The notes under the pieces were generated by a model. The model searched no databases. It saw nothing but the letters and a program-made list of their open reading frames with translations, and was not told the DNA's origin. 64,000 bases of DNA from Actinomycetes bacterium (GTDB lineage: Bacteria > Actinomycetota > Acidimicrobiia > Acidimicrobiales > Microtrichaceae): assembly GCA_024222295.1 (NCBI GenBank), contig JAAEPF010000017.1, positions 186,001-250,000 of the forward strand, written 5' to 3'. This document shows, piece by piece, positions 1-64,000 of the stretch. The position numbers were made by a program, and so were the translations under genes. The first letter of the stretch is position 1. Every line of letters starts with the position of its first letter.

Positions 1-634
1 CACCAGCGAGCGTCGCCAGCGTAGCCCCAGCGGAATGGCCGGCAACGATGAGGGTGTCAACATTCAGGTTGTACGTGGAAGCGTTGGCGCGCACCCAGTT
101 GATTGCTTTGGCAGTGTCCTCAACCGCTGCCGGGAACGGATTCTCGGCACCATCCGTGTGGCGGTATTCGATGTTCACGATGGCGAAACCGCGGTCAAGC
201 TGTTTGACGATTGGCCCAAACCACTCCGTCATCATGGATCTGTCACCACCGACGAAACCGCCACCATGAATGGCGACGATCGTACCCCTGGAGGGTGATG
301 ACTCAGCGGGGTAGATATCGAGTTCCTGGGCTGGATCAGAACCGTAAGAAATGTTGGCGAACTCCGGTTGAAGGCCTTCCTTCCATATGAGTGGACTCTG
401 CTCATCCGGGTTCGGAGTGGGCACGAGACAGCCCGACCCCGAGGTCGGATCACACATGATCGAGATATCCGCTCTGGCCAGGCTCGTGGATGTCGTCGAC
501 ACCGCGTCGGTTGACGAGGAGGTGTATTGGCCTGTGCCCTGGGCCGCGACGCCTTGATCGGTAGTCCCGGCGCATGATGCCAGTGGGAACATCACGGACA
601 GCGCTATTGCAGCCAAGAAAGAACGATCAGGCAC
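1..634 (-). CDS. Alpha/beta hydrolase lipoprotein (C-terminus outside window)
   Basis: Probable exported esterase/lipase of the alpha/beta hydrolase fold. I place the start at a GTG at 634, which gives a short basic n-region, a hydrophobic stretch and a lipobox LASC with Cys21, so it should be lipid-anchored outside the membrane. An oxyanion-hole motif HGGGF lies near residue 122 and the nucleophile elbow GHSAG near residue 196. The catalytic Asp and His lie beyond the window edge. The middle reads VNIEYRH and NPFPAAVED, as in BD-FAE or hormone-sensitive-lipase type esterases. It is the most downstream of three consecutive minus-strand lipoprotein genes. The fold call is firm; the substrate is unknown and the start is uncertain because the frame stays open upstream. 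Confidence 0.75.
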   Translation of the reverse strand, partial: MPDRSFLAAIALSVMFPLASCAGTTDQGVAAQGTGQYTSSSTDAVSTTSTSLARADISIMCDPTSGSGCLVPTPNPDEQSPLIWKEGLQPEFANISYGSDPAQELDIYPAESSPSRGTIVAIHGGGFVGGDRSMMTEWFGPIVKQLDRGFAIVNIEYRHTDGAENPFPAAVEDTAKAINWVRANASTYNLNVDTLIVAGHSAGATLATLAG

Positions 635-748
635 GGACCGATGCTCACACGGGGTATGCGACCTCGCAAATTTCTGCTCAAGTTCGGCGCTCGGACCGAG
701 GGGCCTACCGGTCGGACCCTCACGTCGACCGAACCGGCTCGGGTCTGC

Positions 749-1639
749 TCAGGACGCTTCGTTCACGAATGCATCGGCGAAGTTCCGACCCGCGGCCCGG
801 ATCCCGTCGGGAGTCCAGTGGATGCCATCGCCCAGCACCGGGAGGTCCCGATGGACCACGGCGTGCACCCCGGGCCGCTCCGCCTGCACGTTCCACTGCT
901 CAACCGACACATGAACTGCGAAGGGCCGGTCCGGGGCGGGAGATGGAATCGAGTCCGGGTCGAGTCCCGTGAGGTCATCGGGGATCGAACCCGTTCGGTA
1001 CGTGCCGTGCAGGAACGGCATGTCGTCAGGAACCTGGGGCGTGCCACGCAGGTAGTCGACGATCGACAGGTAGTCGTCGCCCCAACTCTCCGCCCGCTCG
1101 CGGGTGTGCATGTCTGCACCGCCCTGCTGGAAGAGGAACCCCTCGAATGACAGCCCTGGGCGGGCCTGCCAAGCTGCCGTGATCTTCGACTCGAGGGTGG
1201 ATCCGTGCAGGGCCCCGGGCACCCACAGGTCGATGGAGGTTCCTCCGACCGCATACTTGATGAACCCGATGTCCGAGTCCGGACATGCGGCGTGCATCGT
1301 CCATGCGAACGCGATCTCGGGGCCCCACTTGCCCGACGCGGGGATGCCCAGGCGCTTCCATGTCCCGCCGTCGAACATCTGCAGTCGGTCGGTGCCGGCC
1401 CGGTAGGCGGCGGGGAAGGTCTCGGGTATGCCTCCTGCAGCGACCATGTTCGACTGTCCCGACACGATGAACGTCCGCATCCCCGGGTCCGACTCGTCCC
1501 AGGGACACTCGAGGGTCGAACCGAGCTGCGCCTCGGGTTCGGTCGCCGGTGAACCCGAGCCGCCCGGCGCCGCGCATGCGACGGCGAGCAACGCGACAAC
1601 GACGCTCGTCACGACCGTCGACGATGGAACTCTCAGCAT
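749..1639 (-). CDS. SGNH-type carbohydrate esterase-like lipoprotein
   Basis: A 296-residue exported protein of the sialate O-acetylesterase/DUF303-like SGNH hydrolase group. The ATG at 1639 gives a signal peptide with lipobox AVAC (Cys22). A longer upstream reading overlaps the preceding gene and would bury the signal peptide, so I reject it. The nucleophile block is VSGQSNM with Ser63. A QGGADM segment lies mid-protein, and DGIHWTPDG near the C-terminus fits the block V Asp-x-x-His pair. This family removes acetyl or acyl groups from sugars. It follows the lipoprotein at 1659-2831 by 19 bases and is probably cotranscribed with it. The family is clear; the substrate is not. Confidence 0.8.
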   Translation of the reverse strand: MLRVPSSTVVTSVVVALLAVACAAPGGSGSPATEPEAQLGSTLECPWDESDPGMRTFIVSGQSNMVAAGGIPETFPAAYRAGTDRLQMFDGGTWKRLGIPASGKWGPEIAFAWTMHAACPDSDIGFIKYAVGGTSIDLWVPGALHGSTLESKITAAWQARPGLSFEGFLFQQGGADMHTRERAESWGDDYLSIVDYLRGTPQVPDDMPFLHGTYRTGSIPDDLTGLDPDSIPSPAPDRPFAVHVSVEQWNVQAERPGVHAVVHRDLPVLGDGIHWTPDGIRAAGRNFADAFVNEAS

Positions 1640-1658
1640 CCCATTGCCACCTGGCTGA

Positions 1659-2831
1659 TCAGAGGCCACAGGCTGCGGCTCCGCCGGATTCGAAGGTAGC
1701 CGTCGGGCATGTGACTGACACCGGTGCGAAGTCACCCATCGTGGTGGATGCCGCATCGCCGGCGGGTACCGAGAACACGCTTTGGGTGAAGCCCGGGTCC
1801 GGCAGCATGTGGCGCAGGATCAGCAACATGTCCTGGTTCGTGGAGCCCCAGTCCAGCCAGAGAACGCCGTCTCCCAACGTGGCGTTCGAGGGTCGGTCAG
1901 CGGCGGTCGAGGCGACGATGGTGTACTCGTCGTTGGCGTCGAGCGGGATCTGGGCGTCATAGGCACAGTCGGTCATGGGGTAGGGCTTGCGGTACTCGTT
2001 GGTGCAGATCGACCAGTAGCGGAGCTGGTTGCCCAACTCGGCGGGTGAATCACCCGCCTCGTTGTCGGGGGTGGACGGGGCCTTGCCCCTCACGACCACG
2101 ACCTCGCCGGCACTGTGTTCGGCCACCGCAGCGACGTACCCGTTGTCGGGATTCGCGTACAGACCAGCGACGCTGAGGGGCTGCTTGAACAGCGGTGGGT
2201 CCTCGGCCGGACGGTCAACGGGAGGTCCGAACGCGTTGATCAGGTCGATCAGCGACGAGTTGGCCCCCGGTGAGGGACACTCGGGCAGCGTCAGCTCGGA
2301 CCCATCGGTCCGCACCACGGTGACGGTCGGGAGCCCCACGCCACCCTTCACGTCGGCGGCGTCGTCGGCCACGTAGGTCCGATAGATGAGCGCACCCGCC
2401 GTTGAGGACGCCAGGGAAGAGCCGCTGCCCGGCCCGACGCCAGCGGACACGGTGAGCTCGTAGCTGCCGCCCGTGGCGGCAGGGTCAGCGAAGGGATTGT
2501 CGCCCGCGGTGACCATGAGATCCCTGTCGGTAACCGAGTCGACCACTGATCCAGCGACCGTGTAGGTGGCCAGCGAGATGTAGCGGGCTTCGGGGAATTC
2601 GCCCTCTACTCGGAGCTGCTCACCTGCCAGCAGGTTGTAGGTCGTCGTCCAGTACGTGGCGCCCTCGTCGGGATACGCCACGTTGAGCGTGTCCTTGTCC
2701 GTCTTGTACGGCCAGACGCAGCCGATGCCGGCTCGGGTCGCCGGAGCGATGGTCGTGCAAGCCGCCAGGACCGAAGCCAGAACCGCCACGGATCCGACCA
2801 CCGCCAACGCCTTTCGCGTGTGCCTCATCAA
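1659..2831 (-). CDS. Secreted lipoprotein of unknown function
   Basis: A 390-residue protein. It starts with two consecutive Met codons, then an RHTRK n-region, a hydrophobic core and a LAAC lipobox (Cys25), so it is an exported lipoprotein. The mature part has no motif I can name. It alternates beta-rich stretches (RYISLATYTV, GSYELTVSAG, YTIVASTAADRP) and carries several scattered Cys that could form disulfides. The overall look resembles DUF1214-type domains of actinobacterial envelope proteins, but I would not assign it. It heads a minus-strand lipoprotein run with the SGNH esterase and the alpha/beta hydrolase. Confidence 0.8.
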   Translation of the reverse strand: MMRHTRKALAVVGSVAVLASVLAACTTIAPATRAGIGCVWPYKTDKDTLNVAYPDEGATYWTTTYNLLAGEQLRVEGEFPEARYISLATYTVAGSVVDSVTDRDLMVTAGDNPFADPAATGGSYELTVSAGVGPGSGSSLASSTAGALIYRTYVADDAADVKGGVGLPTVTVVRTDGSELTLPECPSPGANSSLIDLINAFGPPVDRPAEDPPLFKQPLSVAGLYANPDNGYVAAVAEHSAGEVVVVRGKAPSTPDNEAGDSPAELGNQLRYWSICTNEYRKPYPMTDCAYDAQIPLDANDEYTIVASTAADRPSNATLGDGVLWLDWGSTNQDMLLILRHMLPDPGFTQSVFSVPAGDAASTTMGDFAPVSVTCPTATFESGGAAACGL

Positions 2832-3145
2832 TTCCCCCAGTCATGCGCCACTGAATCGGTGGCCGAAACTGGACGGCATCGTAGGTTATGGGCCTGCGAG
2901 GCGTTCAACCTGGTGTGCGTGCTCTCGGAGCACCAGCCGTTGCCGGGGTCGCAAAGCCCTGCACCCGAGTGGAGCAGGACGACCTTCTCCGGAGCAGGCG
3001 CGGCGGCCGAGGTCCTTTCCGGTTGGCCGGCGGGCGCATCCCGGAGCCGGAGTGACAGGACATCCCGAGCGCCCTGCGCCGCGTGCAGCAGGCGGCAGCT
3101 GCCTTCCTCGATGCGGATCTTGATCGTGGTTTCTTCAGGGACAGC
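2832..3145. other. Intergenic stretch, no gene seen
   Basis: About 300 bases between the divergent lipoprotein gene (start 2831) and the promoter at 3146. Open frames exist on both strands here, but they are Arg/Pro/Ser-rich and low in hydrophobic residues, have no plausible ribosome binding site and no recognisable motif, as expected of spurious frames in GC-rich DNA. I see no RNA gene. The promoter of the lipoprotein run must lie here, but I cannot place it. Confidence 0.5.
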
Positions 3146-3183
3146 TTGACAGAACTAGTACGGTATCGCACTATCTAGATAGT
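3146..3183 (+). promoter_or_regulatory. Promoter with 14-bp palindromic operator
   Basis: TTGACA at 3146-3151 is a perfect -35 hexamer. Downstream is the exact 14-bp palindrome ACTATCTAGATAGT at 3170-3183, which covers the expected -10 position and is locally AT-rich. A perfect palindrome over the -10 box, upstream of a gene pair ending in a MarR regulator, suggests autorepression by that MarR protein. The palindrome is seen directly; the binding partner is inferred. Confidence 0.55.
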
Positions 3184-3234
3184 ACGAAGTCGCAGTATAC
3201 GAACGTGCCACGAAACGGTGGCGGGAGGAACAAG

Positions 3235-3948
3235 ATGATGACCAGCAACACGACACCCAAGCCGGAAGCCAAGCCACTCGGTGCTCGGCATCACGAGCAG
3301 CGGGACGTCACCAGCACACCTACACACACTCCCGGCGAATTCGGTCTCGGCGCGACAGCCGCTCGGCTCGGCACATGGCGTGTCTGGATCCCGACCTTGC
3401 TCGTGTTCCTGGCATTCTTCGGGGTCTTCTTCTCGTCCTCGGCGGCGTTTGCCATACCCGTGGTCGAGAAGGCCTGCGGCCAACTGCCGCTGGATGTCCG
3501 GTTCTACTCCACCGGCTACGAAGTCAGCGACTTCCTCGACGCGTGCGGTCAGGGTGGACGTGACGCCTATCGCAACATGCAGGTGGCGGACCTGCTCTAC
3601 CCCCTGGTCTTCGGTCTGTTCATGGCGTCCTCGCTGTCGATGGTGCTGCGCCGCCTGTGCCCCGGGCGACCGGGGATTGCCGTGGTTGGCCTGGTGCTGG
3701 CCATGGTGGGCACCGGATTCGACTATCTGGAGAACCTTTTCGCATGGCTGGCACTGGCCGCGTTCCCGCAGCCTGCGGTAACCAACGGTGTTCTGGGGGT
3801 CGCGTCGGCGGCGAAGAACGTGTCCTTCTGGCTCGCAGGGATGACCCTAATGGTCGGCCTTGTGGCTCTGGTTCTCCGAACGGCGGCGGGTTGGTTGACC
3901 CGACGACAGATGGCCGGGCCCACCGCCAATCATGCGATCCCGCAGTAG
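3235..3948 (+). CDS. Four-helix membrane protein of unknown function
   Basis: A 237-residue integral membrane protein. I chose the ATG at 3235 because GGGAGG sits 6 bases upstream; an earlier in-frame start at 3205 has no such site. There are about four membrane segments: VWIPTLLVFLAFFGVFFSSS, LYPLVFGLFMASSLSMVL, GIAVVGLVLAMVGTGFDYLE and the final one, WLAGMTLMVGLVALVL. A soluble loop with two Cys follows the first helix. The pattern (FDYLEN in helix 3, large loop after helix 1) recurs in uncharacterised actinobacterial membrane proteins. It is followed after 10 bases by a MarR gene and shares the palindrome-bearing promoter, so it is probably regulated by it. Confidence 0.75.
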   Translation: MMTSNTTPKPEAKPLGARHHEQRDVTSTPTHTPGEFGLGATAARLGTWRVWIPTLLVFLAFFGVFFSSSAAFAIPVVEKACGQLPLDVRFYSTGYEVSDFLDACGQGGRDAYRNMQVADLLYPLVFGLFMASSLSMVLRRLCPGRPGIAVVGLVLAMVGTGFDYLENLFAWLALAAFPQPAVTNGVLGVASAAKNVSFWLAGMTLMVGLVALVLRTAAGWLTRRQMAGPTANHAIPQ

Positions 3949-3958
3949 GGTCGCAGTG

Positions 3959-4498
3959 ATGTCCGCAAGTCAAGGACCACCGAGCAAAGCGGGGCGTCAG
4001 GAGCTCGACGATGGGCTCGGCAACGTGCTGTTCGACGTCTGGCTTGTGTCACGCGCCACCATCGCCCTGATCGACGAGGTCGTGCGGCCATCTGGTCTGG
4101 ATGCCGACGAGTTCGCCGTCTACTCGGTCCTCGCCTCGGGTGACGGCATGACCCCTTCAGAGCTGGCGCACTGGATGGCAGCTCCCCCAACCACCGTGTC
4201 CAGTTACGTGAAGCGGTTCGAGCGACGCGGCCACGTCCGCCGCGTCGCCAACCCTGGCGACGGGCGCTCCTATCGGGTGGAACTCACCGAATCAGGTCGC
4301 CTGGCACACCGCTCGGCGGGGGACCTCTTCGCCCCGGTGCTTCAGCAGGTGACCGAGCGCATCGGCGAGCAGGCCGACGAAACCCATCTCAGCCTTCGAG
4401 CCCTCCACGAGGTTGTCGATTCCCTCGACCGCCCGGTCCAAGGCTCGGCGTTGGGCCAGGACCCGGCCCCGACCGGGCCAGGCCCAGCAGACGGCTGA
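3959..4498 (+). CDS. MarR-family transcriptional regulator
   Basis: A 179-residue winged-helix regulator. Start at ATG 3959, with a GTG just before it as an alternative. The MarR pattern is clear: helix-turn-helix DEFAVYSVLASGDGMTPSELA followed by recognition helix TTVSSYVKRFERRGHVRR, then the wing NPGDGRSYRVELTESGR, then a dimerisation helix at the C-terminus. MarR proteins bind short palindromes and usually repress their own operon, releasing DNA on binding small phenolics or oxidants. The gene lies 10 bases after the membrane-protein gene and the shared promoter carries a 14-bp palindrome. The ligand is unknown. Confidence 0.9.
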   Translation: MSASQGPPSKAGRQELDDGLGNVLFDVWLVSRATIALIDEVVRPSGLDADEFAVYSVLASGDGMTPSELAHWMAAPPTTVSSYVKRFERRGHVRRVANPGDGRSYRVELTESGRLAHRSAGDLFAPVLQQVTERIGEQADETHLSLRALHEVVDSLDRPVQGSALGQDPAPTGPGPADG

Positions 4499-4604
4499 CG
4501 GTGAACCATCCCTGCTGTGATGAGCGCGGCATCCAGCCGTGGGACTGGAACCACGAGCCTCGTTCGAGAGCCTCAGCGTCCCCGGGTTGCCGGGTTGTCG
4601 GCGG

Positions 4605-5666
4605 TCATCCCGGTCGAACCCGCACGACGGCCTTGCCGCGGATGCGCCCTTCCTCGAGGTCCCGCAGTGCGTCGGCGGCGCGTTCCAGTGGGTACGTGGT
4701 GCTGACCGCCGGGGTGAGGTTGCCGGCCTCGATGTGAGAGCGCAGCCGCTCGACTCCCTCGTGGTGCTCCTTGGAGACGAAGGTCCTCAGGCGCTGACGC
4801 ACGAACGGTGACAGGAGTATCGCCCTGAGCTGTCTTCCGGTGCCGCCGGTGAAGCTGCCCCCGTCCTCACCGCCGACGATCACGAGCGTGCCCGTCGGTG
4901 TGAGGGCGTGGCGGAGCTTGCCGAGTCCGTTGCGACCGCCGGTGTCGATGATCACGTCGTAGGTGTCCGCCGCAGCCGTCGGATCCGACGTCGCGTAGTC
5001 GATCACCTCATCAGCTCCGAGAGAGCTTACGAAGTCGGCCTTGGCGCCGCTGCTGACGCCGGTCACCCTCGCACCGGCCGCCTTTGCCAGCTGCACCGCG
5101 AAGCTGCCGACGCCTCCGGAGGCCCCCAGCACGAGCACTTCCTGACCGGGGCGCACCCGGGCGACGTCCTCGACGGCCTGGATGGCGGTAAGTCCCGATA
5201 TGGCGACTGCAGCGGCCTGGTCGAAGGAAAGGGTGGCCGGCTTGTGCACCAGCTTGTCCTCGGGGGCACGTGCGTACTCCGCATAGGAGCCGATGCCGAT
5301 CCCGAACACGTCGTCTCCGACCTCGAACCTGCTCACGCCCTTGCCCACCTCCACGACCGTGCCTGCCAGATCGAGCCCGGGAACCGCTTGCCGGGGTCGG
5401 GTGATCCCGTAGCCGGCGGCCCGCACCGCGTAGGGCTTGCCGGTCATCAGGTGCCACACGCCGCGGTCGACCCCGGCGGCGTGGACCTCGAGGACCACTT
5501 CGCCCTCCCCGGGCTGGGGACGCTCGATCTCGCGAACCTCCAGCGCGTCGGCCGAGCCGTAGCGTTCCTGGAAGACGGCTCTCATGTTCGTGGTCGATCC
5601 CTGGGTCGGCTCCGGTCGTTCCCCGGCGATGCTGCCAGATGTCGCGGAGGTTGATGTTGCAGTCAT
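4605..5666 (-). CDS. MDR-family NAD(P)-dependent oxidoreductase, quinone reductase-like
   Basis: A 353-residue medium-chain dehydrogenase/reductase. I start it at ATG 5666, preceded by AGGGAC; an upstream start would overlap the operator. A catalytic GroES-like domain (GEVVLEVHAAGVDRG, PGLDLAGTVVEVG) is followed by a Rossmann fold with VLVLGASGGVGSFAVQLAK, the AxGGVG dinucleotide signature of zinc-independent quinone oxidoreductases. The Cys/His zinc ligands of alcohol dehydrogenases are absent. The C-terminus ends RGKAVVRV, as usual in this family. It is transcribed divergently from a TetR gene across a short region with two operators, so it is probably induced by whatever ligand the TetR protein senses, such as an electrophile or quinone. 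Confidence 0.9.
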   Translation of the reverse strand: MTATSTSATSGSIAGERPEPTQGSTTNMRAVFQERYGSADALEVREIERPQPGEGEVVLEVHAAGVDRGVWHLMTGKPYAVRAAGYGITRPRQAVPGLDLAGTVVEVGKGVSRFEVGDDVFGIGIGSYAEYARAPEDKLVHKPATLSFDQAAAVAISGLTAIQAVEDVARVRPGQEVLVLGASGGVGSFAVQLAKAAGARVTGVSSGAKADFVSSLGADEVIDYATSDPTAAADTYDVIIDTGGRNGLGKLRHALTPTGTLVIVGGEDGGSFTGGTGRQLRAILLSPFVRQRLRTFVSKEHHEGVERLRSHIEAGNLTPAVSTTYPLERAADALRDLEEGRIRGKAVVRVRPG

Positions 5667-5710
5667 GGCTTGTCCCTTCAGGCCCATGGCCAGGTCGTCG
5701 AGCGATTCCA

Positions 5711-5757
5711 CGTACTTAGTACGGGTCGTTGACCACGATAGACGTACTTAGTACTAT
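5711..5757 (+). promoter_or_regulatory. Divergent control region with two TetR-type operators
   Basis: Two near-identical palindromes, CGTACTTAGTACG at 5711-5723 (perfect arms around one T) and CGTACTTAGTACT at 5743-5755, are offset by 32 bases, three helical turns. TTGACC at 5729-5734 and TACTAT at 5752-5757 are separated by 17 bases and form a good promoter for the TetR gene, with the second operator over the -10. The first operator lies close upstream of the oxidoreductase start. The sites are seen directly; binding by the adjacent TetR is inferred from position. Confidence 0.7.
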
Positions 5758-5787
5758 CGGTCAACCGAAACCTTGGAGATCGACACC

Positions 5788-6483
5788 ATGGCCCGCTCAA
5801 CTGTCAGCAACCGCAAGAAGCGGACACCACTCAGCAGGGAGCGCGTAATGGAGGCCGCGATCGGGCTCGCCGACCGCGACGGCATCGAGCCCCTGACGAT
5901 CCGCAAGCTCGCTGCGGAGCTGGAGGCGAAGCCGATGGCCATCTACCACCACGTGGCCAACAAGGAGGAGATCCTCGACGGGATGGTTGACTGCGTGTTC
6001 GCAGAGATCGAGCTTCCGCCAGCGGACCTCCGGTGGACCGACGCAGTCAGGGTGCGCTCGGTCTCGGCTCGTGAGGCACTGGGCCGCCACCCCTGGGCCA
6101 CCCCCATGATGGAGTCACGGACCTCACCAGGCCCGGCTACCCTGCGACAGCACGATGCCATGCTGGGCTGTCTGCGACGAGGGGGCCTGTCGCTCGAGAT
6201 GGCAGCCCACGCCTACGCGCTGATCGACAGCTTCGTCTACGGCTTCGCTCTCCAGGAGGCGAACCTGCCCGGCGGCGGTGAGGGGGAGATCGTTGAGGTC
6301 GCCGGTGACCTGGTCGATGCGATGCCGCCCGGGGAGTACCCGCACCTGGTGGAGTTCACCGACGAGCACGTCATGCGACCCGGCTACAGCTTCGCCGACA
6401 CCTTCGAGTTCGGACTCGACCTCCTGCTCGACGGCTTGGAGGCGGCTCGTCTCTCCGCGAGCCCGGACAGGACGAGCGACTGA
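5788..6483 (+). CDS. TetR-family transcriptional regulator
   Basis: A 231-residue regulator. ATG 5788 has GGAG 9 bases upstream; a TTG at 5773 is less likely. The N-terminal helix-turn-helix reads LTIRKLAAELEAKPMAIYHHVANKE, typical of the class with a TetR_C_1 (tetracycline-repressor-like) ligand domain. The C-terminal 150 residues are mostly helical, including RHDAML/LIDSFVYGFALQEA-like segments that form the dimer and ligand pocket. It is divergent from an MDR oxidoreductase with two matching palindromes between them, so it most likely represses both. The ligand is unknown. Confidence 0.9.
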   Translation: MARSTVSNRKKRTPLSRERVMEAAIGLADRDGIEPLTIRKLAAELEAKPMAIYHHVANKEEILDGMVDCVFAEIELPPADLRWTDAVRVRSVSAREALGRHPWATPMMESRTSPGPATLRQHDAMLGCLRRGGLSLEMAAHAYALIDSFVYGFALQEANLPGGGEGEIVEVAGDLVDAMPPGEYPHLVEFTDEHVMRPGYSFADTFEFGLDLLLDGLEAARLSASPDRTSD

Positions 6484-6497
6484 GAACAGGGTGTAGC

Positions 6498-7151
6498 TCA
6501 GGCAACCCGGTACACGAAGTACTGGACCCTGATGCGCTCGCCGTACTCGGGGTGGGCCGGCAGGTAGGGCATCGGCTCCGTGCCGAGCACGCGATGCCAG
6601 CGGCCCTCGTCCTCCATCCGGTCGAGTTCGCTCGCATAGTCCTGCGTGCGCATGATGTCGTCGCGTTGGGTGAACACGATGTGGCCGCCGCTGCGCGTGA
6701 TCCGGTACAGCTCCCGGAGGATGTCGGTGGTCTCGAAGTAGGTCAGCGCCCCTATGAGGCTCACCGCATCGAACTCATCGTCGGAGAACGGCAGTGGCAG
6801 GTCCTGCATGTCGACGCACTCGAGGCGCTCGTAGGCACCCGTGCCCTCGGCCAGTTCGAGAAGCTTCGGCGAGATGTCCACGCCCGTCACATGGTCATAG
6901 CCCAGGTTCGCCAGGGCGGCGCCCGACAGTCCCGAACCGCACGCGGCGTCGAGCACGCTGCCCGCGACCGGCGAGTAGTTGCGCATGAGGGCAGCCGCGG
7001 TGACCGGCGCCACATATCCCCACTCGTCGAATGTCTCGTCGTACGAACCGGTCCCTGCGAAGCGGTCGTAGTTCTCCCGGACCGTGGCGCTGTCCGTCGT
7101 GGCGTCGTCACCCCAGATCTCCGGGGTTTCCTCGATGACGTCCTTGTTCAC
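6498..7151 (-). CDS. Class I SAM-dependent methyltransferase
   Basis: A 217-residue methyltransferase. Motif I is VLDAACGSGLSG near residue 67, the acidic end of strand 2 is TGVDIS, and motif II/III follows as DEFDAVSLIGALTYF. The order and spacing match the Methyltransf_11/25 group of small-molecule methyltransferases. No substrate-specific segment is recognisable. It is convergent with the TetR gene, with 14 bases between the two stops. The next upstream gene on the same strand is an MFS exporter whose stop is about 120 bases away, so cotranscription is possible. Confidence 0.85.
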   Translation of the reverse strand: MNKDVIEETPEIWGDDATTDSATVRENYDRFAGTGSYDETFDEWGYVAPVTAAALMRNYSPVAGSVLDAACGSGLSGAALANLGYDHVTGVDISPKLLELAEGTGAYERLECVDMQDLPLPFSDDEFDAVSLIGALTYFETTDILRELYRITRSGGHIVFTQRDDIMRTQDYASELDRMEDEGRWHRVLGTEPMPYLPAHPEYGERIRVQYFVYRVA

Positions 7152-7271
7152 CGGACCTCCAACCGTTCAAGCGGTGAGCCCGCACAAGGTACCCGGCAGG
7201 CCTGGCAGCCTGCGGCCCTCCTCGCCCCGGCGTCGCACGAGTCCCGACCCTCTCGTTGGAGCCGGGGGCGA

Positions 7272-8930
7272 TCAGTCAACGCCGGGACTCGCCGCCCGTT
7301 CGTTGCCGAGCATCCACCAGACGGCGATCGAGCCGACCACTATCACGAGCCCGAGCACCATGAGCAGGTCCCCGAGTGTGGCCAGGAAGGTGTTCTCGAT
7401 CACCTCGAGCAGCTTCGTGATCGAGGAGGGCCCCAGGTCAGGGAACACCTCGTCGATGTGCTTGTGGAGGTCATCTACAGCAAGACAGCTCACCACCTCG
7501 CTGATCGATACACCGGCGCCTCCGGCGCTCAGGGCGTCGGATGCGTTTTCCGCCGAAAGGGCATGAAAGACCAGAGCGGAGAAGGACACCCCCAGCCCGC
7601 CGGCGAGCTTGCCGCCCATCGACAGCAGGCCGCTGACGCGACCCTGCTTTTCGGGCCTGACGCGGTCGGTGGGGGCGACCCGACCGGCGACCGAGACGAA
7701 CGCGTAGCCGATGCCTACGGTCACCATGCCAGGCATCAGGTGCCAGAACACCGACGACTCGGAATCGAGCAGCGCCAGGAGGAACTGTGCCATCGCTGTG
7801 AGGGCGAGGCCGACCATGATGAAGGGCCTCGCCCTGCGCCCCTCCACGCGCTTGCCGATCCACGGCGACAGGAACACCCCGACCGCGGCACTCGGCAGCA
7901 GCACTGCGCCCGTCTGGACCGCCGACAGGCCGAGAGTGCCCTGGAGGTAGAGGGTGAGGTACAGAAGCGCGCCGTAGAACGAGAAGCCCACGAGCATCTT
8001 GGCGACCAGGCTGCCCGCGATCACGCGGTCACGCAGTAGCCCGATGTCCACTATCGGCACGGGCCGTTCGCGCTCGGCGCGCCACAGCACACCTGCCGCG
8101 ACTACGGCCACGGCGAGCATCGCGACCCCCCACGGCCAGAATCCGGCCCGGCCGCTCTCGATCAGCGCGAGGTTGATGGCCAGCACCGAGACCCCGAGCA
8201 GCACCGTGCCCGGCAGGTCCAGATCAACCCGGCCCTCGTGCTCGCCGTCCACCGATGCGGGCACACCCCGCAACAACAGCAGTGAGATGATCGTTGCCGG
8301 GATGTTGATGAGGAAGATCGCCCTCCATGACACCGCATCGGTCAGGATGCCGCCGATCAGCGGTGCGACACCTGCGGACACACCCAGCAGGCCGCCGAGT
8401 GCCCCGAACGCCGCCCCGCGACGCCCCTCGTCATAGAGGTGCGCGATGAGCGCGGCCGAGGCCGGGGCGACCATCGAGGCTCCCAGCCCCTGCGGCACGC
8501 GGGCGGCGATCAGCACCACGTCGGTTGGAGCCATGCCGGCAATCAGCGACGCACCCGCATAGATCAACGAGCCGGTGATCATGATCCGCCGGGGGCCCAC
8601 CATGTCGACCAGCCGACCCGCAGGGATCAGGAACACGGCATACGCAAGTGAGTACAGGCTTGCAACCCACTGGACCGTCTCGATGTCACCCCCCAGGTCA
8701 GCGCGGATCTGGGGAAGGGCGACGTTGATGATGGTCAGGTCGAGCGAGACCGCGATGACGCCGAAACAGATGCCCGCGTATGCCGTCTTGCGTACCCGGT
8801 CGGTGATCTCGGGAAGCGGCTCGGGCGACGCCCCACCGTTCTCCGGTGCTTCTGTCGCGCGCACATAGCCAGCGGCCTGCAATGGATGGTCCTCGTGCAT
8901 CTGCACCGCCGCGTCTTGCATTGGCCTCAT
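7272..8930 (-). CDS. MFS drug exporter, DHA2 (14-TM) family
   Basis: A 552-residue transporter with about 14 hydrophobic segments, the length and topology of EmrB/QacA-type proton antiporters. Diagnostic stretches are the first helix, ITIINVALPQIRADL-like (LDLTIINVALPQIRADLG, motif D1 of DHA2 pumps), motif A GRLVDMVGPRRI in loop 2-3, and motif C in helix 5 (GGLLGVSAGVAPLIGGIL). A C-terminal extracytoplasmic loop precedes the last helix. Such pumps expel hydrophobic or cationic toxic compounds. The exact start among several N-terminal Met codons is uncertain. No regulator is directly adjacent. Confidence 0.9.
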   Translation of the reverse strand: MRPMQDAAVQMHEDHPLQAAGYVRATEAPENGGASPEPLPEITDRVRKTAYAGICFGVIAVSLDLTIINVALPQIRADLGGDIETVQWVASLYSLAYAVFLIPAGRLVDMVGPRRIMITGSLIYAGASLIAGMAPTDVVLIAARVPQGLGASMVAPASAALIAHLYDEGRRGAAFGALGGLLGVSAGVAPLIGGILTDAVSWRAIFLINIPATIISLLLLRGVPASVDGEHEGRVDLDLPGTVLLGVSVLAINLALIESGRAGFWPWGVAMLAVAVVAAGVLWRAERERPVPIVDIGLLRDRVIAGSLVAKMLVGFSFYGALLYLTLYLQGTLGLSAVQTGAVLLPSAAVGVFLSPWIGKRVEGRRARPFIMVGLALTAMAQFLLALLDSESSVFWHLMPGMVTVGIGYAFVSVAGRVAPTDRVRPEKQGRVSGLLSMGGKLAGGLGVSFSALVFHALSAENASDALSAGGAGVSISEVVSCLAVDDLHKHIDEVFPDLGPSSITKLLEVIENTFLATLGDLLMVLGLVIVVGSIAVWWMLGNERAASPGVD

Positions 8931-9146
8931 CTCGCTGCCTGGGGCCGATCATCCCCGCCGCAGCTCACAGATCTACGAATGGGCGGCCGGGAATCCGCAA
9001 GACTACGCGACGCATGCGGGCGTTCGTGTCGACCGCTGCCGGCAATGGAGGCCGCAGATGCCCGAACAGGAGACCAAGGACCTCGCATGGGGTCCGGTCC
9101 CCACCGGCAAAAACCCCACGGGTACTGAATATGCTGAGGGAGATCC

Positions 9147-10508
9147 ATGTCAAACACCGAAGTGCCCAGGTCCGTCGAACGAAACGCACCGGCCAGCGGG
9201 TCGGATGACGCTGCCAGCGGCGACCACCGGGCAACGCGCCGTCACCACGGGATGCGCAGAGACGTGCCTGCCGTCAAGACACCAATCCTCTTGTTGTTGA
9301 GCGTGCTCCTTTGGTCCTGTCTGGCGTCTTGTTCTTCCGGGCAGTCAGATCGTCAGGCGGCGGAGCCCAACGACGTGGGCCCTGATATCGGGGACAAGAG
9401 AGTTGAGGTCAAGACCGAACTCGACAGCGTCGTGGCAGAGCTGCGCGCCGCCGGCACCGAGACCTGGGGTGTCCCCGTTCCCGGGCTAGCCGCAGCAGCC
9501 ATGGCAGAAGACCTGGGCGACCGTCCCGTCTCGGTGGCCTCCGGGTCGGCCGACCCTCCTGGCGACCTTCCGCTGGAGGTGTCGGACCGCTTCCACATCG
9601 GAAGCGCCACCAAGACCTTCACCGCCGCCCTCATCATGAAACTGGATGAAGAAGGGAAGCTGTCCCTGGATGATCCGATCAGTCGCTGGATCGACTACGA
9701 GAACGGATCCAACATCACGGTCGAGATGCTGCTTGCTCACACCAGCGGGATTCCGAACTTCGTCGGAGTGAACGGCCGATCTCCCGAGGACACTCCTGAG
9801 GACTCAATCTCGTTTGCAGAGCAGAGCAGCGCGGACTTCGAACCCGGAGAAGGTTGGAACTACAGCAACACCAACTACATCATGTTGGGTCTCATCGCTG
9901 AGCAGGTAGCCGGGAAGCCCTGGGAAGACCTGATCGTCGATCAATTCATCGAGCCGCTCGGGTTGACTGACACATACATCTGGACCGGTGAGCCCAGGGG
10001 GCCGAGTGTGGACGGTTCACGGATGGCCTGCAGCAAGCCGGGGGAGCCCGAGTGCGATCCCCCAGAGAGGGACCTCGACCTTCTTGCCGTAACAGATGGC
10101 TTCGACTGGAAGGTCGCGTGGTCGGCAGGCGCAATCGTTTCCACCCCATCAGACCTTGCCCGCTGGGTTCGCGAGCTGGTCTCCGGCGATGTGCTGGACG
10201 CCGAGCACCGGGAGCTGCTGACCACGCCGACTCCACAGTCCGTCGAATCGTTGATGGGTGCACAGACAGCCAACTCGGGCTCCGGGGCAAGTGGCGGATC
10301 GATGGAATGGACCGGGTACAGCCTCGGCCTGTGTCGCTTCGAGGTGCCAGACGAAGGAGTTGGCTGGGGCCACACGGGTGTCATCGACGGATTCGTGTCC
10401 AACGTGGCCCACATGGTCGACAGCGGATACACCGTGTCTCTGACATCGAACTTCGAGTACTTCGACATGCGCGACGGGCTCGGCAACATCGTGATTGATG
10501 TCCTGTAG
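9147..10508 (+). CDS. Serine hydrolase, class C beta-lactamase/DD-peptidase family, lipoprotein
   Basis: Exported penicillin-binding-type serine hydrolase. The active-site triad of the family is visible: SxxK in GSATKTFTA, YxN in YSNTNY, and HTG in GWGHTGVIDG. Members act as D-aminopeptidases, esterases or lactamases, so the substrate cannot be named. ATG 9147 has a strong GAGGGAG 5 bases upstream and gives 453 residues. A second ATG at 9252 would place a clean signal peptide with lipobox LASC at the very N-terminus, and is the more sensible start biologically. Either way the mature enzyme is a surface lipoprotein. A Cys pair in MACSKPGEPEC may form a disulfide. Confidence 0.88.
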   Translation: MSNTEVPRSVERNAPASGSDDAASGDHRATRRHHGMRRDVPAVKTPILLLLSVLLWSCLASCSSGQSDRQAAEPNDVGPDIGDKRVEVKTELDSVVAELRAAGTETWGVPVPGLAAAAMAEDLGDRPVSVASGSADPPGDLPLEVSDRFHIGSATKTFTAALIMKLDEEGKLSLDDPISRWIDYENGSNITVEMLLAHTSGIPNFVGVNGRSPEDTPEDSISFAEQSSADFEPGEGWNYSNTNYIMLGLIAEQVAGKPWEDLIVDQFIEPLGLTDTYIWTGEPRGPSVDGSRMACSKPGEPECDPPERDLDLLAVTDGFDWKVAWSAGAIVSTPSDLARWVRELVSGDVLDAEHRELLTTPTPQSVESLMGAQTANSGSGASGGSMEWTGYSLGLCRFEVPDEGVGWGHTGVIDGFVSNVAHMVDSGYTVSLTSNFEYFDMRDGLGNIVIDVL

Positions 10509-10690
10509 GTGCCATCCGGTGCAAGGCGGCGAGGCGCATTGCCTCTCTGCTGGAACGAGGCGCAGCTCAGGTGTCACCTCGTGTGCAGGAGTGCGCAACG
10601 GTGGGTGCGACGGTTGAGCATTAGCTTGTGGCCCACCGCCCACGAGCCGGCCAACCGCCCCGCCTCACCTGATCTCGCCGGAGTCGCACC

Positions 10691-12178
10691 GTGAACACCA
10701 TCGAGCACCTCGTCGCAGGCCAACCCCGGGCCGGTAGTTCCGGACGCTCCGGTGCCGTGTTCAACCCGGCCAACGGCGAACAGTCAGGCCATGTGGACCT
10801 CGCGAATCCTGAGGATGTGGGAACCGCGGTGGCAGCGGCGCAGACCGCTTTCGATGAGTGGAGCAACGAGAGCATCGCCACGCGAACGAAGCTCATGTTC
10901 GAGTTTCGCAACCTCGTCGTAGCGAATGCTGGTGAGATCGCGAGCCGCATCACGAGCGAACACGGCAAGGTTCTATCGGATGCGGGTGGTGAGGTGGCCC
11001 GTGCGGTGGAGAACATCGAGTTCGCGTGCGGTCTGGCCGAGCACCTGAAGGGCAGCTACAGCGAGAACGCGTCCACTGGCCTGGACGTCTACTCCGTGCG
11101 GCGCCCCCTGGGAGTCGTCGCCGGCATCACCCCGTTCAACTTCCCGGCAATGGTGCCCTCCTGGATGTTTCCCAACGCGATTGCGTGTGGGAACACGTTC
11201 GTGCTCAAACCCTCAGAACGCGACCCATCGGCACCGATGTTCATGGCCGAGCTGTTCCACGAAGCGGGTTTCCCGCCCGGCGTACTCAATGTCGTGAACG
11301 GCGACAAGGTCGCAGTGGATGCCCTGCTCGAGCACGACCGTGTCAAGGCTGTGAGCTTCGTCGGCTCCACACCGGTGGCAAGTTACGTGTACGAGTCAGG
11401 AACCGCCCGCGGCAAACGCGTCCAGGCGCTCGGTGGTGCCAAGAACCACATGGTCGTATTGCCGGACGCCGACATCGAGCTGGCAGCGGATGCCGCCGTG
11501 TCAGCGGCCTACGGCTCCGCCGGGGAGCGTTGCATGGCCGTGTCGGTCGTCGTTGCCGTCGCAGGGGTGGGTGACGACCTCGTCGATGCGATCAAGGCCC
11601 GTGTCCAACAGCTCTCGATCGGTGCGGGAACCGACCCATCCAGCGAGATGGGCCCACTGATCACCGCCGAACACCGCGACCGGGTCGCCGGATACGTGGC
11701 GTCAGCCGCGAATGCCGGTGCCAGCATCGTTGTGGATGGCCGCGAGGCCGAGTTCGACTCGGACGGCTTCTTTCTCGGTGTGTCGCTCATCGACGATGTC
11801 ACAGCGGACATGCCGGTCTACACAGAGGAGATCTTCGGTCCCGTGCTCAGCGTGGTGCGGGTCGACACTCTCCAGGCTGCTGTCGAGCTCGTGTCAGACA
11901 ACCGTTGGGGCAACGGCGCAGCGATCTTCACCCGCGACGGCGGGGCGGCCCGCCGCTTCCAGCGCGACGCGGATGCGGGCATGATCGGTGTCAATGTCGC
12001 CATACCAGTTCCCGTGGGCTACCACTCGTTCGGTGGCTGGAAGGACTCCGCATTCGGCGACACGACCATGTACGGACCCGAGGGCATTCACTTCTTCACC
12101 AAGCCGAAGGTGTTGACCAGCCGATGGCCGGACCCCTCGACCAGCACCCTCGACCTCGGATTCCCCGCCAGTGAGTGA
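10691..12178 (+). CDS. mmsA: Methylmalonate-semialdehyde dehydrogenase (CoA-acylating)
   Basis: A 495-residue aldehyde dehydrogenase of the MmsA subfamily, which converts methylmalonate or malonate semialdehyde plus CoA and NAD+ to propionyl- or acetyl-CoA in valine, inositol and beta-alanine breakdown. Subfamily marks are GVVAGITPFNFPAMVP, LGGAKNHMVVLPDAD and the catalytic-Cys segment GSAGERCMA, then GWKDSAFGDTTMYGPEG near the C-terminus. NAD binding is in VSFVGSTPVASYV. Length and ends match the family. It stands alone, with about 180 bases on each side. Confidence 0.93.
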   Translation: MNTIEHLVAGQPRAGSSGRSGAVFNPANGEQSGHVDLANPEDVGTAVAAAQTAFDEWSNESIATRTKLMFEFRNLVVANAGEIASRITSEHGKVLSDAGGEVARAVENIEFACGLAEHLKGSYSENASTGLDVYSVRRPLGVVAGITPFNFPAMVPSWMFPNAIACGNTFVLKPSERDPSAPMFMAELFHEAGFPPGVLNVVNGDKVAVDALLEHDRVKAVSFVGSTPVASYVYESGTARGKRVQALGGAKNHMVVLPDADIELAADAAVSAAYGSAGERCMAVSVVVAVAGVGDDLVDAIKARVQQLSIGAGTDPSSEMGPLITAEHRDRVAGYVASAANAGASIVVDGREAEFDSDGFFLGVSLIDDVTADMPVYTEEIFGPVLSVVRVDTLQAAVELVSDNRWGNGAAIFTRDGGAARRFQRDADAGMIGVNVAIPVPVGYHSFGGWKDSAFGDTTMYGPEGIHFFTKPKVLTSRWPDPSTSTLDLGFPASE

Positions 12179-12358
12179 AGCCGTAGGCGCAGAGCCCGGC
12201 CAGTGGACCAGGGTCCGAGGGGAACCCTTGAGGCAAGCCTGCTCAGGATCATGACGGAAAGGGCCGCTACCGTCTGAACCGTCCAAGGCTGCTGGGTTGC
12301 CGAGCTGGGTCGATCCGCCCGGCGGATTCGTTCCAGGTGCCGCCAGTCAGAGGTTCCC

Positions 12359-13606
12359 ATGTCATCCAAGAGGGATTGGGTTCACACCGAGCGAGGTTTC
12401 GACCGGCTCGTCAACTTCACCGACGCAGTAGTGGCGATCGCTGCGACGTTGCTGATACTGCCGCTCATCACGCGGTTGTCCCGCGCTTACTCCGACGGAG
12501 GGGATCCCGAGAAGCTGCTCTCATGGGACACCTTCACCTCCATCGCAGGCTTCGTGCTGACCTTCTGGGTGATGACCATCTTCTGGCGTGTGCATCACGG
12601 CGTGTTCGAGAGACTCAAGGGCTACTCCGAGCGGCTGATGACGCTCACCTTCTTCTGGCTCGCAAGCATCATCTTCCTGTCCTTCCCGGCCGGGATCATC
12701 AGCCTCAGCGACCTGAATCTCGTCGAGGAGAACTACGCGGCTGCTCTCTACTTCGCGACAACAGCAGTCGTCTCAGGCCTGGGAACAGCCATCGGGATCT
12801 ACGCCTCCCGGCACCCTGAGCTGCTCCGTGACCCCAACGACGAGGCCAACCGGCCCAGCTACCGTCCATTCGTCTTCGCCGCCCTGTGGGCCATCCTTGC
12901 GCTCGTCGCAATGGTGCCCGCGGTGGGCTTCCACGCGTTCTGGGGTCTGGTGCTCTACCCCATAGTGATCATTGCGGTCAGGTCTTCGGACAGGGTGCAG
13001 AGGCATACCGAGCGAGGCCTGGACCGCCTCGTCAGCTTCTCCGATGCCGTGGTGGCAATCGCGATCACCTTGTTGATCCTCCCGCTCATCGAGATCCTCA
13101 GCGACGGTGTCAACGACGTGTCCGAGCTGAAGCTGGACAGGCTGCTGGTCGCCAAAGTGCTGGCATTCGGCTTCACCTTCTGGATGATGTCGAGGCAGTG
13201 GCTGGTCAACCACCGCACCTATGAGCAGCTGAAGGATTACTCGCAGCAGCTGATCACGCTGACGCTGCTGTGGTTGCTCGCGATGGTCTTCCTGGCCTTC
13301 CCAGCAGGGATCTTCGGAGAATGGATGGTCGCAGCCAATCCCTCCGAGGGGCCGCCGATCACCCGGTTCGCACCGTTGTTCTACTGGTCCGCACTGGCCG
13401 TCATCAGTCTGTTGGGCAGCGCGATCCAGTTCCACGCCTCCAGGCACAGCGAGATCCTGGCTGACCCTGCCCGCCCCATCTGGAACCGGATCGTCCTGCT
13501 CTACCCGGTTCTGTACCTGTCGGTAGGTGTCCTGAGTACTCGGTTCGGGCCATGGGGTCTGCTCCCGCTCCCGCTTCTGTTCGTGGTGAAGAGGCGGGGG
13601 GGCTGA
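12359..13606 (+). CDS. Tandem TMEM175-like potassium channel protein
   Basis: A 415-residue membrane protein made of two homologous halves of the TMEM175/DUF1211 family. Half 1 opens with HTERGFDRLVNFTDAVVAIA and half 2 (from about residue 218) with HTERGLDRLVSFSDAVVAIA. Both continue ITLLILPLI-like and have about six membrane helices each, including a matching FAFPAGI-type segment (FLSFPAGI, FLAFPAGI). TMEM175 proteins are potassium channels gated by a hydrophobic constriction in helix 1. Bacterial versions I know are single-repeat and tetrameric, while the animal lysosomal form is a two-repeat dimer, so this fused form is notable. The first-half motif NFTD departs from the usual FSD. Confidence 0.8.
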   Translation: MSSKRDWVHTERGFDRLVNFTDAVVAIAATLLILPLITRLSRAYSDGGDPEKLLSWDTFTSIAGFVLTFWVMTIFWRVHHGVFERLKGYSERLMTLTFFWLASIIFLSFPAGIISLSDLNLVEENYAAALYFATTAVVSGLGTAIGIYASRHPELLRDPNDEANRPSYRPFVFAALWAILALVAMVPAVGFHAFWGLVLYPIVIIAVRSSDRVQRHTERGLDRLVSFSDAVVAIAITLLILPLIEILSDGVNDVSELKLDRLLVAKVLAFGFTFWMMSRQWLVNHRTYEQLKDYSQQLITLTLLWLLAMVFLAFPAGIFGEWMVAANPSEGPPITRFAPLFYWSALAVISLLGSAIQFHASRHSEILADPARPIWNRIVLLYPVLYLSVGVLSTRFGPWGLLPLPLLFVVKRRGG

Positions 13607-13658
13607 CGCTGTGTCGAAAGGAGCGCAGCAGGGTCGCTTCGGGCCGGCCGCAGCGCTG

Positions 13659-14024
13659 CTACCTCGGCGGTGTCGAACCCCTCGATGGTGACGCCGGCCG
13701 CGCAAGGCACCGGCGGTTCCGTCGATGCGCGTGTGTTGCCTGGCTCGGCGCCGGTGGCCGGTGTCGTGTCCCTGCCAGATGCTCCGGAGTCGTCGGGGCG
13801 GGTACGGGCAAGGGCAGTTCGGGCGAAAGGAACGGCGAGAGCAAAAAGGACAGGGACTTCGAACACAAGCACCGGGCGATCCGCAGGGTGACCCATACGC
13901 TCAGCAGAGTGAAGGGGATGGCGAACCAGAGCGCCACTGCGATCAGCAGGATTCGAACAACGCTCACGAATATCTCCAGTTCGCCCGGCGCTTCACCGGC
14001 AGCGAGGACGGTCCGGTGCTTCAC
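13659..14024 (-). CDS. Possible small membrane protein
   Basis: A 121-codon frame. Residues about 16-48 are strongly hydrophobic (two short helices around ILLIAVALWFAIPFTLL), followed by a Pro/Arg-rich tail of low complexity. Support is weak: the hydrophobic core looks selected, and a TTGA direct-repeat motif shared with two other island genes sits 54 bases upstream (14078-14094). The C-terminal half looks like translated GC-rich noise. The true end or the whole call could be wrong. No homolog is recognised. The rest of 13607-14161 holds no gene I can support. Confidence 0.35.
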   Translation of the reverse strand: MKHRTVLAAGEAPGELEIFVSVVRILLIAVALWFAIPFTLLSVWVTLRIARCLCSKSLSFLLSPFLSPELPLPVPAPTTPEHLAGTRHRPPAPSQATHAHRRNRRCLARPASPSRGSTPPR

Positions 14025-14077
14025 TCATGCCTGAGCGAGAGACTGCCAGCGGTTGTTCAGGTCCGGCTCAACCGAAC

Positions 14078-14094
14078 TTCAAGGATCGGTCAAT
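14078..14094 (-). promoter_or_regulatory. TTGA direct-repeat motif, copy 1
   Basis: On the minus strand this reads ATTGACCGATCCTTGAA: two TTGA boxes 11 bases apart. Closely similar elements occur at 16516-16532 and 21047-21063, each upstream of an exported protein of the island. One-turn direct repeats are typical activator or response-regulator sites, and the first TTGA could also be a -35 element. The function is inferred. Confidence 0.3.
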
Positions 14095-14161
14095 ATCGAG
14101 CCCGTCGGCTGTACGACTGCGATGGGTGGTTGGAGTTGCGCGCTGTGCGACTGTGGCGGGA

Positions 14162-15952
14162 TCAGTTGGTGTTGCAGGCCTGCTGAAGGCTGGCGGGGAA
14201 CTCGTCGCAGTTGTCGTTCTCGACCCACACGCCACGTGACGACTCGAGTCGGGCCGTGTAGTCGTCTTGGTCCGAAGCGTCGGTCACGAACGCAACGGCG
14301 TAGCCGCTGTCGCACTGGAAGTTGTTGAGCGTGTCGCCGCCGGGCAGCGCGGCGTCGATTGCCTCCGCAGTGCATGGAGCCGATTCGGTCGGTGTGGCAG
14401 CGGTGGTGCTGGGCGCCGCAGTGGTGCTCGACGCGGCAGTGGTGCTCGGTGCCGCCCCGCTCGCGGATCCACCGCCGTCAGGGGTCGAGGAGGTGGTCTC
14501 AACCTGCCCATCGAGGTAGCAGGCTCCCTTTCCGTCGGATGACTCGTCGTCCTTGGACAGGTACTCGATGGATATGCCCGCCTCGGTGAAGTCGAATGCC
14601 TCGCAGGCGAAGCGTCGTTCCCAGGCGTCGTCATCGCCGCCCTTGTACTCCTCGGTGAGGAGCAACACGTAGGCGCTCCGGGGAGCCCCGATCTCGATGC
14701 CGTTCGACCGCACGAACTCGGCGAGGCCCGCACCCAGGTCGGCCTGGGCGTCGGAGGACAGATCGCTGATCGAACTGGTGCCGGCCGGCAACTTGACCAC
14801 GATGGCGTCCCAGTCATCCTGGTTCTTGTCGAAGCTGTTCGGCACCGGAACTTCGCTCCAGCCCCAGTAGTACTTCATGCCGTCGACCTCGTCGAAGTCC
14901 TGCAGCTCCGCAGGAGCCTGGGGTACAAGGCCGTTGAACCACCGGGCCCGGTTGGTCCAGAAGGCGTTCTGGAGCCCGACCATGTCATCGACGTCCGAGA
15001 CCCAGCAGGATGCCCAGTCGAGAGCGAACACAGGCGCCTTTCCGTCCTGGCCGCCTTGCTCGTAGTAGGGGATGCTCTCGTCGTTGCCTTCGAAGAACGT
15101 GTAGCTGGAGTTGTCGCCACCCGGTTGCTGATTGGGGCTGTCCTGTGCGTACTCCAGCCAGTGGTCGATCCAGTCGTCCCAGTCATTGCCCGACAGGTCC
15201 GCGTTGCACTGGCAGGAGGGATCCGAGACCAGGGTGACGCCATCGGGGCCCGGAGCATCCGTCTGCTTGGGGTGACATCCCTTGCCGTCCTCGTCGCCGG
15301 CCCCGCCCGATCCGTCTTCGTCCGGACACTCCTGGTTGGACGGGTCGCCTCCGCTCCAGTGGCACCGGTCGTCGGTGACGTTCGCATCGGTCGGGTAGTA
15401 CACCCCTGCGTCGTACCGGCTGAACTGCTTTCCCACCACCACGCCCACCTCGGCCAGGGCGTAGGGGTCCGATCCGCCGAGTCCGCTGCCGTCCTCGGGT
15501 GGGGAGTCGGAGGCGCACCAGTCGATCACGAACCCCGTCACGTCCACGTAGCCGTCGGTGTCCGACTCGTTGCCGGTGCCGGTGCACTGGGGGCCGTCGG
15601 TTCCGGCCGGTGCCGAGACCGTTGGGGGACCCTGATACATGCCGGTTGGCGGATAGACGTCGTTTCGCATGAAGCTCGCCGGTACGAACTTGTTGGATCC
15701 GAGGCCATCGGGGACCCGCACGAGAACGCCTGTGGATGATGGGTCCAGCAGTTCGTTCAGCAAGTCGGAGATGTCAGTCGACCCCGACTGGTCTCCTGCT
15801 CCGTCGCCGCCGGTGGCTGATGCATCGGCATCGTCGCCCGAGGAACAGCCGAATGCGAACAGGGCGGCGGCGGCCAGCGCCAGGAGCCCGAAGGGCGCAA
15901 GGGGCCGACGTGCGGTCAGTCGCTTCCGGGGGCGCACTTGAGCTGCCCGCAT
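14162..15952 (-). CDS. Large acidic secreted lipoprotein, unknown function
   Basis: A 596-residue protein. ATG 15952 gives RPRKRLTARR, a hydrophobic stretch and lipobox FGCS. The mature protein is Asp/Gly/Ser-rich with many Cys and motifs like DWDDWIDHW and CHWSGGDPSNQECPDEDG, suggesting a disulfide-bonded, perhaps calcium-binding, surface protein. A Ser/Thr/Ala spacer (about residues 500-530) separates a small C-terminal domain beginning APCTAEAID and ending QQACNTN. That domain resembles a short repeat seen C-terminal in other actinobacterial lipoproteins. It starts 10 bases after the preceding repeat lipoprotein, so the two form an operon. A longer N-terminal reading with Gly-Pro-Ala repeats is a frame shadow of that neighbour and is excluded. 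Confidence 0.8.
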   Translation of the reverse strand: MRAAQVRPRKRLTARRPLAPFGLLALAAAALFAFGCSSGDDADASATGGDGAGDQSGSTDISDLLNELLDPSSTGVLVRVPDGLGSNKFVPASFMRNDVYPPTGMYQGPPTVSAPAGTDGPQCTGTGNESDTDGYVDVTGFVIDWCASDSPPEDGSGLGGSDPYALAEVGVVVGKQFSRYDAGVYYPTDANVTDDRCHWSGGDPSNQECPDEDGSGGAGDEDGKGCHPKQTDAPGPDGVTLVSDPSCQCNADLSGNDWDDWIDHWLEYAQDSPNQQPGGDNSSYTFFEGNDESIPYYEQGGQDGKAPVFALDWASCWVSDVDDMVGLQNAFWTNRARWFNGLVPQAPAELQDFDEVDGMKYYWGWSEVPVPNSFDKNQDDWDAIVVKLPAGTSSISDLSSDAQADLGAGLAEFVRSNGIEIGAPRSAYVLLLTEEYKGGDDDAWERRFACEAFDFTEAGISIEYLSKDDESSDGKGACYLDGQVETTSSTPDGGGSASGAAPSTTAASSTTAAPSTTAATPTESAPCTAEAIDAALPGGDTLNNFQCDSGYAVAFVTDASDQDDYTARLESSRGVWVENDNCDEFPASLQQACNTN

Positions 15953-15962
15953 GGCACCGGGC

Positions 15963-16388
15963 CTACTCGAAGTAAGGCGTCGGCGTCGTCGGTGGATATG
16001 TCTGGTCTGCCTGGTAGTCCGGGGCATAGGTGGTGGTCGTCTGGTAGTCCGGGGCGTAGGTGGTGGTCGTCTGGTAGTCCGGGGCGTAGGTGGTGGTCGT
16101 CTGGTAGTCCGGGGCGTAGGTGGTCGTCGTCTTGTAGTCAGAGCCACCGCTGGACCCGCTGGACCCGCTGGACCCGCTGGACCCGCTGGACCCGCTGGAC
16201 CCACCGGATTCGTCGACTTCAGTGGTTGTCGACTCGTCCAATGAAGTCTCTGTGCTCGAGGTTGTGCTGGAACCGCCTGAGTCATCGTCGCAACCGACGA
16301 GGCATATCGCTGTGATCAGCGGTGCCATTGCCAGAGCCAGAAGAGATCTACTCGTCAACGATCTCGATGTCTTGGGTGATCCGGTCAC
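15963..16388 (-). CDS. Repeat-containing lipoprotein with Tyr/Thr-rich tail
   Basis: A 141-residue lipoprotein. I chose the GTG at 16388 because GGGAGG lies 4-5 bases upstream and it gives an n-region GSPKTSRSLTSR, a hydrophobic core and lipobox LVGC. An identical site and start are duplicated 51 bases upstream (GTG 16439). The mature protein is all low-complexity: a Ser/Thr/Glu linker, five or six GSS units, then four to five 10-residue repeats of the form YAPDYQTTTT, ending TPTPYFE. This looks like a wall-spanning stalk or an anchor exposing Tyr-rich repeats. No family is recognised. It precedes and probably cotranscribes with the large lipoprotein at 14162-15952. Confidence 0.7.
   Translation of the reverse strand: MTGSPKTSRSLTSRSLLALAMAPLITAICLVGCDDDSGGSSTTSSTETSLDESTTTEVDESGGSSGSSGSSGSSGSSGSSGGSDYKTTTTYAPDYQTTTTYAPDYQTTTTYAPDYQTTTTYAPDYQADQTYPPTTPTPYFE
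16011..16130. repeat. Four tandem 30-base coding repeats
   Basis: Four head-to-tail 30-base units (starts 16011, 16041, 16071, 16101) differ at only one or two positions; a degenerate fifth begins at 16131. Each encodes ten residues of the YAPDYQTTTT tail of the minus-strand lipoprotein. The near-identity at DNA level indicates recent expansion or homogenisation and makes the tail length variable between strains. Confidence 0.9.
16152..16196. repeat. Five tandem 9-base coding repeats
   Basis: Five exact copies of GGACCCGCT, with a partial sixth, encode Gly-Ser-Ser units on the minus strand in the linker of the repeat lipoprotein. This is prone to slippage in multiples of three residues, so the frame is preserved. 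Confidence 0.9.
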
Positions 16389-16463
16389 GGTGCCTCCCGA
16401 TGTGAGTCGTGCTCTCGATGTCTTGGGTGATCCGGTCACGGTGCCTCCCGATGTGAGTCGTGC
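16362..16463. repeat. 51-base tandem duplication over the start of a lipoprotein gene
   Basis: Two identical 51-base units, 16362-16412 and 16413-16463. Each carries, on the minus strand, a GGGAGG ribosome binding site followed by a GTG start. 51 is a multiple of 3, so both starts are in frame with the lipoprotein at 15963-16388. The upstream copy would add 17 residues before the signal peptide. Confidence 0.9.
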
Positions 16464-16515
16464 TCCGAGCAAGTACTGCTTGCATGGGTTTCCAACAGCA
16501 GGGTGCCACTACCGA

Positions 16516-16532
16516 TTCAAGGTTCAGTCAAT
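16516..16532 (-). promoter_or_regulatory. TTGA direct-repeat motif, copy 2
   Basis: The minus strand reads ATTGACTGAACCTTGAA, 13 of 17 positions or more identical with the copy at 14078-14094 and with the same 11-base TTGA spacing. It lies about 80-130 bases upstream of the two alternative GTG starts of the repeat lipoprotein. It probably belongs to the promoter of the two-gene lipoprotein operon. Confidence 0.35.
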
Positions 16533-16594
16533 AATCGAAAATATGGGTCATTGGGCACACCAGGAACGAAGGTCCGCGGACCTAGGCTCGATGG

Positions 16595-17065
16595 ATGGGC
16601 GTGCTATTCCTACCGGCGGTCCTGCTCGTTGCGTGGGTGCTGGCAATTGCAGGTGTGGTTCCCTTCGGCGGCAGCGACGGCGACAGCTTTGCTGTTACAG
16701 CCATGCTGTGGATGATGACACTGCCCGTGGGGACACAGTTCATGGTGAGCGGGTTGATGCACACCTTCTTTGCCCGATCGACTGCCCAGAACATCGGCTG
16801 GAGCACGAATGGGTTCCAGTACGAGATCGGATTCGTCAGCTACGGGATCGGCATCGCCGGTTTTGTGGCTGCCTTCCAGGACGCCGGAGCGTGGTTGGTG
16901 CTCTCCGTGGTGGTATCCGTGTTCCTCCTCGGCGCTGCTGCAAACCACATCCTGGAGATGGTCCGCGACAGGAATTACGCACTTGGCAACACATTCGTGC
17001 TGTTCTATGACATCGGTCTTCCGGTGTCCCTGTGGGCCCTGGTCCTGGCCGGCGCCGGTCCCTGA
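16595..17065 (+). CDS. Four-helix membrane protein, DUF6790-like
   Basis: A 156-residue integral membrane protein with four hydrophobic segments, about residues 1-25, 40-62, 78-118 (split) and 132-153. The segment NIGWSTNGFQYEIGF followed by SYGIGIAGF, and the acidic NHILEMVRDRNYALGN before the last helix, match what I recall of the DUF6790 family, which is uncharacterised. It is divergent from the repeat-lipoprotein operon. No function is assigned. Confidence 0.7.
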   Translation: MGVLFLPAVLLVAWVLAIAGVVPFGGSDGDSFAVTAMLWMMTLPVGTQFMVSGLMHTFFARSTAQNIGWSTNGFQYEIGFVSYGIGIAGFVAAFQDAGAWLVLSVVVSVFLLGAAANHILEMVRDRNYALGNTFVLFYDIGLPVSLWALVLAGAGP

Positions 17066-17208
17066 CCGCCCGCTCGGCTTGCCGAACGGACCCACCAGCT
17101 CAGAGGGACAGAAAGGCCCGATCGGGCACCGAAGAGGCTGACCGTACGCGCAACTGGTGCGGAGGCGTCGGCGACATGGCCCCGGGCACCCATGGCCGAG
17201 TGGGCTGC

Positions 17209-18540
17209 TCAATCGGCGAGTGGGTCCTCGAGCACCTTGACCATCGGAGGCACGCCTGAATCGCAGTTGCTCTGTGCGGGCTCTCCGGTGAATCTCGCCC
17301 CAGCCCACTCGACGGCGAAAGGGCCGCCGGCCACCAGCGCGTCGAGGTGGGAGACGCCACCCAGCCACAGGGTCGTCAGGTCGACCCCTGAGTCGCACCA
17401 ATCCTGGACGAGTCCTGCATTTGCTCCGGCCGGGATGATCTTGTCCGCAGTTCCCTGCACGACCAGCACGGGCATCGTCGGTGGAGGAAGCGGCGCCGAC
17501 TGCTCCTTGAGCGCGTGTGCCCAGTCCTGGTCATCAACGGGATTGGAAACGAAGAACCTGCTGCCGAGGGCGTTCTCCGTCAATCCGAGCAGTCCATCGG
17601 TCAGCGTGCACTCGCTGGTCAGCAATCCGAGCCTCCGGCGGGCCGTTCCCGACAGCACCGTCTCGAAGTCCCTGTCCGGGTATGCCTCGCTCCACGACTT
17701 GATCACCGGTGGACCCAACGCCCAACCGTCGACACTGTCCCAGTTGGCGTTGACCCCGGCCCCCAGTCGGGCTGCGGGGGCGGCTGCCATGGCACCCATC
17801 AAAGAGAGTTCCGGCGCGATCTCAGCGGCGAGGTGCGCAGTCCACAACGAGGAGTTGCCGCCCTGCGATGATCCCCACACGATCCAGTCGGTACCCGCCT
17901 CGGCCCCCTCGAAGGCGCGGGCTGCGAGCACTGACGCCACCACGTCACGGGCTTCCTGGTCGCCGACCAGATACGTGGCTGGTCCAGGGATGCCAAGACC
18001 CTGGTAGTCCGTGGCGACCACCACCCAGCCCCGCTCGAGTGCGGGCAGCAGGGATGTGGTGAAGCTGAGGGAGTCCAGCTCGGCGGCCCGGGAGGGCGCG
18101 CACTTCGTGGCGATCCCGGCGGTCCCATGCGCATATGCAACGACATTGCGGCCTGCCGGCGGCGCCACGCTGTCGGGCACGAAGATCATGCCGGACACCG
18201 CAATCGGATCGCCGGCGGAGTCCTCGCTGGTGTAGACGATTCGGTGGCCCTCGCCGCCGGGCACCGCGTATCCGAGGGGCTCGCTGCGCACGATGGTGCC
18301 CATCTCCGCAGGAGGGTCCTCGACCGTTGCGTAGAACGTTCCGTAATCGGTGTTCTCGCCGCGGCCGTCGGCACCGTCGCGCAGCCTCGACCAGAGTTCC
18401 ACGCCGCCCACGAGCAGAGCCACGAGCGATATTGCGCCCACGACTGCGAGGAGGCCGACCACCCAGCGCGCCAGCTGGCGGCCGCTGCTTCGGTGTCCGG
18501 TGTCCTGAGCATCCCGGTCGGTCTCTGATTCCGTGCTCAC
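17209..18540 (-). CDS. Membrane-anchored secretory lipase
   Basis: A 443-residue alpha/beta hydrolase of the secretory lipase (LIP) group. A cytoplasmic n-region of about 24 residues is followed by one membrane helix (ARWVVGLLAVVGAISLVALL), leaving the enzyme outside. The nucleophile elbow is VWGSSQGGNSS, the acid is in VVQGTADKIIPA and the His in GGVSHLDAL, in the family order. HGTAGI marks the oxyanion region. Several Cys near the lid and C-terminus suggest disulfides. Family members release fatty acids from triglycerides or bulky esters. It lies between the repeat-lipoprotein operon and the SipW cassette on the same strand. Confidence 0.85.
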   Translation of the reverse strand: MSTESETDRDAQDTGHRSSGRQLARWVVGLLAVVGAISLVALLVGGVELWSRLRDGADGRGENTDYGTFYATVEDPPAEMGTIVRSEPLGYAVPGGEGHRIVYTSEDSAGDPIAVSGMIFVPDSVAPPAGRNVVAYAHGTAGIATKCAPSRAAELDSLSFTTSLLPALERGWVVVATDYQGLGIPGPATYLVGDQEARDVVASVLAARAFEGAEAGTDWIVWGSSQGGNSSLWTAHLAAEIAPELSLMGAMAAAPAARLGAGVNANWDSVDGWALGPPVIKSWSEAYPDRDFETVLSGTARRRLGLLTSECTLTDGLLGLTENALGSRFFVSNPVDDQDWAHALKEQSAPLPPPTMPVLVVQGTADKIIPAGANAGLVQDWCDSGVDLTTLWLGGVSHLDALVAGGPFAVEWAGARFTGEPAQSNCDSGVPPMVKVLEDPLAD

Positions 18541-18588
18541 GATTCGGTGTCCTCGGTGGCTCCAGGAGCTTTCATGTCGGTGTGCCCT

Positions 18589-18738
18589 GCTGTCACGGCG
18601 TGATGAGGATGACTGTCTTGGCCAGGGAGCTCTCCAGATACCAGGAGTTGGTACTCAGATTGGGCTGTCACGGCGTGATGAGGATGACTGTCTTGGCCAG
18701 GGAGCTCTCCAGATACCAGGAGTTGGTACTCAGATTGG
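18589..18738. repeat. 75-base tandem duplication at the 3' end of a gene
   Basis: Two near-identical 75-base units, 18589-18663 and 18664-18738. The second contains the last roughly 23 codons and stop of the minus-strand gene at 18668-19066. The first is an untranslated copy lying just past that stop and would encode the same C-terminus. This is a recent duplication with no obvious current coding role for the distal copy. Confidence 0.9.
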
Positions 18739-19066
18739 CCGAATCACCGCTGATCTGGGTGCCAGCCGTGCCCACGCTCGATCCGTCCGAGCCGGAGAGC
18801 GTGACCTCGATGTTGTATCCGACACACGAGCCGGCAATATCGGACACCTCCACGCCGTATATCCAGAACCAGAAGACCTCGTAGTCGACGTCCACGTCAT
18901 CGTCGCAGGGGGAAAGCTCGGTAGCGCCCGCAGCCAGATCCCCCTGGTTGCCCGGGGTTGGTGCAGCTTGCCCGCTTCGGACATGGAGCAGGAGAAGGCA
19001 CGCGAGGAGGATGGCCACGACCACACCTCTGGAACCTCGGAGCAGATCACTCAACCTAGGCACCAC
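18668..19066 (-). CDS. Small exported SipW-substrate-like protein (paralog 2)
   Basis: A 132-residue exported protein. The GTG at 19066 overlaps the 3' end of the signal peptidase gene and gives a signal LLRGSRGVVVAILLACLLLL ending near SGQAA. The mature part follows the pattern of the gene at 20571: a CDDDVDVDY segment (CDSDGVDVDY in the paralog), aromatic residues, a mid Cys, then IEVTLSGSDGSS (IDVAVSNSTGS in the paralog), and a short beta strand at the C-terminus. The two therefore look like paralogous beta-sandwich surface proteins of the TasA/camelysin-like, SipW-dependent type. The C-terminal codons lie in a duplicated 75-base unit. Confidence 0.7.
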   Translation of the reverse strand: MVPRLSDLLRGSRGVVVAILLACLLLLHVRSGQAAPTPGNQGDLAAGATELSPCDDDVDVDYEVFWFWIYGVEVSDIAGSCVGYNIEVTLSGSDGSSVGTAGTQISGDSANLSTNSWYLESSLAKTVILITP

Positions 19067-19952
19067 CTTGGTCAGGGGTGTCTTCTGGCTGGTGGGACTG
19101 CGCGCCGCCGGGGCCCCGACGATCCGGCTCGGCCGACTCGGCCGCGTCAGGCGCAACGGGTTCCTTGGCGGTGGACCCAGACGTCAGGTCGATCACCGGG
19201 TCGGGTTGGGCAGCGTCGCGGTCGTCCCGAGCCGTCGCGGTCTGTTCATCGTGGTGCTGGGTTGCTCGCAGGTCGATCACCGGGTCGGGCTGGGCAACGT
19301 CGCGGTCGTCCCGAGCTGTCGCGGTCTGCTCATCGTGGTGCTGGGTTGCTCGCAGGTCGATTACCTGTCGGTCGGCCTGGTCGCCATCGGGCTCTGATGA
19401 ACCCTCGTCGTTCTCCTCCCTGCTCGACAGGGAGGAGAACGTCATTGTTCCTGTGAGGAGGCCGCCCATGAGGGCAGCGACGACGACCGGTTGGGCCAGG
19501 TATGCCAAGACCCAGCCAAGCTTGGGAACAAGCAGAACCCGAGTTCCCACGATGTCCTGGTCCGAAGGTCTCCAGGGGTCACGGAACGAGTTGTTGTCGC
19601 CCTGCATCAAGTAGCCGTTCTCATCGTTGCCGACAACTCGGTGAACGACCGAGCTGCCTTCTCCCGGTTGACCCTTGGGAACCCGGTAGACGACCTGTTC
19701 CCCGACGGAGTAGTTGTCGCTTGACCTGGTGAGCAGGAGGTCTCCCGTGTGCATGGTTGGTTCCATGCTCTCTCCGGAGACGATGGTCAGCTGGGGGCTC
19801 AGCGGAAGCCCTCCTGCGTACATCAGAACGAGCCCGACGCTGACCGCCGTGACCATGAGGACCAATGCGGTCACTCGGCGCCTGGCCAGCCGTCGTTTCC
19901 GTACCGGCAAGCTCGAATTGAGTTGCCCAGTGGTCGAGTTATCACCGCTCAT
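19056..19952 (-). CDS. SipW-type signal peptidase I with repeat tail
   Basis: A 298-residue membrane peptidase of family S26B. ATG 19952 overlaps the previous stop as ATGA. One N-terminal helix (TALVLMVTAVSVGLVLMYAG) precedes the catalytic Ser segment SGESMEPTM. The second catalytic block is SSVVHRVVG, with His where the classical bacterial enzyme has Lys, the mark of SipW, archaeal and ER types. MQGDNNSFRDPW is the conserved box D/E. A second helix follows, then a cytoplasmic or exposed tail with two exact 28-residue repeats (VIDLRATQHHDEQ...). It lies between its likely substrates at 20571-20969 and 18668-19066. Confidence 0.9.
   Translation of the reverse strand: MSGDNSTTGQLNSSLPVRKRRLARRRVTALVLMVTAVSVGLVLMYAGGLPLSPQLTIVSGESMEPTMHTGDLLLTRSSDNYSVGEQVVYRVPKGQPGEGSSVVHRVVGNDENGYLMQGDNNSFRDPWRPSDQDIVGTRVLLVPKLGWVLAYLAQPVVVAALMGGLLTGTMTFSSLSSREENDEGSSEPDGDQADRQVIDLRATQHHDEQTATARDDRDVAQPDPVIDLRATQHHDEQTATARDDRDAAQPDPVIDLTSGSTAKEPVAPDAAESAEPDRRGPGGAQSHQPEDTPDQGGA
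19186..19353. repeat. Two tandem 84-base coding repeats
   Basis: Two 84-base units (19186-19269, 19270-19353), nearly identical, with the start of a third at 19354. They encode the 28-residue VIDLRATQHHDEQ-type repeats in the signal peptidase tail. The length is a multiple of three, so copy-number change keeps the frame. Confidence 0.9.
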
Positions 19953-20554
19953 GGCACGTCTACCCTCTGAGTCGGCTGTAGCAGATCCCAGCTCAGGTTC
20001 GACACGCTGGCATTGGTTAGCTCGAAGTCGATCCAATTGACCTTGTTGTTGCCGCTGCGCCTGTACTTGTTCGAGACGAAGGTCACCTCTCCGTTGCTGT
20101 CGGTGGTACCGCTGACCTGAACGGTCGACTTCCCCTCGGGCGATATCAGGACATCAACTGCAGCGTTGGGGACAGCAGCGCCGAGATTGTCGACCATGGT
20201 GAGCGTGACTGTTGCTCGCCAGTTCCTTCGGCCCTTCTTCTCGCTGAAGTAGTCAGTGAATTCACCACCGAAGGTGCTTGCGACGACGGTTGTGGTGGTT
20301 GTGGTGGTTGTTGTGGTCGTGGTGGTTGTTGTGGTCGTGGTGGTTGTTGTGGTGCTGGTCGTTGTTGAGGTCGTACTGGTGGTTGTTGTTGTCGTGTCTC
20401 CAACATATTTGATTAGTGTGGCCGGCCCCGTTGGAGATATGGCTAGTGGGGCAGCCCTCCCATTTGCCGCGACAGCGCTGAGCAGACACGCCACAAGGGC
20501 AACCACCGTGAAAGCGGTGGTTGCCCTTGCTCTAGGCGTGTGTGCAATAGACAC
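19949..20554 (-). CDS. Exported protein with poly-Thr linker and Ig-like domain
   Basis: A 201-residue protein with a cleavable signal (AFTVVALVACLLSAVAANGRAA). Residues about 55-90 are almost pure Thr with a few Ser, likely an extended, possibly glycosylated stalk. After it comes an approximately 100-residue beta-rich domain: WRATVTLTMVDNLGAAVPNAAVDVLISPEG and then GTTDSNGEVTFVSN, the pattern of bacterial Ig-like (Big_1/invasin) domains. The gene sits between the exported protein at 20571 and the signal peptidase, overlapping the latter by 4 bases. It is most likely a surface adhesin or accessory subunit of the fibre system. Confidence 0.75.
   Translation of the reverse strand: MSIAHTPRARATTAFTVVALVACLLSAVAANGRAAPLAISPTGPATLIKYVGDTTTTTTSTTSTTTSTTTTTTTTTTTTTTTTTTTTTTVVASTFGGEFTDYFSEKKGRRNWRATVTLTMVDNLGAAVPNAAVDVLISPEGKSTVQVSGTTDSNGEVTFVSNKYRRSGNNKVNWIDFELTNASVSNLSWDLLQPTQRVDVP
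20286..20399. repeat. Trinucleotide tract encoding poly-Thr
   Basis: About 114 bases of imperfect GGT/TGT/CGT repeats on the plus strand (ACC/ACA/ACG on the minus) encode the Thr linker. The mixed synonymous codons show selection on the Thr homopolymer rather than pure slippage. The opposite strand yields an all-Val frame that is an artefact. Confidence 0.85.
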
Positions 20555-20570
20555 GGCCTGAATCTATTGA

Positions 20571-20969
20571 TCAGCCGTTGATCTGAATGGAAACGCGGTC
20601 GACGTCTTCAGAGTCCATGACCTGGCCGCTTCCAAAGGTGAGAGTGGTAGCACCCGGGTTGGCAGCCACTGTGCCCGTAGTCTCGCCCTTGATGCTTCCG
20701 GTGGAGTTGGAGACAGCAACATCAATGTCCAGACCGTCGCAAGCTGCGTCAGTGCCACTGATCACGACTTTGTCCAGCTGGTAGTTGTTGGATGCCGAGT
20801 TCCAGGACGTCGCATAGTCGACGTCGACTCCGTCTGAGTCGCAACTCGCCACGACGGCTTCGGATGCCCCCAGCGATTGTGGTGTGACTCCCCCCAGTGT
20901 TGCAGCCGATGCCATGACTCCAGCAGAGACGGCCAGACCGGCCACCACCGCAATGATTGCCTTCTTCAT
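20571..20969 (-). CDS. Small exported SipW-substrate-like protein (paralog 1)
   Basis: A 132-residue exported protein. ATG 20969 (MKKAIIAVVAGLAVSAGVMA) is the natural start, with GGAGG upstream; an earlier in-frame start at 21032 lacks support. After the signal, TLGGVTPQSLGASEAVVASC is typical of SipW-dependent signal peptides in actinobacteria, with cleavage before the mature CDSDGVDVDY. The rest is beta-rich with Ser, Gly and Thr, and a second Cys near residue 74. It is paralogous to the protein at 18668-19066. As first gene of the four-gene run it is probably the major subunit of a fibre or surface layer processed by the neighbouring peptidase. Confidence 0.8.
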   Translation of the reverse strand: MKKAIIAVVAGLAVSAGVMASAATLGGVTPQSLGASEAVVASCDSDGVDVDYATSWNSASNNYQLDKVVISGTDAACDGLDIDVAVSNSTGSIKGETTGTVAANPGATTLTFGSGQVMDSEDVDRVSIQING

Positions 20970-21046
20970 ATTTCCTCCAAGTATGGATCGCCCAAGTCGA
21001 GCGAGCCGAGCATTCTGCACGGCCAGCGGCAACGTAGAGTCGCAAT

Positions 21047-21063
21047 ATCAAGGATCCATCAAC
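21047..21063 (-). promoter_or_regulatory. TTGA direct-repeat motif, copy 3
   Basis: The minus strand reads GTTGATGGATCCTTGAT, again two TTGA boxes 11 bases apart, about 80-95 bases upstream of the first gene of the SipW cassette. The remainder of the gap 20970-21388 is AT-richer than its surroundings and holds no gene I can support; it is probably the cassette promoter and leader. Confidence 0.35.
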
Positions 21064-21388
21064 TTGTAGTCAAGAGCCACAGAGTGATCCGAGCGACCTA
21101 GAATGCCGCGCTTCTCAATCTGGCTCGGCGCACTAGTTTCGATGGGCGCATAGTCCACATCAATAGGTCATTGGATCATGCGGGTATAGGGTAAATACCC
21201 AACGGCAAATGATGGCCGGCTGTCACAGCCTTATTGTGCCCCGATGGGATGTGTGAGCCAGGCCGCGTCCTGGCAGCGGTCAATCCCGCGAACATGAGGC
21301 GAAGGCGATCGCCCTCAGGTGGCGAGGGCGTGGATGAACAAGCTCGACATCCGTCGTGGACCGAAGACGACCGGGAGTACCGCGGCCG

Positions 21389-22732
21389 TCATGCGGCGGA
21401 GCCTGCGTCCTGCACAAAGACCCGAGTGATCTCTCCGGGGATGGACGCCACGTAGAAGTCCCGATCAAACCCCGGGGTCGGGAACATGCCCAGCGAAGGC
21501 GCTCCGGTCTTCGCACGCCCGAGCTCCTCCCCGGTTTCTATCGAGACGAGCACGGCTTCGGACCGGTCCTCGTCGCCACCGAACCGCGTCGGCCAGGTTG
21601 CGTCCTCCAGAACGAGTTCGCCGGTGTCGGCGTACACCATCATCTGCATGTAGTTCCGGTAGTCCTGGCGCCACAACCGTTGTGGATCGACACCCGGTTC
21701 GAACCGATGCGCCGACACCCCGCCATTGAGGGAGTCGTAGTGCACGAGGATCTTCCGGATCGGGTCGTACAGAGGAGGGCCCGGATTCCAGGCGAACGGT
21801 GCGTCGAGGTCCTCCACGATGTCCATCGCCGCGGGCGGCTCCAAGCCGAATCGAAACGCACGCTGTGGGGCACTGCCGGGTCGCATCCAGTTGGGCGGTC
21901 GCCCCATGTCCATCAGCCAGACGCTGTCGTCGGCGATCGAGGTGTCCCACGCGTCGGACTGGCCGCCGCCCTCGACCGCGTAGCTGCGATGCCAGCTCGT
22001 GTCGAGTTCCAGTGCGCCGGCTGAGTAGCTGATTCGGAACACATGGTCGGGGTTTGTCGAGTAGAGGAACTCCCCCGAGGTCGAACGGTCGCTGGAGATG
22101 CGGCCCATGCACCGTTGCGGAAGATCGAGCGGCTCACCAATGGGCTCGAGGTTGGGGTCCAGAAGCACGAACTGTGCCCTGTCGCCCCTTCGGAAGCCGA
22201 GGTTGCGCACCGCCAGGTTGCCGTCAGAGAGGATCACCAACCCGTTGTGAGGAGCATCAGCGGGCAATTCTCGCTGTGCACGCAGCCTGCAATGTGGGTC
22301 GAGGCGGAACACGTTCCGACCGTTGACCGCGTAGAGGTCGCCGTTCTCGTGTGCAGCCAGCGCACCGCACCAGAGCCATCCGCCACTGGGTAGTTCATCC
22401 GAGCGCCGCAAGGTCTGGAGCGTCTTGGGATCAACCTGCTCCACCCATCCTGAACTTGGTCCACTTGGTCGGTGAACCGGCGGGAGTTCTCCCTCGGCCA
22501 GAGATGCCCCGCAGAGCAGGAAGAGCTCGCCCGGACCACGACGAACAAGCATCACAGCCCACCCGCCGGTGGATCGGATTACGGACCCGAGTCGCTCTTG
22601 CGGTCCGAGGGCCAAGCCCGGCGACGACGACACCTTCTGGCGGCGAGGACCTCCGCACTCCGCAGGCCATGGGCAGTCGAAGTAGCCGGCGATGGGTCCA
22701 GCGGAGTCCAGGGTTGTCATGACCGACATCAT
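21389..22732 (-). CDS. Cytoplasmic beta-propeller-like protein, unknown function
   Basis: About 447 residues if started at ATG 22732 (MMSVMTTLDSAG); ATG 22720 is equally possible. There is no signal peptide. The sequence is made of repeating beta segments of the kind GWLWCGALAAHENGDLYAVN, NGLVILSDGNLAVRN, ISSDRSTSGEFLYSTNPDHVFRI and GGVSAHRF, each about 45-50 residues apart, as in seven-bladed propellers of the SMP-30/quinoprotein type. I see no complete catalytic motif. The C-terminus reads FDRDFYVASIPGEITRVFV. It is divergent from the DUF3556 operon. Function not assigned. Confidence 0.7.
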   Translation of the reverse strand: MMSVMTTLDSAGPIAGYFDCPWPAECGGPRRQKVSSSPGLALGPQERLGSVIRSTGGWAVMLVRRGPGELFLLCGASLAEGELPPVHRPSGPSSGWVEQVDPKTLQTLRRSDELPSGGWLWCGALAAHENGDLYAVNGRNVFRLDPHCRLRAQRELPADAPHNGLVILSDGNLAVRNLGFRRGDRAQFVLLDPNLEPIGEPLDLPQRCMGRISSDRSTSGEFLYSTNPDHVFRISYSAGALELDTSWHRSYAVEGGGQSDAWDTSIADDSVWLMDMGRPPNWMRPGSAPQRAFRFGLEPPAAMDIVEDLDAPFAWNPGPPLYDPIRKILVHYDSLNGGVSAHRFEPGVDPQRLWRQDYRNYMQMMVYADTGELVLEDATWPTRFGGDEDRSEAVLVSIETGEELGRAKTGAPSLGMFPTPGFDRDFYVASIPGEITRVFVQDAGSAA

Positions 22733-22947
22733 CCCAGAAGGAGCGGGGCCCGGAAGCTCGACATTTTGTCTGTTGGGCGCCCAATCGTGCCGGGCGAGGG
22801 TCGGCGAGGTCGTGTGGGGCCGCTTCGGTGAGGACCAAGGCGTCCTGGCAAGTAAGAATCGGGAGCGAGCCGCCGAGCGCAGCGTCGCCATGTTCATGGG
22901 TCGCGCGCAGGCCGGACAAGCACACCGCATCAACGGAGCGAGTAGCG

Positions 22948-24639
22948 ATGGGATTCATCCAGCCGAACCTGCCGGTCGTGGACCACGACACCTGGGATCA
23001 CGAGAGCCGCCAGGAGCGGATGAAGCCGATGGCCCGGCACTTCGCCGAGCACGGCTTCGGCTCACCCGACGTCATCGTGCTCTTCTACTTCGTGAAGATC
23101 GCGTTCTACGTCCTGATCGGCTGGCTGATGGTGCTGTCGACTCCGGGCATCGACGGGATCTTCGACCCCGCCGGCTGGTGGGCCAACCCGGCGGCGTTCT
23201 ACAAGTTCGTGCTGTGGACGATGCTGTTCGAGGTGCTGGGTCTCGGCTGCGGGTTCGGTCCGCTCAACCTGCGGTTCATTCCACCCATGGGGTCGTTCCT
23301 CTACTGGTTGCGGCCCGGCACGATCCGGCTCCCGCCGTTCAGGGGCCGTGTTCCGCTCACCGGTGGCGATTCCCGGACCGTCATGGACGTGGTGCTCTAC
23401 GCCGGGTTCGTCGTTTCTCTGTTCGTGGCGATGTGGGGTGCCCTCCCGCAATCGCAGGTAGCGGTGGTGCTCGGGTTCCTGGTCCTCATTGGACTACGTG
23501 ACCAGGTGATCTTCCTCGCTGCTCGCGCCGAGGTGTACGGGCCGTTGGCGCTCACGTACCTCTTCGCTGTGAGCGACCAGGTGTTCGCTGCGAAGCTGGT
23601 GATGGTGGCCATCTGGTGGGGAGCGGCTCTGTCGAAGTGCAACAGCCATTTCCCGTTCGTCGTCTCCGGCATGATGAGCAACAGCCCGTTCTGGCGCTTC
23701 GGCGGCATGAAGAAGAAGCTCCACAAGGACTTCCCCGACGATCTGCGGCCATCCAGGTTGGCGTCGGGTCTGGCACACGGCGGCACTGTCGTGGAGTTCG
23801 TCGCCCCAGCAGTTCTGCTGTTCAGCAACGGCGGCTGGATCACCACGACCGCCGCGGTCGTGATGATCCTGTTCCACCTCAGCATCATCTCCAGCTTCCC
23901 GATGGGTGTGCCACTGGAGTGGAACGTGTTCATGATCTGGGGCGTCTTCACACTCTTCCTCGCCCACCCCGGAATCGATCTGGCGGCCGTTTCCAACCCG
24001 TGGCTGATCGCGTCGATGATGGCCGTGATCCTGTTCTTCGTGATCTACGGCAACTTCGTGCCCGACAAGGTCTCCTTCCTGCCGTCGATGCGCTACTACG
24101 CAGGCAACTGGGCCACCACCTTCTGGTGCTTCAAGGGTGATGCCATCGATCGCTTCGACGAGAACGTCGTCAAGGCGTCGCTGATGCCGCACCAGCAACT
24201 CGAGCAGGTGTACGGCAGCGAGCAGGAGGCGTCGATCCCACTGTTCATGGGTTACGCATTCCGCGGCTTCTACACGCACGGCAGGGCCCTGTGGACCCTT
24301 GTGCCAAGGGCGTGCGAGGGCGATGACGAGGACTATCTGGTGCTCGATGGCGAGCTGGTGGCGGGCACGGCCCTCGGCTGGAACTTCGGCGATGGCCACC
24401 TCCACGACGAACAGCTGATCGGGGCGCTCCAGCGACGATGCAACTTCGAGCCCGGTGACGTACGGATCGTCTTGATGGAATCGCAGCCCTTCCATGACCG
24501 CACCCAGCAGTACCGACTCGTGGATGCCGCCACCGGCGAGTTCGAACGCGGCTACGTCAAGGTCGATGACCTCGTCGACTGCCAGCCGACCGACAACAAC
24601 GTGCCCATCCACGTGACCAGCGGTGCCGATCAGTCGTGA
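22948..24639 (+). CDS. DUF3556 transmembrane protein
   Basis: A 563-residue membrane protein. ATG 22948 gives the canonical MGFIQPNLPVVD start of DUF3556; an upstream frame extension is non-conserved. About nine to ten hydrophobic segments span residues 50-400, with SKCNSHFPFVVSGMMSNSP between helices, and a soluble C-terminal domain of about 170 residues begins GDAIDRFDENVVKAS. The family is widespread in mycobacteria and relatives and uncharacterised. The stop overlaps the GTG of the next gene by 4 bases, so it is tightly coupled to a FAD oxidoreductase and followed by an acyl-CoA dehydrogenase, suggesting a role in lipid or isoprenoid modification at the membrane. Confidence 0.88.
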   Translation: MGFIQPNLPVVDHDTWDHESRQERMKPMARHFAEHGFGSPDVIVLFYFVKIAFYVLIGWLMVLSTPGIDGIFDPAGWWANPAAFYKFVLWTMLFEVLGLGCGFGPLNLRFIPPMGSFLYWLRPGTIRLPPFRGRVPLTGGDSRTVMDVVLYAGFVVSLFVAMWGALPQSQVAVVLGFLVLIGLRDQVIFLAARAEVYGPLALTYLFAVSDQVFAAKLVMVAIWWGAALSKCNSHFPFVVSGMMSNSPFWRFGGMKKKLHKDFPDDLRPSRLASGLAHGGTVVEFVAPAVLLFSNGGWITTTAAVVMILFHLSIISSFPMGVPLEWNVFMIWGVFTLFLAHPGIDLAAVSNPWLIASMMAVILFFVIYGNFVPDKVSFLPSMRYYAGNWATTFWCFKGDAIDRFDENVVKASLMPHQQLEQVYGSEQEASIPLFMGYAFRGFYTHGRALWTLVPRACEGDDEDYLVLDGELVAGTALGWNFGDGHLHDEQLIGALQRRCNFEPGDVRIVLMESQPFHDRTQQYRLVDAATGEFERGYVKVDDLVDCQPTDNNVPIHVTSGADQS

Positions 24640-26066
24640 CCGAACAGCTTGACGCCGTTGTTGTCGGCTCGGGTCCCAACGGCCTCGCGGCTGCGATCAC
24701 GCTGGCCGCCCGCGGTCACTCGGTGACGGTGCTCGAGGCCTCGGAGACCCCGGGCGGCAGTGCCCGCAGCGGTGAGCTCACGGTGCCCGGCCTCGTCCAC
24801 GACCTGTACTCGGCGACCCATCCGTTCGGAGCCGCGTCACCCTTCTTCGGATCCCTGCCCCTGGCCGAACATGGCCTTCGGTGGGCATACCCCGAGATCG
24901 ATCTGGCACACCCGATGCACGACGGCACCGCGGCGGTGATGGTGCGGGATCTCGACGAGACATGTCGGGGCCTGGGCGCGGATGGCCCTCGATGGCGCCA
25001 GGTGTTCGGACCGCTGCTGCCGGGCTTCGATGAGCTTGCCGGCGATGTGCTCGGCCCGGTCCTGCGATGGCCCGACCATCCGCTGTTGATGGCACGCTTC
25101 GGTGCCCGTGCCGCACTGCCGGCCGCAGTGCTGGCCGGGGCATTCACCACCCCCGGTGCACGAGCACTGTGGGCCGGATCGGCGGCGCATGTGTTCCAAC
25201 CGCTGTCCCGGCCCATGACCTCGTCGGTCGGGGTAATGCTGACTGCGGCATGTCATGTCCACGGATGGCCCGTGGCGATAGGTGGCTCGGTGGCGATCAG
25301 CAACGCGCTCGTCTCACTGCTGGAGTCACTGGGCGGCACGGTGGTGACCGGGCATTCGGTCCGCTCGCGCGCCGATCTGCCGGCCAGTCGGGTCGTGATG
25401 CTGGACACGGCCCCGGGCGCTGCTGCGGAGATGTTCGGCGGGGAGCTCCCTCGCCGCACCAACCGCGCATATCGCAGGTTCCGGCACGGCCCTGCGGCAT
25501 ACAAGGTCGACCTGGCGGTTCGCGGAGGGGTGCCCTGGGCGGCCGAGGAAGTGACCCGGGCCGGTTTCGCCCACGTCGGTGGCTCCTTCGAGGAGATCGC
25601 CCACGCCGAGCGTGAGGTGGCAGCGGGGAGGATGCCGGCCCGTCCTTTCGTTCTGGTTGCCCAGCAGTATCTGGCTGACCCCTCGAGGTCGGTGGGCGAT
25701 GTGGATCCGATCTACGCGTACGCGCATGTTCCTGCCGGTTGGAGGGGAGACGTGGAGGCGATCGTGATCGATCAGATCGAGCGGTTCGCCCCGGGGCTGC
25801 GTGACCGCATCGTGGCGTCGTGCACCATGGACCCGGGCGGACTTGCGACGGCCAACGCCAACAACGTCGCTGGCGACATCGCAGGTGGCGCCAACAACCC
25901 CATGCAGTTGCTCGGTCGGCCTCGGCTGTCGCTCGATCCGTACGCCACGGGTCTGCCGGGGGTCTACCTCTGTTCGGCCTCCACGCCGCCGGGCGCCGGT
26001 GTGCACGGCATGTGCGGGCACCAATCGGCAAGGCGGGCGGCGGCCTGGCTGGAAGCGAACGACTGA
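24636..26066 (+). CDS. FAD-dependent oxidoreductase, phytoene dehydrogenase-like
   Basis: A 476-residue flavoprotein. The N-terminal FAD motif VVVGSGPNGLAAAITLAARG with TVLEASETPGGSARS is the dinucleotide-binding signature of the phytoene desaturase/amine oxidase superfamily. The C-terminal FAD-contact segment is LPGVYLCSASTPPGAGVHGMCGH, typical of the NAD(P)/FAD oxidoreductases found beside DUF3556. GTG start at 24636 within the previous stop. The enzyme should desaturate, isomerise or oxidise a hydrophobic substrate; the substrate is not known. It is second of three genes in the operon. Confidence 0.88.
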   Translation: MTEQLDAVVVGSGPNGLAAAITLAARGHSVTVLEASETPGGSARSGELTVPGLVHDLYSATHPFGAASPFFGSLPLAEHGLRWAYPEIDLAHPMHDGTAAVMVRDLDETCRGLGADGPRWRQVFGPLLPGFDELAGDVLGPVLRWPDHPLLMARFGARAALPAAVLAGAFTTPGARALWAGSAAHVFQPLSRPMTSSVGVMLTAACHVHGWPVAIGGSVAISNALVSLLESLGGTVVTGHSVRSRADLPASRVVMLDTAPGAAAEMFGGELPRRTNRAYRRFRHGPAAYKVDLAVRGGVPWAAEEVTRAGFAHVGGSFEEIAHAEREVAAGRMPARPFVLVAQQYLADPSRSVGDVDPIYAYAHVPAGWRGDVEAIVIDQIERFAPGLRDRIVASCTMDPGGLATANANNVAGDIAGGANNPMQLLGRPRLSLDPYATGLPGVYLCSASTPPGAGVHGMCGHQSARRAAAWLEAND

Positions 26067-26093
26067 TACCCGGGCGGCCAATAGGGTGCTCGC

Positions 26094-27302
26094 ATGGATT
26101 TCGAACACTCCGAACGGGCGCAGATCGTGATGGAGCAGGTCGGAGCCTTCATCCAACGGCGGGTTCTGCCCAATGAGCAGACGTACCAGGAGCAGTTGGT
26201 GCACACCGACGACTGGACTCGATGGCGGATCCCCCCGATCGTCGAGGAGTTGAAGGCGGAGGCCCGGGATCTGGGGCTCTGGAATCTGTTCCTACCCGAT
26301 GAGGAACACGGCGCCGGGCTCGACAACCGCGACTACGCGCCAGTGGCCGAACTGATGGGGCGCAGCTTCCTCGCTCCGGAGGTCTTCAATTGCGCAGCAC
26401 CCGACACGGGCAACGCCGAGGTGCTCGCCCGCTACGGCTCCGATCTCCACAAGGAGCAGTGTCTACTACCCCTCCTCGCGGGCGAGATCCGTTCGGGATT
26501 CTCCATGACAGAGCCCGCAGTTGCGTCCAGCGACGCCACCAACATGAAGGCGACGGCCGAATTGGACGGCGACGAGGTCGTACTCAACGGGCAGAAGTGG
26601 TGGACGAGTGGTGCCGGCGATCCACGGTGCCGCTTCCTGATCTTCATGGGTGTGACCGATCCCGATGCCGATCGACACCAGCGCCACTCGATGGTGGTCG
26701 TCCCCATCGACAGTCCGGGGGTGAAGATCCTGCGGATGATCCCGGTGTTCGGGCACCTCGGTGAGCCCCACGGCCATGCCGAGATCCTGTTCGAGAACGT
26801 GCGTCTGCCGATCGAGAGCATCATCGCCGGGCCCGGCCGGGGCTTCGAGATAGCGCAGGGCCGTCTGGGTCCGGGTCGGATCCATCACTGCATGCGGATC
26901 ATCGGCGCCGCGGAGCGGTCACTCGAACGCCTCTGCGAACGCGCGATGGATCGGGTCGCGTTCGGCAAGCCGCTGGTCAACCTGGGAGCCAACCGCGACA
27001 TCATCGCCGACAGTCGAATGGCGATCGACCAGGCAAGGCTGCTCACGCTGCGGGCCGCCTGGGAGCTGGACACCTCCGGAGTGCTCGGCGCACTGGTGTC
27101 CATCTCGGCCATCAAGGTAGTCGCTCCCAACGTCCTGCAGCAGGTGGTCGACGCCACCATCCAGATACACGGGGGCGAGGGAGTCGCCGACCCCGAGCTC
27201 AGCTACCTGATGGGCATGGCCCGGGCATTGCGACTGGCGGATGGTCCCGACGAGGTCCATCGAGCGATGGTCGCCAGGCTGGAGGTCGGCAAGTACCGCT
27301 AG
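26094..27302 (+). CDS. Acyl-CoA dehydrogenase family protein
   Basis: A 402-residue flavoenzyme. The first ACAD signature appears as FSMTEPAVASSDATNMKATAE, followed by GQKWWTSGAGDPRCR, and the C-terminal FAD-binding arm by QIHGGEGVADPELSYLMGMARALRLADGPDEVH. The N-terminal helical domain is that of the longer ACAD11-like group. The usual Glu base position cannot be decided by eye. It starts 27 bases after the FAD oxidoreductase and closes the DUF3556 operon; the likely role is alpha,beta-dehydrogenation of a CoA thioester. Confidence 0.9.
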   Translation: MDFEHSERAQIVMEQVGAFIQRRVLPNEQTYQEQLVHTDDWTRWRIPPIVEELKAEARDLGLWNLFLPDEEHGAGLDNRDYAPVAELMGRSFLAPEVFNCAAPDTGNAEVLARYGSDLHKEQCLLPLLAGEIRSGFSMTEPAVASSDATNMKATAELDGDEVVLNGQKWWTSGAGDPRCRFLIFMGVTDPDADRHQRHSMVVVPIDSPGVKILRMIPVFGHLGEPHGHAEILFENVRLPIESIIAGPGRGFEIAQGRLGPGRIHHCMRIIGAAERSLERLCERAMDRVAFGKPLVNLGANRDIIADSRMAIDQARLLTLRAAWELDTSGVLGALVSISAIKVVAPNVLQQVVDATIQIHGGEGVADPELSYLMGMARALRLADGPDEVHRAMVARLEVGKYR

Positions 27303-27410
27303 GGGGACGGCGCCGCACGAGCGGCGACGCCTCAGGTGGTTCGGCATCCCTGGCGGTCGCAGCGCCCTCACCCAGCGGTTCCGGCCGAGGGCGCTACGCT
27401 CGACGATTGC

Positions 27411-28733
27411 ATGGGGAAGGAGCCGACCGCTTCTCGGGGCTTGCGGCGGGCGCTGGGACCCGGCGTACTGACGGTCCTGGTGGTGGGCGACATCCTCGGT
27501 GCCGGGATATACGTACTGGTCGGAGAGGTCGCTGCTGAGGTTGGCGGGCTTCTCTGGGTGCCCTTTCTGATGGCGTTCGCTCTAGCCGGGCTCACTGCCT
27601 CGTCCTACGTCGAGCTCGTGACGGCGCACCCACACGCTGCGGGAACCTCACGCTACGTGGAGGTTGCGTTCAACCGACCGGCGTTCACCTTTGTGGTCGG
27701 ATTCGTCGTGGCCGCTTCTGCCATGACGACCGCTGCGGCCGTGTCCCGAGCAGTGGGTGGCCAGTACCTGGTCGCGTTCGGTGACCTGCCGACCGTCCCG
27801 GTTGCGCTTGCCACGGTTGTGCTCCTCTCGCTCGTGGTGTGGGTGGGAATAGCCGAGTCGTCGCGGGCCAACGTCGTGATGACAGCGGTCGAGGTTGGCG
27901 GACTGCTGGTGGTCATAGCGGCCGGCATCGGTGGCTTGGTCGACGGCACATCAGAGCCTTCGCGTCTGCTCGAAGGAGGCGGGTCCGAGTCTGGCGTCTT
28001 CGCCTTCCTCGGGGTCACTGCGCTCGCCTTCTTCGCCTACCTGGGATTCGAGGACGCTGTCCACCTCGCCGAGGAAGTCAAGAAGCCCCGACGCTCGTTT
28101 CCCATCGCCCTGTTCGCGGGACTGGCCGTGGTCGGGATTCTGTACCTGGCGGTGACTCTCTCGGCGGGATCGATCGTCGAGCCTGCCGAGCTTGGCCGAT
28201 CCGAGACGCCCCTGCTGGCTGCGATCGAGACCGGACCCGTGCCCATCAGCGCGGAGGTGTTCGCGTTGATCGCCACCACCGCCGTGGCCAACACCGCGCT
28301 GCTGGCGCTCACGACTGCCTCGCGCCAGGTCTACGGCTTGGCCGAGCAGGGTGCCGCGCCGGCAGCGCTGGCCCGGATCGGACGGCGACAGACTCCCACC
28401 GTGGCGATCGTGGCTGTCAGCGCGGTGGTCGCAGTTCTGGTGGCCACGGGGGGAGTGCGTGAGTTGGCCGACACGACCGTTGCCCTGTTGCTGGCGGTGT
28501 TCGCGACCGTGAACGTCACGGTGCTGGTCCTTCGTCGCAGAACTACGGAGGCACAGGAGACCGAGGCGCCGTTCAGGACTCCGAGCACCGCCGCGGTGCT
28601 CGGTGCCCTCGGTAGCTCCGCGCTGCTCGTGAACTCACTCGTGGTCGGAGGGCTCGGCCTTCTGTTGCGGCTGGCCTCGCTGCTGGGCCTGGCGCTGCTG
28701 CTCTATCTGATCACCCGTCGACGGATCGGCTAG
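27411..28733 (+). CDS. APC-family amino acid permease
   Basis: A 440-residue transporter with 12 hydrophobic segments. Start at ATG 27411 (MGKEPTASRG); the open frame upstream is not protein-like. Helix 1 contains the family glycine motif VVGDILGAGIYVLVGEVA, and helix 6 has LAFFAYLGFEDAVHLAEEVKKPRR, the broken-helix substrate site of APC transporters. It should import or exchange an amino acid or polyamine across the cytoplasmic membrane. It stands alone and is convergent with the DUF4389 gene. Confidence 0.9.
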   Translation: MGKEPTASRGLRRALGPGVLTVLVVGDILGAGIYVLVGEVAAEVGGLLWVPFLMAFALAGLTASSYVELVTAHPHAAGTSRYVEVAFNRPAFTFVVGFVVAASAMTTAAAVSRAVGGQYLVAFGDLPTVPVALATVVLLSLVVWVGIAESSRANVVMTAVEVGGLLVVIAAGIGGLVDGTSEPSRLLEGGGSESGVFAFLGVTALAFFAYLGFEDAVHLAEEVKKPRRSFPIALFAGLAVVGILYLAVTLSAGSIVEPAELGRSETPLLAAIETGPVPISAEVFALIATTAVANTALLALTTASRQVYGLAEQGAAPAALARIGRRQTPTVAIVAVSAVVAVLVATGGVRELADTTVALLLAVFATVNVTVLVLRRRTTEAQETEAPFRTPSTAAVLGALGSSALLVNSLVVGGLGLLLRLASLLGLALLLYLITRRRIG

Positions 28734-28787
28734 GTCACACTCGACGGCGAACCACCCAGTCGGGTCGTCCGGGGCGGGTCCTGCCAA

Positions 28788-30227
28788 TCAGTCGCGCGCT
28801 TCGGTCGGTTCCTGCTCGCCCTGGTCGAGCCGGAAGGGCGGGTACTCGTCGCGCATGAGGGCCACATATGGGATCACCCTGTAGATCCAGCGGTTGATTC
28901 CCATCACCAGGCCGTACATCCCCCGTGGGTAGCGGCCCACGAACAGCAGCACGACTGCCACGAAGAACACCAGGATCGACAGCAGTCCCGGGATGGAGAC
29001 CTCCCCGGTCGCGGTCGCGATCGTGGTCCCTGTGAACACCCCCAACACGATGTAGTGGGGGATGGCCAGCAGCCACCACTTGACGAGGACCAGCCCACGG
29101 CTGAGCCGTTCGGGGTACTCAACGGAATACGTGGCGGGGTAGTCCGGATCGGGCCCCAGGGTGAACGGTGGGTACTTGTCGGTACCAAGAGCGCCGTAGC
29201 CGTAGTAGACCACCCGCCAGGTCCAACGCAGAACGCCGAGGTTGAAGTCGAACAGCGACCGCGGGTACCTGGCGGTGAACAGGATGGCCCAGAAGGCGAT
29301 GAAGGTGACCACGGCGAAGGCGATCCAGAGGACGAACAACACGATGAAGTGCGGGATGAGCAGCAGCCACTTGACCAGCCACAGCCAGCGGCTGACAGGT
29401 TCGTCGAGGCTGGCCTCCAATGAGACGATCGGACCCGTGTGTGGCCGGCCGCCCAGTTCGATCTGCGAGCGGGTGGCGAGTCCGATGACCCCCACCACAA
29501 GCAGCACGGCGCCGATCAGCACCCCGATACCGCCGAGGATCGTCGCGATGAGGCCACCGGTGAAGACCCAGGGAGACTTGGCCCCGACCGCGACGTCCGC
29601 GCTCACGCCCTCGGCGCCGTCCGCGTTCATCACCACCACCGACCACTTGCCGCTGCTCGGCTCCCACTCGAGGCTCTGTTCGCCGTTGCCCTCGGCGGCG
29701 GCCACCCAGAAGTCCTCATCACCCGGCGGCCCCGAAGGAGCGCCGGCCCCCTCGTAGTCGTAGTCGACCGAGAACGGGTCGACGCTCATGTCCGTGATGA
29801 TCGCCCGGGAGACATCACCGAGGTACTCGTCCACCTCGCGACGGGGTCCGATGCCGACGAAGATCGCCGACTCGGTGGTGCTCTCGGCGTCCATGCGCAC
29901 GGTCACCACATCGCCCAGCTCGAACGCGGTCTGGTCCGCCGTCGGGTCAGCTCCGAAGTCCAGCTCGTCGGACGTAACGGCATAGGAGGTCGTCTCGATC
30001 CGTTCCGCGGGGGTTACGAAGAAGCCATCGGCATCCTTCTGGGTGGAGTCGGCCCACAGGAGGAACGCACCCCCCGCCAGTGGTGCGAAGGAGAACAGCG
30101 AGACGATCGCGCCGGCAACCACCAGGATTATCCATCCGACCGGTACCGACCTCTTGTGCCCTTGATCCGGGAGCGGCTGCCCCTGGGAGCTCGGTGGTTG
30201 GACACGGGACTGCTCGTCGCTGGCCAT
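28788..30227 (-). CDS. Membrane protein with two DUF4389 domains
   Basis: A 479-residue protein. ATG 30227 (MASDEQSR) starts a polar tail before the first helix (VGWIILVVAGAIVSLFSFAPL). An extracytoplasmic beta-rich domain of about 180 residues follows, then helix 2 (IATILGGIGVLIGAVLLVVGVIGL). Next come two DUF4389 repeats, visible from duplicated blocks: PVSRWLWLVKWLLLIPHFIVL and RLSRGLVLVKWWLLAIPHYIVL, each followed by RYPRSLFDF or RYPRGMYGLVMG. DUF4389 is an uncharacterised membrane domain common in actinobacteria. It ends 54 bases from the permease stop on the opposite strand. Confidence 0.88.
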   Translation of the reverse strand: MASDEQSRVQPPSSQGQPLPDQGHKRSVPVGWIILVVAGAIVSLFSFAPLAGGAFLLWADSTQKDADGFFVTPAERIETTSYAVTSDELDFGADPTADQTAFELGDVVTVRMDAESTTESAIFVGIGPRREVDEYLGDVSRAIITDMSVDPFSVDYDYEGAGAPSGPPGDEDFWVAAAEGNGEQSLEWEPSSGKWSVVVMNADGAEGVSADVAVGAKSPWVFTGGLIATILGGIGVLIGAVLLVVGVIGLATRSQIELGGRPHTGPIVSLEASLDEPVSRWLWLVKWLLLIPHFIVLFVLWIAFAVVTFIAFWAILFTARYPRSLFDFNLGVLRWTWRVVYYGYGALGTDKYPPFTLGPDPDYPATYSVEYPERLSRGLVLVKWWLLAIPHYIVLGVFTGTTIATATGEVSIPGLLSILVFFVAVVLLFVGRYPRGMYGLVMGINRWIYRVIPYVALMRDEYPPFRLDQGEQEPTEARD

Positions 30228-30273
30228 GGATGCTCCCGGGGTCGCTGCTTTGATGCAGTCTCCCAAGGCCTGA

Positions 30274-30429
30274 TTGGCGACACAAGGATTGCCCCTGCGG
30301 CCCCTGCTGTTGGGTCTCCGCGGTGCCATCGTCGGTTGGTTCTTCTTCACGAAGGCACTGGGCATCGGCGACAACGAGACATTCGACCTGGCCGGCATCA
30401 TTGGCGCCGTGATCGGCTCGGTGCGCCCG
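30274..30429 (+). pseudogene. Remnant of a GlsB/YeaQ-type small membrane protein
   Basis: The plus-strand segment GAIVGWFFFTKALGIGDNETFDLAGIIGAVIG corresponds to the second half of GlsB/YeaQ/YmgE (transglycosylase-associated) proteins, which normally are about 85-100 residues. The first helix is missing or scrambled, and the last strand runs into the opposite-strand gene at 30430. I read it as a decayed fragment trapped between two minus-strand genes. A divergent short intact variant is possible but unlikely. Confidence 0.45.
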
Positions 30430-30927
30430 TCAGGGTTGCTGGTCCGCCAGGTCGCTCAGCATCGGCTGCAGTGCATTGATGTAGTCCGCCAGCCGTGAGC
30501 CGATCTCCAGGTCCACGCCTTCCTCGCTCAGGTCTGGATCGAGCCAGGCCTCGCTGATTCGTCGCCACTTGGTCGAGTTGAAGAACTCACCCGCTTCGGC
30601 CTCGTCGCCGAGGGGCTTGCGCCACCGCGGTTCCCTCTCCATCAGGGCTTGGAGCAGCAACTCGTTGTCCTGTTCCTTGCGTGCCTCTCCATGCCACCCG
30701 ATCTCGATGGCGATGCCCTTCTGGCCATCGATGTCGCGTCGTCCCATGACCTGGGCCTCGAAGTGCGGCGGCGGCGGCTTGTCGGCGTCGAACCAGACCT
30801 TGGTGCCGTACTTGTGCGAGCGGGAGTGGATGGTGCCGAGTCCGTCGTCGCACAGCGACCGAGCGACCTCGGCTACCAGGGCAAACAGGTCCGGCTCCAT
30901 CCGGCGACGGTACCCGAGGCGGGCCAT
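30430..30927 (-). CDS. Conserved-looking protein of unknown function
   Basis: About 165 residues from ATG 30927; GTG 30963 and ATG 30900 are alternatives. Soluble, no signal, no membrane segment. A compact alpha/beta pattern: helical LFALVAEVARSL, then strands TIHSRSHKYGTKVWFDA and KGIAIEIGWHGE, then a charged helical C-terminal part rich in Trp/Arg (KWRRISEAWLDPDLSEEGVDLE). No motif is recognised. It is divergent from the putative restriction-modification genes and could be part of that module, but nothing in the sequence shows it. Confidence 0.65.
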   Translation of the reverse strand: MARLGYRRRMEPDLFALVAEVARSLCDDGLGTIHSRSHKYGTKVWFDADKPPPPHFEAQVMGRRDIDGQKGIAIEIGWHGEARKEQDNELLLQALMEREPRWRKPLGDEAEAGEFFNSTKWRRISEAWLDPDLSEEGVDLEIGSRLADYINALQPMLSDLADQQP

Positions 30928-31043
30928 CGTTCCGCCGGGGATGATCGTTGTGTCGGCTACCACGCGTCATCACAGCGGCTCGTCGGCACGGATGACCCAG
31001 TCAGGTGCTTCTAAGCTCCACTTATGACCAAGCGGGTGCAGAG

Positions 31044-32150
31044 ATGAAGGATGAGCAGCACTTCGTCCAGGACGCTTGCGAGATCCTTGCCGTGGCAGAA
31101 CTCCAGCGTCTTGCCGAGAAGGCTGGGCTTGCTGCTACAAGGAATGCTTCGGAGAAGCTCCAGCACTTCGAGAACTACTCCGCCGAACGGAAGCTGACTG
31201 AGGAGTCGTTCAGCAAATGGCCCAAGTACCGGGGCAATCTGGACCGGCACCTCCCCGGGTTCTTTGAGGACCTCATCGGGGTCATCGGCGACACACCCAT
31301 GGATTTCGTTGACGTCGAGCGTGACTTCCGCAACCTGAACCTGAAGGGCGACTTCGTGATCATGCGCGACCGCCACGACGACATCTCGGTATCGCTGAAG
31401 AACTACCAGGGGAGTGCCAAACGGCCCCAGTGCTCCAGCAGCACATTCAATGCCTTCCCCCTGAACTTCATCTTCGAGAGCGCCGGGGTCGGGATGTTCC
31501 TGGGTCCGGACGGGGTCCGGTTCAGAGGGTCCGCTCAGCGAAAGCGTGATGCGGCACTCCGTGCGACCGGGCACGAGGATGTCGTGCCTCTGATGGTGAA
31601 GCTCGACGAGCTCAACGCCGCCATCAAGGACCGCTTCGTGTATGACCCCGATTTCGAGTTCCTGGATGAGGACGAGTTCGACAAGGCCCGTAAGGAGGTG
31701 GGGGCGTCCGGCCAAGCCATCATCCTCGAAATCCTCCATCGATTGGACCCTGCCACCGTCAAGGACCGCCTGTTGGAGATGACGGGGCTCGATGGTCGAG
31801 AGGAGGTCCTCCTCCTGGACCCGTATCGGAGGTCGGACACCATCACCAACGAGGGGTTCTGCCAGCTGCGCTTCGGTGTGTCCGATCCGGCCAGCACGGT
31901 CGAGTTCGGCGCTCACGGTCAGTCGATCCGCTTCGAGTTCATCCTCGGAAGCAGGTCGCTGCTGACGGTCGACGTGCCGTTCACGATCAACAAGAACGGT
32001 GCATGGATCAGCGATGAATACGAGGGCACACGATTCCATGAGAAGGAGGGCTTGGAGTTGGCGACAGGTCAGCGACGCCCTATGAAGTCCAAGCAGTTGG
32101 CCACCTCCACCAATACCTATGTGGACTTCGACGCCGCAGGCATCTTCTGA
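31044..32150 (+). CDS. Putative restriction endonuclease of an R-M cassette
   Basis: A 368-residue soluble protein that I cannot place by a firm motif. It precedes and slightly overlaps the split adenine-methyltransferase genes, the usual position of the endonuclease in a Type II cassette. A candidate PD-(D/E)xK core is NLKGDFVIMRDRHDDISVSLKNYQG, where Asp, then Val-Ser-Leu-Lys supply the acidic residue and the xLK end, near residue 105-125. The N-terminal 80 residues are helical and charged; the C-terminal half is beta-rich (FRFEFILGSRSLLTVDVPFT-like). ATG 31044 is preferred to a GTG at 31005. The function rests on context and a tentative motif. Confidence 0.5.
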   Translation: MKDEQHFVQDACEILAVAELQRLAEKAGLAATRNASEKLQHFENYSAERKLTEESFSKWPKYRGNLDRHLPGFFEDLIGVIGDTPMDFVDVERDFRNLNLKGDFVIMRDRHDDISVSLKNYQGSAKRPQCSSSTFNAFPLNFIFESAGVGMFLGPDGVRFRGSAQRKRDAALRATGHEDVVPLMVKLDELNAAIKDRFVYDPDFEFLDEDEFDKARKEVGASGQAIILEILHRLDPATVKDRLLEMTGLDGREEVLLLDPYRRSDTITNEGFCQLRFGVSDPASTVEFGAHGQSIRFEFILGSRSLLTVDVPFTINKNGAWISDEYEGTRFHEKEGLELATGQRRPMKSKQLATSTNTYVDFDAAGIF

Positions 32151-32205
32151 TCAGCGGTGGGTGATCTGTGACCAGCACGCCATACCTCATGAGAGATGGT
32201 GCTTC

Positions 32206-33111
32206 GTGAAGTTCGACCTCATCCTGACCAATCCGCCGTTCCAGAAACGGGGGACGAGGGGTCGCACGCCGCACAAGCTGTGGATCGAGTTCACCGAGCA
32301 TTCCTTCGACACGCTGCTCGCGGACGGCGGGACTCTCTGCCAGGTCTCACCGAGCTCGTTCCAGAGTCCGAGCAACCGCATCCTCGACCTGATGAAGCGG
32401 CACGACACCCCGTGGCTGCACATCGACACCGCGCAGCATTTCGAAGGTGTTGGCTCGTCGTTCGCCGACTACGCGATCCGCAAGGTCGAGAACCCGCATC
32501 GCGGAACCGAGGTAATCGGCGATCACAAGACCTTCCGCGTCTCGCTCGATGAGAACGTTATGTATCTCCCCAACGACCTCAGCGACGTCTCGATGGAGAT
32601 CCACCGCAAGGTCATCTTCGAGACCGTCGAGAAACTCGGCGTCGAGCGTGACTATGTGACGTGCCACAACATCAGGCTGAAGAGGGACGACACCCTGAGC
32701 AAGGAGAGGTCCGACAGGCACGTCCACCCCGTGCTTCACACCAACCGACAGATCTGGTGGTCCACTATCCGCCAGCACTGGGCGGACGAGCCGAAGGTCA
32801 TGTGGAGCCGCAGTGGTTACACGCTGCCGTTCTTCGACGCCGGTGAACACGGCGGAACGGACATGGTGTATTTCGTGCGCGTGCCCGACGCCGATGCCGG
32901 CGAGGCACTGGCCTCCCACCTCAGGTCGAAGTTGTTCCGGTACATCTTCAGCACGGCCAGGTGGTCGGGATTCGGCAACGAGCGCGTCTTCGACGCCCTT
33001 CCGTCACTGCCACTCGCGTCGAAACTCGACGATGTGGAGCTGTTCGACCTGTTCGACCTGACGTCCGAGGAGGTGGCATATGTCGAGAGTCAAGTGGGAA
33101 GCGGTCGCTGA
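32206..33111 (+). CDS. Adenine-specific DNA methyltransferase, motif IV and target-recognition part
   Basis: About 301 residues from GTG 32206 (VKFDLILTNPPFQKRG). NPPF is motif IV of N6-adenine methyltransferases, here at the extreme N-terminus. It is followed by motif V-VIII-like segments (ADGGTLCQVSPSSFQSPSN) and a long target-recognition-like region with many aromatic residues, ending LPSLPLASKLDDVELFDLFDLT, as in Eco57I/Type IIG enzymes. The SAM-binding motif I is absent; it is supplied by the next gene, which overlaps this one by 32 bases. The frame is open upstream into the endonuclease gene, but only hydrophilic non-conserved residues are added. Confidence 0.75.
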   Translation: MKFDLILTNPPFQKRGTRGRTPHKLWIEFTEHSFDTLLADGGTLCQVSPSSFQSPSNRILDLMKRHDTPWLHIDTAQHFEGVGSSFADYAIRKVENPHRGTEVIGDHKTFRVSLDENVMYLPNDLSDVSMEIHRKVIFETVEKLGVERDYVTCHNIRLKRDDTLSKERSDRHVHPVLHTNRQIWWSTIRQHWADEPKVMWSRSGYTLPFFDAGEHGGTDMVYFVRVPDADAGEALASHLRSKLFRYIFSTARWSGFGNERVFDALPSLPLASKLDDVELFDLFDLTSEEVAYVESQVGSGR

Positions 33112-33541
33112 GCGTGTCGATGAGCACTCCTACATGCAGGGAGCTCAGCGCACCGCCGAACGAGTGGCTCTCACCGCGGAGATCTTCACCCCGACCGATC
33201 TCGTTATCGAGATGCTGCAACGCCTGCCGATTCAGCTGCTCAGGCCGGGCCAGACCGTGCTCGACCCGGCGTGCGGCGACGGGCAGTTCCTGGTGGCTGC
33301 CAAGTGGCTGAAGGTCATCCACTTCGGAGCCACCGAAGCGGACGCGCTGGGTGACCTCTACGGAATCGACATCATGCGCGACAACGTGGACCTCTGCCGG
33401 GCACGGCTCGGGGGCGCGACGATTGTCATGGGGGATGCGCTTCATCCCAGCGTGCGTCTCGACGGACAGACCCACGACGAGCACCAACTGATGAAGGCCC
33501 TGTTCGCGACCGAGGCCACCCAGACAGCGCTGTTCGACTGA
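33080..33541 (+). CDS. Adenine-specific DNA methyltransferase, SAM-binding part
   Basis: A 153-residue protein carrying the N-terminal half of a Type II/IIG adenine methyltransferase. ERVALTAEIFTPTDLVIEML is the helical lead-in seen before motif I, and VLDPACGDGQFLVAAKW is motif I itself; GIDIMRDNVDLCRARL is motif II and GDALHP motif III. It stops before motif IV, which is in the preceding gene at 32206-33111. The two proteins together make one complete enzyme, with gene order reversed relative to the one-chain form. They are coupled by a 32-base overlap. Whether they assemble into active enzyme is inferred. Confidence 0.8.
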   Translation: MSRVKWEAVAERVDEHSYMQGAQRTAERVALTAEIFTPTDLVIEMLQRLPIQLLRPGQTVLDPACGDGQFLVAAKWLKVIHFGATEADALGDLYGIDIMRDNVDLCRARLGGATIVMGDALHPSVRLDGQTHDEHQLMKALFATEATQTALFD

Positions 33542-33558
33542 CGCTGCCGCGATCGGAG

Positions 33559-34797
33559 CTAGGGCTTCGCGTCGAGGGTGGAGGGGCTTCTCCTGATGGC
33601 CAGAGTCACCCCGACGGCCAACAGCACTGCCACAGCAGCTCCGGCGAACCACACCCAACTCCCCTTCTCGGCATCGGAGTCGCTCACGGATGCGTCATGG
33701 CGTTGCGGCAGGCCCGAGTCGTCGAACACGATTTCGTCGAGGAACAGCCGACGCGTCGAGTCCGCTGTGTCCACCTCACCCGGCAGCCAGCCGTGGTGGA
33801 CCATGCGGAGGCCAGAGGAGTGGTTGAAGAACTGTTGGCCACCCGGGCCCACGGCATCTTCGGCAGAGGTCTGCCATGCCCGGTCGAGCGGCTTCTCGCA
33901 CGGTCCAGTCTGCGACGAGCAGCGCGCGATGCCGATCGCATAGTCCCCGGTGTTCCAGTCGTTGCCCGAGTAGAAGAGCCACCAGTGGGAGCCGTCCTTG
34001 ACCATCGAGGGAGCCTCGACGATTCCCTTCTCCCAGTCCTGGGTGTCCGAGATCAGCTTCGTGGCGTCACCGTCGGTCGAGAGTCCGTCGGCGGACAGGG
34101 GCTGCATGTAGATCGTCGTGGTGAGGTCACAGCAGTTGCCGTCGGCCTTCCACAGTAGGAATGGATTGCCGTCCTCGTCCAGGAACGGACTTGGGTCGAT
34201 GGCCCCACCCTTGGCGAGCGGGCAGATCATCGGTGTTGTCGAGTTGTCGGTGAACGGTCCTGTGGGGCTGTCCGAGGTGGCCGCAGAGATGCACTGCCTG
34301 TCTGATCCGGGAGCCGGGGTGGAGTAGTAGAGCACGAAGGTGCCGTCGGGTCTGGCCCACGTGGCAGGCGCCCACTGGAAGCCCTTCTTCGTCCACGACG
34401 GGAGGTCCGGCATCGCGTCGCCCAGGTACTCGGCCTTCTCGCCGTCGCGGGAGATCCTGAGCACCGGGATGTTCGCGGATGCGGTGTTGGTCGCGTACAC
34501 GTAGTTCCCGTCGGTTTCCTCCAGGAGGAACGGATCCGCGAACGCGCCGGGCACGATCGGTGCTCCACTGTCGATGGCCTTCTTAAGGTTCAGCTCGGTG
34601 ACCTTGTCCGGTTTGTTGACGGTGCCGCCGAATCCCTCGGTGGGCTTGCGTTGGCCGGGATAGGCGCTGTCGTCGGCGACCGCCGGCGGAGCCAGCAGCA
34701 AACCGAGGCATAGCATCATGGCGAGGATGGCTGCGGTGAGCGGCCCCGGCCGCGCGCTCGAGTGGGAGTCAACTGAGGTGGCCCGGCCCGGTTGCAC
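33559..34797 (-). CDS. GH43-like glycoside hydrolase, surface-anchored
   Basis: A 412-residue exported protein. GTG 34797 gives a signal peptide ending near LLLAPPAVADD. The body is a five-bladed propeller of glycosyl hydrolase family 43 type: GAFADPFLLEETDGNYVYATN (catalytic-Asp blade), SWTKKGFQWAPATWARPDGTFVLYYS, AIDPSPFLDEDGNPFLLWK and VEAPSMVKDGSHWWLFYSGNDW. These contain the Asp/Asp/Glu pattern expected of arabinanases and xylosidases. A C-terminal helix (WVWFAGAAVAVLLAVGVTLAI) followed by basic residues anchors it in the membrane. The substrate is not determined; the family fit is good. It is divergent from DUF503 with only 31 bases between starts. Confidence 0.85.
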   Translation of the reverse strand: MQPGRATSVDSHSSARPGPLTAAILAMMLCLGLLLAPPAVADDSAYPGQRKPTEGFGGTVNKPDKVTELNLKKAIDSGAPIVPGAFADPFLLEETDGNYVYATNTASANIPVLRISRDGEKAEYLGDAMPDLPSWTKKGFQWAPATWARPDGTFVLYYSTPAPGSDRQCISAATSDSPTGPFTDNSTTPMICPLAKGGAIDPSPFLDEDGNPFLLWKADGNCCDLTTTIYMQPLSADGLSTDGDATKLISDTQDWEKGIVEAPSMVKDGSHWWLFYSGNDWNTGDYAIGIARCSSQTGPCEKPLDRAWQTSAEDAVGPGGQQFFNHSSGLRMVHHGWLPGEVDTADSTRRLFLDEIVFDDSGLPQRHDASVSDSDAEKGSWVWFAGAAVAVLLAVGVTLAIRRSPSTLDAKP

Positions 34798-34828
34798 GCT
34801 GTGAGCGTACTTCCGGGCGGAGGGGCTG

Positions 34829-35158
34829 GTGGCTGCAGACATGTGGCAACGCCGGGTTCGGTACGGTTGGCAGATCCACGTGCTCGCGCTCGAGATCGAC
34901 ATCCGGATTCCGCTCGCGGCGTCGCTGAAGGACCGCCGCCAGGTCGTTCGTTCGCTACTCGACCGGGCGCGGTCGCGGTTAAACATCTCGGCTGCCGAGG
35001 TCGGCGCCCAGGAGTCACACCAGCGCGCGGTGCTCGGCTTCGCTGCGGTCTCGTCGTCCGCCGCCGAGGTCGAGGACGTGATGGATCGGGTGGAATCGCT
35101 CGTGTGGTCGTGCCCCGACCTCGAGGTCGTGTCGGCCGACCGGTCCTGGTTGGAGTGA
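34829..35158 (+). CDS. DUF503 family protein
   Basis: A 109-residue protein. The DUF503 pattern is clear: HVLALEIDIRIPLAASLKDRR, then VVRSLLDRARSRLNISAAEVG, then QRAVLGFAAVSS. Elsewhere DUF503 genes sit beside rbfA and ribosome-maturation genes, which is not the case here. The N-terminal 17 residues are not conserved, so a start at the GTG near 34881 is possible. Function unknown. Confidence 0.85.
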   Translation: MAADMWQRRVRYGWQIHVLALEIDIRIPLAASLKDRRQVVRSLLDRARSRLNISAAEVGAQESHQRAVLGFAAVSSSAAEVEDVMDRVESLVWSCPDLEVVSADRSWLE

Positions 35159-35643
35159 GCGGTGGCAACGGAGGCCACCGATAGTCCCGAACTCTCACTC
35201 GACGAGTCCGGCGCTCGGATCGTGGTGGCGATGGCGGTGCTCGGGTCGGCCTCACCGCGGCTCGAGCCATCCCAACCGGTCGCCCTCGCTTGCGCCCGGC
35301 GAACTGCTCGCACCCACGCCCACTGATCGCAGCAGTCAACGGGAGAGCCAGCGAGGGGTTCTTCTATTGACCTGTTGCACGCTGAGTTGGTCCAACGGCA
35401 AGTCATCGACGTTCGATGCGTTGCTCGTGAGTCCTGGAGTGGGCAACCAGTTTGTGCTCGAGTTGGAGATCACGGCCGGCCTGTGGACCGGCGCCACCGC
35501 TTCCACCAACCTCGCCGCCGTTTCATCGGTGGGCGACTGTGTGAGCACTCCGGTGACCGAGGCCGACCTCCAGTCCACAGAACCGTGGGTGCTCCGGCCC
35601 GCAGGCGCAACGCTGTGAGTTCCGGCCACAGCTACTGTCGACG
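35159..35643. other. Intergenic stretch, no gene seen
   Basis: 485 bases between DUF503 and the PPOX gene. A short frame from GTG 35162 (about 54 codons) and frames of 80-95 codons on both strands around 35336-35629 lack ribosome binding sites and recognisable motifs, and I do not support them. No tRNA or strong hairpin was noticed. Confidence 0.5.
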
Positions 35644-35646
35644 GTG

Positions 35647-36036
35647 ATGAGCCTCGGCGAAGAGAAGTACATCAGCCTCACCACCTTCACCCGCGATGGG
35701 CGGCCCAAGCCCACGCCTGTGTGGATCGCCCGGCTCGGTGACGGTAAGTACGGCTTCACCACCGACGAGACCAGTTGGAAGGCGAAACGGATCCGCAACA
35801 GCGCCAAGGTGCTGGTGCAGCCGTCCAACATGCGCGGGGTGGCGAAGCCTGGCACGAAGCCGTTGGAGGCGACCGCTGAGGTCGTCACGGGAGCCGCCTA
35901 CCAGGCCGTGAGCAGGAGCATCGCCGCGAAGTACGGATGGCAGTACTCGATGACCGGCATGCGCAAGAAGGTCCGGAAGCTGTTCGGCAAGGACGTGGCA
36001 TCGGACTGCGGGATCGTCATCACGACCGGGGACTGA
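35647..36036 (+). CDS. PPOX-class F420-dependent oxidoreductase
   Basis: A 129-residue split-barrel flavin/F420 protein of the pyridoxamine 5'-phosphate oxidase fold. Typical segments are YISLTTFTRDGRPKPTPVWIA, YGFTTDETSWKAKRIRN and KVLVQPSNMRG, matching the TIGR03666/Rv2061-like group of actinobacterial F420H2-dependent reductases. The start is ATG 35647 or the GTG directly before it. It is followed after 3 bases by a metal- or cobalamin-binding protein gene, so the two are probably cotranscribed. Substrate unknown. Confidence 0.88.
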   Translation: MSLGEEKYISLTTFTRDGRPKPTPVWIARLGDGKYGFTTDETSWKAKRIRNSAKVLVQPSNMRGVAKPGTKPLEATAEVVTGAAYQAVSRSIAAKYGWQYSMTGMRKKVRKLFGKDVASDCGIVITTGD

Positions 36037-36039
36037 ACC

Positions 36040-36708
36040 ATGCGGGTCGTGAGCCTGGTGCCCTCGGTGACCGAGACGCTGCTCGACTGGGGGATCGAGC
36101 CCGTGGCCTGCACGCGGTTCTGCGAGCAGCCCGACCTCGTTCATGTGGGCGGCACCAAGGATCCTGACGTCGAGGCGATCGCAGCGCTCGGAGCCGATCT
36201 CGTGGTGCTCGATGCCGAGGAAAACCGCCGGGAGGACTACGACGCGCTGCTGGGCGCCGGGCTCGACGTGGTCGCCCTGCGAGTCCGTTCAGTTCAGGAC
36301 GTTGGACACCAGTTGGAGCCCCTGGCCGCCCGTTTGGGGGTCCAGTGGGTCATGGGTGAGATTCCAGCGGGCGTGGCTACGTCGGCCTCGGCGTTCGTGC
36401 CGATATGGAAGCGGCCGTGGATGGCCCTCGGATCTCCCACCTACGGCACTTCGCTACTGGAACATATCGGGGTGGGCAACGTATTCGCAGACCATGAGGT
36501 GCCGTACCCCGAGACGACACTCGAAGCAGCGTCGGACCTCGGCCCCGATCTGGTGATCGCACCATCCGAGCCGTATCCGTTCGCCGAACGTCATCGCGCC
36601 GAGCTCGAGTCGGTCGCCCCGGCGGTGTTCGTCGATGGCAAGGACCTGGTCTGGTGGGGTTCGCGCACGGCGGGCGCCATCCGGCGACTGTCCGCACTGT
36701 CGGGCTGA
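36040..36708 (+). CDS. Helical-backbone metal receptor, BtuF-like
   Basis: A 222-residue protein of the class III periplasmic-binding fold used for cobalamin, haem and siderophores. RVVSLVPSVTETLLDWG at the N-terminus and GTKDPDVEAIAALGADLVVLDAEENRREDYDAL are the classic BtuF/TroA-like blocks, with the long backbone helix near residue 85-110. There is no signal peptide or lipobox, so this is a cytoplasmic variant as found in some actinobacteria, and it may not be a transport receptor. No ABC transporter gene is adjacent. Confidence 0.85.
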   Translation: MRVVSLVPSVTETLLDWGIEPVACTRFCEQPDLVHVGGTKDPDVEAIAALGADLVVLDAEENRREDYDALLGAGLDVVALRVRSVQDVGHQLEPLAARLGVQWVMGEIPAGVATSASAFVPIWKRPWMALGSPTYGTSLLEHIGVGNVFADHEVPYPETTLEAASDLGPDLVIAPSEPYPFAERHRAELESVAPAVFVDGKDLVWWGSRTAGAIRRLSALSG

Positions 36709-37051
36709 ACGGCAGAACTCAGCCAGGACCGTTTGCCTGCTTGCCGGGCTTTATGCCGCCGCGCCCGTTCGAGTGCGCCGGCGGTCCCTCGGGTTGGGTC
36801 CTCATCGACTGCCCCGGTGAACCTTGAGCAGTTTGGGATGCAACCGGATGTCGCGGCCCTGCCTCGGCCGGTCGGAGTACGGTTCCGGCGTCGGTCCGGT
36901 GGACGTGAACGAGATGCTGAACGGCCCCTGGAACGTGGGCCCAGCCAACTCACCCGTGTCCGCGGGTTTGAGCTCCGGCGTGCACTGGCCAAGAATGCGC
37001 GCAGAGACCGTGAGTCGCCGGGACGACGCGGATCCGACAACGGGGGACCAC
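36709..37051. other. Intergenic stretch, no gene called
   Basis: 343 bases upstream of the fused acyl-CoA dehydrogenase. Both strands have long open frames here, some continuing into the neighbouring gene. The minus strand around 36830-36960 reads like a beta-rich protein end (GPTFQGPFSISFTSTG), but it has no start, so I do not call it. The promoter of the dehydrogenase presumably lies here. Confidence 0.45.
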
Positions 37052-39205
37052 ATGTCAATCGCAATCACCGATGACCACCGGATGCTGGCAGAGACTGCTT
37101 CTGACCTGCTGCGCTCGCGCGACGCCCGCGGAGCGGCGCGAGAGCTGCTGGAGGCGCCCGGGGAGACGCTGCCGGCGCTCTGGAAGGACGTCGCCGAACT
37201 CGGCTGGCTCGGCCTGCACATCCCCGAGGACTTCGGCGGTTCGGGCTTCGGGCTGGAGGAGCTCGTGGTCGTGACCGAGGAGATGGGCCGCGCCGTGGCG
37301 CCGGGCCCGTTCTCTCCGACTGTCATCGCCAGCGCGCTCGTCGACGCGGTCGGCGACGACGACACCCGCCGGAAGCTCCTGCCCGGCCTGGTCGACGGAT
37401 CGACCTGTGCCGCCATTGCCGTGGACGCTGCGGTCACGGTCGATGGCGGCAAGGCCACCGGGTCGGCTGACGCGGTTCTCGGTGGCGGGCTGGCACAGCT
37501 GCTGGTGGTGCCCGCCGGCGACGACGCGCTGCTCGTCGAGGTCGGTGACGGGGTCAAGGTGACGGTGCCCGCGAACCTCGATCCCACCCGTCGCTCGGCG
37601 CGGGTGGAGCTGGACTCCGTGCCCACGACCGTGCTCGCCGGCGCCCGCCAGGTCTTCATCGACCTGGCCCGTACGGTCCTGTCGGCCGAAGCCGTCGGTG
37701 TGGCCCGCGAATGCACCGACCTCGCCGCGGAGTATGCCAAGGTGCGCGAGCAGTTCGGGCGCCCGATCGCCATGTTCCAGGCGGTCAAGCACCACCTCGC
37801 CAACATGGCTGTCGCCACCGAGCTCGCAACCGGAGCGGTCTGGGACGCGGCCCGTGCCGGCGCCGGCGGGGGAGCCCAGCTCACCTACGCAGGCGCAGTC
37901 GCAGCATCGCTGTCGGCTCCCGCGGCAGACCTGTGCGCCAACCTAAACACGCAGGTGCACGGCGGCATCGCGATGACCTGGGAGTCGGATGCACACCTGT
38001 ACATGCGGCGTGCCGCAGCGCTGAAGCCCTACCTGCTGGCCAACGAGGCGGCAGCGCAGATCACCGACCTGGTGCGCGACGGTGTGGCCCGGCCAAAGGC
38101 CGTGGACCTCCCGCCCGAGGCCGAGGAGATCCGCACCGAGGTGCAGGAGTTCATCAAGCAGATTGAGGGGGCATCGGAGCAGGAGCGCCTCGATGCATTG
38201 CTCGAGACCGGCTACGTGATGCCGCACTGGCCCAGGCCGCATGGACGTGACGCCGGCGCCATCGAACAGCTCGTGATCGAAGAGGAGTTCAAGAAGGCTT
38301 CCGTGGAGCGTCCGAAGCTGGGCATCACCGCTTGGAACATCCTCACCATCATCCAGTACGGCGAGCCCGACCAGCTCGAACGGTGGGTCGACCCCGCGAT
38401 GCGCGGTGAGGTGATCTGGTGCCAGCTCTTCAGCGAGCCCGACGCCGGCTCGGACGCCGCAGCGGTCAAGACCAAGGCGACCCGGGTGGATGGCGGTTGG
38501 CTGGTCAACGGCCAGAAGGTGTGGACCTCCGATGCGCACGAGGCAGGCATGGGGTTCGCCACGGTTCGTACCAACCCAGACCTTCCCAAGCACGAGGGCA
38601 TCACCATGATGGCGATTGACATGCATGCGGACGGTGTGGAGGTGCGCCCTCTGAAGATGACCAACGCCATGTCGATGTTCAACGAGGTGTTCTTCTCCGA
38701 CGTGTTCGTGCCCGACGACGACGTGGTCGGCCCGATCGACGGCGGATGGACGGTGGCCCGCGCCACACTCGGAAACGAGAGCGTCAGCATCGGCAGTGGC
38801 GACGCCGCCCTGCAGATGCCCGGCTCAGCATTCCTGCCCGTCTTCGACGCCCACCCCGAACGACTCTTCGGCGGCGCTGCCCGCCTCGGGCGGTACCTCG
38901 CTGAGGAGCAGGCCATGGGCCTGCTCAACCTGCGGGTCGCCCACCGTGCCGTCGAGGGTGCGGGCCCGGGCCCGGAGGGCGCGGTCACGAAACTGGTGCT
39001 CTCCGAGTTGGCGCATGAGGCAACTTCGATGCTCTCGGCGCTCGACGGCCCGGAGTTGCTCTACACCGACGGCGAGAACTTCATGACGGCCATGTTTGTG
39101 CTCATCCACCGTGCGATGTCGATCGCGGGTGGCACTTCGGAGATCAAGCGCAACCAGATCGGCGAGCGCATCCTCGGCCTGCCCCGGGACCCGCTGGTGA
39201 AGTAG
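37052..39205 (+). CDS. Fused two-domain acyl-CoA dehydrogenase, FadE34-like
   Basis: A 717-residue protein with two complete ACAD modules. Domain 1 (about residues 1-345) has weak signature blocks but ends YAKVREQFGRPIAMFQAVKHHLANM and TQVHGGIAMTWESDAHLYMRR. Domain 2 (about 370-717) has FSEPDAGSDAAAVKTKATRV, GWLVNGQKVWTSDAHEA and the C-terminal SIAGGTSEIKRNQIGERILGLPRDP. This architecture matches FadE34 of mycobacteria, where a fused chain replaces a heterotetramer in cholesterol side-chain oxidation; substrates may differ here. ATG 37052 is the conserved start. It supports sterol or branched acyl-CoA degradation. Confidence 0.92.
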   Translation: MSIAITDDHRMLAETASDLLRSRDARGAARELLEAPGETLPALWKDVAELGWLGLHIPEDFGGSGFGLEELVVVTEEMGRAVAPGPFSPTVIASALVDAVGDDDTRRKLLPGLVDGSTCAAIAVDAAVTVDGGKATGSADAVLGGGLAQLLVVPAGDDALLVEVGDGVKVTVPANLDPTRRSARVELDSVPTTVLAGARQVFIDLARTVLSAEAVGVARECTDLAAEYAKVREQFGRPIAMFQAVKHHLANMAVATELATGAVWDAARAGAGGGAQLTYAGAVAASLSAPAADLCANLNTQVHGGIAMTWESDAHLYMRRAAALKPYLLANEAAAQITDLVRDGVARPKAVDLPPEAEEIRTEVQEFIKQIEGASEQERLDALLETGYVMPHWPRPHGRDAGAIEQLVIEEEFKKASVERPKLGITAWNILTIIQYGEPDQLERWVDPAMRGEVIWCQLFSEPDAGSDAAAVKTKATRVDGGWLVNGQKVWTSDAHEAGMGFATVRTNPDLPKHEGITMMAIDMHADGVEVRPLKMTNAMSMFNEVFFSDVFVPDDDVVGPIDGGWTVARATLGNESVSIGSGDAALQMPGSAFLPVFDAHPERLFGGAARLGRYLAEEQAMGLLNLRVAHRAVEGAGPGPEGAVTKLVLSELAHEATSMLSALDGPELLYTDGENFMTAMFVLIHRAMSIAGGTSEIKRNQIGERILGLPRDPLVK

Positions 39206-39239
39206 GCCGGGCCCACGGCCAATCAACAACCGAACTGCT

Positions 39240-40271
39240 TCAGCAGATGGCCTCGCGGAGCGCGCTCAGCATCGACTCGCGGTACTCCTGCATGCTCGGG
39301 GCCTTTGCCGCGGCCTGGTCGGCGCCGTGGTACATGCCCTCGACCTCATGCAGCCTGCAGGGCACGCCGGCGGCGACCAGGCGCGCCGCATACGCCACGT
39401 CCTCTGCCTGGAACAGGTCGAGCTCGCCTACGCCGATCCAGGCCGATGGGAGGCCGCTGAGGTCATCCGCGCGTCCGGGGGCGGCATGGTGGCGGTCGTC
39501 GTCGGGTCTGGGTGGCCCGCCCATGTACGCGGACCAACCGAACTCGTTGGAGCCGGGGGTCCAGATGAACTCGCCGCGGCCTTCGTGGTCGTCTGCCAGC
39601 ACCGTGCGGTCATCGAGCATCGGGTAGTTCAGCAGCTGGAAGCAGATCGGCGGGCCGCCTTCGTCACGCGCCCTGAGGCTGAGTCCCGCGGCGAGGCCTC
39701 CGCCTGCGCTGGCGCCACCGACGGCAATGCGCTGTGCATCAACGCCGAGTGCGCCAGCCGAGTCGTGCAGCCACCTCAGCGCGGCCATGCAGTCGTCCAG
39801 GGGGGCGGGATAGGGGTTCTCCGGTGCGAGCCGGTAGTCCACGCTCGCCACGAGGATGCCGAGTTCGTCGGCCAGACTGCTGCAGAAGCGGTCGTCCTGC
39901 GCGGTGGTCCCCATGACCATGCCGCCGCCATGGATCCACAGCAGGGCGCCGCTGGGCTGCTCGCGACCCGCTGGCTCGTAGGTGACGATGCGCACATCGG
40001 ACGTTCCCTCGAGCCCGGGCGCGGTCTGTTCGGCGAGCTCGACGCCGGCAACCGGCGGCATGCCCCGGGCGAGCAGCCGGCGTCCCATGTTCAGCTGCCT
40101 CTCGCTGCGGAGCTCGAAACGCAAGTACAGCACTGGATTGCGCAGCTCGGCCGGGACTGCGGCGACGGCCGGCCTGCGCGCGGCGATCCGGCTTGCGACC
40201 ATTACGGCGCCCGCCACCACAGCGGTGCCCAGTGCCACCCGGCAGGCGGTTCGCATCGACGATTTCGGCAT
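39240..40271 (-). CDS. HSL-family alpha/beta hydrolase (esterase/lipase)
   Basis: A 343-residue esterase of the hormone-sensitive lipase group. ATG 40271 has GGAG upstream. An N-terminal helix (ALGTAVVAGAVMVASRIAA) anchors or exports it. The HSL signature HGGGMVMG is the oxyanion hole and GGASAGGGLAAG holds the nucleophile Ser; SVDYRLAPENPYPAPLDD lies between them. The acid is in GELDLFQAEDVAYA and the His in GMYHGADQ. It hydrolyses short to medium acyl esters. It is divergent from a methyltransferase gene, with a TetR-type palindrome between them. Confidence 0.92.
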   Translation of the reverse strand: MPKSSMRTACRVALGTAVVAGAVMVASRIAARRPAVAAVPAELRNPVLYLRFELRSERQLNMGRRLLARGMPPVAGVELAEQTAPGLEGTSDVRIVTYEPAGREQPSGALLWIHGGGMVMGTTAQDDRFCSSLADELGILVASVDYRLAPENPYPAPLDDCMAALRWLHDSAGALGVDAQRIAVGGASAGGGLAAGLSLRARDEGGPPICFQLLNYPMLDDRTVLADDHEGRGEFIWTPGSNEFGWSAYMGGPPRPDDDRHHAAPGRADDLSGLPSAWIGVGELDLFQAEDVAYAARLVAAGVPCRLHEVEGMYHGADQAAAKAPSMQEYRESMLSALREAIC

Positions 40272-40359
40272 CAGCACTCCTCTGGGGGCCGTTCGTGCCC
40301 GGGGACATCCTGCACCACGCAGGGAGCCTGCGGGTCCGCTCGCTTCGATCACAACCGAA

Positions 40360-40373
40360 TGAACGTTCGTTCA
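40360..40373. promoter_or_regulatory. TetR-type palindromic operator
   Basis: TGAACGTTCGTTCA has perfect 6-base arms around a 2-base centre, in the typical form of TetR-family operators controlling lipid genes. It lies between the divergent esterase (start 40271) and methyltransferase (start 40471) genes and could control either. No TetR gene is adjacent, so the regulator is elsewhere. Confidence 0.5.
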
Positions 40374-40470
40374 GCCACCACAGTAAGGTAAGTGCAGCTG
40401 CCGGGATCCTCGCTGCGGGGTTCGTCCGGCGATGGCGCGCCGCACGTGGCGCCGAGACCAGGGGGACCTC

Positions 40471-41487
40471 TTGAAGCACAAGCCAACGACCGTGATGGAC
40501 CGACTGGGCGCCCTGAAGGACCTGCTCACCGTCAGCGACGAGGACTTCGATCAGTACATGAGCTCCTATGAGGAGCTGTTCGTGGACTCACCGGAGAACA
40601 CGAAGGCCGACTACGAGGCGGGTGTGCCCATCAAGGGCTACCCCCAGGGCAGCAGCAACGAACTGCAGGCGCTCTACAAGGTCATCCACTGGCTCTGCAC
40701 GCTCGGTTCGGTCGAGAAGATGTACATGCCGCCGGAGATTGACTCCAACGAGTCGGTGCTGCAGAACCAGATCCTGTTCGAGCGGATCGTCGCGAAGGAC
40801 CTGCAGCTGTCACCCGGTGACAAGGTGCTCGACCTCGGCTGCGGTTGCGGCGCGATCGCCGAGCACATCGCGGAGCTCACCGGTGCGACGCCCTACGGCT
40901 TCAACCTGGATGCGAGCCAGATCGAAAAGGCCCACAAGAACCCCAACCTCCCTGCGGCCAACTTCGTCGTCGGTGACTTCAACAAGGCGTTCGAATACGA
41001 CGACGAGTCGTTCGATGCCGTCTATGCGATCCAGCCGATGACGTATGTGAGCGACCACGCCTACACGTTCTCCGAGGTCTTCCGGGTGCTCAAGCCCGGC
41101 GGGCGCTTCGTGATCAACGACGTCGCGGCGCTCGACGCGTATGACCGCGACGACGACCACAAGCGCGAGCTGATCCAGCACACCCGCGAGCTCACCGTGT
41201 TCGGCGGCTTCTGGTACTACGAGTACTGGGAGGATGCCTATCGCGACGCCGGATTCGAACTGGAGTCCTCGGTGGGTCGTCCGGCGGTGGAGATGATCAA
41301 GAAGGAAGTAGCCCTGTTCGACCGCTACGAGGCGGTTTTCAAGGCGCTTGCCAAGGTTCGGATCATCCCCCGCAAGACCGATGCACTGATGCAGCGACTC
41401 AACGAGAACAGCCACTCCTATATCAAGGCAGAAGAAGAGGAACTCCTCACCCTCAACTGGCACTGCGTCGGCACCAAGCCGAGTTGA
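40471..41487 (+). CDS. SAM-dependent methyltransferase, sterol methyltransferase-like
   Basis: A 338-residue class I methyltransferase. TTG 40471 is preceded by AGGGGGA, and ATG 40495 is an alternative. Motif I is VLDLGCGCGAIAEHIA near residue 118, with YGFNLDASQIEKA as strand 2 and FDAVYAIQPMTYVSDH as motif IV; EVFRVLKPGGRFVINDV follows. The pre-motif region (ALYKVIHWLCTLGSVEKMYMPP) and C-terminal half resemble sterol 24-C-methyltransferases and related fatty-acid/sterol-modifying enzymes. Substrate not proven. It is probably regulated through the palindrome at 40360. Confidence 0.85.
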   Translation: MKHKPTTVMDRLGALKDLLTVSDEDFDQYMSSYEELFVDSPENTKADYEAGVPIKGYPQGSSNELQALYKVIHWLCTLGSVEKMYMPPEIDSNESVLQNQILFERIVAKDLQLSPGDKVLDLGCGCGAIAEHIAELTGATPYGFNLDASQIEKAHKNPNLPAANFVVGDFNKAFEYDDESFDAVYAIQPMTYVSDHAYTFSEVFRVLKPGGRFVINDVAALDAYDRDDDHKRELIQHTRELTVFGGFWYYEYWEDAYRDAGFELESSVGRPAVEMIKKEVALFDRYEAVFKALAKVRIIPRKTDALMQRLNENSHSYIKAEEEELLTLNWHCVGTKPS

Positions 41488-41550
41488 TGCCCATCTGAGC
41501 CACACCCGTCGGCGTTGGCCCGGCCTCAAGTCAGAGCGTCCCTTCTGCCG

Positions 41551-41940
41551 ATGCAGGTTGAATTCTCCTACGGAGCCGAGAGCGACCCGGCGCCGTACCC
41601 GCTGCCCTGGGACTCCCCGGTCGAAGGTGGGCAAGAGGCAACGGCGGCCTGGACCGCCGGGTCCGGTGCGCGGTGGGACCTCCGCTCCAACGCCCTGCGA
41701 CCATCTGGATGGACTTCCGCCCACGCCGCCGGCTTGCGATCCTGCCCCGGTTGGTCACCTACGAAGAGGTCGTGTCGGGCGACATCGACCACCCGATCAG
41801 GTTCAGGGTCCCGCGCACGCAGAAGGCCTATCTCTGGCCCGCCTGACACCATGCGTCGTCGTCCACCGACCTCACCCGTCCGCCGATGGGGGCATGGTTT
41901 CGCCTGAAGGCATCGATAATGGTGCACCCGGATTCTGGCC
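41551..41940 (+). pseudogene. Decayed gene of a conserved secreted actinobacterial protein
   Basis: Three blocks typical of one uncharacterised family can be read in order but not in one frame. MQVEFSYGAESDPAPYPLP and then GSGARWDLRSNALRPSGWTSA are in the first frame, with a stretch missing between them. After a frameshift near 41735 come LPRLVTYEEVVSGDIDHPIRF and VPRTQKAYLWPA, then a TGA (41844-41846) where the family has Arg, then HHASSSTD and PPMGAWFRLKAS before a further stop. The C-terminal portion is lost. I judge this from memory of the family's block order. Confidence 0.7.
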
Positions 41941-41961
41941 AGGTGCTCTGAGGCACCCGGG

Positions 41962-44058
41962 CTACTCGTCGGGCAGCACGCTGAGGGGCACGAAGCACAT
42001 CTCGTCGAGCGTGCCGTCACTCCAGGTGACGTAGCGCGGCTCGCTGACTTTCATCAGAGCCCGGTCCCACTCACATGTGATCCGCACGGTGTCGCCACGT
42101 TCGATGCGGACCTCTTCGGCCGGCGAGTAGTCGAGTTGCCAGTCGAAGTTCCACTTCGGGATGTCCACCAGCACGACCTCGTCGGGTGTGTCGGGACGGA
42201 TGGTCACCCGGAAGCTCGAGCCGATCTCGTGCATGTGTGGCAGCACCGTGTTGACCACTCCCGAGGTCGGGTACGTGTGGTCACACGTCGAGGAGAACTT
42301 CGTACCGTCGAGATCGTCGTAGTCGTCGACAGTGCCACCGCACATGCGCACGAAGATGTCCGGCAGCGCTCGGGCGAACGAGCCGTACTTCTGCTCGATG
42401 TCATCCAGGGCCCGGTTGCGGTCGCACAGCGGCCCGGTCTGGTCGGGCGTGCAGGGGCCTTCGGCAGGGTTGATGAAGGTGCGGTTGCGGATGGACTTCA
42501 GCGGGGTGCCGGCTTCCTCGAGCGCTGCTGCCTCCTCTGAGGAGATCGTCTCGAGCACGATGGCGGAGAGGTCCGGTGGCTCCTCGTGGTCGTAGTGGTA
42601 GTGGATCTGGTTGACGATGAACCAGCCGGGTGGCAGGTACTGGCCATAGCCATCCGCGTACTTCGTGGGCTGGCGTCCCGGTGTCCAGCCGCCCATGCCC
42701 CTGGCCGTCACCTCGCCGAGGGAGCCGACCTGACCGAAGCACGTGAACCCCGACCCCTCCTCGGCGGCGTCGAGCTCGTCGATAACCTCCCGGCTCTCCG
42801 GGGCCACCACCGAGATGATCGAGTGGTGCACGACCTCGTCGGCGTCCGGCTCGAAGTGGTAGCCGGTGATCCAGGTGCCGTCGCCTTCGGGGTCGGGCAC
42901 CTCGGAGATCACACAGCGGTAGTCATCGGGCATGTCGCGCGAGCCGGTGTAGGGCTCCGCGGGTGTGGTCACGATGTCGCGCCTGATCTCGTCGCCTGGT
43001 GGGTCGACCGGCACCAGCTCGGTGTCGGCAGGCACGTCGAGGCCACCGCCGTCCTTCGCCCAGCGAAGCAGGATGTCCTTCTCCTGCTCGCTGATGGAGA
43101 AGTCGTGCTTCATCGGCACGCCCACATCTGATGCGGGCCATGGCGGCATGTAGCCGGATTCGACCACGAGCTGGATGTCGTCGGAGATCTCCGCCACATC
43201 TCCGGCGGTTGCGAACTCGATGGTGTGGCTGCCCGCGCGCCCCTCGCCGTGGCACGACGCACATCGGGCCTCGATCACCGGCTGGACCTCGGCGGCGAAC
43301 TCGTCCTCGGGGATCTCGGCGCTACCGACGACCAGTAGTGCGCCTGCCGGAGGCGGCGTGTCCGGGTCGGTGCGGTCGGCGACCAGGTCGAAGGTCAGCT
43401 CCACCTCGTCGCTCGTGCGGACGAGGCCAGCCACGTTGATCGGTCCGACGCCGTGGTCCGACATGAGCACCGTGGCGGTGACAGTGGCGGTGAGCTGATC
43501 GTCGGTGACTGTGGCCTCGCCGACGAAGGTGGCGGGCGCCGTGACCTCGGCGACGGTCAGGTCACCTTCGATGGTGAGCTCGGCGGCGGTGTCGCCGTCA
43601 ATGCCGCTCGGCAGGCCCGCAATGGAGGTCGCCTCGAACTCCGCCATCGGGAACTCGCTCGAGTTGAGGAAGTCGGTGCGGATGCGCTTGTCGCGCAGCG
43701 CGGAGTCGGACCGGAACTGCTCGATGTTGACCACGATCGTGCCGATCCGGCTGTTGGCCGGGTCCTCGGTGTTGACAGCAATGTCGCCTGCGACGGCTTG
43801 CGTGGTGCCCTCAGCAGTGCGCGACTGGCCGGCCAGCGTCTCCTCGACCGAGTAGGTCACCAAGGAGCGGTCGTCGCTTGCAATGCGGTAGAGGCGCTCG
43901 GCGGACTCGTCGACATCGTCCAGCGCCGGCGCGGCGGCACCGACGGTGTTGGGTGTGCCGTCCTCGAGCAGCCAGTCCCACTGGTCCTTCGTGGCCAGTG
44001 CAGCCACGACCAACACGACCGGGACCGCGACCAGAGCTACCCGCCAATACCGTTTCAC
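41962..44058 (-). CDS. YceI - cytochrome c - copper monooxygenase fusion, membrane-anchored
   Basis: A 698-residue exported protein in three parts. After one N-terminal helix (WRVALVAVPVVLVVAALA), residues about 45-235 form a YceI-like lipocalin domain (TYSVEETLAGQ, FLNSSEFPMAEFEATSI, VTAPATFVGEATV). Next is a single haem site CASCHG (about 275) in a short cytochrome c domain ending at DILLRWAKDGG. The last 330 residues resemble the copper type II ascorbate-dependent monooxygenase fold of PHM/DBH, with ligands VVHHSI, IHYHYDHE and LPHMHEIG plus numerous Cys for disulfides. The GTG at 44058 is the probable start. It likely hydroxylates a small organic molecule outside the membrane, with the haem feeding electrons. 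Confidence 0.82.
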   Translation of the reverse strand: MKRYWRVALVAVPVVLVVAALATKDQWDWLLEDGTPNTVGAAAPALDDVDESAERLYRIASDDRSLVTYSVEETLAGQSRTAEGTTQAVAGDIAVNTEDPANSRIGTIVVNIEQFRSDSALRDKRIRTDFLNSSEFPMAEFEATSIAGLPSGIDGDTAAELTIEGDLTVAEVTAPATFVGEATVTDDQLTATVTATVLMSDHGVGPINVAGLVRTSDEVELTFDLVADRTDPDTPPPAGALLVVGSAEIPEDEFAAEVQPVIEARCASCHGEGRAGSHTIEFATAGDVAEISDDIQLVVESGYMPPWPASDVGVPMKHDFSISEQEKDILLRWAKDGGGLDVPADTELVPVDPPGDEIRRDIVTTPAEPYTGSRDMPDDYRCVISEVPDPEGDGTWITGYHFEPDADEVVHHSIISVVAPESREVIDELDAAEEGSGFTCFGQVGSLGEVTARGMGGWTPGRQPTKYADGYGQYLPPGWFIVNQIHYHYDHEEPPDLSAIVLETISSEEAAALEEAGTPLKSIRNRTFINPAEGPCTPDQTGPLCDRNRALDDIEQKYGSFARALPDIFVRMCGGTVDDYDDLDGTKFSSTCDHTYPTSGVVNTVLPHMHEIGSSFRVTIRPDTPDEVVLVDIPKWNFDWQLDYSPAEEVRIERGDTVRITCEWDRALMKVSEPRYVTWSDGTLDEMCFVPLSVLPDE

Positions 44059-44158
44059 TTCTGGAGAACTCCCCCGCTGTGAATACACCAAACGGTAGTT
44101 GGGCCCGATCCCGGTGCGCCATGACGGCAAGGAATCTCACAAAAATGGCCCAAACTGC

Positions 44159-44827
44159 TCACCAGCTGTCGTGGTGGACGATGCGGCTCATTTCGCGGCG
44201 CTGGCCGGGCCTGAAGTCCGTGCCGATCGTGTGGGCGACCGGGATCAGCACGCCCTGCATCACTGTGTCGGGGATGCCGAGCATCTCTGCCACCTCGGCC
44301 TCGTGCATCAGGTGCAAGGTGGTCCAGCAGGTGCCGAGGCCTCGTTCGCGTGCAGCCAGCATGAAGCTCCATGCCGCGGGTAGTAGCGACCCCCAAACGC
44401 TTGCCTGGATCAACACATTGCCGCCATCTGTACGTCCCTCGATGCACGGGATCACCATCACGGGTACGTCTCCCATGCGGTCGGCCAGGTACGAGGCGGA
44501 GTCGACGACCCGACGGGTGGTGGCCACGTAGTCGGGGTCGTCCTGGGGCAACCCGGCCTCGGCGGCTTCGCGGTCGCCGTAGAACAGCTCGAAGCCCTGC
44601 CTGTAGAGCTCGCCGATGCGCGCCTTCTTGGCATCGTCGGTCACCACGACGAAGTGCCATCCCTGGGCGTTGGAGCCAGTGGGGGCCTGTGCCGCGATTC
44701 CCAGGCACTCGTTCAGCAGCTCAGGTTCCACCGGACGGTCGAAGTCGAGGCGCTTTCGCACCGACCGTGTGGTGGTGAGCAACTCGTCGGCGCTCAAGCC
44801 GAGCTGGTTGGTCGGCGTGTCGTTCAT
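44159..44827 (-). CDS. Nitroreductase family protein
   Basis: A 222-residue FMN reductase. ATG 44827 is preceded by GGGGGGAC. LLTTTRSVRKRLDFDRPVEPELL with the RSVR phosphate contact, then AAQAPTGSNAQGWHFVVV, are the N-terminal family blocks; ERGLGTCWTTLHL carries the conserved Gly-rich C-terminal FMN loop. Actinobacterial members reduce nitro groups, quinones or F420-like substrates using NAD(P)H. It is separated by about 165 bases from a divergent secreted protein. Confidence 0.9.
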   Translation of the reverse strand: MNDTPTNQLGLSADELLTTTRSVRKRLDFDRPVEPELLNECLGIAAQAPTGSNAQGWHFVVVTDDAKKARIGELYRQGFELFYGDREAAEAGLPQDDPDYVATTRRVVDSASYLADRMGDVPVMVIPCIEGRTDGGNVLIQASVWGSLLPAAWSFMLAARERGLGTCWTTLHLMHEAEVAEMLGIPDTVMQGVLIPVAHTIGTDFRPGQRREMSRIVHHDSW

Positions 44828-44992
44828 GGGCGTCCCCCCGTTCGAGATTGGTGCGGCGCTGGCGCCGGTGTGCAGACCGTACCGGTGAATTGCAGTACAC
44901 GGAGGGCACGCGGTGGTGTCCCCGATCGGCGATAGGTCAACGCGTAGCGTCGGGTCGACGCTGCCCGGCGTCCAGAACATGGAGGTCCAGCG

Positions 44993-45652
44993 GTGACCAT
45001 CTCCAGGCGTGCCCTGTTCTTCTTCGCAGTGACCTTCTCGGTCTGCACCGGAGCTGCGATGTACATAGGTTTGCAGGTGGGGATGTCGGCGGCCCCGGCG
45101 CCGCTGCAGGCGCCCATCGCGACGGCCGAGCCGGTCGCGAAGCTCGACGCCGGAGTCGAGGAGTGCGAGCGCGTGCACCCTCTGTCCGTCGAGGAGACCG
45201 CAGTGCCCACGGCCACCGCGTTCGAGTCGGAGTCCAACGTCGAACAAGGCGACTTCGCCACGAACAGCGGCGTGATCGACGGCAGCCAGTTCAGCGACGG
45301 CGGATTCGGGGACATCGGCCAGCAGTGGTGGAACGTGAGCGTCACCGGAGACGTCATAACCGTGAACGCAGGGGACAACTCGCCGGTCGACATCGACACC
45401 ACCGGCGGGCAGGCACCAGCCCAGGTCAACGCGGTGGGCACCACGGTCCCGGCCGCGGCCGCGCCGGCACAGGCGGATCCCCAACCCGCCACTCCCGTGG
45501 CTTCCGCCGAGCCGCCCCCGACTGAACCCACAGCTGTGACCAGCCCTCCTCCGCCCGCGCCCCCGGCCCAAGCAGCGCCTGACGGCGGTGCCACCGGTGC
45601 GGAGGCGTCATCCGGGCCGCCGACCGAATCGGCGGCGGCCTCTGGCGAGTAG
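44993..45652 (+). CDS. Exported Pro/Ala-rich protein of unknown function
   Basis: A 219-residue protein with a basic start, a hydrophobic segment RRALFFFAVTFSVCTGAAMYIGL that anchors it or serves as a signal, a middle region of about 110 residues with mixed composition, and a C-terminal third almost wholly Pro/Ala/Thr/Glu. That composition suggests a wall-spanning or linker region. No motif is recognised. The hydrophobic N-terminus and balanced middle make a real gene more likely than a chance frame; the stop abuts the convergent BVMO stop. Confidence 0.65.
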   Translation: MTISRRALFFFAVTFSVCTGAAMYIGLQVGMSAAPAPLQAPIATAEPVAKLDAGVEECERVHPLSVEETAVPTATAFESESNVEQGDFATNSGVIDGSQFSDGGFGDIGQQWWNVSVTGDVITVNAGDNSPVDIDTTGGQAPAQVNAVGTTVPAAAAPAQADPQPATPVASAEPPPTEPTAVTSPPPPAPPAQAAPDGGATGAEASSGPPTESAAASGE

Positions 45653-47437
45653 TCAGTCGTCCCTGGCCGGCGAAACCCTTGCGCCGGGGAACCCATCGGC
45701 CTCGCGCCAGCTCTCGAGGAAGCCCGCGTACTCGAGCAGGCTGCCGATGTAGACGATGTTGCGGGCGGCCTTGGGGTCGTCGCCGTGTTCGCCGTTGTAG
45801 TAGCCGGGTGTGCACGACTCCGAGTAGTCGGCCACCCCGGAGCCGACCGTGTGCAGGAGTTCCAGCCATTCCTCCTCGGCCTCGGGCTCGGCCTCGATGG
45901 TGTCGATCCCCTCCCTTTCGCACGTGTCGATCAGCCAGGCCACGTGCATGGCCGACTTCGACAGGAAGTGCAGGAAGTTGGTGCCGAAACCCGCCTGTAC
46001 GAGGCTGATCATCATCAGGTTGGGGAACTCCGCCGACAGGATGCCGTGCAGGGTGTGTGCGCCGTCGTGCCAGCGCTCGCTCATGGAGATGCCACCGCGG
46101 CCGACCGGGTCGAAGCCGAGGCGCTGGTCGAGGTCGGTGGTCACCTCGAAACCCGAGGCGAACACCAGCAGGTCGAGCGGGTACTCCTTGTCGTCGACCA
46201 CGACGCCGCGGGCGTTGACTTGCTGCACCCCGAGCCCGTCTGTGTCGACCAGGTGCACGTTGGGCCGGTTGAACGCCTGCAGGTATTCGTCGTGAAAACA
46301 CACCCGTTTGCAGTGCTTGCCGTACCAGGGCTTGAGGTTCTCTGCTGTTTCGGGGTCATCGACGACGTCGTCGACGCGGCGGCGAATCTCGTCCATCGTC
46401 TCGAAGTCGGACTGCTCCATGCGGGCCGCTTCCTCGGGCGTGTCCGCCTCGAACTGGGTGTTCTCCCACATGACCCGCGTCCAGCCGTCGGCAACGAGGT
46501 CGCGCTCGGGCTTCTCGCCGGTGACCGCCTCGGTGAAGTTGCGGAGGCGGTCCTCCTGCCAGCCCGGCTCCAGTGAACGGAACCACTCCTCGTCGGTGGG
46601 GCCGTTGTCGCGTACGCCCACAGCCGACGGCGTTCGCTGGAACACGTAGAGCTCCTGTGCGGCCTCGGCCAGTCTCGGCACTGCCTGCACCGCGGTGGCA
46701 CCCGTGCCGATGATTCCGACCCGCTTGTCTGCAAGCTTGTCCATCGGCTCGTTCGGTCCACCGCCGGTGAAGCCGTAGTCCCAGCGGCTGGTGTGAAATG
46801 CCCGACCGTCGAACTCGGTGATGCCCGGAATGCCGGGGAGCTTGGCCTTGTGCAGGATTCCGCCTGCCGTGACCAGGAACCTGGCGCTCAGCTGGTCCCC
46901 CCGGTTCGTGTGCACCCGCCAGCGGATCTCCGATTCGTCCCACGTGGCGGTGTCTATCTCGGTCTGGAACAGGGCGTGCGGGTACAGCTCGAAGTGGCGG
47001 CCGAGCTGCTGGCAGTAGGCGAATATCTCGGGCGCCGAGGCATACCGCTCGGTCGGCATGTAGCCGGTTTCCTCGAGCAGCGGTAGGTAGGTGTAGGACT
47101 CCACGTCGCACATGCAGCCCGGGTAGCGATTCCAGTACCAGGTGCCACCGAAGTCACCTGCCTTGTCGACGATCCGGAAGTCGGTGTAGCCCGCCTTGGT
47201 CAGGTTGATGGCGGTGAGCATGCCGGCGAACCCGCCACCCACGATCACGACGCCGGTCTGCTCCGTGAGTGCCTCGCGCTCGAGTCCCGCTTCGGCATAG
47301 GGGTCGCGGTCGAAGTCAGCGAAGTCGCCGTCCAGCTGGCTGTACTGGGTATTGCCGTCAGCACGCAGGCGCTTGTCGCGCTCTCGCTGGTAGCGCTGCC
47401 GCGCCTGTTCGATGGTGTTCTGATCGCTGTCGGCCAT
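45653..47437 (-). CDS. Baeyer-Villiger flavin monooxygenase
   Basis: A 594-residue flavoprotein monooxygenase. ATG 47437 (MADSDQNT); upstream frame is not protein-like. First Rossmann motif [17 protein letters not shown] binds FAD. The BVMO fingerprint FxGxxxHTxxWD occurs as [13 protein letters not shown], and the second Rossmann motif [18 protein letters not shown] binds NADPH. It belongs to the cyclohexanone/phenylacetone monooxygenase type of long BVMOs. It inserts oxygen next to a ketone, making esters or lactones in ketone or steroid breakdown. The neighbouring NTF2-like gene (47577) runs divergently. Confidence 0.95.
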
Positions 47438-47576
47438 GGTGCTGTGTGTTCGCCCTCGTCTCGGCAACGCCTCGCTCCCGGTCGCACAGTCTCGCATCCC
47501 GGCCAGGGTCCGGCCGCAAGATGGCGGTGGGCGCTTGACAGTAGGGTCGGCATGCACCGACGAGCCGGGAGGCGCC

Positions 47577-48044
47577 ATGCCAGCCGCTGACGAGACTGCC
47601 ACCGAGAGCGATCCGATCCACCACTGCCTTTCCATGTGGCACGCCTGGCTGCGCAGCCCGTCTGCTGAAGGGCTCGACGAAGTGCTGCACGAGGACTGCG
47701 TGTTCTACTCGCCGATCGTGTTCACCGCGCAGGAAGGTCGCGACGTCACCGCGCTATACCTGCAGGCCGCTGCCGGGTCGCTGGCAGGCGGAGGTACGGC
47801 CGACGACGGCAATGGTTCTGGCGACGGTTCCGGATTCCGCTACGTGAAGGAGATCGTGAGCGGCACCCAGGCGGCACTCGAGTTCGAGACGACCGTCGAG
47901 GGCAAGTACGTCAACGGCATCGACATCATCACCTGCGACGACGACGGCATGATCACGGAATTCAAGGTGCTGATCCGGCCTCTGCAGGCCATCAATCTCG
48001 TACATGAGCAGATGCGCCGCATGCTGGAGTCGATGCAGGGGTAG
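47577..48044 (+). CDS. NTF2/SnoaL-like protein
   Basis: A 155-residue protein of the cone-shaped NTF2 fold. ATG 47577 is preceded by GGGAGGCGCC. The pattern [29 protein letters not shown], then [12 protein letters not shown], and the C-terminal strands [33 protein letters not shown] is the usual order. Such proteins act as isomerases, hydrolases or binding proteins for hydrophobic ketones. Placement beside a BVMO suggests a steroid or ketone pathway. Specific activity unknown. Confidence 0.8.
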
Positions 48045-48067
48045 TCCGGGAGCTTTCCAGGCCGCTC

Positions 48068-49237
48068 CTATGGGATCGGCTCGCCATTCCAGGCGATGTC
48101 GAAGAACTGCGCCGCCATGATGTCCTTGCGCGAGTGCGAGCCGGTGTCGAGCTGCTTGCGGTAGCGGTGCACATGCCCGAGTGACAGGAATGTGTACAGC
48201 AGTGGTCGGGGGTCTTGGTCCTCGGCGTAGATGTCAGGTGCGGAGAACAGGTCATGTGCGTCGCGCGGGATGTCGCGCCACTCGTGCACCATGTCGCGCA
48301 CCAGTGCCACCGATATCTGGTGGTAGCGCCCGGCGGGGGCCACGACCGTGGCCTCGGCCGGGCCGATCAGGGCGGAACAGAACTCTTCCGGAGTGAGAAC
48401 GAACGAGCCGGCGGTGGGTCGGATGTTGCACTCGACCAGCCAGTAGGTGCCACCTGAATCACGCAGGAAGTCGAAGGAGACCTGGCCGTTGTAGTCCATT
48501 GCCTCACAGATCGCGCGCGAGGCCTCGAGCGTCTCGGGTGCGTCAATGGACAGGAACTCGATCCCGCCCGCGTGCTCGATGGTGAGCGGATGCTCATAGG
48601 TGCTGTGGGCCGCCACACGCCCGTGGTGCACCACGGACATCGAGCACACGTCGGTGCCCTCGATGAACGGCTGAACGACGAAGGGGTTCGACTCGGTCGG
48701 TTCCACCGAGTCCGGGTCCACGTCGCCGGCGAGCGGTCCACAGTTGGTGAGCAGCTCCACGCCTCCCCGCGAGAACGCTGCGCGGGCGAAGTAGTCGCCG
48801 AACCTGTCGATGGCCTCCCACAACTCCTTGCGACTGGTGGCGGTGACCGACTCGGCGACATGCAGGCCGAGCTCGCGCATGGTCTTCGCGAACGACACCT
48901 TGTCGTGAAGACGGGCGAGCACGCTGAAGTCGGAGCTGAACAGGTCGGCGTGGCCGTCCAGCAGGTCACGGTGGCGCGCAAGTGCGAACACCTCCTCGAA
49001 CTGTGGCAGGACCAGGTCGATTCCGTGCTTGTCGACCAGGGCACGCACCGATTCTGCGAACTCGCGGGGCTGGGTGGCGGGTGGGGGCACAACCTCGCGA
49101 GTCGACACGAACCTCGAATGCAGCCCGGGAGCAGCCGAGAATGTGTCGGCGGCGACGACGGTGTGGCCGCCCTCGCCGAGTTTGCGGATCTGGTCGACCG
49201 CGAACGGCATCCGGGCGCTGGTGACCAGGACTCGCAT
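48068..49237 (-). CDS. ATP-grasp family protein
   Basis: A 389-residue protein with the carbamoyl-phosphate-synthetase-type ATP-grasp layout. RVLVTSARMPFAVDQIRKL is the N-terminal Rossmann-like preATP fold; HDKVSFAKTMRELGLHVAESV begins the ATP-grasp domain; FVVQPFIEGTDVCSMSVVHHG is the central strand with the adenine contacts; and VSFDFLRDSGGTYWLVECNIRPTAGS holds the Mg/ATP residues. These enzymes ligate a carboxylate to an amine or thiol using ATP. No ligand-specific clue is visible. It follows, convergently, the NTF2-like gene. Confidence 0.85.
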   Translation of the reverse strand: MRVLVTSARMPFAVDQIRKLGEGGHTVVAADTFSAAPGLHSRFVSTREVVPPPATQPREFAESVRALVDKHGIDLVLPQFEEVFALARHRDLLDGHADLFSSDFSVLARLHDKVSFAKTMRELGLHVAESVTATSRKELWEAIDRFGDYFARAAFSRGGVELLTNCGPLAGDVDPDSVEPTESNPFVVQPFIEGTDVCSMSVVHHGRVAAHSTYEHPLTIEHAGGIEFLSIDAPETLEASRAICEAMDYNGQVSFDFLRDSGGTYWLVECNIRPTAGSFVLTPEEFCSALIGPAEATVVAPAGRYHQISVALVRDMVHEWRDIPRDAHDLFSAPDIYAEDQDPRPLLYTFLSLGHVHRYRKQLDTGSHSRKDIMAAQFFDIAWNGEPIP

Positions 49238-49259
49238 CGCGGCCAGCGTACCGATGGGG

Positions 49260-50114
49260 TCAGAGAATCAGGCGTGCGCGCTCAAGTTGTGCGCCGAGCT
49301 TGCCGGGCAGGGCGAAACCGTCGGCCTCGACCCGGCCCGTGAAAGCCTCGACGAGCGCGAGTGCGCTGCCGACTGACGGAGCCCCGTCGTCGACCTCGGT
49401 CACGGTCACGTCGTCGCCGATCGAGACCTCGAGGCACCGTTCGGGGAACTCGTCGAACGTGACGCGCTCGGTGATGTCACCCTCCGGGCCCGGACCGACC
49501 GGCTGGTCGTCGTGGGGGAGTCCCCCCTGTAGTGCCGCCGCGAACAGCGAGTAGGTGGTCGCGCACCACAGTTCGTCGGGTTCGACCGCCGGCTCGAGTT
49601 CGAGGGGCAACAACACATCGCGTTCGTGCAGCCACGAGTCCCAGAAGGCGTGTGCCAGCGCCAGCTGCGCTGGAACATGCCCGAGCGGCGACTCCGCCAT
49701 GCGGTCCCACGCGTCGTCGCTGACCGCTTCCACGGTGGCGATGAACGAGTCGTTGACCGCCGCGAACGCCGCCATGGTCTCAGCGGTCGTGTCCTTGGCG
49801 GCGGCGGCAGCCACCTGACCCGGAGTGGCGGCGGGATCGAAGCCGGCCAGGAACGCCGTGGGCGTTCCCGCTGTGCCGCTGGCTATCGACATCTGCCAGA
49901 ACTGGTCGGCGGTCACGAGGTGCCAGACCACGTCCATCGCGTTCCAGTCGTCACACCGGGTGGTGGCACGCCACTGCTCGTCGCTGAGCAACTCCAGCGA
50001 GGCCTGGAACCTGCGTCGGTGGCGCACCCACGGCTTGACCAGCTCCGCCGGCGTGCCCGGCGCCCGGAACTCCATGTCGTGTTCGTAGAACTGGCGCAGC
50101 GGTCGTTCAGCCAT
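49260..50114 (-). CDS. Maleylpyruvate isomerase/mycothiol-dependent family protein
   Basis: A 284-residue protein of the DinB/MDMPI superfamily. The N-terminal four-helix bundle has WRATTRCDDWNAMDVVWHLVTAD with the His for metal, and later AHAFWDSWLHERDVLLPLE, the second metal-ligand block. Metal-binding His occur at DVVWHLV, LAHAF and WLHERD, as in mycothiol-dependent maleylpyruvate isomerases and their many actinobacterial paralogs. The C-terminal SCP2-like part is present (EVSIGDDVTVTEVDDG). The specific reaction is unknown. It is in a minus-strand run with an LLM oxidoreductase and a methyltransferase. Confidence 0.82.
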   Translation of the reverse strand: MAERPLRQFYEHDMEFRAPGTPAELVKPWVRHRRRFQASLELLSDEQWRATTRCDDWNAMDVVWHLVTADQFWQMSIASGTAGTPTAFLAGFDPAATPGQVAAAAAKDTTAETMAAFAAVNDSFIATVEAVSDDAWDRMAESPLGHVPAQLALAHAFWDSWLHERDVLLPLELEPAVEPDELWCATTYSLFAAALQGGLPHDDQPVGPGPEGDITERVTFDEFPERCLEVSIGDDVTVTEVDDGAPSVGSALALVEAFTGRVEADGFALPGKLGAQLERARLIL

Positions 50115-50164
50115 CCCGAGACGATAGACCTGCCCTGGGCCGCGGGCCCGCCGGCCCGCTCGGC

Positions 50165-51175
50165 TCAGGGGAGTACTTCGGCAACGATCTCCAGGGTGCC
50201 GAGGCGGTCATTCACCGAGCGCGCCGAGGGCACCAGCATCAGTTCGTCCGCATCTGCGAACTCGGCGAACTCAGTCAGCTGCTCGCGCACACGGTCGGCA
50301 GAGCCGGCTGCGGTGTGGGTCATCATCGCCGCCACCTGTCGTCCGCCCCCGGAGTTGACCAGACGGTCGAGCTCGCGGTCGTCCAGTTTGCGTCCGCCCG
50401 CCAGGAAGCGGCCGACACGGGCACGCACGACCCGTTGGCGCTCGGCCTCGGCTTCCTCGTCGGACTCGGCGGCGATCACGTTGATTCCCGCGACGACCCA
50501 CGGTTCTGCCTGCTGGGCCGACGGCTCGAACCGCTGGCGGTACAGGGCAACGGCGTCGACCAGTGCGTCGGGGGCGAAGTGCGAAGCGAAGCCATAGGGC
50601 AGGCCGAGCCTGGCAGCGAGCTGCGCACCGAACAGCGACGAGCCGAGTATGTAGATGGGCACGTCGGTGCCCGCTCCTGGAACCGCCTGCACACCGGGCA
50701 CACGGCTGTCTCCGGAGAGGTAGGCCTGGAGTTCGAGCACGTCGTTCGGGAACCGCTCCGCTGCGTCAGGGCCGCGTCGCAGAGCCCGCACGGTCACCTG
50801 GTCGGTGCCCGGAGCGCGGCCGAGGCCGAGGTCGATGCGGCCGGGGTGCAGCGTGGCCAGGGTGCCGAACTGCTCGGCGATGACGAGGGGGGAGTGGTTG
50901 GGCAGCATGATCCCGCCCGATCCGAGCCGGATGTGCTCGGTGTTGGCCGCGATGTGGGCGATCAGCACGCTCGTAGCCGATGAGGCAATGGCTGCCATGT
51001 TGTGGTGCTCTGCGTACCAGATGCGGTGGTAGCCGAGCCGTTCGGCGAGCTGGGCCATCGTGACGCTTGCGTCGAACGCTTCGCCAGGCGTGGAACCGGA
51101 ACCGACGACCGCCAGGTCCAGCACTGACAGAACTGGAGCGGAGCGGGCTGGCTCGGCAGAGAGCGGCGCAGTCAC
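50165..51175 (-). CDS. LLM-class flavin oxidoreductase, MsnO8-like
   Basis: A 336-residue luciferase-like monooxygenase. [52 protein letters not shown] and [21 protein letters not shown] are the hallmark blocks of the MsnO8 subfamily, followed by [14 protein letters not shown]. It uses reduced flavin (FMN or F420) and oxygen to oxidise a carbonyl. The ATG at 51175 overlaps the stop of the upstream methyltransferase by 4 bases, so they are translationally coupled. Confidence 0.93.
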
Positions 51176-51777
51176 GAGGTGCGATTCACCCGTACGAGGC
51201 AGTCCAGGGCGGGTCGGTCCGCCCCGTCCACGTGCCGTTGCACCGTCTCAGCCCGCACGACCTCGTGGCGCAGTCCCGCAGCGGCGAGGTCGCCGAGCAC
51301 GTCGTCTGGGCCATAGAGCACCCCGGCGTGTTGGGGCCCACCGGTGCCCGAGTGCAGGTTGGCCGAGTCGTGCGCCACGACCAGAAGTGTGCCACCGAGC
51401 GAAAGGGATCTCGCCGCGACCGCCATTGCTGCGCGGCGCTCGTCGGCAGGCAGCTGCAGGTAGAACGCGATGGCCAGATCGAATGCTCCGGCTGGCCCGT
51501 CCCACCTGGTCGCATCGGCGACCTCCCATTCGGCGCTGACCCCGCGGTCGTCCGCCAAGCGGCGGGCCTTGTCGATAGCCACCTGCGAGAAGTCGACACC
51601 GGTCGCTTTCCAACCCTGTTCGGCGAGCCACACCGCGTTGCGCCCCTCGCCACAGGCCAGGTCGACCGCCCGGCCGGTGGGTAGCCCCTCCACCTCAGGC
51701 GGCAGGAACAGGTTGGGCTCAGCGCTCCAGACGTACTCCGCGGTCCGGTAGCGCTCGTCCCAGTCGCTGGCTTCCAT
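51172..51777 (-). CDS. Class I SAM-dependent methyltransferase
   Basis: A 201-residue protein. [21 protein letters not shown] is the typical N-terminus of TehB/Tam-like methyltransferases, followed by motif [21 protein letters not shown] and acidic strand 2 [14 protein letters not shown] short [12 protein letters not shown] motif IV follows. Such proteins often methylate tellurite, thiols or small acids. It shares a 4-base overlap with the LLM oxidoreductase downstream. It directly follows a decayed regulator fragment on the same strand. Confidence 0.88.
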
Positions 51778-51780
51778 TGC

Positions 51781-52017
51781 TCAATTCTCCCAGTTGATCG
51801 GATGGATCGGGTCTTGCCGGTACGAACAGTACGTTCCTGTCTGCATGGCGGTGCCAAGGTGCACGGCCAACGGTTCGTTGGTCTCCGCCAGCTTCGAGAT
51901 CGCATGGCGGAGGGTGCGGGTGACCGCAGTGCGGGCTCGCTCCGCGTCGCTGCCCACGGCACGCATCCGTCCACCGAGCCCGACTGCACGCGCTAGTTCG
52001 GCGGTCGGGTGCTGCGC
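51781..52017 (-). pseudogene. C-terminal fragment of a large transcriptional regulator
   Basis: The frame from just after an in-frame TAG (52018-52020) reads AELARAVGLGGRMRAVGSDAERARTAV and then THAISK-type helices, ending GTYCSYRQDPIHPINWEN. This is the end of the multi-domain AAA/BTAD-type regulators, in which a variant of the block RAVGSDAERARVNVTRAL and the terminal TGTYCSY..DP are conserved. Only about 78 residues of what is normally many hundreds remain; a divergent lipoprotein gene now occupies the upstream DNA. An internal ATG could allow a 61-residue product, but I read it as a remnant. Confidence 0.6.
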
Positions 52018-52030
52018 CTACGGTTGGTGC

Positions 52031-52984
52031 ATGCGGAGGCTTGTGGTTCCCTTGTCGGCGATGGTGCTGCTGGCCGGTGCGTGTGGCACTTCCGGTGATC
52101 CGGAGTCGGATTCGGCCGGTAGCGACGAGCTCGCCGACCCGACCGGGCAACAGGAGGACCAGGTGCTTTCAGAAGGCGACGGGACATACGAGGTGCGTAC
52201 GGTCACATTCACCGACGCCACGCGCGACACCCGTGACGAGCCGGGGCGTGACCTCACCACCGACATCTACGTTCCCGGCGGCGATGGCCCGTTCCCGCTC
52301 ATCGTGCATGCCCATGGGCTGGCGGGCAGCTCGGCCAAGTTCAGCGACCTGCTCGGAAAATGGGCCGGGGCGGGCTACGTGGTGGTAGCCCCCAACTTCC
52401 CGCTCACCAACGACGGGGTGCCCGAAGACGAGCGTGACCTCGGCGACTACCGAAACCAGCCGGGCGATCTGCGCCATGTGCTGGACGAGGTCCTGGAGAT
52501 GAACTCGCCTGGTGGTGAGCTCGAGGGACTCGTTTCCGAGGATCACATCGGCATCTCGGGCCTGTCACTTGGCGGCGCGACCACCTACCCGACGTTGTTC
52601 CACTCCTGTTGCGCTGACGAGCGTTACCGCGCGGCGATCCTCATGTCGGCGCTCGAGATGCCTTTCGAGCCCGGTGCGTATGACTACGAGGGCAGCGGCC
52701 CGTTTCCCGTGCTTGCGTTCGCCGGCACCTCGGATGACGCAATCCCATATGACCTGCAGCAGTCGATCATCGCCAAGCTGCCCGGGCCGACCTGGAACGT
52801 CACACTGCACGACGGCGAGCACGCTGCGCCGTTCGAGAACCAGCAGGCCGACCACGACGATCTGGTTGTGGCGAGCACGCTGGCCTTCTGGGCGCACACG
52901 CTTCGCGACTCCGACGAGCATGGCCCACAGATTTTCGAGAGCGCAACGGTGCCCGGCCTGTCAAGCGTCGAACACTCTCCCTAA
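52031..52984 (+). CDS. Alpha/beta hydrolase lipoprotein, dienelactone/polyester hydrolase-like
   Basis: A 317-residue exported protein. ATG 52031 gives RRLVVPLSAMVLLAGAC, a lipoprotein signal with LAGAC (Cys18). HAHGLAGSSAKF is the oxyanion region, GISGLSLGGATTY the nucleophile elbow (Ser), AGTSDDAIPY the acid and LHDGEHAAPF the His. A dienelactone-hydrolase or platelet-activating-factor-type esterase is likely. The gene begins beside the truncated regulator fragment on the opposite strand. Confidence 0.88.
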   Translation: MRRLVVPLSAMVLLAGACGTSGDPESDSAGSDELADPTGQQEDQVLSEGDGTYEVRTVTFTDATRDTRDEPGRDLTTDIYVPGGDGPFPLIVHAHGLAGSSAKFSDLLGKWAGAGYVVVAPNFPLTNDGVPEDERDLGDYRNQPGDLRHVLDEVLEMNSPGGELEGLVSEDHIGISGLSLGGATTYPTLFHSCCADERYRAAILMSALEMPFEPGAYDYEGSGPFPVLAFAGTSDDAIPYDLQQSIIAKLPGPTWNVTLHDGEHAAPFENQQADHDDLVVASTLAFWAHTLRDSDEHGPQIFESATVPGLSSVEHSP

Positions 52985-53127
52985 CCCACGAGGCCACAGC
53001 GCCCTACGCGCCCCGAATCGCTGCTCGACGGTGCACCCGCGTCGTTCGATCGGGTCATCAACTCCAACGGTCCTGCGGCTGCGAAGGGCTGAGTGGCGCG
53101 GCGGCCCGCACCGGTGGTGCCGTCGAG

Positions 53128-53571
53128 TCAGGTGGTCTTCGTGCAGGTGTCGGCCGGGAGGTCGTTGAGCAGGCTCGCCACGTCTGCCGCGTGGTCGGGT
53201 CGGCCACGGCTCTCGAGGATCGAGTGCGCCTCGCGCAGGTTTTCGCGCAGACGGAACGTGAGGTAGTCGACGTACTCCTCGCTGGCCGAGTGCTCGAGCA
53301 CGTCACGCAACGCCGCTGCGTCGGCAGCCAGGGCTGCGAGAGCATCGGCCGCCTCGCGCAGGGCGATTCGGTCCTCCATGCGGGTCTGCCGGGTCGAGCG
53401 GATCAGGTCGGTGTTGAGCTCCTGCATCAACGCCGCGTGGCGCCGCGCACCGGCAGCGCGCCGCTTGTGCTTGGCGACCTTCTTGCGGGTGGCGCGTTCC
53501 TCCCGACGCGCAACCATTGCGTCGTTCTGGGCTTCGATAGCCCGTAGTTTCCACTCGCGCTTTGCTGCCAT
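53128..53571 (-). CDS. Coiled-coil, highly charged protein of unknown function
   Basis: A 147-residue, helical, cytoplasmic protein. Residues 1-50 are a run of basic residues (ERATRKKVAKHKRRAAGARR), followed by long Ala/Leu-rich helical stretches, probably a coiled coil, and a short C-terminal tail. The charge pattern suggests nucleic-acid or self-association. No known domain. It is flanked by convergent and same-strand genes with no operon link. Confidence 0.7.
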   Translation of the reverse strand: MAAKREWKLRAIEAQNDAMVARREERATRKKVAKHKRRAAGARRHAALMQELNTDLIRSTRQTRMEDRIALREAADALAALAADAAALRDVLEHSASEEYVDYLTFRLRENLREAHSILESRGRPDHAADVASLLNDLPADTCTKTT

Positions 53572-53697
53572 CTCTCCCCCTCGCCTTGGTGCAATGACCG
53601 GTCTTGCATCCGGGCGGCCAGCCCGAAGGGTTACATCTCCGTTACTAGCACGGCGACACAGGCTGATGGTGGCAGCGAGACAACGACGCGGCTCGCC

Positions 53698-54195
53698 TCA
53701 CCAGCCAGTCGTGCCGGGCCCGCCCTTGAACGGGCCTGCGACCCTCGAGGTGACCCAGCCTCCGTAGAAGCTGCCCTGCACCGCGGAGACGAGTTCGCCG
53801 TCGACCCGGCACTCCTGCACAAGTTGTGGGTAGAAGGTGATGTGGTCCCTTATCGCAGCGAACCGAGAAGTCGGCGCCCGGTAGGCCCATGCGGCCGCGG
53901 GCACTGTGACGCCATCGAAGCTCACATCGAAGTAGGTCGCCTCGCCCTTCCACTCACACCAGGTCTTGCGCGGTGACTCCACCAGCAGCGTGAGGTCGAC
54001 TTCGTCGGGTGGTAGGTAGTAGTTCGGAGGGTGGCTCGTCTCGAGCACTCGCAAGGCGCTGCGGGTGTCCGCGAGCATCGCACCTCGATGGCAGACCACC
54101 ACGTGTTCGCTGGTCGGCTCGACACGCGGGGGTCTCGGATAGTCCCACACGGACTCCTGGTCGGCATCGGGCAATGTCCTCGGGAATTGGTCCAC
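53698..54195 (-). CDS. DUF427 domain protein
   Basis: A 165-residue protein. GTG 54195, two bases after the SDR stop, is the economical start; an ATG further upstream inside the SDR gene is also open. The DUF427 features are ESVWDYPRPPRVEPTSEHVVV, then LETSHPPNYYLPPDEVDLTLL and WCEWKGEATYFDV, a beta-barrel-like fold of unknown function. It is the last gene of a tightly overlapping minus-strand operon. Members often sit near redox genes. Confidence 0.85.
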   Translation of the reverse strand: MDQFPRTLPDADQESVWDYPRPPRVEPTSEHVVVCHRGAMLADTRSALRVLETSHPPNYYLPPDEVDLTLLVESPRKTWCEWKGEATYFDVSFDGVTVPAAAWAYRAPTSRFAAIRDHITFYPQLVQECRVDGELVSAVQGSFYGGWVTSRVAGPFKGGPGTTGW

Positions 54196-54196
54196 G

Positions 54197-54916
54197 TCAG
54201 GCAACCTCGGCGTTTGCGTCGGGGTGCCGTGCGGCTTCGAACGCGCTGCTCTGGAGGTCACGCTCATCTCCGGCGATGGCGTCGCAGATGACCGTCGCAA
54301 CGGTCGCCGGTTCCAGTCCCTCTCCAAGTCGTGGTGCGGTGCCTTCGATAGCACGTTCCACAAGGCCGGTCTCCGAGTGGGGTGGACGGGCGTCAATGAC
54401 CCTCACGCCGAGTCGCCGGGCCTCGCGGCCAAACGCCTCGTCGAAGGAGGCAAGGGCCGACTTGGACGCTCCATAGGCTGACATACCGGCAACATTGCGT
54501 TCGGCGATCGCACCGCTGATGTTCACAATCACTCCGCCACGGGGCAGTTCCGGGAGAGCTTCACGCGACAGGATCATGGGCAGAATTGTGTTGGTCAGGA
54601 ACAACTCCTCGATCGTGTCGACCGTCATGTCCGTCATCGCACCGAAGGCCACGACGCCAACAGCGTTGACCACCAAGTCGAGTCGTCGGTGGTGTTCGAC
54701 GGCTCTGCGTACCGCAAGTTGGCAGTTCGTCGGGTCGCGGAGGTCCAGGGCCAAGCGCTGCCCGCCGACGGGTAGCGCTGCCAGTCTGTCCTGCGAACGG
54801 GATACGAGAGTCAGGTCGGCGCCACGATTGTGTAGCTCGGTGGCCAGGGCACGACCCAGACCACCAGTCGCGCCAGCCACCAGGGCCGACTTCCCAGCGA
54901 ACTGGTACCGCATCAC
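54197..54916 (-). CDS. Short-chain dehydrogenase/reductase
   Basis: A 239-residue classical SDR. The cofactor motif ALVAGATGGLGRALATELHNRG is the TGxxxGxG form, with NAV at LVVNAVGVV. The catalytic Ser-Tyr-Lys is visible in NISGAIAERNVAGMSAYGASKSALA, with Tyr-x-x-x-Lys. The product of this reaction is unknown. It overlaps the following small membrane-protein gene by 4 bases on each side of the run, indicating one transcript. Confidence 0.92.
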   Translation of the reverse strand: MMRYQFAGKSALVAGATGGLGRALATELHNRGADLTLVSRSQDRLAALPVGGQRLALDLRDPTNCQLAVRRAVEHHRRLDLVVNAVGVVAFGAMTDMTVDTIEELFLTNTILPMILSREALPELPRGGVIVNISGAIAERNVAGMSAYGASKSALASFDEAFGREARRLGVRVIDARPPHSETGLVERAIEGTAPRLGEGLEPATVATVICDAIAGDERDLQSSAFEAARHPDANAEVA

Positions 54917-55119
54917 TCGGGGGAGGGGCTGTTGGCCGAATCCACATGATCGGCGCGGGGACGTCCGATTCCAGCTTTCTCAAACCCGGGCTTCTGTCGG
55001 TAGCTGTCGTTCTGCTCGTAGAACCGGCGGGTGAGCGTGACGCTGGCGCTCATCACCGCGCCGAACACCGTCATTGCGAACACGCAGGTCCCGACGATGA
55101 AGATGACGAGGCTGCTCAT
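54913..55119 (-). CDS. Small membrane protein
   Basis: A 68-residue protein with one long hydrophobic helix near the start (SSLVIFIVGTCVFAMTVFGAVM), followed by RRFYEQNDSYRQKPGFEKAG, a soluble tail. ATG 55119 overlaps the stop of the upstream small membrane protein, and the stop overlaps the SDR start. The 4-base overlaps and composition support a real gene despite its size. Function unknown; perhaps a membrane anchor for the SDR. Confidence 0.7.
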   Translation of the reverse strand: MSSLVIFIVGTCVFAMTVFGAVMSASVTLTRRFYEQNDSYRQKPGFEKAGIGRPRADHVDSANSPSPE

Positions 55120-55355
55120 GGCTGCCTCCCTGCAACTGCGGCGCCCGCTTCGGCCGGCTCGACCGGGGGAGCCTCGGCGACCGGGGAGAGTAGGAGGGTT
55201 CCGAGCGAGTGGATCGAGGGCACCCAGAGGCCGACGAAGATCCCTGCGGTGGTGTTGTCCGCCACGAAAAACAGGAAGACCGAGAAGAGGAACGATGCGA
55301 ATCCGGCGGCCAGGAAAGGCAATTTCAGCCGGAGGGGTAGCGGGATCTTCTGCAC
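55116..55355 (-). CDS. Small two-helix membrane protein
   Basis: A 79-residue protein with two hydrophobic segments: LPFLAAGFASFLFSVFLFFV and AGIFVGLWVPSIHSLGTLLL, then a Pro/Ala/Glu-rich tail. It is the first gene of the overlapping minus-strand run ending in DUF427. No family recognised. Composition and the ATGA overlap with the next gene support expression. Confidence 0.7.
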   Translation of the reverse strand: MQKIPLPLRLKLPFLAAGFASFLFSVFLFFVADNTTAGIFVGLWVPSIHSLGTLLLSPVAEAPPVEPAEAGAAVAGRQP

Positions 55356-55440
55356 TCTGGATCCTTTCGTAGGTGACCGGAGCTGGGTTGCTGCGGTTCA
55401 ACTTTCCTTTCTCATGGTTCGCCGGCAATGCCGCCGCCGG

Positions 55441-56739
55441 ATGCAGCGCTTGTCCCCCTACTCTTCGCACGTGCAGAAGGAGACCGTGGATGCAGTAGTG
55501 GTGGGCGCCGGGCTTGCCGGGCTGAGCGCTGCGGCCGAACTCCGCTGCAGGGGACTGTCGGTTGCAGTGCTGGAGGCCTCCGACGGGGTGGGCGGCCGGG
55601 TACGAACCGACATCGTCGGCAACTGCCGCGTCGATCGGGGCTTCCAGGTGATCCTGACCGGCTATCCGGAACTCGAACGTCGGCTGGACGTGGACGCGCT
55701 GGAACTCCGGCGGTTCGAGCCGGGTGCCCTCGTGCGGATCGGTTCGAGGTTCCACAACCTCGGCGACCCGCTGCGGCGCCCGGCCACCCTGCCGTCGACG
55801 CTGGGCGCACCCGTCGGATCGATCGGCGACAAGGTTCGCCTGCTGTTGCTGCGGCGGTCGCTCGTGAACCGGAGCGTGCCGTCCTTGCTGACGGCGACCG
55901 ACGGATCAACGGAGGCGTGGTTGCGGGCCTACGGATTCTCCGAGTCGATGATCGACAGGTTCTTCCGGCCGCTGGCCGGCGGCATCCTGCTGGACCCGGA
56001 ACTGGCGACGAGCCGTCGGATGTTCGATGCCGTCTTTCGGACGTTGGCGCTCGGCGACGCGGCGGTGCCTTCAGTGGGCATGGGGGCGATCCCCGAGCAA
56101 CTTGCCTCCGGGCTCGGGCGCGACGCCATCCGGTTGGGCGCAGAGGTCACTTCGGTGCGCCCTGGTTCGGTCACCCTTGCCGATGGTGCTGAGCAGCGGG
56201 CCCGGGCGATCATTGTCGCCACCGAGGGCCCAGCTGCGTCACGGCTGCTTGGACTGCCGGCGCAGAGGGGCAAGCCGGCCAGCTGTGTGTGGTTCAAGGC
56301 GCCCGATCCGCCCACTGCAAGCCGCTCGATCATCCTGGATGGCAACGGGCGGGGCCCGGCGCTCAACGTGGCGGTGATCACCAACGTCGCACCGCACTAC
56401 TCACTCGATGGTTCTGCTGTGGTGGCGGCTGCGTGTCCGGGGATGGCCGATCACGGGCTGGAGGATCCGGTCCGCCGTCAGCTCGAGGGGTGGTGGGGAG
56501 CACAGGTGTCGACCTGGGAGCACCTGCGCACCGACGTGATCGCCTACGGGCAGCCGGATCAGACGCCGCCGTTCGAGCCGAAGAGGAAGGTTGCCCTGGG
56601 CGACGGCTTGTTCGTGTGTGGGGACCACCGCGACACAGCGTCAAGCCAGGGTGCGATGTTCTCCGGTCGACGCTGCGCCGAGGCAGTCCTCGCGAGTCGG
56701 CCTGAGTGGGCGTTGAGGACCCAGCAGCGAGGCACGTAG
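55441..56739 (+). CDS. FAD-dependent oxidoreductase, amine oxidase-like
   Basis: A 432-residue flavoprotein from ATG 55441 (GTG 55471 also possible). DAVVVGAGLAGLSAAAELRCRGLSVAVLEASDGVGGRVRT is the full FAD-binding amine-oxidase/phytoene-desaturase N-terminus. The C-terminal FAD-contact block is LFVCGDHRDTASSQGAMFSGRRCAE. Members include desaturases and amine oxidases; the substrate is unknown. It is divergent from the small-membrane-protein/SDR operon and is followed 10 bases later by a SRPBCC gene. Confidence 0.88.
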   Translation: MQRLSPYSSHVQKETVDAVVVGAGLAGLSAAAELRCRGLSVAVLEASDGVGGRVRTDIVGNCRVDRGFQVILTGYPELERRLDVDALELRRFEPGALVRIGSRFHNLGDPLRRPATLPSTLGAPVGSIGDKVRLLLLRRSLVNRSVPSLLTATDGSTEAWLRAYGFSESMIDRFFRPLAGGILLDPELATSRRMFDAVFRTLALGDAAVPSVGMGAIPEQLASGLGRDAIRLGAEVTSVRPGSVTLADGAEQRARAIIVATEGPAASRLLGLPAQRGKPASCVWFKAPDPPTASRSIILDGNGRGPALNVAVITNVAPHYSLDGSAVVAAACPGMADHGLEDPVRRQLEGWWGAQVSTWEHLRTDVIAYGQPDQTPPFEPKRKVALGDGLFVCGDHRDTASSQGAMFSGRRCAEAVLASRPEWALRTQQRGT

Positions 56740-56749
56740 GGTTCTCGCG

Positions 56750-57208
56750 ATGAACGGATCCGTGACCGAGCACATCGAGGCAACGCCAGACGCCGTGTGG
56801 GCCCTGGTCTCTGACATCACGCGCACCGGCGAGTTCAGCCCGGAGACGTTCGAGGCCGAGTGGCTGGGTGGTGCCACCGAGCCGGACGTGGGAGTGAAGT
56901 TCCGGGGCCACGTACTGCGCAATGGGCGCCCTCCGGCCTACTGGACCGTCTGCCGGATCACGAGCTGCGAGCCAGGTCGGGTGTTCGCGTTCGACGTCCT
57001 GGGCCCGGGTGACCGTGTGATGAACAGCTGGCGCTACGAGCTCGAGCCATCAGGCTCGGGCACCGACGTCACCGAGTCGTTCAGGCTTCCCGCCAACCTG
57101 CCCACCAAGGCCTATTGGGCGCTCTTCGGGAGGGCCCGCGGCAAGACCAACGAGCGAGGAATGCGCGAGACCCTCGGACGCATCCGAGCCGTGGCCGAGA
57201 GTCCCTGA
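56750..57208 (+). CDS. SRPBCC (START/Bet v1-fold) protein
   Basis: A 152-residue polyketide-cyclase-like protein. TEHIEATPDAVWALVSDITRTGEFSPET is the conserved SRPBCC N-terminal helix-loop with Trp/Asp, and MNSWRYELEPSGSGTDVTESFR is the central sheet. These hold hydrophobic ligands in an open cavity. It lies in a run with the upstream FAD oxidoreductase, 10 bases away, and probably shares its pathway. Confidence 0.85.
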   Translation: MNGSVTEHIEATPDAVWALVSDITRTGEFSPETFEAEWLGGATEPDVGVKFRGHVLRNGRPPAYWTVCRITSCEPGRVFAFDVLGPGDRVMNSWRYELEPSGSGTDVTESFRLPANLPTKAYWALFGRARGKTNERGMRETLGRIRAVAESP

Positions 57209-57220
57209 GGGATCGACCAA

Positions 57221-57616
57221 TCAGTCCCCGGCGAGAATGCCGGGGTCGGGCGGCACGTCGACCGCGTATTGCCGTAGGACCTCCAGCGGCACGATGTCGA
57301 TGGCCCGTTCGTTGGTGGCCGCTAGCACGACAGCACACGCCGCGCCGTCCTGGTGGGCCTGCAGCCAGTTGCGTGCCGTGATGCACCAGCGGTCCCCGGG
57401 GTTCAGACCCGGAAATCCGTAGTCGGGGTTGGCGGTGACCAGGTCGTTGCCGATCGAGCGCTGATGCTCCAAGAACTCCGCGCTGACCACACCACAGATC
57501 GTGTGGTAGCCAACGTTCTGCTCTGACCAGTTGCAGCACCCGTCGCGGAAGAAGCCCGTCATCGGGTCAGCGCTGCACTCCTCCAGCTCTCCTCCGAGCA
57601 CGTTTCGCTGGGCCAT
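57221..57616 (-). CDS. DUF2237 family protein
   Basis: A 131-residue protein. ATG 57616 (MAQRNVLGGELEEC) starts the DUF2237 pattern: NVLGGELEECSADPMTGFFRDG, then HTICGVVSAEFLEHQRSIGNDL and PGLNPGDRWCITARNWLQAH, with conserved Cys. The structure is small and mostly strand; the function is unknown. It is convergent with the SRPBCC gene, with the stop 12 bases away. Confidence 0.92.
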   Translation of the reverse strand: MAQRNVLGGELEECSADPMTGFFRDGCCNWSEQNVGYHTICGVVSAEFLEHQRSIGNDLVTANPDYGFPGLNPGDRWCITARNWLQAHQDGAACAVVLAATNERAIDIVPLEVLRQYAVDVPPDPGILAGD

Positions 57617-57659
57617 CCGCGCAGTCTTCCACGGCCGCACATGCGGGCGACGGCGGCTC

Positions 57660-58859
57660 TCAGCCCAGCACGCCCTCGAGCCAGTCGAACACCCGCTCGT
57701 CGCGCAGTGACTGTGCTGCGACCTCGCAGTGCCAGCTCGCTCCCTCGTCGCTGGTGAATCGCACCAGTTCGGCGTCGCAGGTGAGCTTGTCGTGCAGCTC
57801 GAGCGACTGACCGGGCCAGAACTGCTCGCCGTCGGGATCCGTCACGAGCGTCGGGCACCTGATGGCGGCGATCGTGTCGTCGTCAAGGCTCATCGCTCGC
57901 GCCGCCGTGTAGGCGTCGAAGTAGGAATCAGTGCCGTAGGGGGCCATGCGCCACAACAGCTCCCCCTTCGCGGCCCGATCGTCATCCAGGCCGACGTCCA
58001 TGAAGGAGTCGAAGGACTCCTTGTCGCCCGAATCCAGCAACTCGACCATCGAATCGGGCAGGTGGGCTTCCCACGAGGCCGCGACGCGCACGACGCCGGG
58101 ATCGGCGACGAGGGCTGCGAGCCGGTGCTCGAAAGCGGCGGCTCTTGGAGCCCAGTAGCCGGCCTGGCTGACGCCGTGCAGGGCGATCCTTGTGTCATCT
58201 ACGTCGTCGCGGGCAACGAGGAAGTCCACGACAGGGGTGATCACCGCCTCCCAGTCATGACGGAACGGGATCCCGTCGCGATGCAGGGCGGCACCCTGGC
58301 CAGGTCCGTCGAAGGTGATGGCCCGCCATCCGCGCTCCACCGCTGCGGCGCCCCCCTGGGTCCACATGGCGTTGACCGGTCCGTCGCTGCCGTTGTTGAG
58401 GATGACGGTCGGGCGCTGCTGGCTGTCGGCGTCGGCGGGGTGGAACAGGTAGCCGTCGAGCGCGTCATCCTCGTAGGGGATCCGCACCCGCTCGACGGGA
58501 GTTGACCCGGTGCCCACCGCTCGATCCCACAGGGCACGACTGCGTTCCCACAGCGCACTGAATCGGTCCGGGTCGGTGGTGCCCGGAGCCATCGAGGACG
58601 CAATGTCGAAGTAGAGCGATGCCCGCACCGCAGCGGTGTGCGCACTGACGGCGTGGCCGGCCGAAGCGCTGGAGTCGGCGGCTGATTCGAGCCTTTCGGC
58701 GCATGCCGTCCACTGGGTGACCCACGCCTCGCGGTCACCTTCTGGAATGCGCTCGACCGTGCTCAGCACCTCGCCCACGTCGGCGAGGCCCCGGTAGGCG
58801 GAGCCGAGCGCTGACAGGACTGCGAACTGGAACCCATCGTCGTCGAAGAACTTTTGCAT
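57660..58859 (-). CDS. Alpha/beta hydrolase (dipeptidyl-peptidase or pseudooxynicotine-hydrolase type)
   Basis: A 399-residue protein. An N-terminal helical cap of about 130 residues (AAVRASLYFDIASSM) precedes the hydrolase core, as in FrsA/2,6-dihydropseudooxynicotine hydrolases. The core contains DGPGQGAALHRDG (oxyanion region), GVSQAGYWAPRAA with the nucleophile Ser, TDPDGEQFWPGQS for the acid, and TSDEGASWHCEVA for the His. It acts on a C-C or ester bond of an unknown substrate. Its neighbour downstream on the same strand is the SRPBCC/DUF2237 region; the selenomethyltransferase lies just upstream. Confidence 0.85.
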   Translation of the reverse strand: MQKFFDDDGFQFAVLSALGSAYRGLADVGEVLSTVERIPEGDREAWVTQWTACAERLESAADSSASAGHAVSAHTAAVRASLYFDIASSMAPGTTDPDRFSALWERSRALWDRAVGTGSTPVERVRIPYEDDALDGYLFHPADADSQQRPTVILNNGSDGPVNAMWTQGGAAAVERGWRAITFDGPGQGAALHRDGIPFRHDWEAVITPVVDFLVARDDVDDTRIALHGVSQAGYWAPRAAAFEHRLAALVADPGVVRVAASWEAHLPDSMVELLDSGDKESFDSFMDVGLDDDRAAKGELLWRMAPYGTDSYFDAYTAARAMSLDDDTIAAIRCPTLVTDPDGEQFWPGQSLELHDKLTCDAELVRFTSDEGASWHCEVAAQSLRDERVFDWLEGVLG

Positions 58860-58898
58860 TCGACCAGTATCGGGGCGGATGGCGCAGTCGCGTCGCGG

Positions 58899-59711
58899 TC
58901 AGGGCTTGCGCACGAGGAATGGGAAGCCGAAGACCTCGAACTTGCGTGCGTTGCCCTCGCCCCCGGAGTCAGCGAATGTGTCGACCGCGTCTCCAACCCT
59001 GAAGTCAACGAAGCCGATTTCCTCCAGGAGCTTCTGCCACCCGACACGGGGCAGCCCTCCGGCTATTCAAGCGGTCCAGAGGTCGATGTCGCGCACCGCC
59101 TCTTCGGGAATGGTCTGGCCGTTGGCGATGTCGGCGAACTGGTACACGCATCCGGGTCGCAACACCCGCCAGATCTCTGTGAACCCGGCCTTCTTGTCGG
59201 CCACCAGGTTGAGGACGCCGTTGGAGATCACCACGTCGGCCCAGCCGTCGTCGACGGGCAGATCCTCCACCAGTCCCTCGCGGAACCGGACGCTGTCGAG
59301 ACCCATCGAATCGGCCACGCGGCCCGCCCGCCCGACCATCTCGGGGGTCATGTCGACACCCACGACCTCACCGGACTCGCCGACAGCCCGTGTGGCGAGG
59401 AAGCTGTCGAATCCGGCGCCGCAACCCGCGTCGAGCACCTTCTCACCCGGTTGCAGCTCACGGAGCGCGAATGGGTTGGCGACACCGGCGAACGACTCGA
59501 CCGCAGCGTCGGGAAGGGCATTCACCGCGTCCCTGTCGTACCCACACCGGGCGGCAAGATCGCGACCGGTGTGGAAATGGAACTGGTGATCGGGGTGCTC
59601 GGCCACCTCGGCGTACTTGTCGCGCACCTTGGCCCGCAGCGTGTCGGGGTCGACGGTCACCTCGTCGGGGTCTGCGGTCACATCGAAGTCGGGAACATCT
59701 GACTCGCTCAT
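58899..59711 (-). CDS. ArsM-like SAM methyltransferase, selenoprotein (TGA at 59067-59069 read as Sec)
   Basis: Read through the in-frame TGA this is a 270-residue class I methyltransferase; a conventional call stops it at residue 214. Motif I is VLDAGCGAGFDSFLATRAVG, then VVGVDMTPEMVGRAGRVADS, VISNGVLNLVADKKAGFTEI and LRPGCVYQFADI, the exact block order of arsenite methyltransferase-like enzymes. ArsM proteins next have a short block with a catalytic Cys followed by (I/L)(A/G)G; here it reads DIDLWTAUIAGGLPRVGW, with Sec215 in place of that Cys. Translation then continues to a family-typical C-terminus (LLEEIGFVDFRVGD, ending FGFPFLVRKP) and TGA at 58899. A SECIS-like hairpin follows the TGA. 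Sec machinery lies about 1.5 kb away. Substrate not proven; Sec would raise reactivity with arsenic, selenium or thiols. Confidence 0.88.
59034..59054 (-). promoter_or_regulatory. SECIS-like hairpin of the ArsM-like selenoprotein
   Basis: Beginning 12 bases after the Sec TGA, the minus strand forms CTGCC, CC, loop GTGTCG, GG, a bulged T, GGCAG: a 5-bp and a 2-bp helix separated by one bulged U, with a GU-bearing apical loop, the layout of bacterial SECIS elements such as fdhF. GGAG/CTCC can extend the base of the stem. It lies inside the coding region, as bacterial SECIS do. Confidence 0.7.
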
Positions 59712-59812
59712 GGCGCCTCATCGCTCGGCTGTAGCGAGTCTCGCGCCGATTCCGGGCGCCCACAACGGATACTGTGTCTAGCCATGAACGGGTCTGTCCG
59801 CGGGGGCGCGCG

Positions 59813-60979
59813 GTGAACAACGACGCAGCAATGAGGGACCTGGCAGCTGCACTGCCGGTACCCGAGTTCGACGACACGCCGTTCGTGCAGCCGCCGCCAT
59901 TGTCGGAGGCCACGGTCGCGATCGTGACCACCGCCGGTCTGCGCACCACCGATGGCGACGGCTGGGCTCCGGACTCCGATCCGTCCTACCGGATCATTCC
60001 CTCCGGTGAGCGCGACCTGCAGCTGTCGCACTGGTCACCCAACTTCGACCGCGTCGGCATCGCGGCCGACCTCAACGTGGCCTACCCGGCGGACCGGCTC
60101 GAAGAAATGGCGGCCGAAGGAGTGATAGGTGCGGTCGGATCGCACCATGTGTCGTTCACCGGCAACCAGGACGATTCGGTCACCAAGGTGAGACTCGAGA
60201 CAGGCCCGAGGGCAGCGGCCGAACTGAAGGCCAAGGGCATCGACGTCGTGCTGCTCACCCCGGTTTGACCGCTCTGCTCGCGCACCGTGTGTGCGCTCGC
60301 CCATGTGTTCGAGTCCGCGGGCATAGCGACGGTGTCGCTGGTGTCGGTGCTCGACGTCGCGCAGCGAACCCAGCCGCCGCGCGCCCTCTATGCGGAGTTC
60401 CCGCTCGGCCGCCCGCTCGGCAAGCCGCTGGATGCACCGTTCCAGCGACGGGTGCTGGACGCTGCATTCGGGTTGCTCGACGCACCGGAAGGGCCAGTGC
60501 TCGAGACGTTCCCCGAGGTAATCACCTCCGAGGTCGACAACGCCGTTGCCTGCTCGCTTCCGCCGCGCATGGATCCCGATCTCCCCGCCGCGGTCGACGA
60601 GGCCCGTGCTCTTCGCGACGCATGGGACCGCGCGACCGCCGCAACCGGGCGCACTTCGGTGGGCCGCACGGTCGACGCCGACGGGATTCCCGGCGTGCTC
60701 GAGGCGTTCCAGCGGATCGCGGACGGTGCCGACTGGACCGAAGCACAGCTTCCCGGCCTTCCGATCGAAGTCGTGCACGACGTGCGCTCCTACTACGAGG
60801 AGCTCTGTGTCGAACTGGTACAGGGCGCGCCCGAGGCCTGGGCTGCCGAGCACTGGTTCTACGAGGAGACCGAAGCCGGCAAGCTGGTCCAGGCGGCCCG
60901 GCGTTCCATGCGCGACAACGGCGCTCCGGGCCTGTTGTGGTTCTACATGGCGCCGGCCGAGCGCAGTCCCGACGACTGA
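59813..60979 (+). CDS. GrdB-family reductase-like selenoprotein (TGA at 60266-60268 read as Sec)
   Basis: A 388-residue protein if the TGA is read as Sec152; read normally it would appear as two unrelated short frames. The first half (VAIVTTAGLRTTDGDGW, SHWSPNFDRVGIAADLNVAYP, GVIGAVGSHHVSFTGNQDD) and the second half (FESAGIATVSLVSVLDVA) match the glycine/betaine/sarcosine/proline reductase selenoprotein B family, whose active site is a UxxC pair. Here the junction reads LLTPVUPLCSRTVCALAH, giving U-P-L-C. GTG 59813 starts it; GTG 59774 is an alternative. A hairpin follows the TGA. It is divergent from the ArsM-like selenoprotein and 76 bases upstream of tRNA-Sec. The exact substrate is unknown; a variant without partner Grd subunits is likely. 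Confidence 0.88.
60280..60296 (+). promoter_or_regulatory. SECIS-like hairpin of the GrdB-family selenoprotein
   Basis: A 6-bp stem GCGCAC (60280-60285) / GTGCGC (60291-60296) closes a 5-base loop CGTGT, 11 bases after the Sec TGA. The spacing from TGA to the loop (17 bases) and the GU in the loop fit bacterial SECIS rules. It lacks the bulged U seen in the neighbouring methyltransferase, but shares the loop sequence CCGTGT with it. Confidence 0.6.
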
Positions 60980-61055
60980 CGCCGCCGGCGTCCGCGCCGC
61001 ACCGGCGCCCGACTGCCCGCAACCCAGTGCCGCTGCCGGTGCTACGTTGCACCGC

Positions 61056-61148
61056 GGAGACGACCGAGTGCCTGGTGGCCTCCGCGGCCTTCAAAGCCGC
61101 TGGCACCCAATGCGGGTGTGGGGGGTTCGATTCCCTCCGTCTCCGCCA
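61056..61148 (+). tRNA. selC: tRNA-Sec (anticodon TCA), with encoded CCA
   Basis: Starts GGAGACG and ends CGTCTCC, G73, CCA at 61148. The anticodon arm GCGGC-CTTCAAA-GCCGC carries TCA, which reads UGA. A long variable arm has the stem GCACCC/GGGTGT, as in selenocysteine and other class II tRNAs. The T-arm is GGGGG-TTCGATT-CCCTC. I count 7 acceptor pairs and 5 T-stem pairs, 12 in total, against the 13 (8+5) of most bacterial tRNA-Sec; the eighth position is an unpaired A. The D-arm is less clear by eye (GCC-TGGT-GGC). It lies between the GrdB-like selenoprotein and selD, probably transcribed with them. Confidence 0.93.
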
Positions 61149-61169
61149 CCGCCGACGATGGGCGGGCCG

Positions 61170-62225
61170 ATGACCGCTGCGGACGCTCCCACTCCGAAGC
61201 TCACCGCCTTCTCGCGGGGAGCGGGCTGTGGCTGCAAGCTCTCCTCGGCCGAGCTGCATGCCGCCCTCGACTCGATGGCCCTGCCGTTGCCGAGTTCACC
61301 GGGCGTGCTCGTGGGCGCGGGCACATCTGACGACGCCGGTGTGTTCCGCCTCGGTGATGATCTCGCGATCGTGCAGACGCTCGACTTCTTCACGCCGATC
61401 GTGGATGACGCGCACACCTGGGGGCGCATCGCCGCCACCAACGCGCTGAGCGACGTGTGGGCGATGGGCGGGCGGCCGGTCACGGCGATGAACATCGTGG
61501 GCTGGCCCCGCGACACACTCGACTGGTCGCTGCTCGGCGAGGTGCTCGACGGCGCCGCCGTGGTGCTCGACGAAGCCGGCTGCGCGGTCGTTGGCGGCCA
61601 TTCGATCGACGACGCCGAACCGAAGTTCGGCGTGAGCGTCACCGGAGTGACCCATCCCGACCAGGTGCTGCGCAACTCGGCTGGTAGTGCCGGCGACTCG
61701 TTGGTGCTCACCAAGCCGCTGGGGGTGGGTGTTCTCACCACAGCTGTGAAGCGGGGCCTCGCCGGCGACGAGGCCGAGGACCTGGCCGTTGAGTGGATGT
61801 GCACCCCCAACGGCGACGCCAGTGAGGTTGCCGTGTCGGCGGGGCTCAAGTGCGCCACCGATGTGACCGGTTTCGGCTTCATCGGGCACCTCGGCGAAGT
61901 GCTCTCGGCCTCGGAACTGGACGCCGTGATCGAACCGGCTGCAGTGCCCGTGCTCGACGGCGTACGCGACGCTGTGGCTGCGGGCGGTGTACCCGGCGGC
62001 ACGCAGCGAAACCTCGATGACACCGAGTACGTGGACTGGGGCGGCGTCGACGAGATCGACCGGGTCGTGCTCTGCGATGCCCAGACCTCCGGTGGCCTGC
62101 TGATGGCGGTTCCGGCGGGCCGACTCGCTGATGTGACCGGATCGCTGGGCCCCGGTGCGTCCTGGGTCGTCGGTGAGCTGACGGAGCGAGCCAGGCCTGG
62201 TCGATCAGAAGTGCGGTTCCGGTGA
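61170..62225 (+). CDS. selD: Selenophosphate synthase
   Basis: A 351-residue enzyme that makes selenophosphate from selenide and ATP, the selenium donor for Sec-tRNA. SRGAGCGCKLSSAEL is the N-terminal catalytic loop; the first Cys and the Lys are the essential residues, here Cys, so SelD is not itself a selenoprotein. VGAGTSDDAGVFRLGDDLAIVQTLDFFTPIVDD carries the Mg/ATP Asp residues, and the later VGGHSIDDAEPKFGVSVTG is the second AIRS/PurM domain. ATG 61170 has GGGCGGG three bases before it; ATG 61158 is less likely. The stop overlaps the selA GTG by 4 bases (GTGA). Confidence 0.96.
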   Translation: MTAADAPTPKLTAFSRGAGCGCKLSSAELHAALDSMALPLPSSPGVLVGAGTSDDAGVFRLGDDLAIVQTLDFFTPIVDDAHTWGRIAATNALSDVWAMGGRPVTAMNIVGWPRDTLDWSLLGEVLDGAAVVLDEAGCAVVGGHSIDDAEPKFGVSVTGVTHPDQVLRNSAGSAGDSLVLTKPLGVGVLTTAVKRGLAGDEAEDLAVEWMCTPNGDASEVAVSAGLKCATDVTGFGFIGHLGEVLSASELDAVIEPAAVPVLDGVRDAVAAGGVPGGTQRNLDDTEYVDWGGVDEIDRVVLCDAQTSGGLLMAVPAGRLADVTGSLGPGASWVVGELTERARPGRSEVRFR

Positions 62226-63610
62226 GTGACATCACGCAGCCGCGGGACCTGCCTCAGGTGGACGTGCTCGCACGCAGTGCCGATGGGCTCGCTCCGGCTC
62301 CGGTGGTGCGTACCGAGGCGCGGCGCATCATCGACGACGCCCGCGAGCACCTGGCAACAGCATCGACCACCACCGAGGCGCTGCAAAGGGCCCTTGCGGA
62401 TGCGGTCCTCGCTCGCGGGCCGCTGCGACCCGTGGTCAACGCCACCGGTGTGATGCTTCACACCAACCTGGGGCGCGCGCCGCTGGCCCCGTTGCAGGAG
62501 AGCGACTCGGGGCTCGCCACGGTGCCAATCGAGATGGACCTGTCGGGTGGCCGCCGCGCGGGGCGCCTCGGCGGTCTCGAAGCCGACATCAGCGAACTCG
62601 CCGGTGCCGAGTCGGCTCTGGTCGTGAACAACAACGCTGGGGCCGTCCTACTGGCACTGACAGCCCTCGCTCGCGGAGGTGAAGTTGTCGTATCGCGGGG
62701 TCAGCTGGTCGAGATCGGTGGTTCGTTCCGCGTGCCCGACATCGTCAGCCAGGGCGGAGCCGTCATGCGCGAGGTCGGCACCACCAACCGCACACACCTG
62801 GCCGACTACCGCTCCGCGATCGGTGACGACACCCAGGTGCTGCTAGAGGTCCACCCGTCCAACTTCGCGCAGCTCGGCTTCGTGAAGTCGGTGCCCACGC
62901 GCGACCTGGCCAAGCTGGCCGACAGTCATGGCTTGCACATGGTTCACGACATCGGCTCGGGCCTGGTCGACGCGCACACCCCCTGGTTGGACGGCGCTCC
63001 GCCCGACTTCCTTCGCGACGAGCCGGCGGCGCGGCAGTCGATCGAGGCCGGTGCACACGTCGTGACCTTCAGCGGCGACAAGCTCCTGGGCGGCCCACAG
63101 GCAGGCATCCTCGTTGGTGAGAAGGCTCGCATGGAGCGGATCCGGCGCCACCCACTGGCCAGGGCGCTGCGCTACGACAAGCTGCGCGCCGCGCAGTTGC
63201 ACGCCGCGGTGCGTGCACATCTCGACCGCACCGCCGCCGAATCAGTGCCGTTCTGGCAGATGGCCACAGCCGCGCCGGCTGACCTGGAGGCTCGGGCGGC
63301 AGCGTTGGTGGCCCGGTTGCAGCCGACCGCGGCCGAGGTGGTGCAGTTCGACGACTCCGCCGGGGCCGGCTCCGCTGCCAACCGACCGATCGACGGCCGG
63401 GCGGTGGCGTTGTCGGTCCATGACCCCCGGGCCGTTGCGGCCGCCCTGCGCGCAGGGCCGACACCGGTGCTGGCTGTCGTGCGCTCGGGCACGGTGCAGT
63501 TGTCCATGCGCACCATCGACCCTGCGACGGATGAGCTCGTGGCCGAGGCTGTGCTCCACGCCGTCGCCAGCCCTGTCGGCGGCAGCCCTGTCGGCGGGAG
63601 AACCGATTGA
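62222..63610 (+). CDS. selA: L-seryl-tRNA(Sec) selenium transferase
   Basis: A 462-residue PLP enzyme that converts Ser-tRNA-Sec to Sec-tRNA-Sec. The N-terminal tRNA-binding region includes PVVNATGVMLHTNLGRAPLA, a hallmark of SelA. The PLP lysine lies in VVTFSGDKLLGGPQAGILVG and the aspartate/glycine helix in HMVHDIGSGLVD. The ends match the family. GTG 62222 start inside selD; the TGA is overlapped by the TTG of selB by 3 bases, so selD-selA-selB are translationally coupled. Confidence 0.96.
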   Translation: MSDITQPRDLPQVDVLARSADGLAPAPVVRTEARRIIDDAREHLATASTTTEALQRALADAVLARGPLRPVVNATGVMLHTNLGRAPLAPLQESDSGLATVPIEMDLSGGRRAGRLGGLEADISELAGAESALVVNNNAGAVLLALTALARGGEVVVSRGQLVEIGGSFRVPDIVSQGGAVMREVGTTNRTHLADYRSAIGDDTQVLLEVHPSNFAQLGFVKSVPTRDLAKLADSHGLHMVHDIGSGLVDAHTPWLDGAPPDFLRDEPAARQSIEAGAHVVTFSGDKLLGGPQAGILVGEKARMERIRRHPLARALRYDKLRAAQLHAAVRAHLDRTAAESVPFWQMATAAPADLEARAAALVARLQPTAAEVVQFDDSAGAGSAANRPIDGRAVALSVHDPRAVAAALRAGPTPVLAVVRSGTVQLSMRTIDPATDELVAEAVLHAVASPVGGSPVGGRTD

Positions 63611-64000
63611 TCGTCGCCACGGCGGGCCACGTCGACCACGGCAAGTCCACGCTCGTGCGCCTGCTCACGGGCATCGACCCGGACCGGTGGCAGGAGGAGA
63701 AGCGCCGGGGCCTCACCATCGACCTGGGGTTCGCGTCCATGGAGATGGAGATCCCCGGCGGACCGTCCGTGCTGGGATTCGTGGACGTGCCCGGTCATCG
63801 CCGCTTCGTGCCGAACATGCTGGCGGGCTGCGGCTCGGTTGACATGGCGTTGCTGGTGGTGTCGGCCCGCGAAGGCTGGATGCCGCAGACCGAGGAGCAC
63901 CTGGCGATCCTCGACCTTCTCGGCGTGCACTCGGCCGTGGTGGCAATCACCCATGCCGACACCGTCGATCCCGACACGGTGGAGCTGGCCAAGCTCGAGG
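63607..64000 (+). CDS. selB: Selenocysteine-specific elongation factor SelB (C-terminus outside window)
   Basis: The first 131 residues of the GTPase that carries Sec-tRNA to the ribosome and reads the SECIS. TTG 63607 gives IVATAGHVDHGKSTLVRLLTG (G1/P-loop), DRWQEEKRRGLTIDLGFA (switch 1), FVDVPGHRRFVPNMLAG (switch 2) and THAD, the G4 box, where the family usually has TKAD or NKAD. The SelB-specific EEKRRGLTIDLGF is clear. The domain 4 winged helices that bind the SECIS lie beyond the window. Confidence 0.96.
   Translation, partial: MIVATAGHVDHGKSTLVRLLTGIDPDRWQEEKRRGLTIDLGFASMEMEIPGGPSVLGFVDVPGHRRFVPNMLAGCGSVDMALLVVSAREGWMPQTEEHLAILDLLGVHSAVVAITHADTVDPDTVELAKLE

Follow-up and report, generated by a model that had tools for sequence, protein, structure and literature searches.

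A selenocysteine-containing methyltransferase of the ArsM superfamily and its possible role in the methylation of small sulfur or selenium species

The gene at positions 58899–59711 (minus strand) of the window, by which the whole analysed stretch of 64 000 nucleotides is meant, encodes a selenocysteine-containing, ArsM-like, SAM-dependent methyltransferase of 270 amino acids with selenocysteine (Sec) as residue 215, as assigned from the open reading frame, Pfam, NCBIfam, and an AlphaFold model. Judged from sequence comparisons, it is a real selenoprotein gene of the ArsM superfamily, the product of which most likely methylates small sulfur or selenium species held on the selenolate; a probability of about one half is given to this reading. 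We infer the substrate class from relatives only, and arsenite is regarded as a less likely substrate than small sulfur or selenium species. The gene represents a recoded active site that is cut off by ordinary gene calls.

When the open reading frame was re-read on the minus strand, the ATG was located at 59711, the TGA of codon 215 at 59069–59067, and, 55 codons further on, a TGA stop at 58901–58899. A preceding sequence-only reading had given the coordinates, the position of the TGA, the 55-codon continuation, and the normal stop exactly, and the truncation that it had expected of ordinary annotation was reproduced by a gene call ending after residue 214. The read-through protein is a class I methyltransferase (Pfam Methyltransf_31, 98 bits). 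The AlphaFold model (C modelled in place of U) had a pLDDT of 88; the nine best PDB matches found for it by Foldseek are ArsM crystal structures, the four best chains giving E values of 1e-17 to 2e-16 and TM scores (by query) of 0.66–0.69. An ArsM-like class I SAM methyltransferase fold was recognized in this way by Pfam, model, and Foldseek alike. The best NCBIfam matches are ArsM-type models, every one of them below its cut-off, such as NF041537 (217 bits, cut-off 510) and PRK11873 (206.3 bits, cut-off 263, residues 22–243). Upon alignment to 5evj, 4fr0, and 5eg5, the UGA codon (59067–59069, minus strand; LWTA-U-IAGG) was found to coincide with the third catalytic Cys of ArsM.

This column was followed through the relatives. 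The sequence-only reading, which had placed Sec at a conserved ArsM Cys, had asked for Cys or Sec in this column among homologues, and this was found: across 35 homologous loci, that of the window included, the column holds TGA in 15 and Cys in 20. The findings that it had named as refuting were not encountered, since homologues carry Cys there, the alignment to the family extends past the TGA, and the TGA itself is found repeatedly. At 80 further genome loci an in-frame stop was present in the column in 40 cases and Cys in 39. In the alignment of 121 rows, with an in-frame stop counted as Sec, there are 64 Sec, 56 Cys, and 1 Trp rows (stop or Cys in 120 of 121). An in-frame UGA aligned with Cys in homologues, a criterion for selenoproteins, is therefore seen in the window gene. 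The Sec genes used for further counts number 55 (15 from the class and family loci, 40 from the further genome loci) and come from many phyla; some are close kin, and L083 and L084 are nearly identical. The codon is TGA in 54 of them and TAG in the remaining one, from Modestobacter sp. DSM 44400 (L043, 9616–9618). The tRNA-Sec of the latter organism (L125; RF01852, 66.9 bits) has the anticodon CTA, and UAG-encoded Sec with a tRNA-Sec(CUA) has been documented for other genes in Geodermatophilaceae (PMC5330540). ARAGORN labels this Modestobacter tRNA-Sec (CUA) as tRNA-Pyl.

The distribution of tRNA-Sec was determined with RF01852 at 1e-8 in combination with ARAGORN. Near its cut-off, RF01852 also matches tRNA-Ser in GC-rich genomes, so raw tallies are too high and the anticodon has to be checked: matches above the gathering cut-off in G048, G246, and Glycomyces (G275), as well as the second ones of G223 and G274, are tRNA-Ser according to ARAGORN (L127, L128, L148, L149, and L151). 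A true tRNA-Sec was found in 14 of the 15 genomes with a Sec gene read, and in two of the eight genomes with a Cys clade gene only (G001 and G115); G246 and G243 are left out of this tally. The exception among the former, G064 (L020), has the in-frame TGA and no tRNA-Sec at 1e-8 in a genome that is 95% complete, for which a missing contig, a diverged tRNA, or a recent loss may account. G246, with no confirmed tRNA-Sec, has a Cys gene and another match that contains one TGA.

Several side observations were made on individual rows. The single Trp occurs in a planctomycete gene (L164, 966–1706), which may be either a non-catalytic paralogue or the outcome of a UGA-to-UGG change. An extra internal TAA or TAG is present in L070 and L077. 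Four planctomycete genes (L157, L158, L160, and L172) were counted with two TGA each; in L158 the second lies in the tail and is followed by an open stretch, and in the other three it seems to be a plain stop. In the class and family set, all eight Cys rows (L009, L010, L011, L012, L024, L025, L027, and L029) have Cys103 and most have Cys at 207 and 226, and no Sec row has these extra residues, so that the Cys rows look, by sequence, as if several thiols had replaced one selenol. The Cys103 pattern is not general, the counts at the genome loci being 10 of 41 Sec rows (window counted) and two of ten clade Cys rows.

A bacterial SECIS hairpin, CUGCCCC-GUGUCG-GG(U)GGCAG with a bulged U, lies at 59034–59054 (minus strand), 15–35 nt after the first base of the UGA. 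The hairpin described in the sequence-only reading, with its bulged U and GU in the loop, does exist as the minimum free energy fold, but on its own it does not exceed chance (z=−0.87; 36 of 200 shuffles were equally good) and was rejected as sole evidence for a SECIS element; it is its preservation across relatives that makes it convincing. The window belongs to a subgroup with a shifted, bulged-U stem. With the register-matched stem defined as nucleotides 13–19/25–31 from the first base of the codon, 350 of 385 cells (90.9%) are paired across the 55 Sec genes, compared with 120 of 273 in equal register in 39 Cys homologues (10 clade, 29 canonical ArsM) and 28–44% when the stem partner is slid by 1–3 columns. 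The number of double-changed stem cells in the Sec genes was 44 (14.5 in shuffles) and the stem covariation 0.403 (0.210 in shuffles), neither value being reached in any of 500 shuffles; two coarser measures stayed within the shuffle range (pairs with double change, 93/500; pair types, 115/500). The mean 26-nt folding energy of 15 Sec genes has a minimum of −11.4 kcal mol−1 at +6 to +38, and nine clade Cys cousins, taken from the class searches and used in this comparison only, gave −6.0 with no such minimum. A conserved and covarying SECIS thus follows the UGA.

A reading of the TGA as a true stop or as the result of a sequencing error, with the tail as a relic, is very improbable. The failure of the window hairpin alone to surpass shuffles would agree with such a reading; an in-frame stop at one position in 55 genes of many phyla, a conserved tail, the covarying SECIS, and the UAG/CUA pair speak against it, and sequencing error, true stop, and pseudogene were all discarded in view of the recurrence in 15 of 35 loci, the conserved tail, and the covariation. 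Decoding of UGA 215 as Sec is strongly supported by four lines of sequence evidence, namely the Sec/Cys column, the covarying hairpin, the UAG/CUA pair of Modestobacter, and the distribution of tRNA-Sec, and the placement of Sec at the conserved ArsM Cys by the sequence-only reading holds.

The machinery for this decoding is encoded nearby on the plus strand: tRNA-Sec with anticodon UCA (61056–61148; ARAGORN; RF01852, 66 bits), selD for a selenide water dikinase in the Cys form (61167–62225, the start being approximate because its codon was chosen; TIGR00476, 375 bits, cut-off 125), selA for selenocysteine synthase (62222–63610; TIGR00474, 419.5 bits, cut-off 268), and the 5′ part of selB, which runs off the window (63607–64000; TIGR00475, 174.6 bits, model positions 1–122 of 581). 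With 131 residues of SelB encoded in the window, the score stays under the cut-off of 242. The window genome accordingly has tRNA-Sec, SelA, SelB, and SelD, with SelB seen from its 5′ part only. Measured from the methyltransferase start, tRNA-Sec (1.3 kb) and selA (about 2.5 kb) are as close as the 2.5 kb previously given for tRNA-Sec and selDAB, whereas selB is 3.9 kb away. Judged by comparison, UGA 215 is read as Sec by this adjacent set of tRNA-Sec, SelA, SelB, and SelD, guided by the SECIS that follows it.

A tree of the 121 rows was calculated by a quick method with SH-aLRT support; L030, L031, L076, L087, L100, L110, and L112 (partial, frameshifted, or short) were omitted, and the window stands for L001. 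The window clade of 84 rows (64 Sec and 20 others) is separated from 37 canonical ArsM rows by one branch (SH-aLRT 99), and there is no Sec among these 37. A minimum of six Sec/Cys changes is required over the tree, five of them inside the clade, which comprises members of Actinomycetota, Proteobacteria, Chloroflexi, Acidobacteria, Planctomycetes, and others. The column of Cys174 is Gly in all 84 clade rows and Cys in all 37 canonical rows, and that of Cys72 is V, T, M, or I in the former and again Cys in the latter; in the window these are Gly165 (59217–59219, minus strand; SNGVLNL vs. SNCVINL) and Val77 (59481–59483, minus strand; GVANPF vs. GCGNP). None of the 64 Sec rows has Cys at columns 77 and 165. 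The alignment shows that the clade has lost the other two arsenic-binding cysteines and has kept one position as Sec or Cys. A motif common in the clade, FHFHTGR (residues 44–50; 59562–59582, minus strand), aligns with a region in which many canonical ArsM rows have Cys-rich stretches; it is absent in the rows read from the planctomycete branch, which is distant (about 43% identity). Searches of plasmids gave 47 related records, all below 60% identity, the usual annotations among the 20 listed being methyltransferase domain-containing protein and arsenite methyltransferase; viral contigs gave one weak match (35%).

These features bear on whether the protein is a Sec-dependent arsenite (or methylarsenite) methyltransferase, in which Sec, perhaps with the HxH motif of the clade, would bind As(III) for methylation by SAM. 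Such a function is rather unlikely. In sequence and fold the window protein is closest to ArsM (PRK11873, 206 bits), two of the three fusion models of NCBIfam bear the name of arsenite methyltransferase selenoproteins, and ArsR-type regulators adjoin some relatives. As(III) is a substrate of the single-Cys ArsM from Thermus (TtArsM), for which docking has suggested two His as ligands (PMC8649762), and arsenic activity without the two cysteines is conceivable because of this enzyme. Against these points, none of the 84 clade rows has either of the other two arsenic-binding cysteines, the planctomycete rows lack the HxH motif, and the fusions to MddA and the sulfur genes described below would have no obvious place. 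The requirement of at least three of the four conserved cysteines 44, 72, 174, and 224 (PMC5552862) contrasts with at most position 224, as Sec, in the window protein, the first 55 residues of which contain no Cys. The curated cut-off of PRK11873/NF008823 (263 bits) is missed, and neither Acr3 (PF01758) nor ArsB (PF02040) was matched at E 0.001 in the window genome (97% complete), both models giving matches in control genomes. The arsenic-methyltransferase reading of the sequence appears weak, and the gene should not be filed under this name, since the two cysteines are lost throughout the clade, the PRK11873 cut-off is missed, and the evidence from relatives favours sulfur or selenium chemistry. 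Of the earlier description as an ArsM-like enzyme with Sec, the fold and the Sec at the third Cys are retained; the arsenic label, with Cys72 and Cys174 lost and 206 bits against 263, is not.

Sec-containing ArsM-like enzymes as such are already known, and the gene is no novelty in this respect. An ocean metagenome survey from 2008 reported Sec arsenite methyltransferases (8 Sec and 245 Cys sequences; PMC2398784), a review from 2022 places them under the heading "experimentally verified", citing Fomenko 2007 (PMC9312934), a review from 2026 gives the motif UxxG (PMC13188914), and three NCBIfam models describe fusions. The group of PRK11873/NF008823, for which WP_011987699.1 is cited, resembles the window protein in being an ArsM-like methyltransferase with Sec (UxxG there, UIAG in the window), but the window protein falls below its cut-off (206 vs. 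263). The methyltransferase parts of NF041537 (ArsM_AhpD_UU), NF041536 (ArsM_DUF2284_UU), and NF047649 (MTase_UXPK_star) match residues 21–241 with 189–217 bits; the window protein differs in standing alone with one Sec and in lying far below the cut-offs (510, 575, and 460, respectively). A second Sec-bearing domain was not found in its 270 amino acids, which contain one in-frame TGA before the stop. ArsM/AS3MT (CmArsM, 4fr0; CrArsM, 5evj) has the same fold and the same position of the third Cys, but carries Cys72 and Cys174 in place of Val and Gly, in chains of 300–387 residues as compared with 270. The Mdd S-methyltransferases for H2S and methanethiol (MddA, MddH, MddM1, and MddM2) are alike in the chemistry proposed here, and some planctomycete relatives are fused or coupled to MddA; they differ in kind, MddA being a membrane enzyme, MddM1 a UbiG-type protein of 210 aa, and MddM2 a UbiE-type protein of 204 aa. 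Of 45 families, 25 are listed for the window protein, and NF045656 (MddA) is not one of them. In PMC12904073, no "selen-" or "arsen-" words occur in the main text. A link between MddA and selenoproteins was not found in the literature searched (most subscription papers lying outside it) or in the titles listed for selenoprotein and methanethiol, so that it is the sulfur/selenium reading of the clade that may be new.

The flanks of 50 clade loci were scanned for sulfur genes in 150 of 264 called ORFs (86+64), mainly short or more distant ORFs and locus L076 being left out; genes were called by an ORF heuristic, and the loci are related, so the counts are not independent. Rhodanese was found in 8/86 and 3/64 (11/150), OsmC in 3/86 and 3/64, ArsR-type HTH in 7/86, and DsrE in 5/86; most of the ORFs match none of the sulfur families, and the gene content is mixed. 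Around 29 canonical ArsM loci (111 flank ORFs), ArsR-type HTH occurred eight times and ArsB and SBF once each, and rhodanese, DsrE, and OsmC, which lie outside the 25 families listed, each account for at most 1 of 111. Methyltransferase domains were matched by 5/86 clade-flank ORFs, some of which may be pieces of the methyltransferase itself. A co-directional arrangement of ArsR-rhodanese regulator, Sec methyltransferase, metallo-β-lactamase-rhodanese, and MFS transporter was present in L044 (Acidimicrobiia, the class of the window) and L072 (Rubrobacter), the regulator of L072 being assigned by clustering with that of L044. Modestobacter L043 shares the metallo-β-lactamase/rhodanese and MFS genes and has an OsmC gene in addition; its DsrE neighbour rests on clustering, as the ORF submitted to Pfam from there gave no match.

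In planctomycetes the association is with MddA, methanethiol S-methyltransferase. In L091 the Sec methyltransferase is fused to a complete MddA (NF045656, 348.8 bits, cut-off 270). MddA is likewise fused in L155 (342.9 bits) and L156 (344.3 bits), both found in a search of 198 genomes of the planctomycete class, which also gave L170 and L171, in which the methyltransferase stop and the MddA start overlap in TAATG (MddA, 324.1 and 343.3 bits); in L174, broken MddA pieces lie beside the methyltransferase. The planctomycete clade genes read have TGA in 12 of 13 cases (Trp in L164), and with L091 included 3 of 14 are fused and 2 of 14 coupled to MddA, no MddA being seen in the flanks available for the others. 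Among the clade loci compared before this search, only L091 has MddA beside it. Within the class of the window, none of the 247 genomes (the window's included) gave an MddA match at 1e-20, the same search matching in G279, and MddA was discarded as a partner there. Fusion or translational coupling usually denotes consecutive steps. The planctomycete partner step could therefore produce methanethiol or methylselenol, although a partner making methanethiol is not strictly required, because MddA itself is said to act on H2S as well: in the description given for MddA and MddH, both H2S and methanethiol are methylated, with dimethyl sulfide as the product (PMC12904073). In the class of the window, in the 247 genomes of which MddA was not found, the product would be set free or dealt with in some other way.

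The following course is proposed for the methylation of small sulfur or selenium species. The selenolate would be placed beside the SAM methyl group, as Cys224 is in ArsM, and would capture a soft species such as sulfide, persulfide, sulfane sulfur, or selenide. SAM would then methylate the captured sulfur or selenium atom, and methanethiol or methylselenol (or a mixed selenenyl sulfide) would leave by exchange with a thiol. In planctomycetes, the fused or coupled MddA would add a second methyl group to give dimethyl sulfide or selenide. If the selenol has to be reset, the fusion of the known double selenoproteins to redox-type domains would be in keeping with this. Those fusions (AhpD, DUF2284, and UXPK-star; PMC13188914), together with OsmC and DsrE neighbours, which belong to thiol-redox or sulfur-relay families, are also what could be expected if the substrate were an organic thiol, an organic selenol, or a protein partner, and Sec acted as a redox partner instead of carrying the atom to be methylated. 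We consider that function improbable: Sec occupies the ArsM column, which in ArsM structures adjoins the methyl-accepting site, and MddA acts on small volatile thiols (PMC12904073).

With respect to the clade as a whole, it is suggested tentatively, at somewhat less than even odds, that its members are widespread Sec-dependent chalcogenide methyltransferases that form methanethiol or methylselenol from sulfide, persulfide, or selenide, thereby starting a route to dimethyl sulfide or selenide that ends with MddA in planctomycetes, and that they are misnamed as arsenite methyltransferases and truncated in ordinary annotation. If the methylation of sulfur or selenium species is correct, selenium-using bacteria of many phyla own an overlooked enzyme for volatile methylated sulfur or selenium compounds, and a group now known as arsenite methyltransferases should receive another name; with the MddA fusions, this can be put to a direct test.

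The window methyltransferase is flanked by a hydrolase-like ORF, a DUF2237 gene, and a PrdB-like selenoprotein gene. For the hydrolase and DUF2237 neighbours, no match at 1e-20 was obtained outside the window genome in the loci compared, most class loci having a flank of 1.5 kb. The Polyketide_cyc2 gene of the window is matched at 65% by a gene in L066 that lies about 2.6 kb away from the methyltransferase of that locus. The divergent PrdB/GrdB-like neighbour, a second selenoprotein (59774–60979, plus strand; TGA at 60266–60268; UxxC in LLTPVUPLC; TIGR04483, 111.7 bits, below cut-off), was rejected as a conserved partner, as among the loci compared it adjoins the methyltransferase in the window genome only, a weak match in L071 being about 4 kb off. 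Relatives of it occur in 27 of 119 class genomes at 1e-20, and each of the 15 other matches better than 1e-100 contains one or more in-frame TGA codons (two in six cases), with an additional TAG in one.
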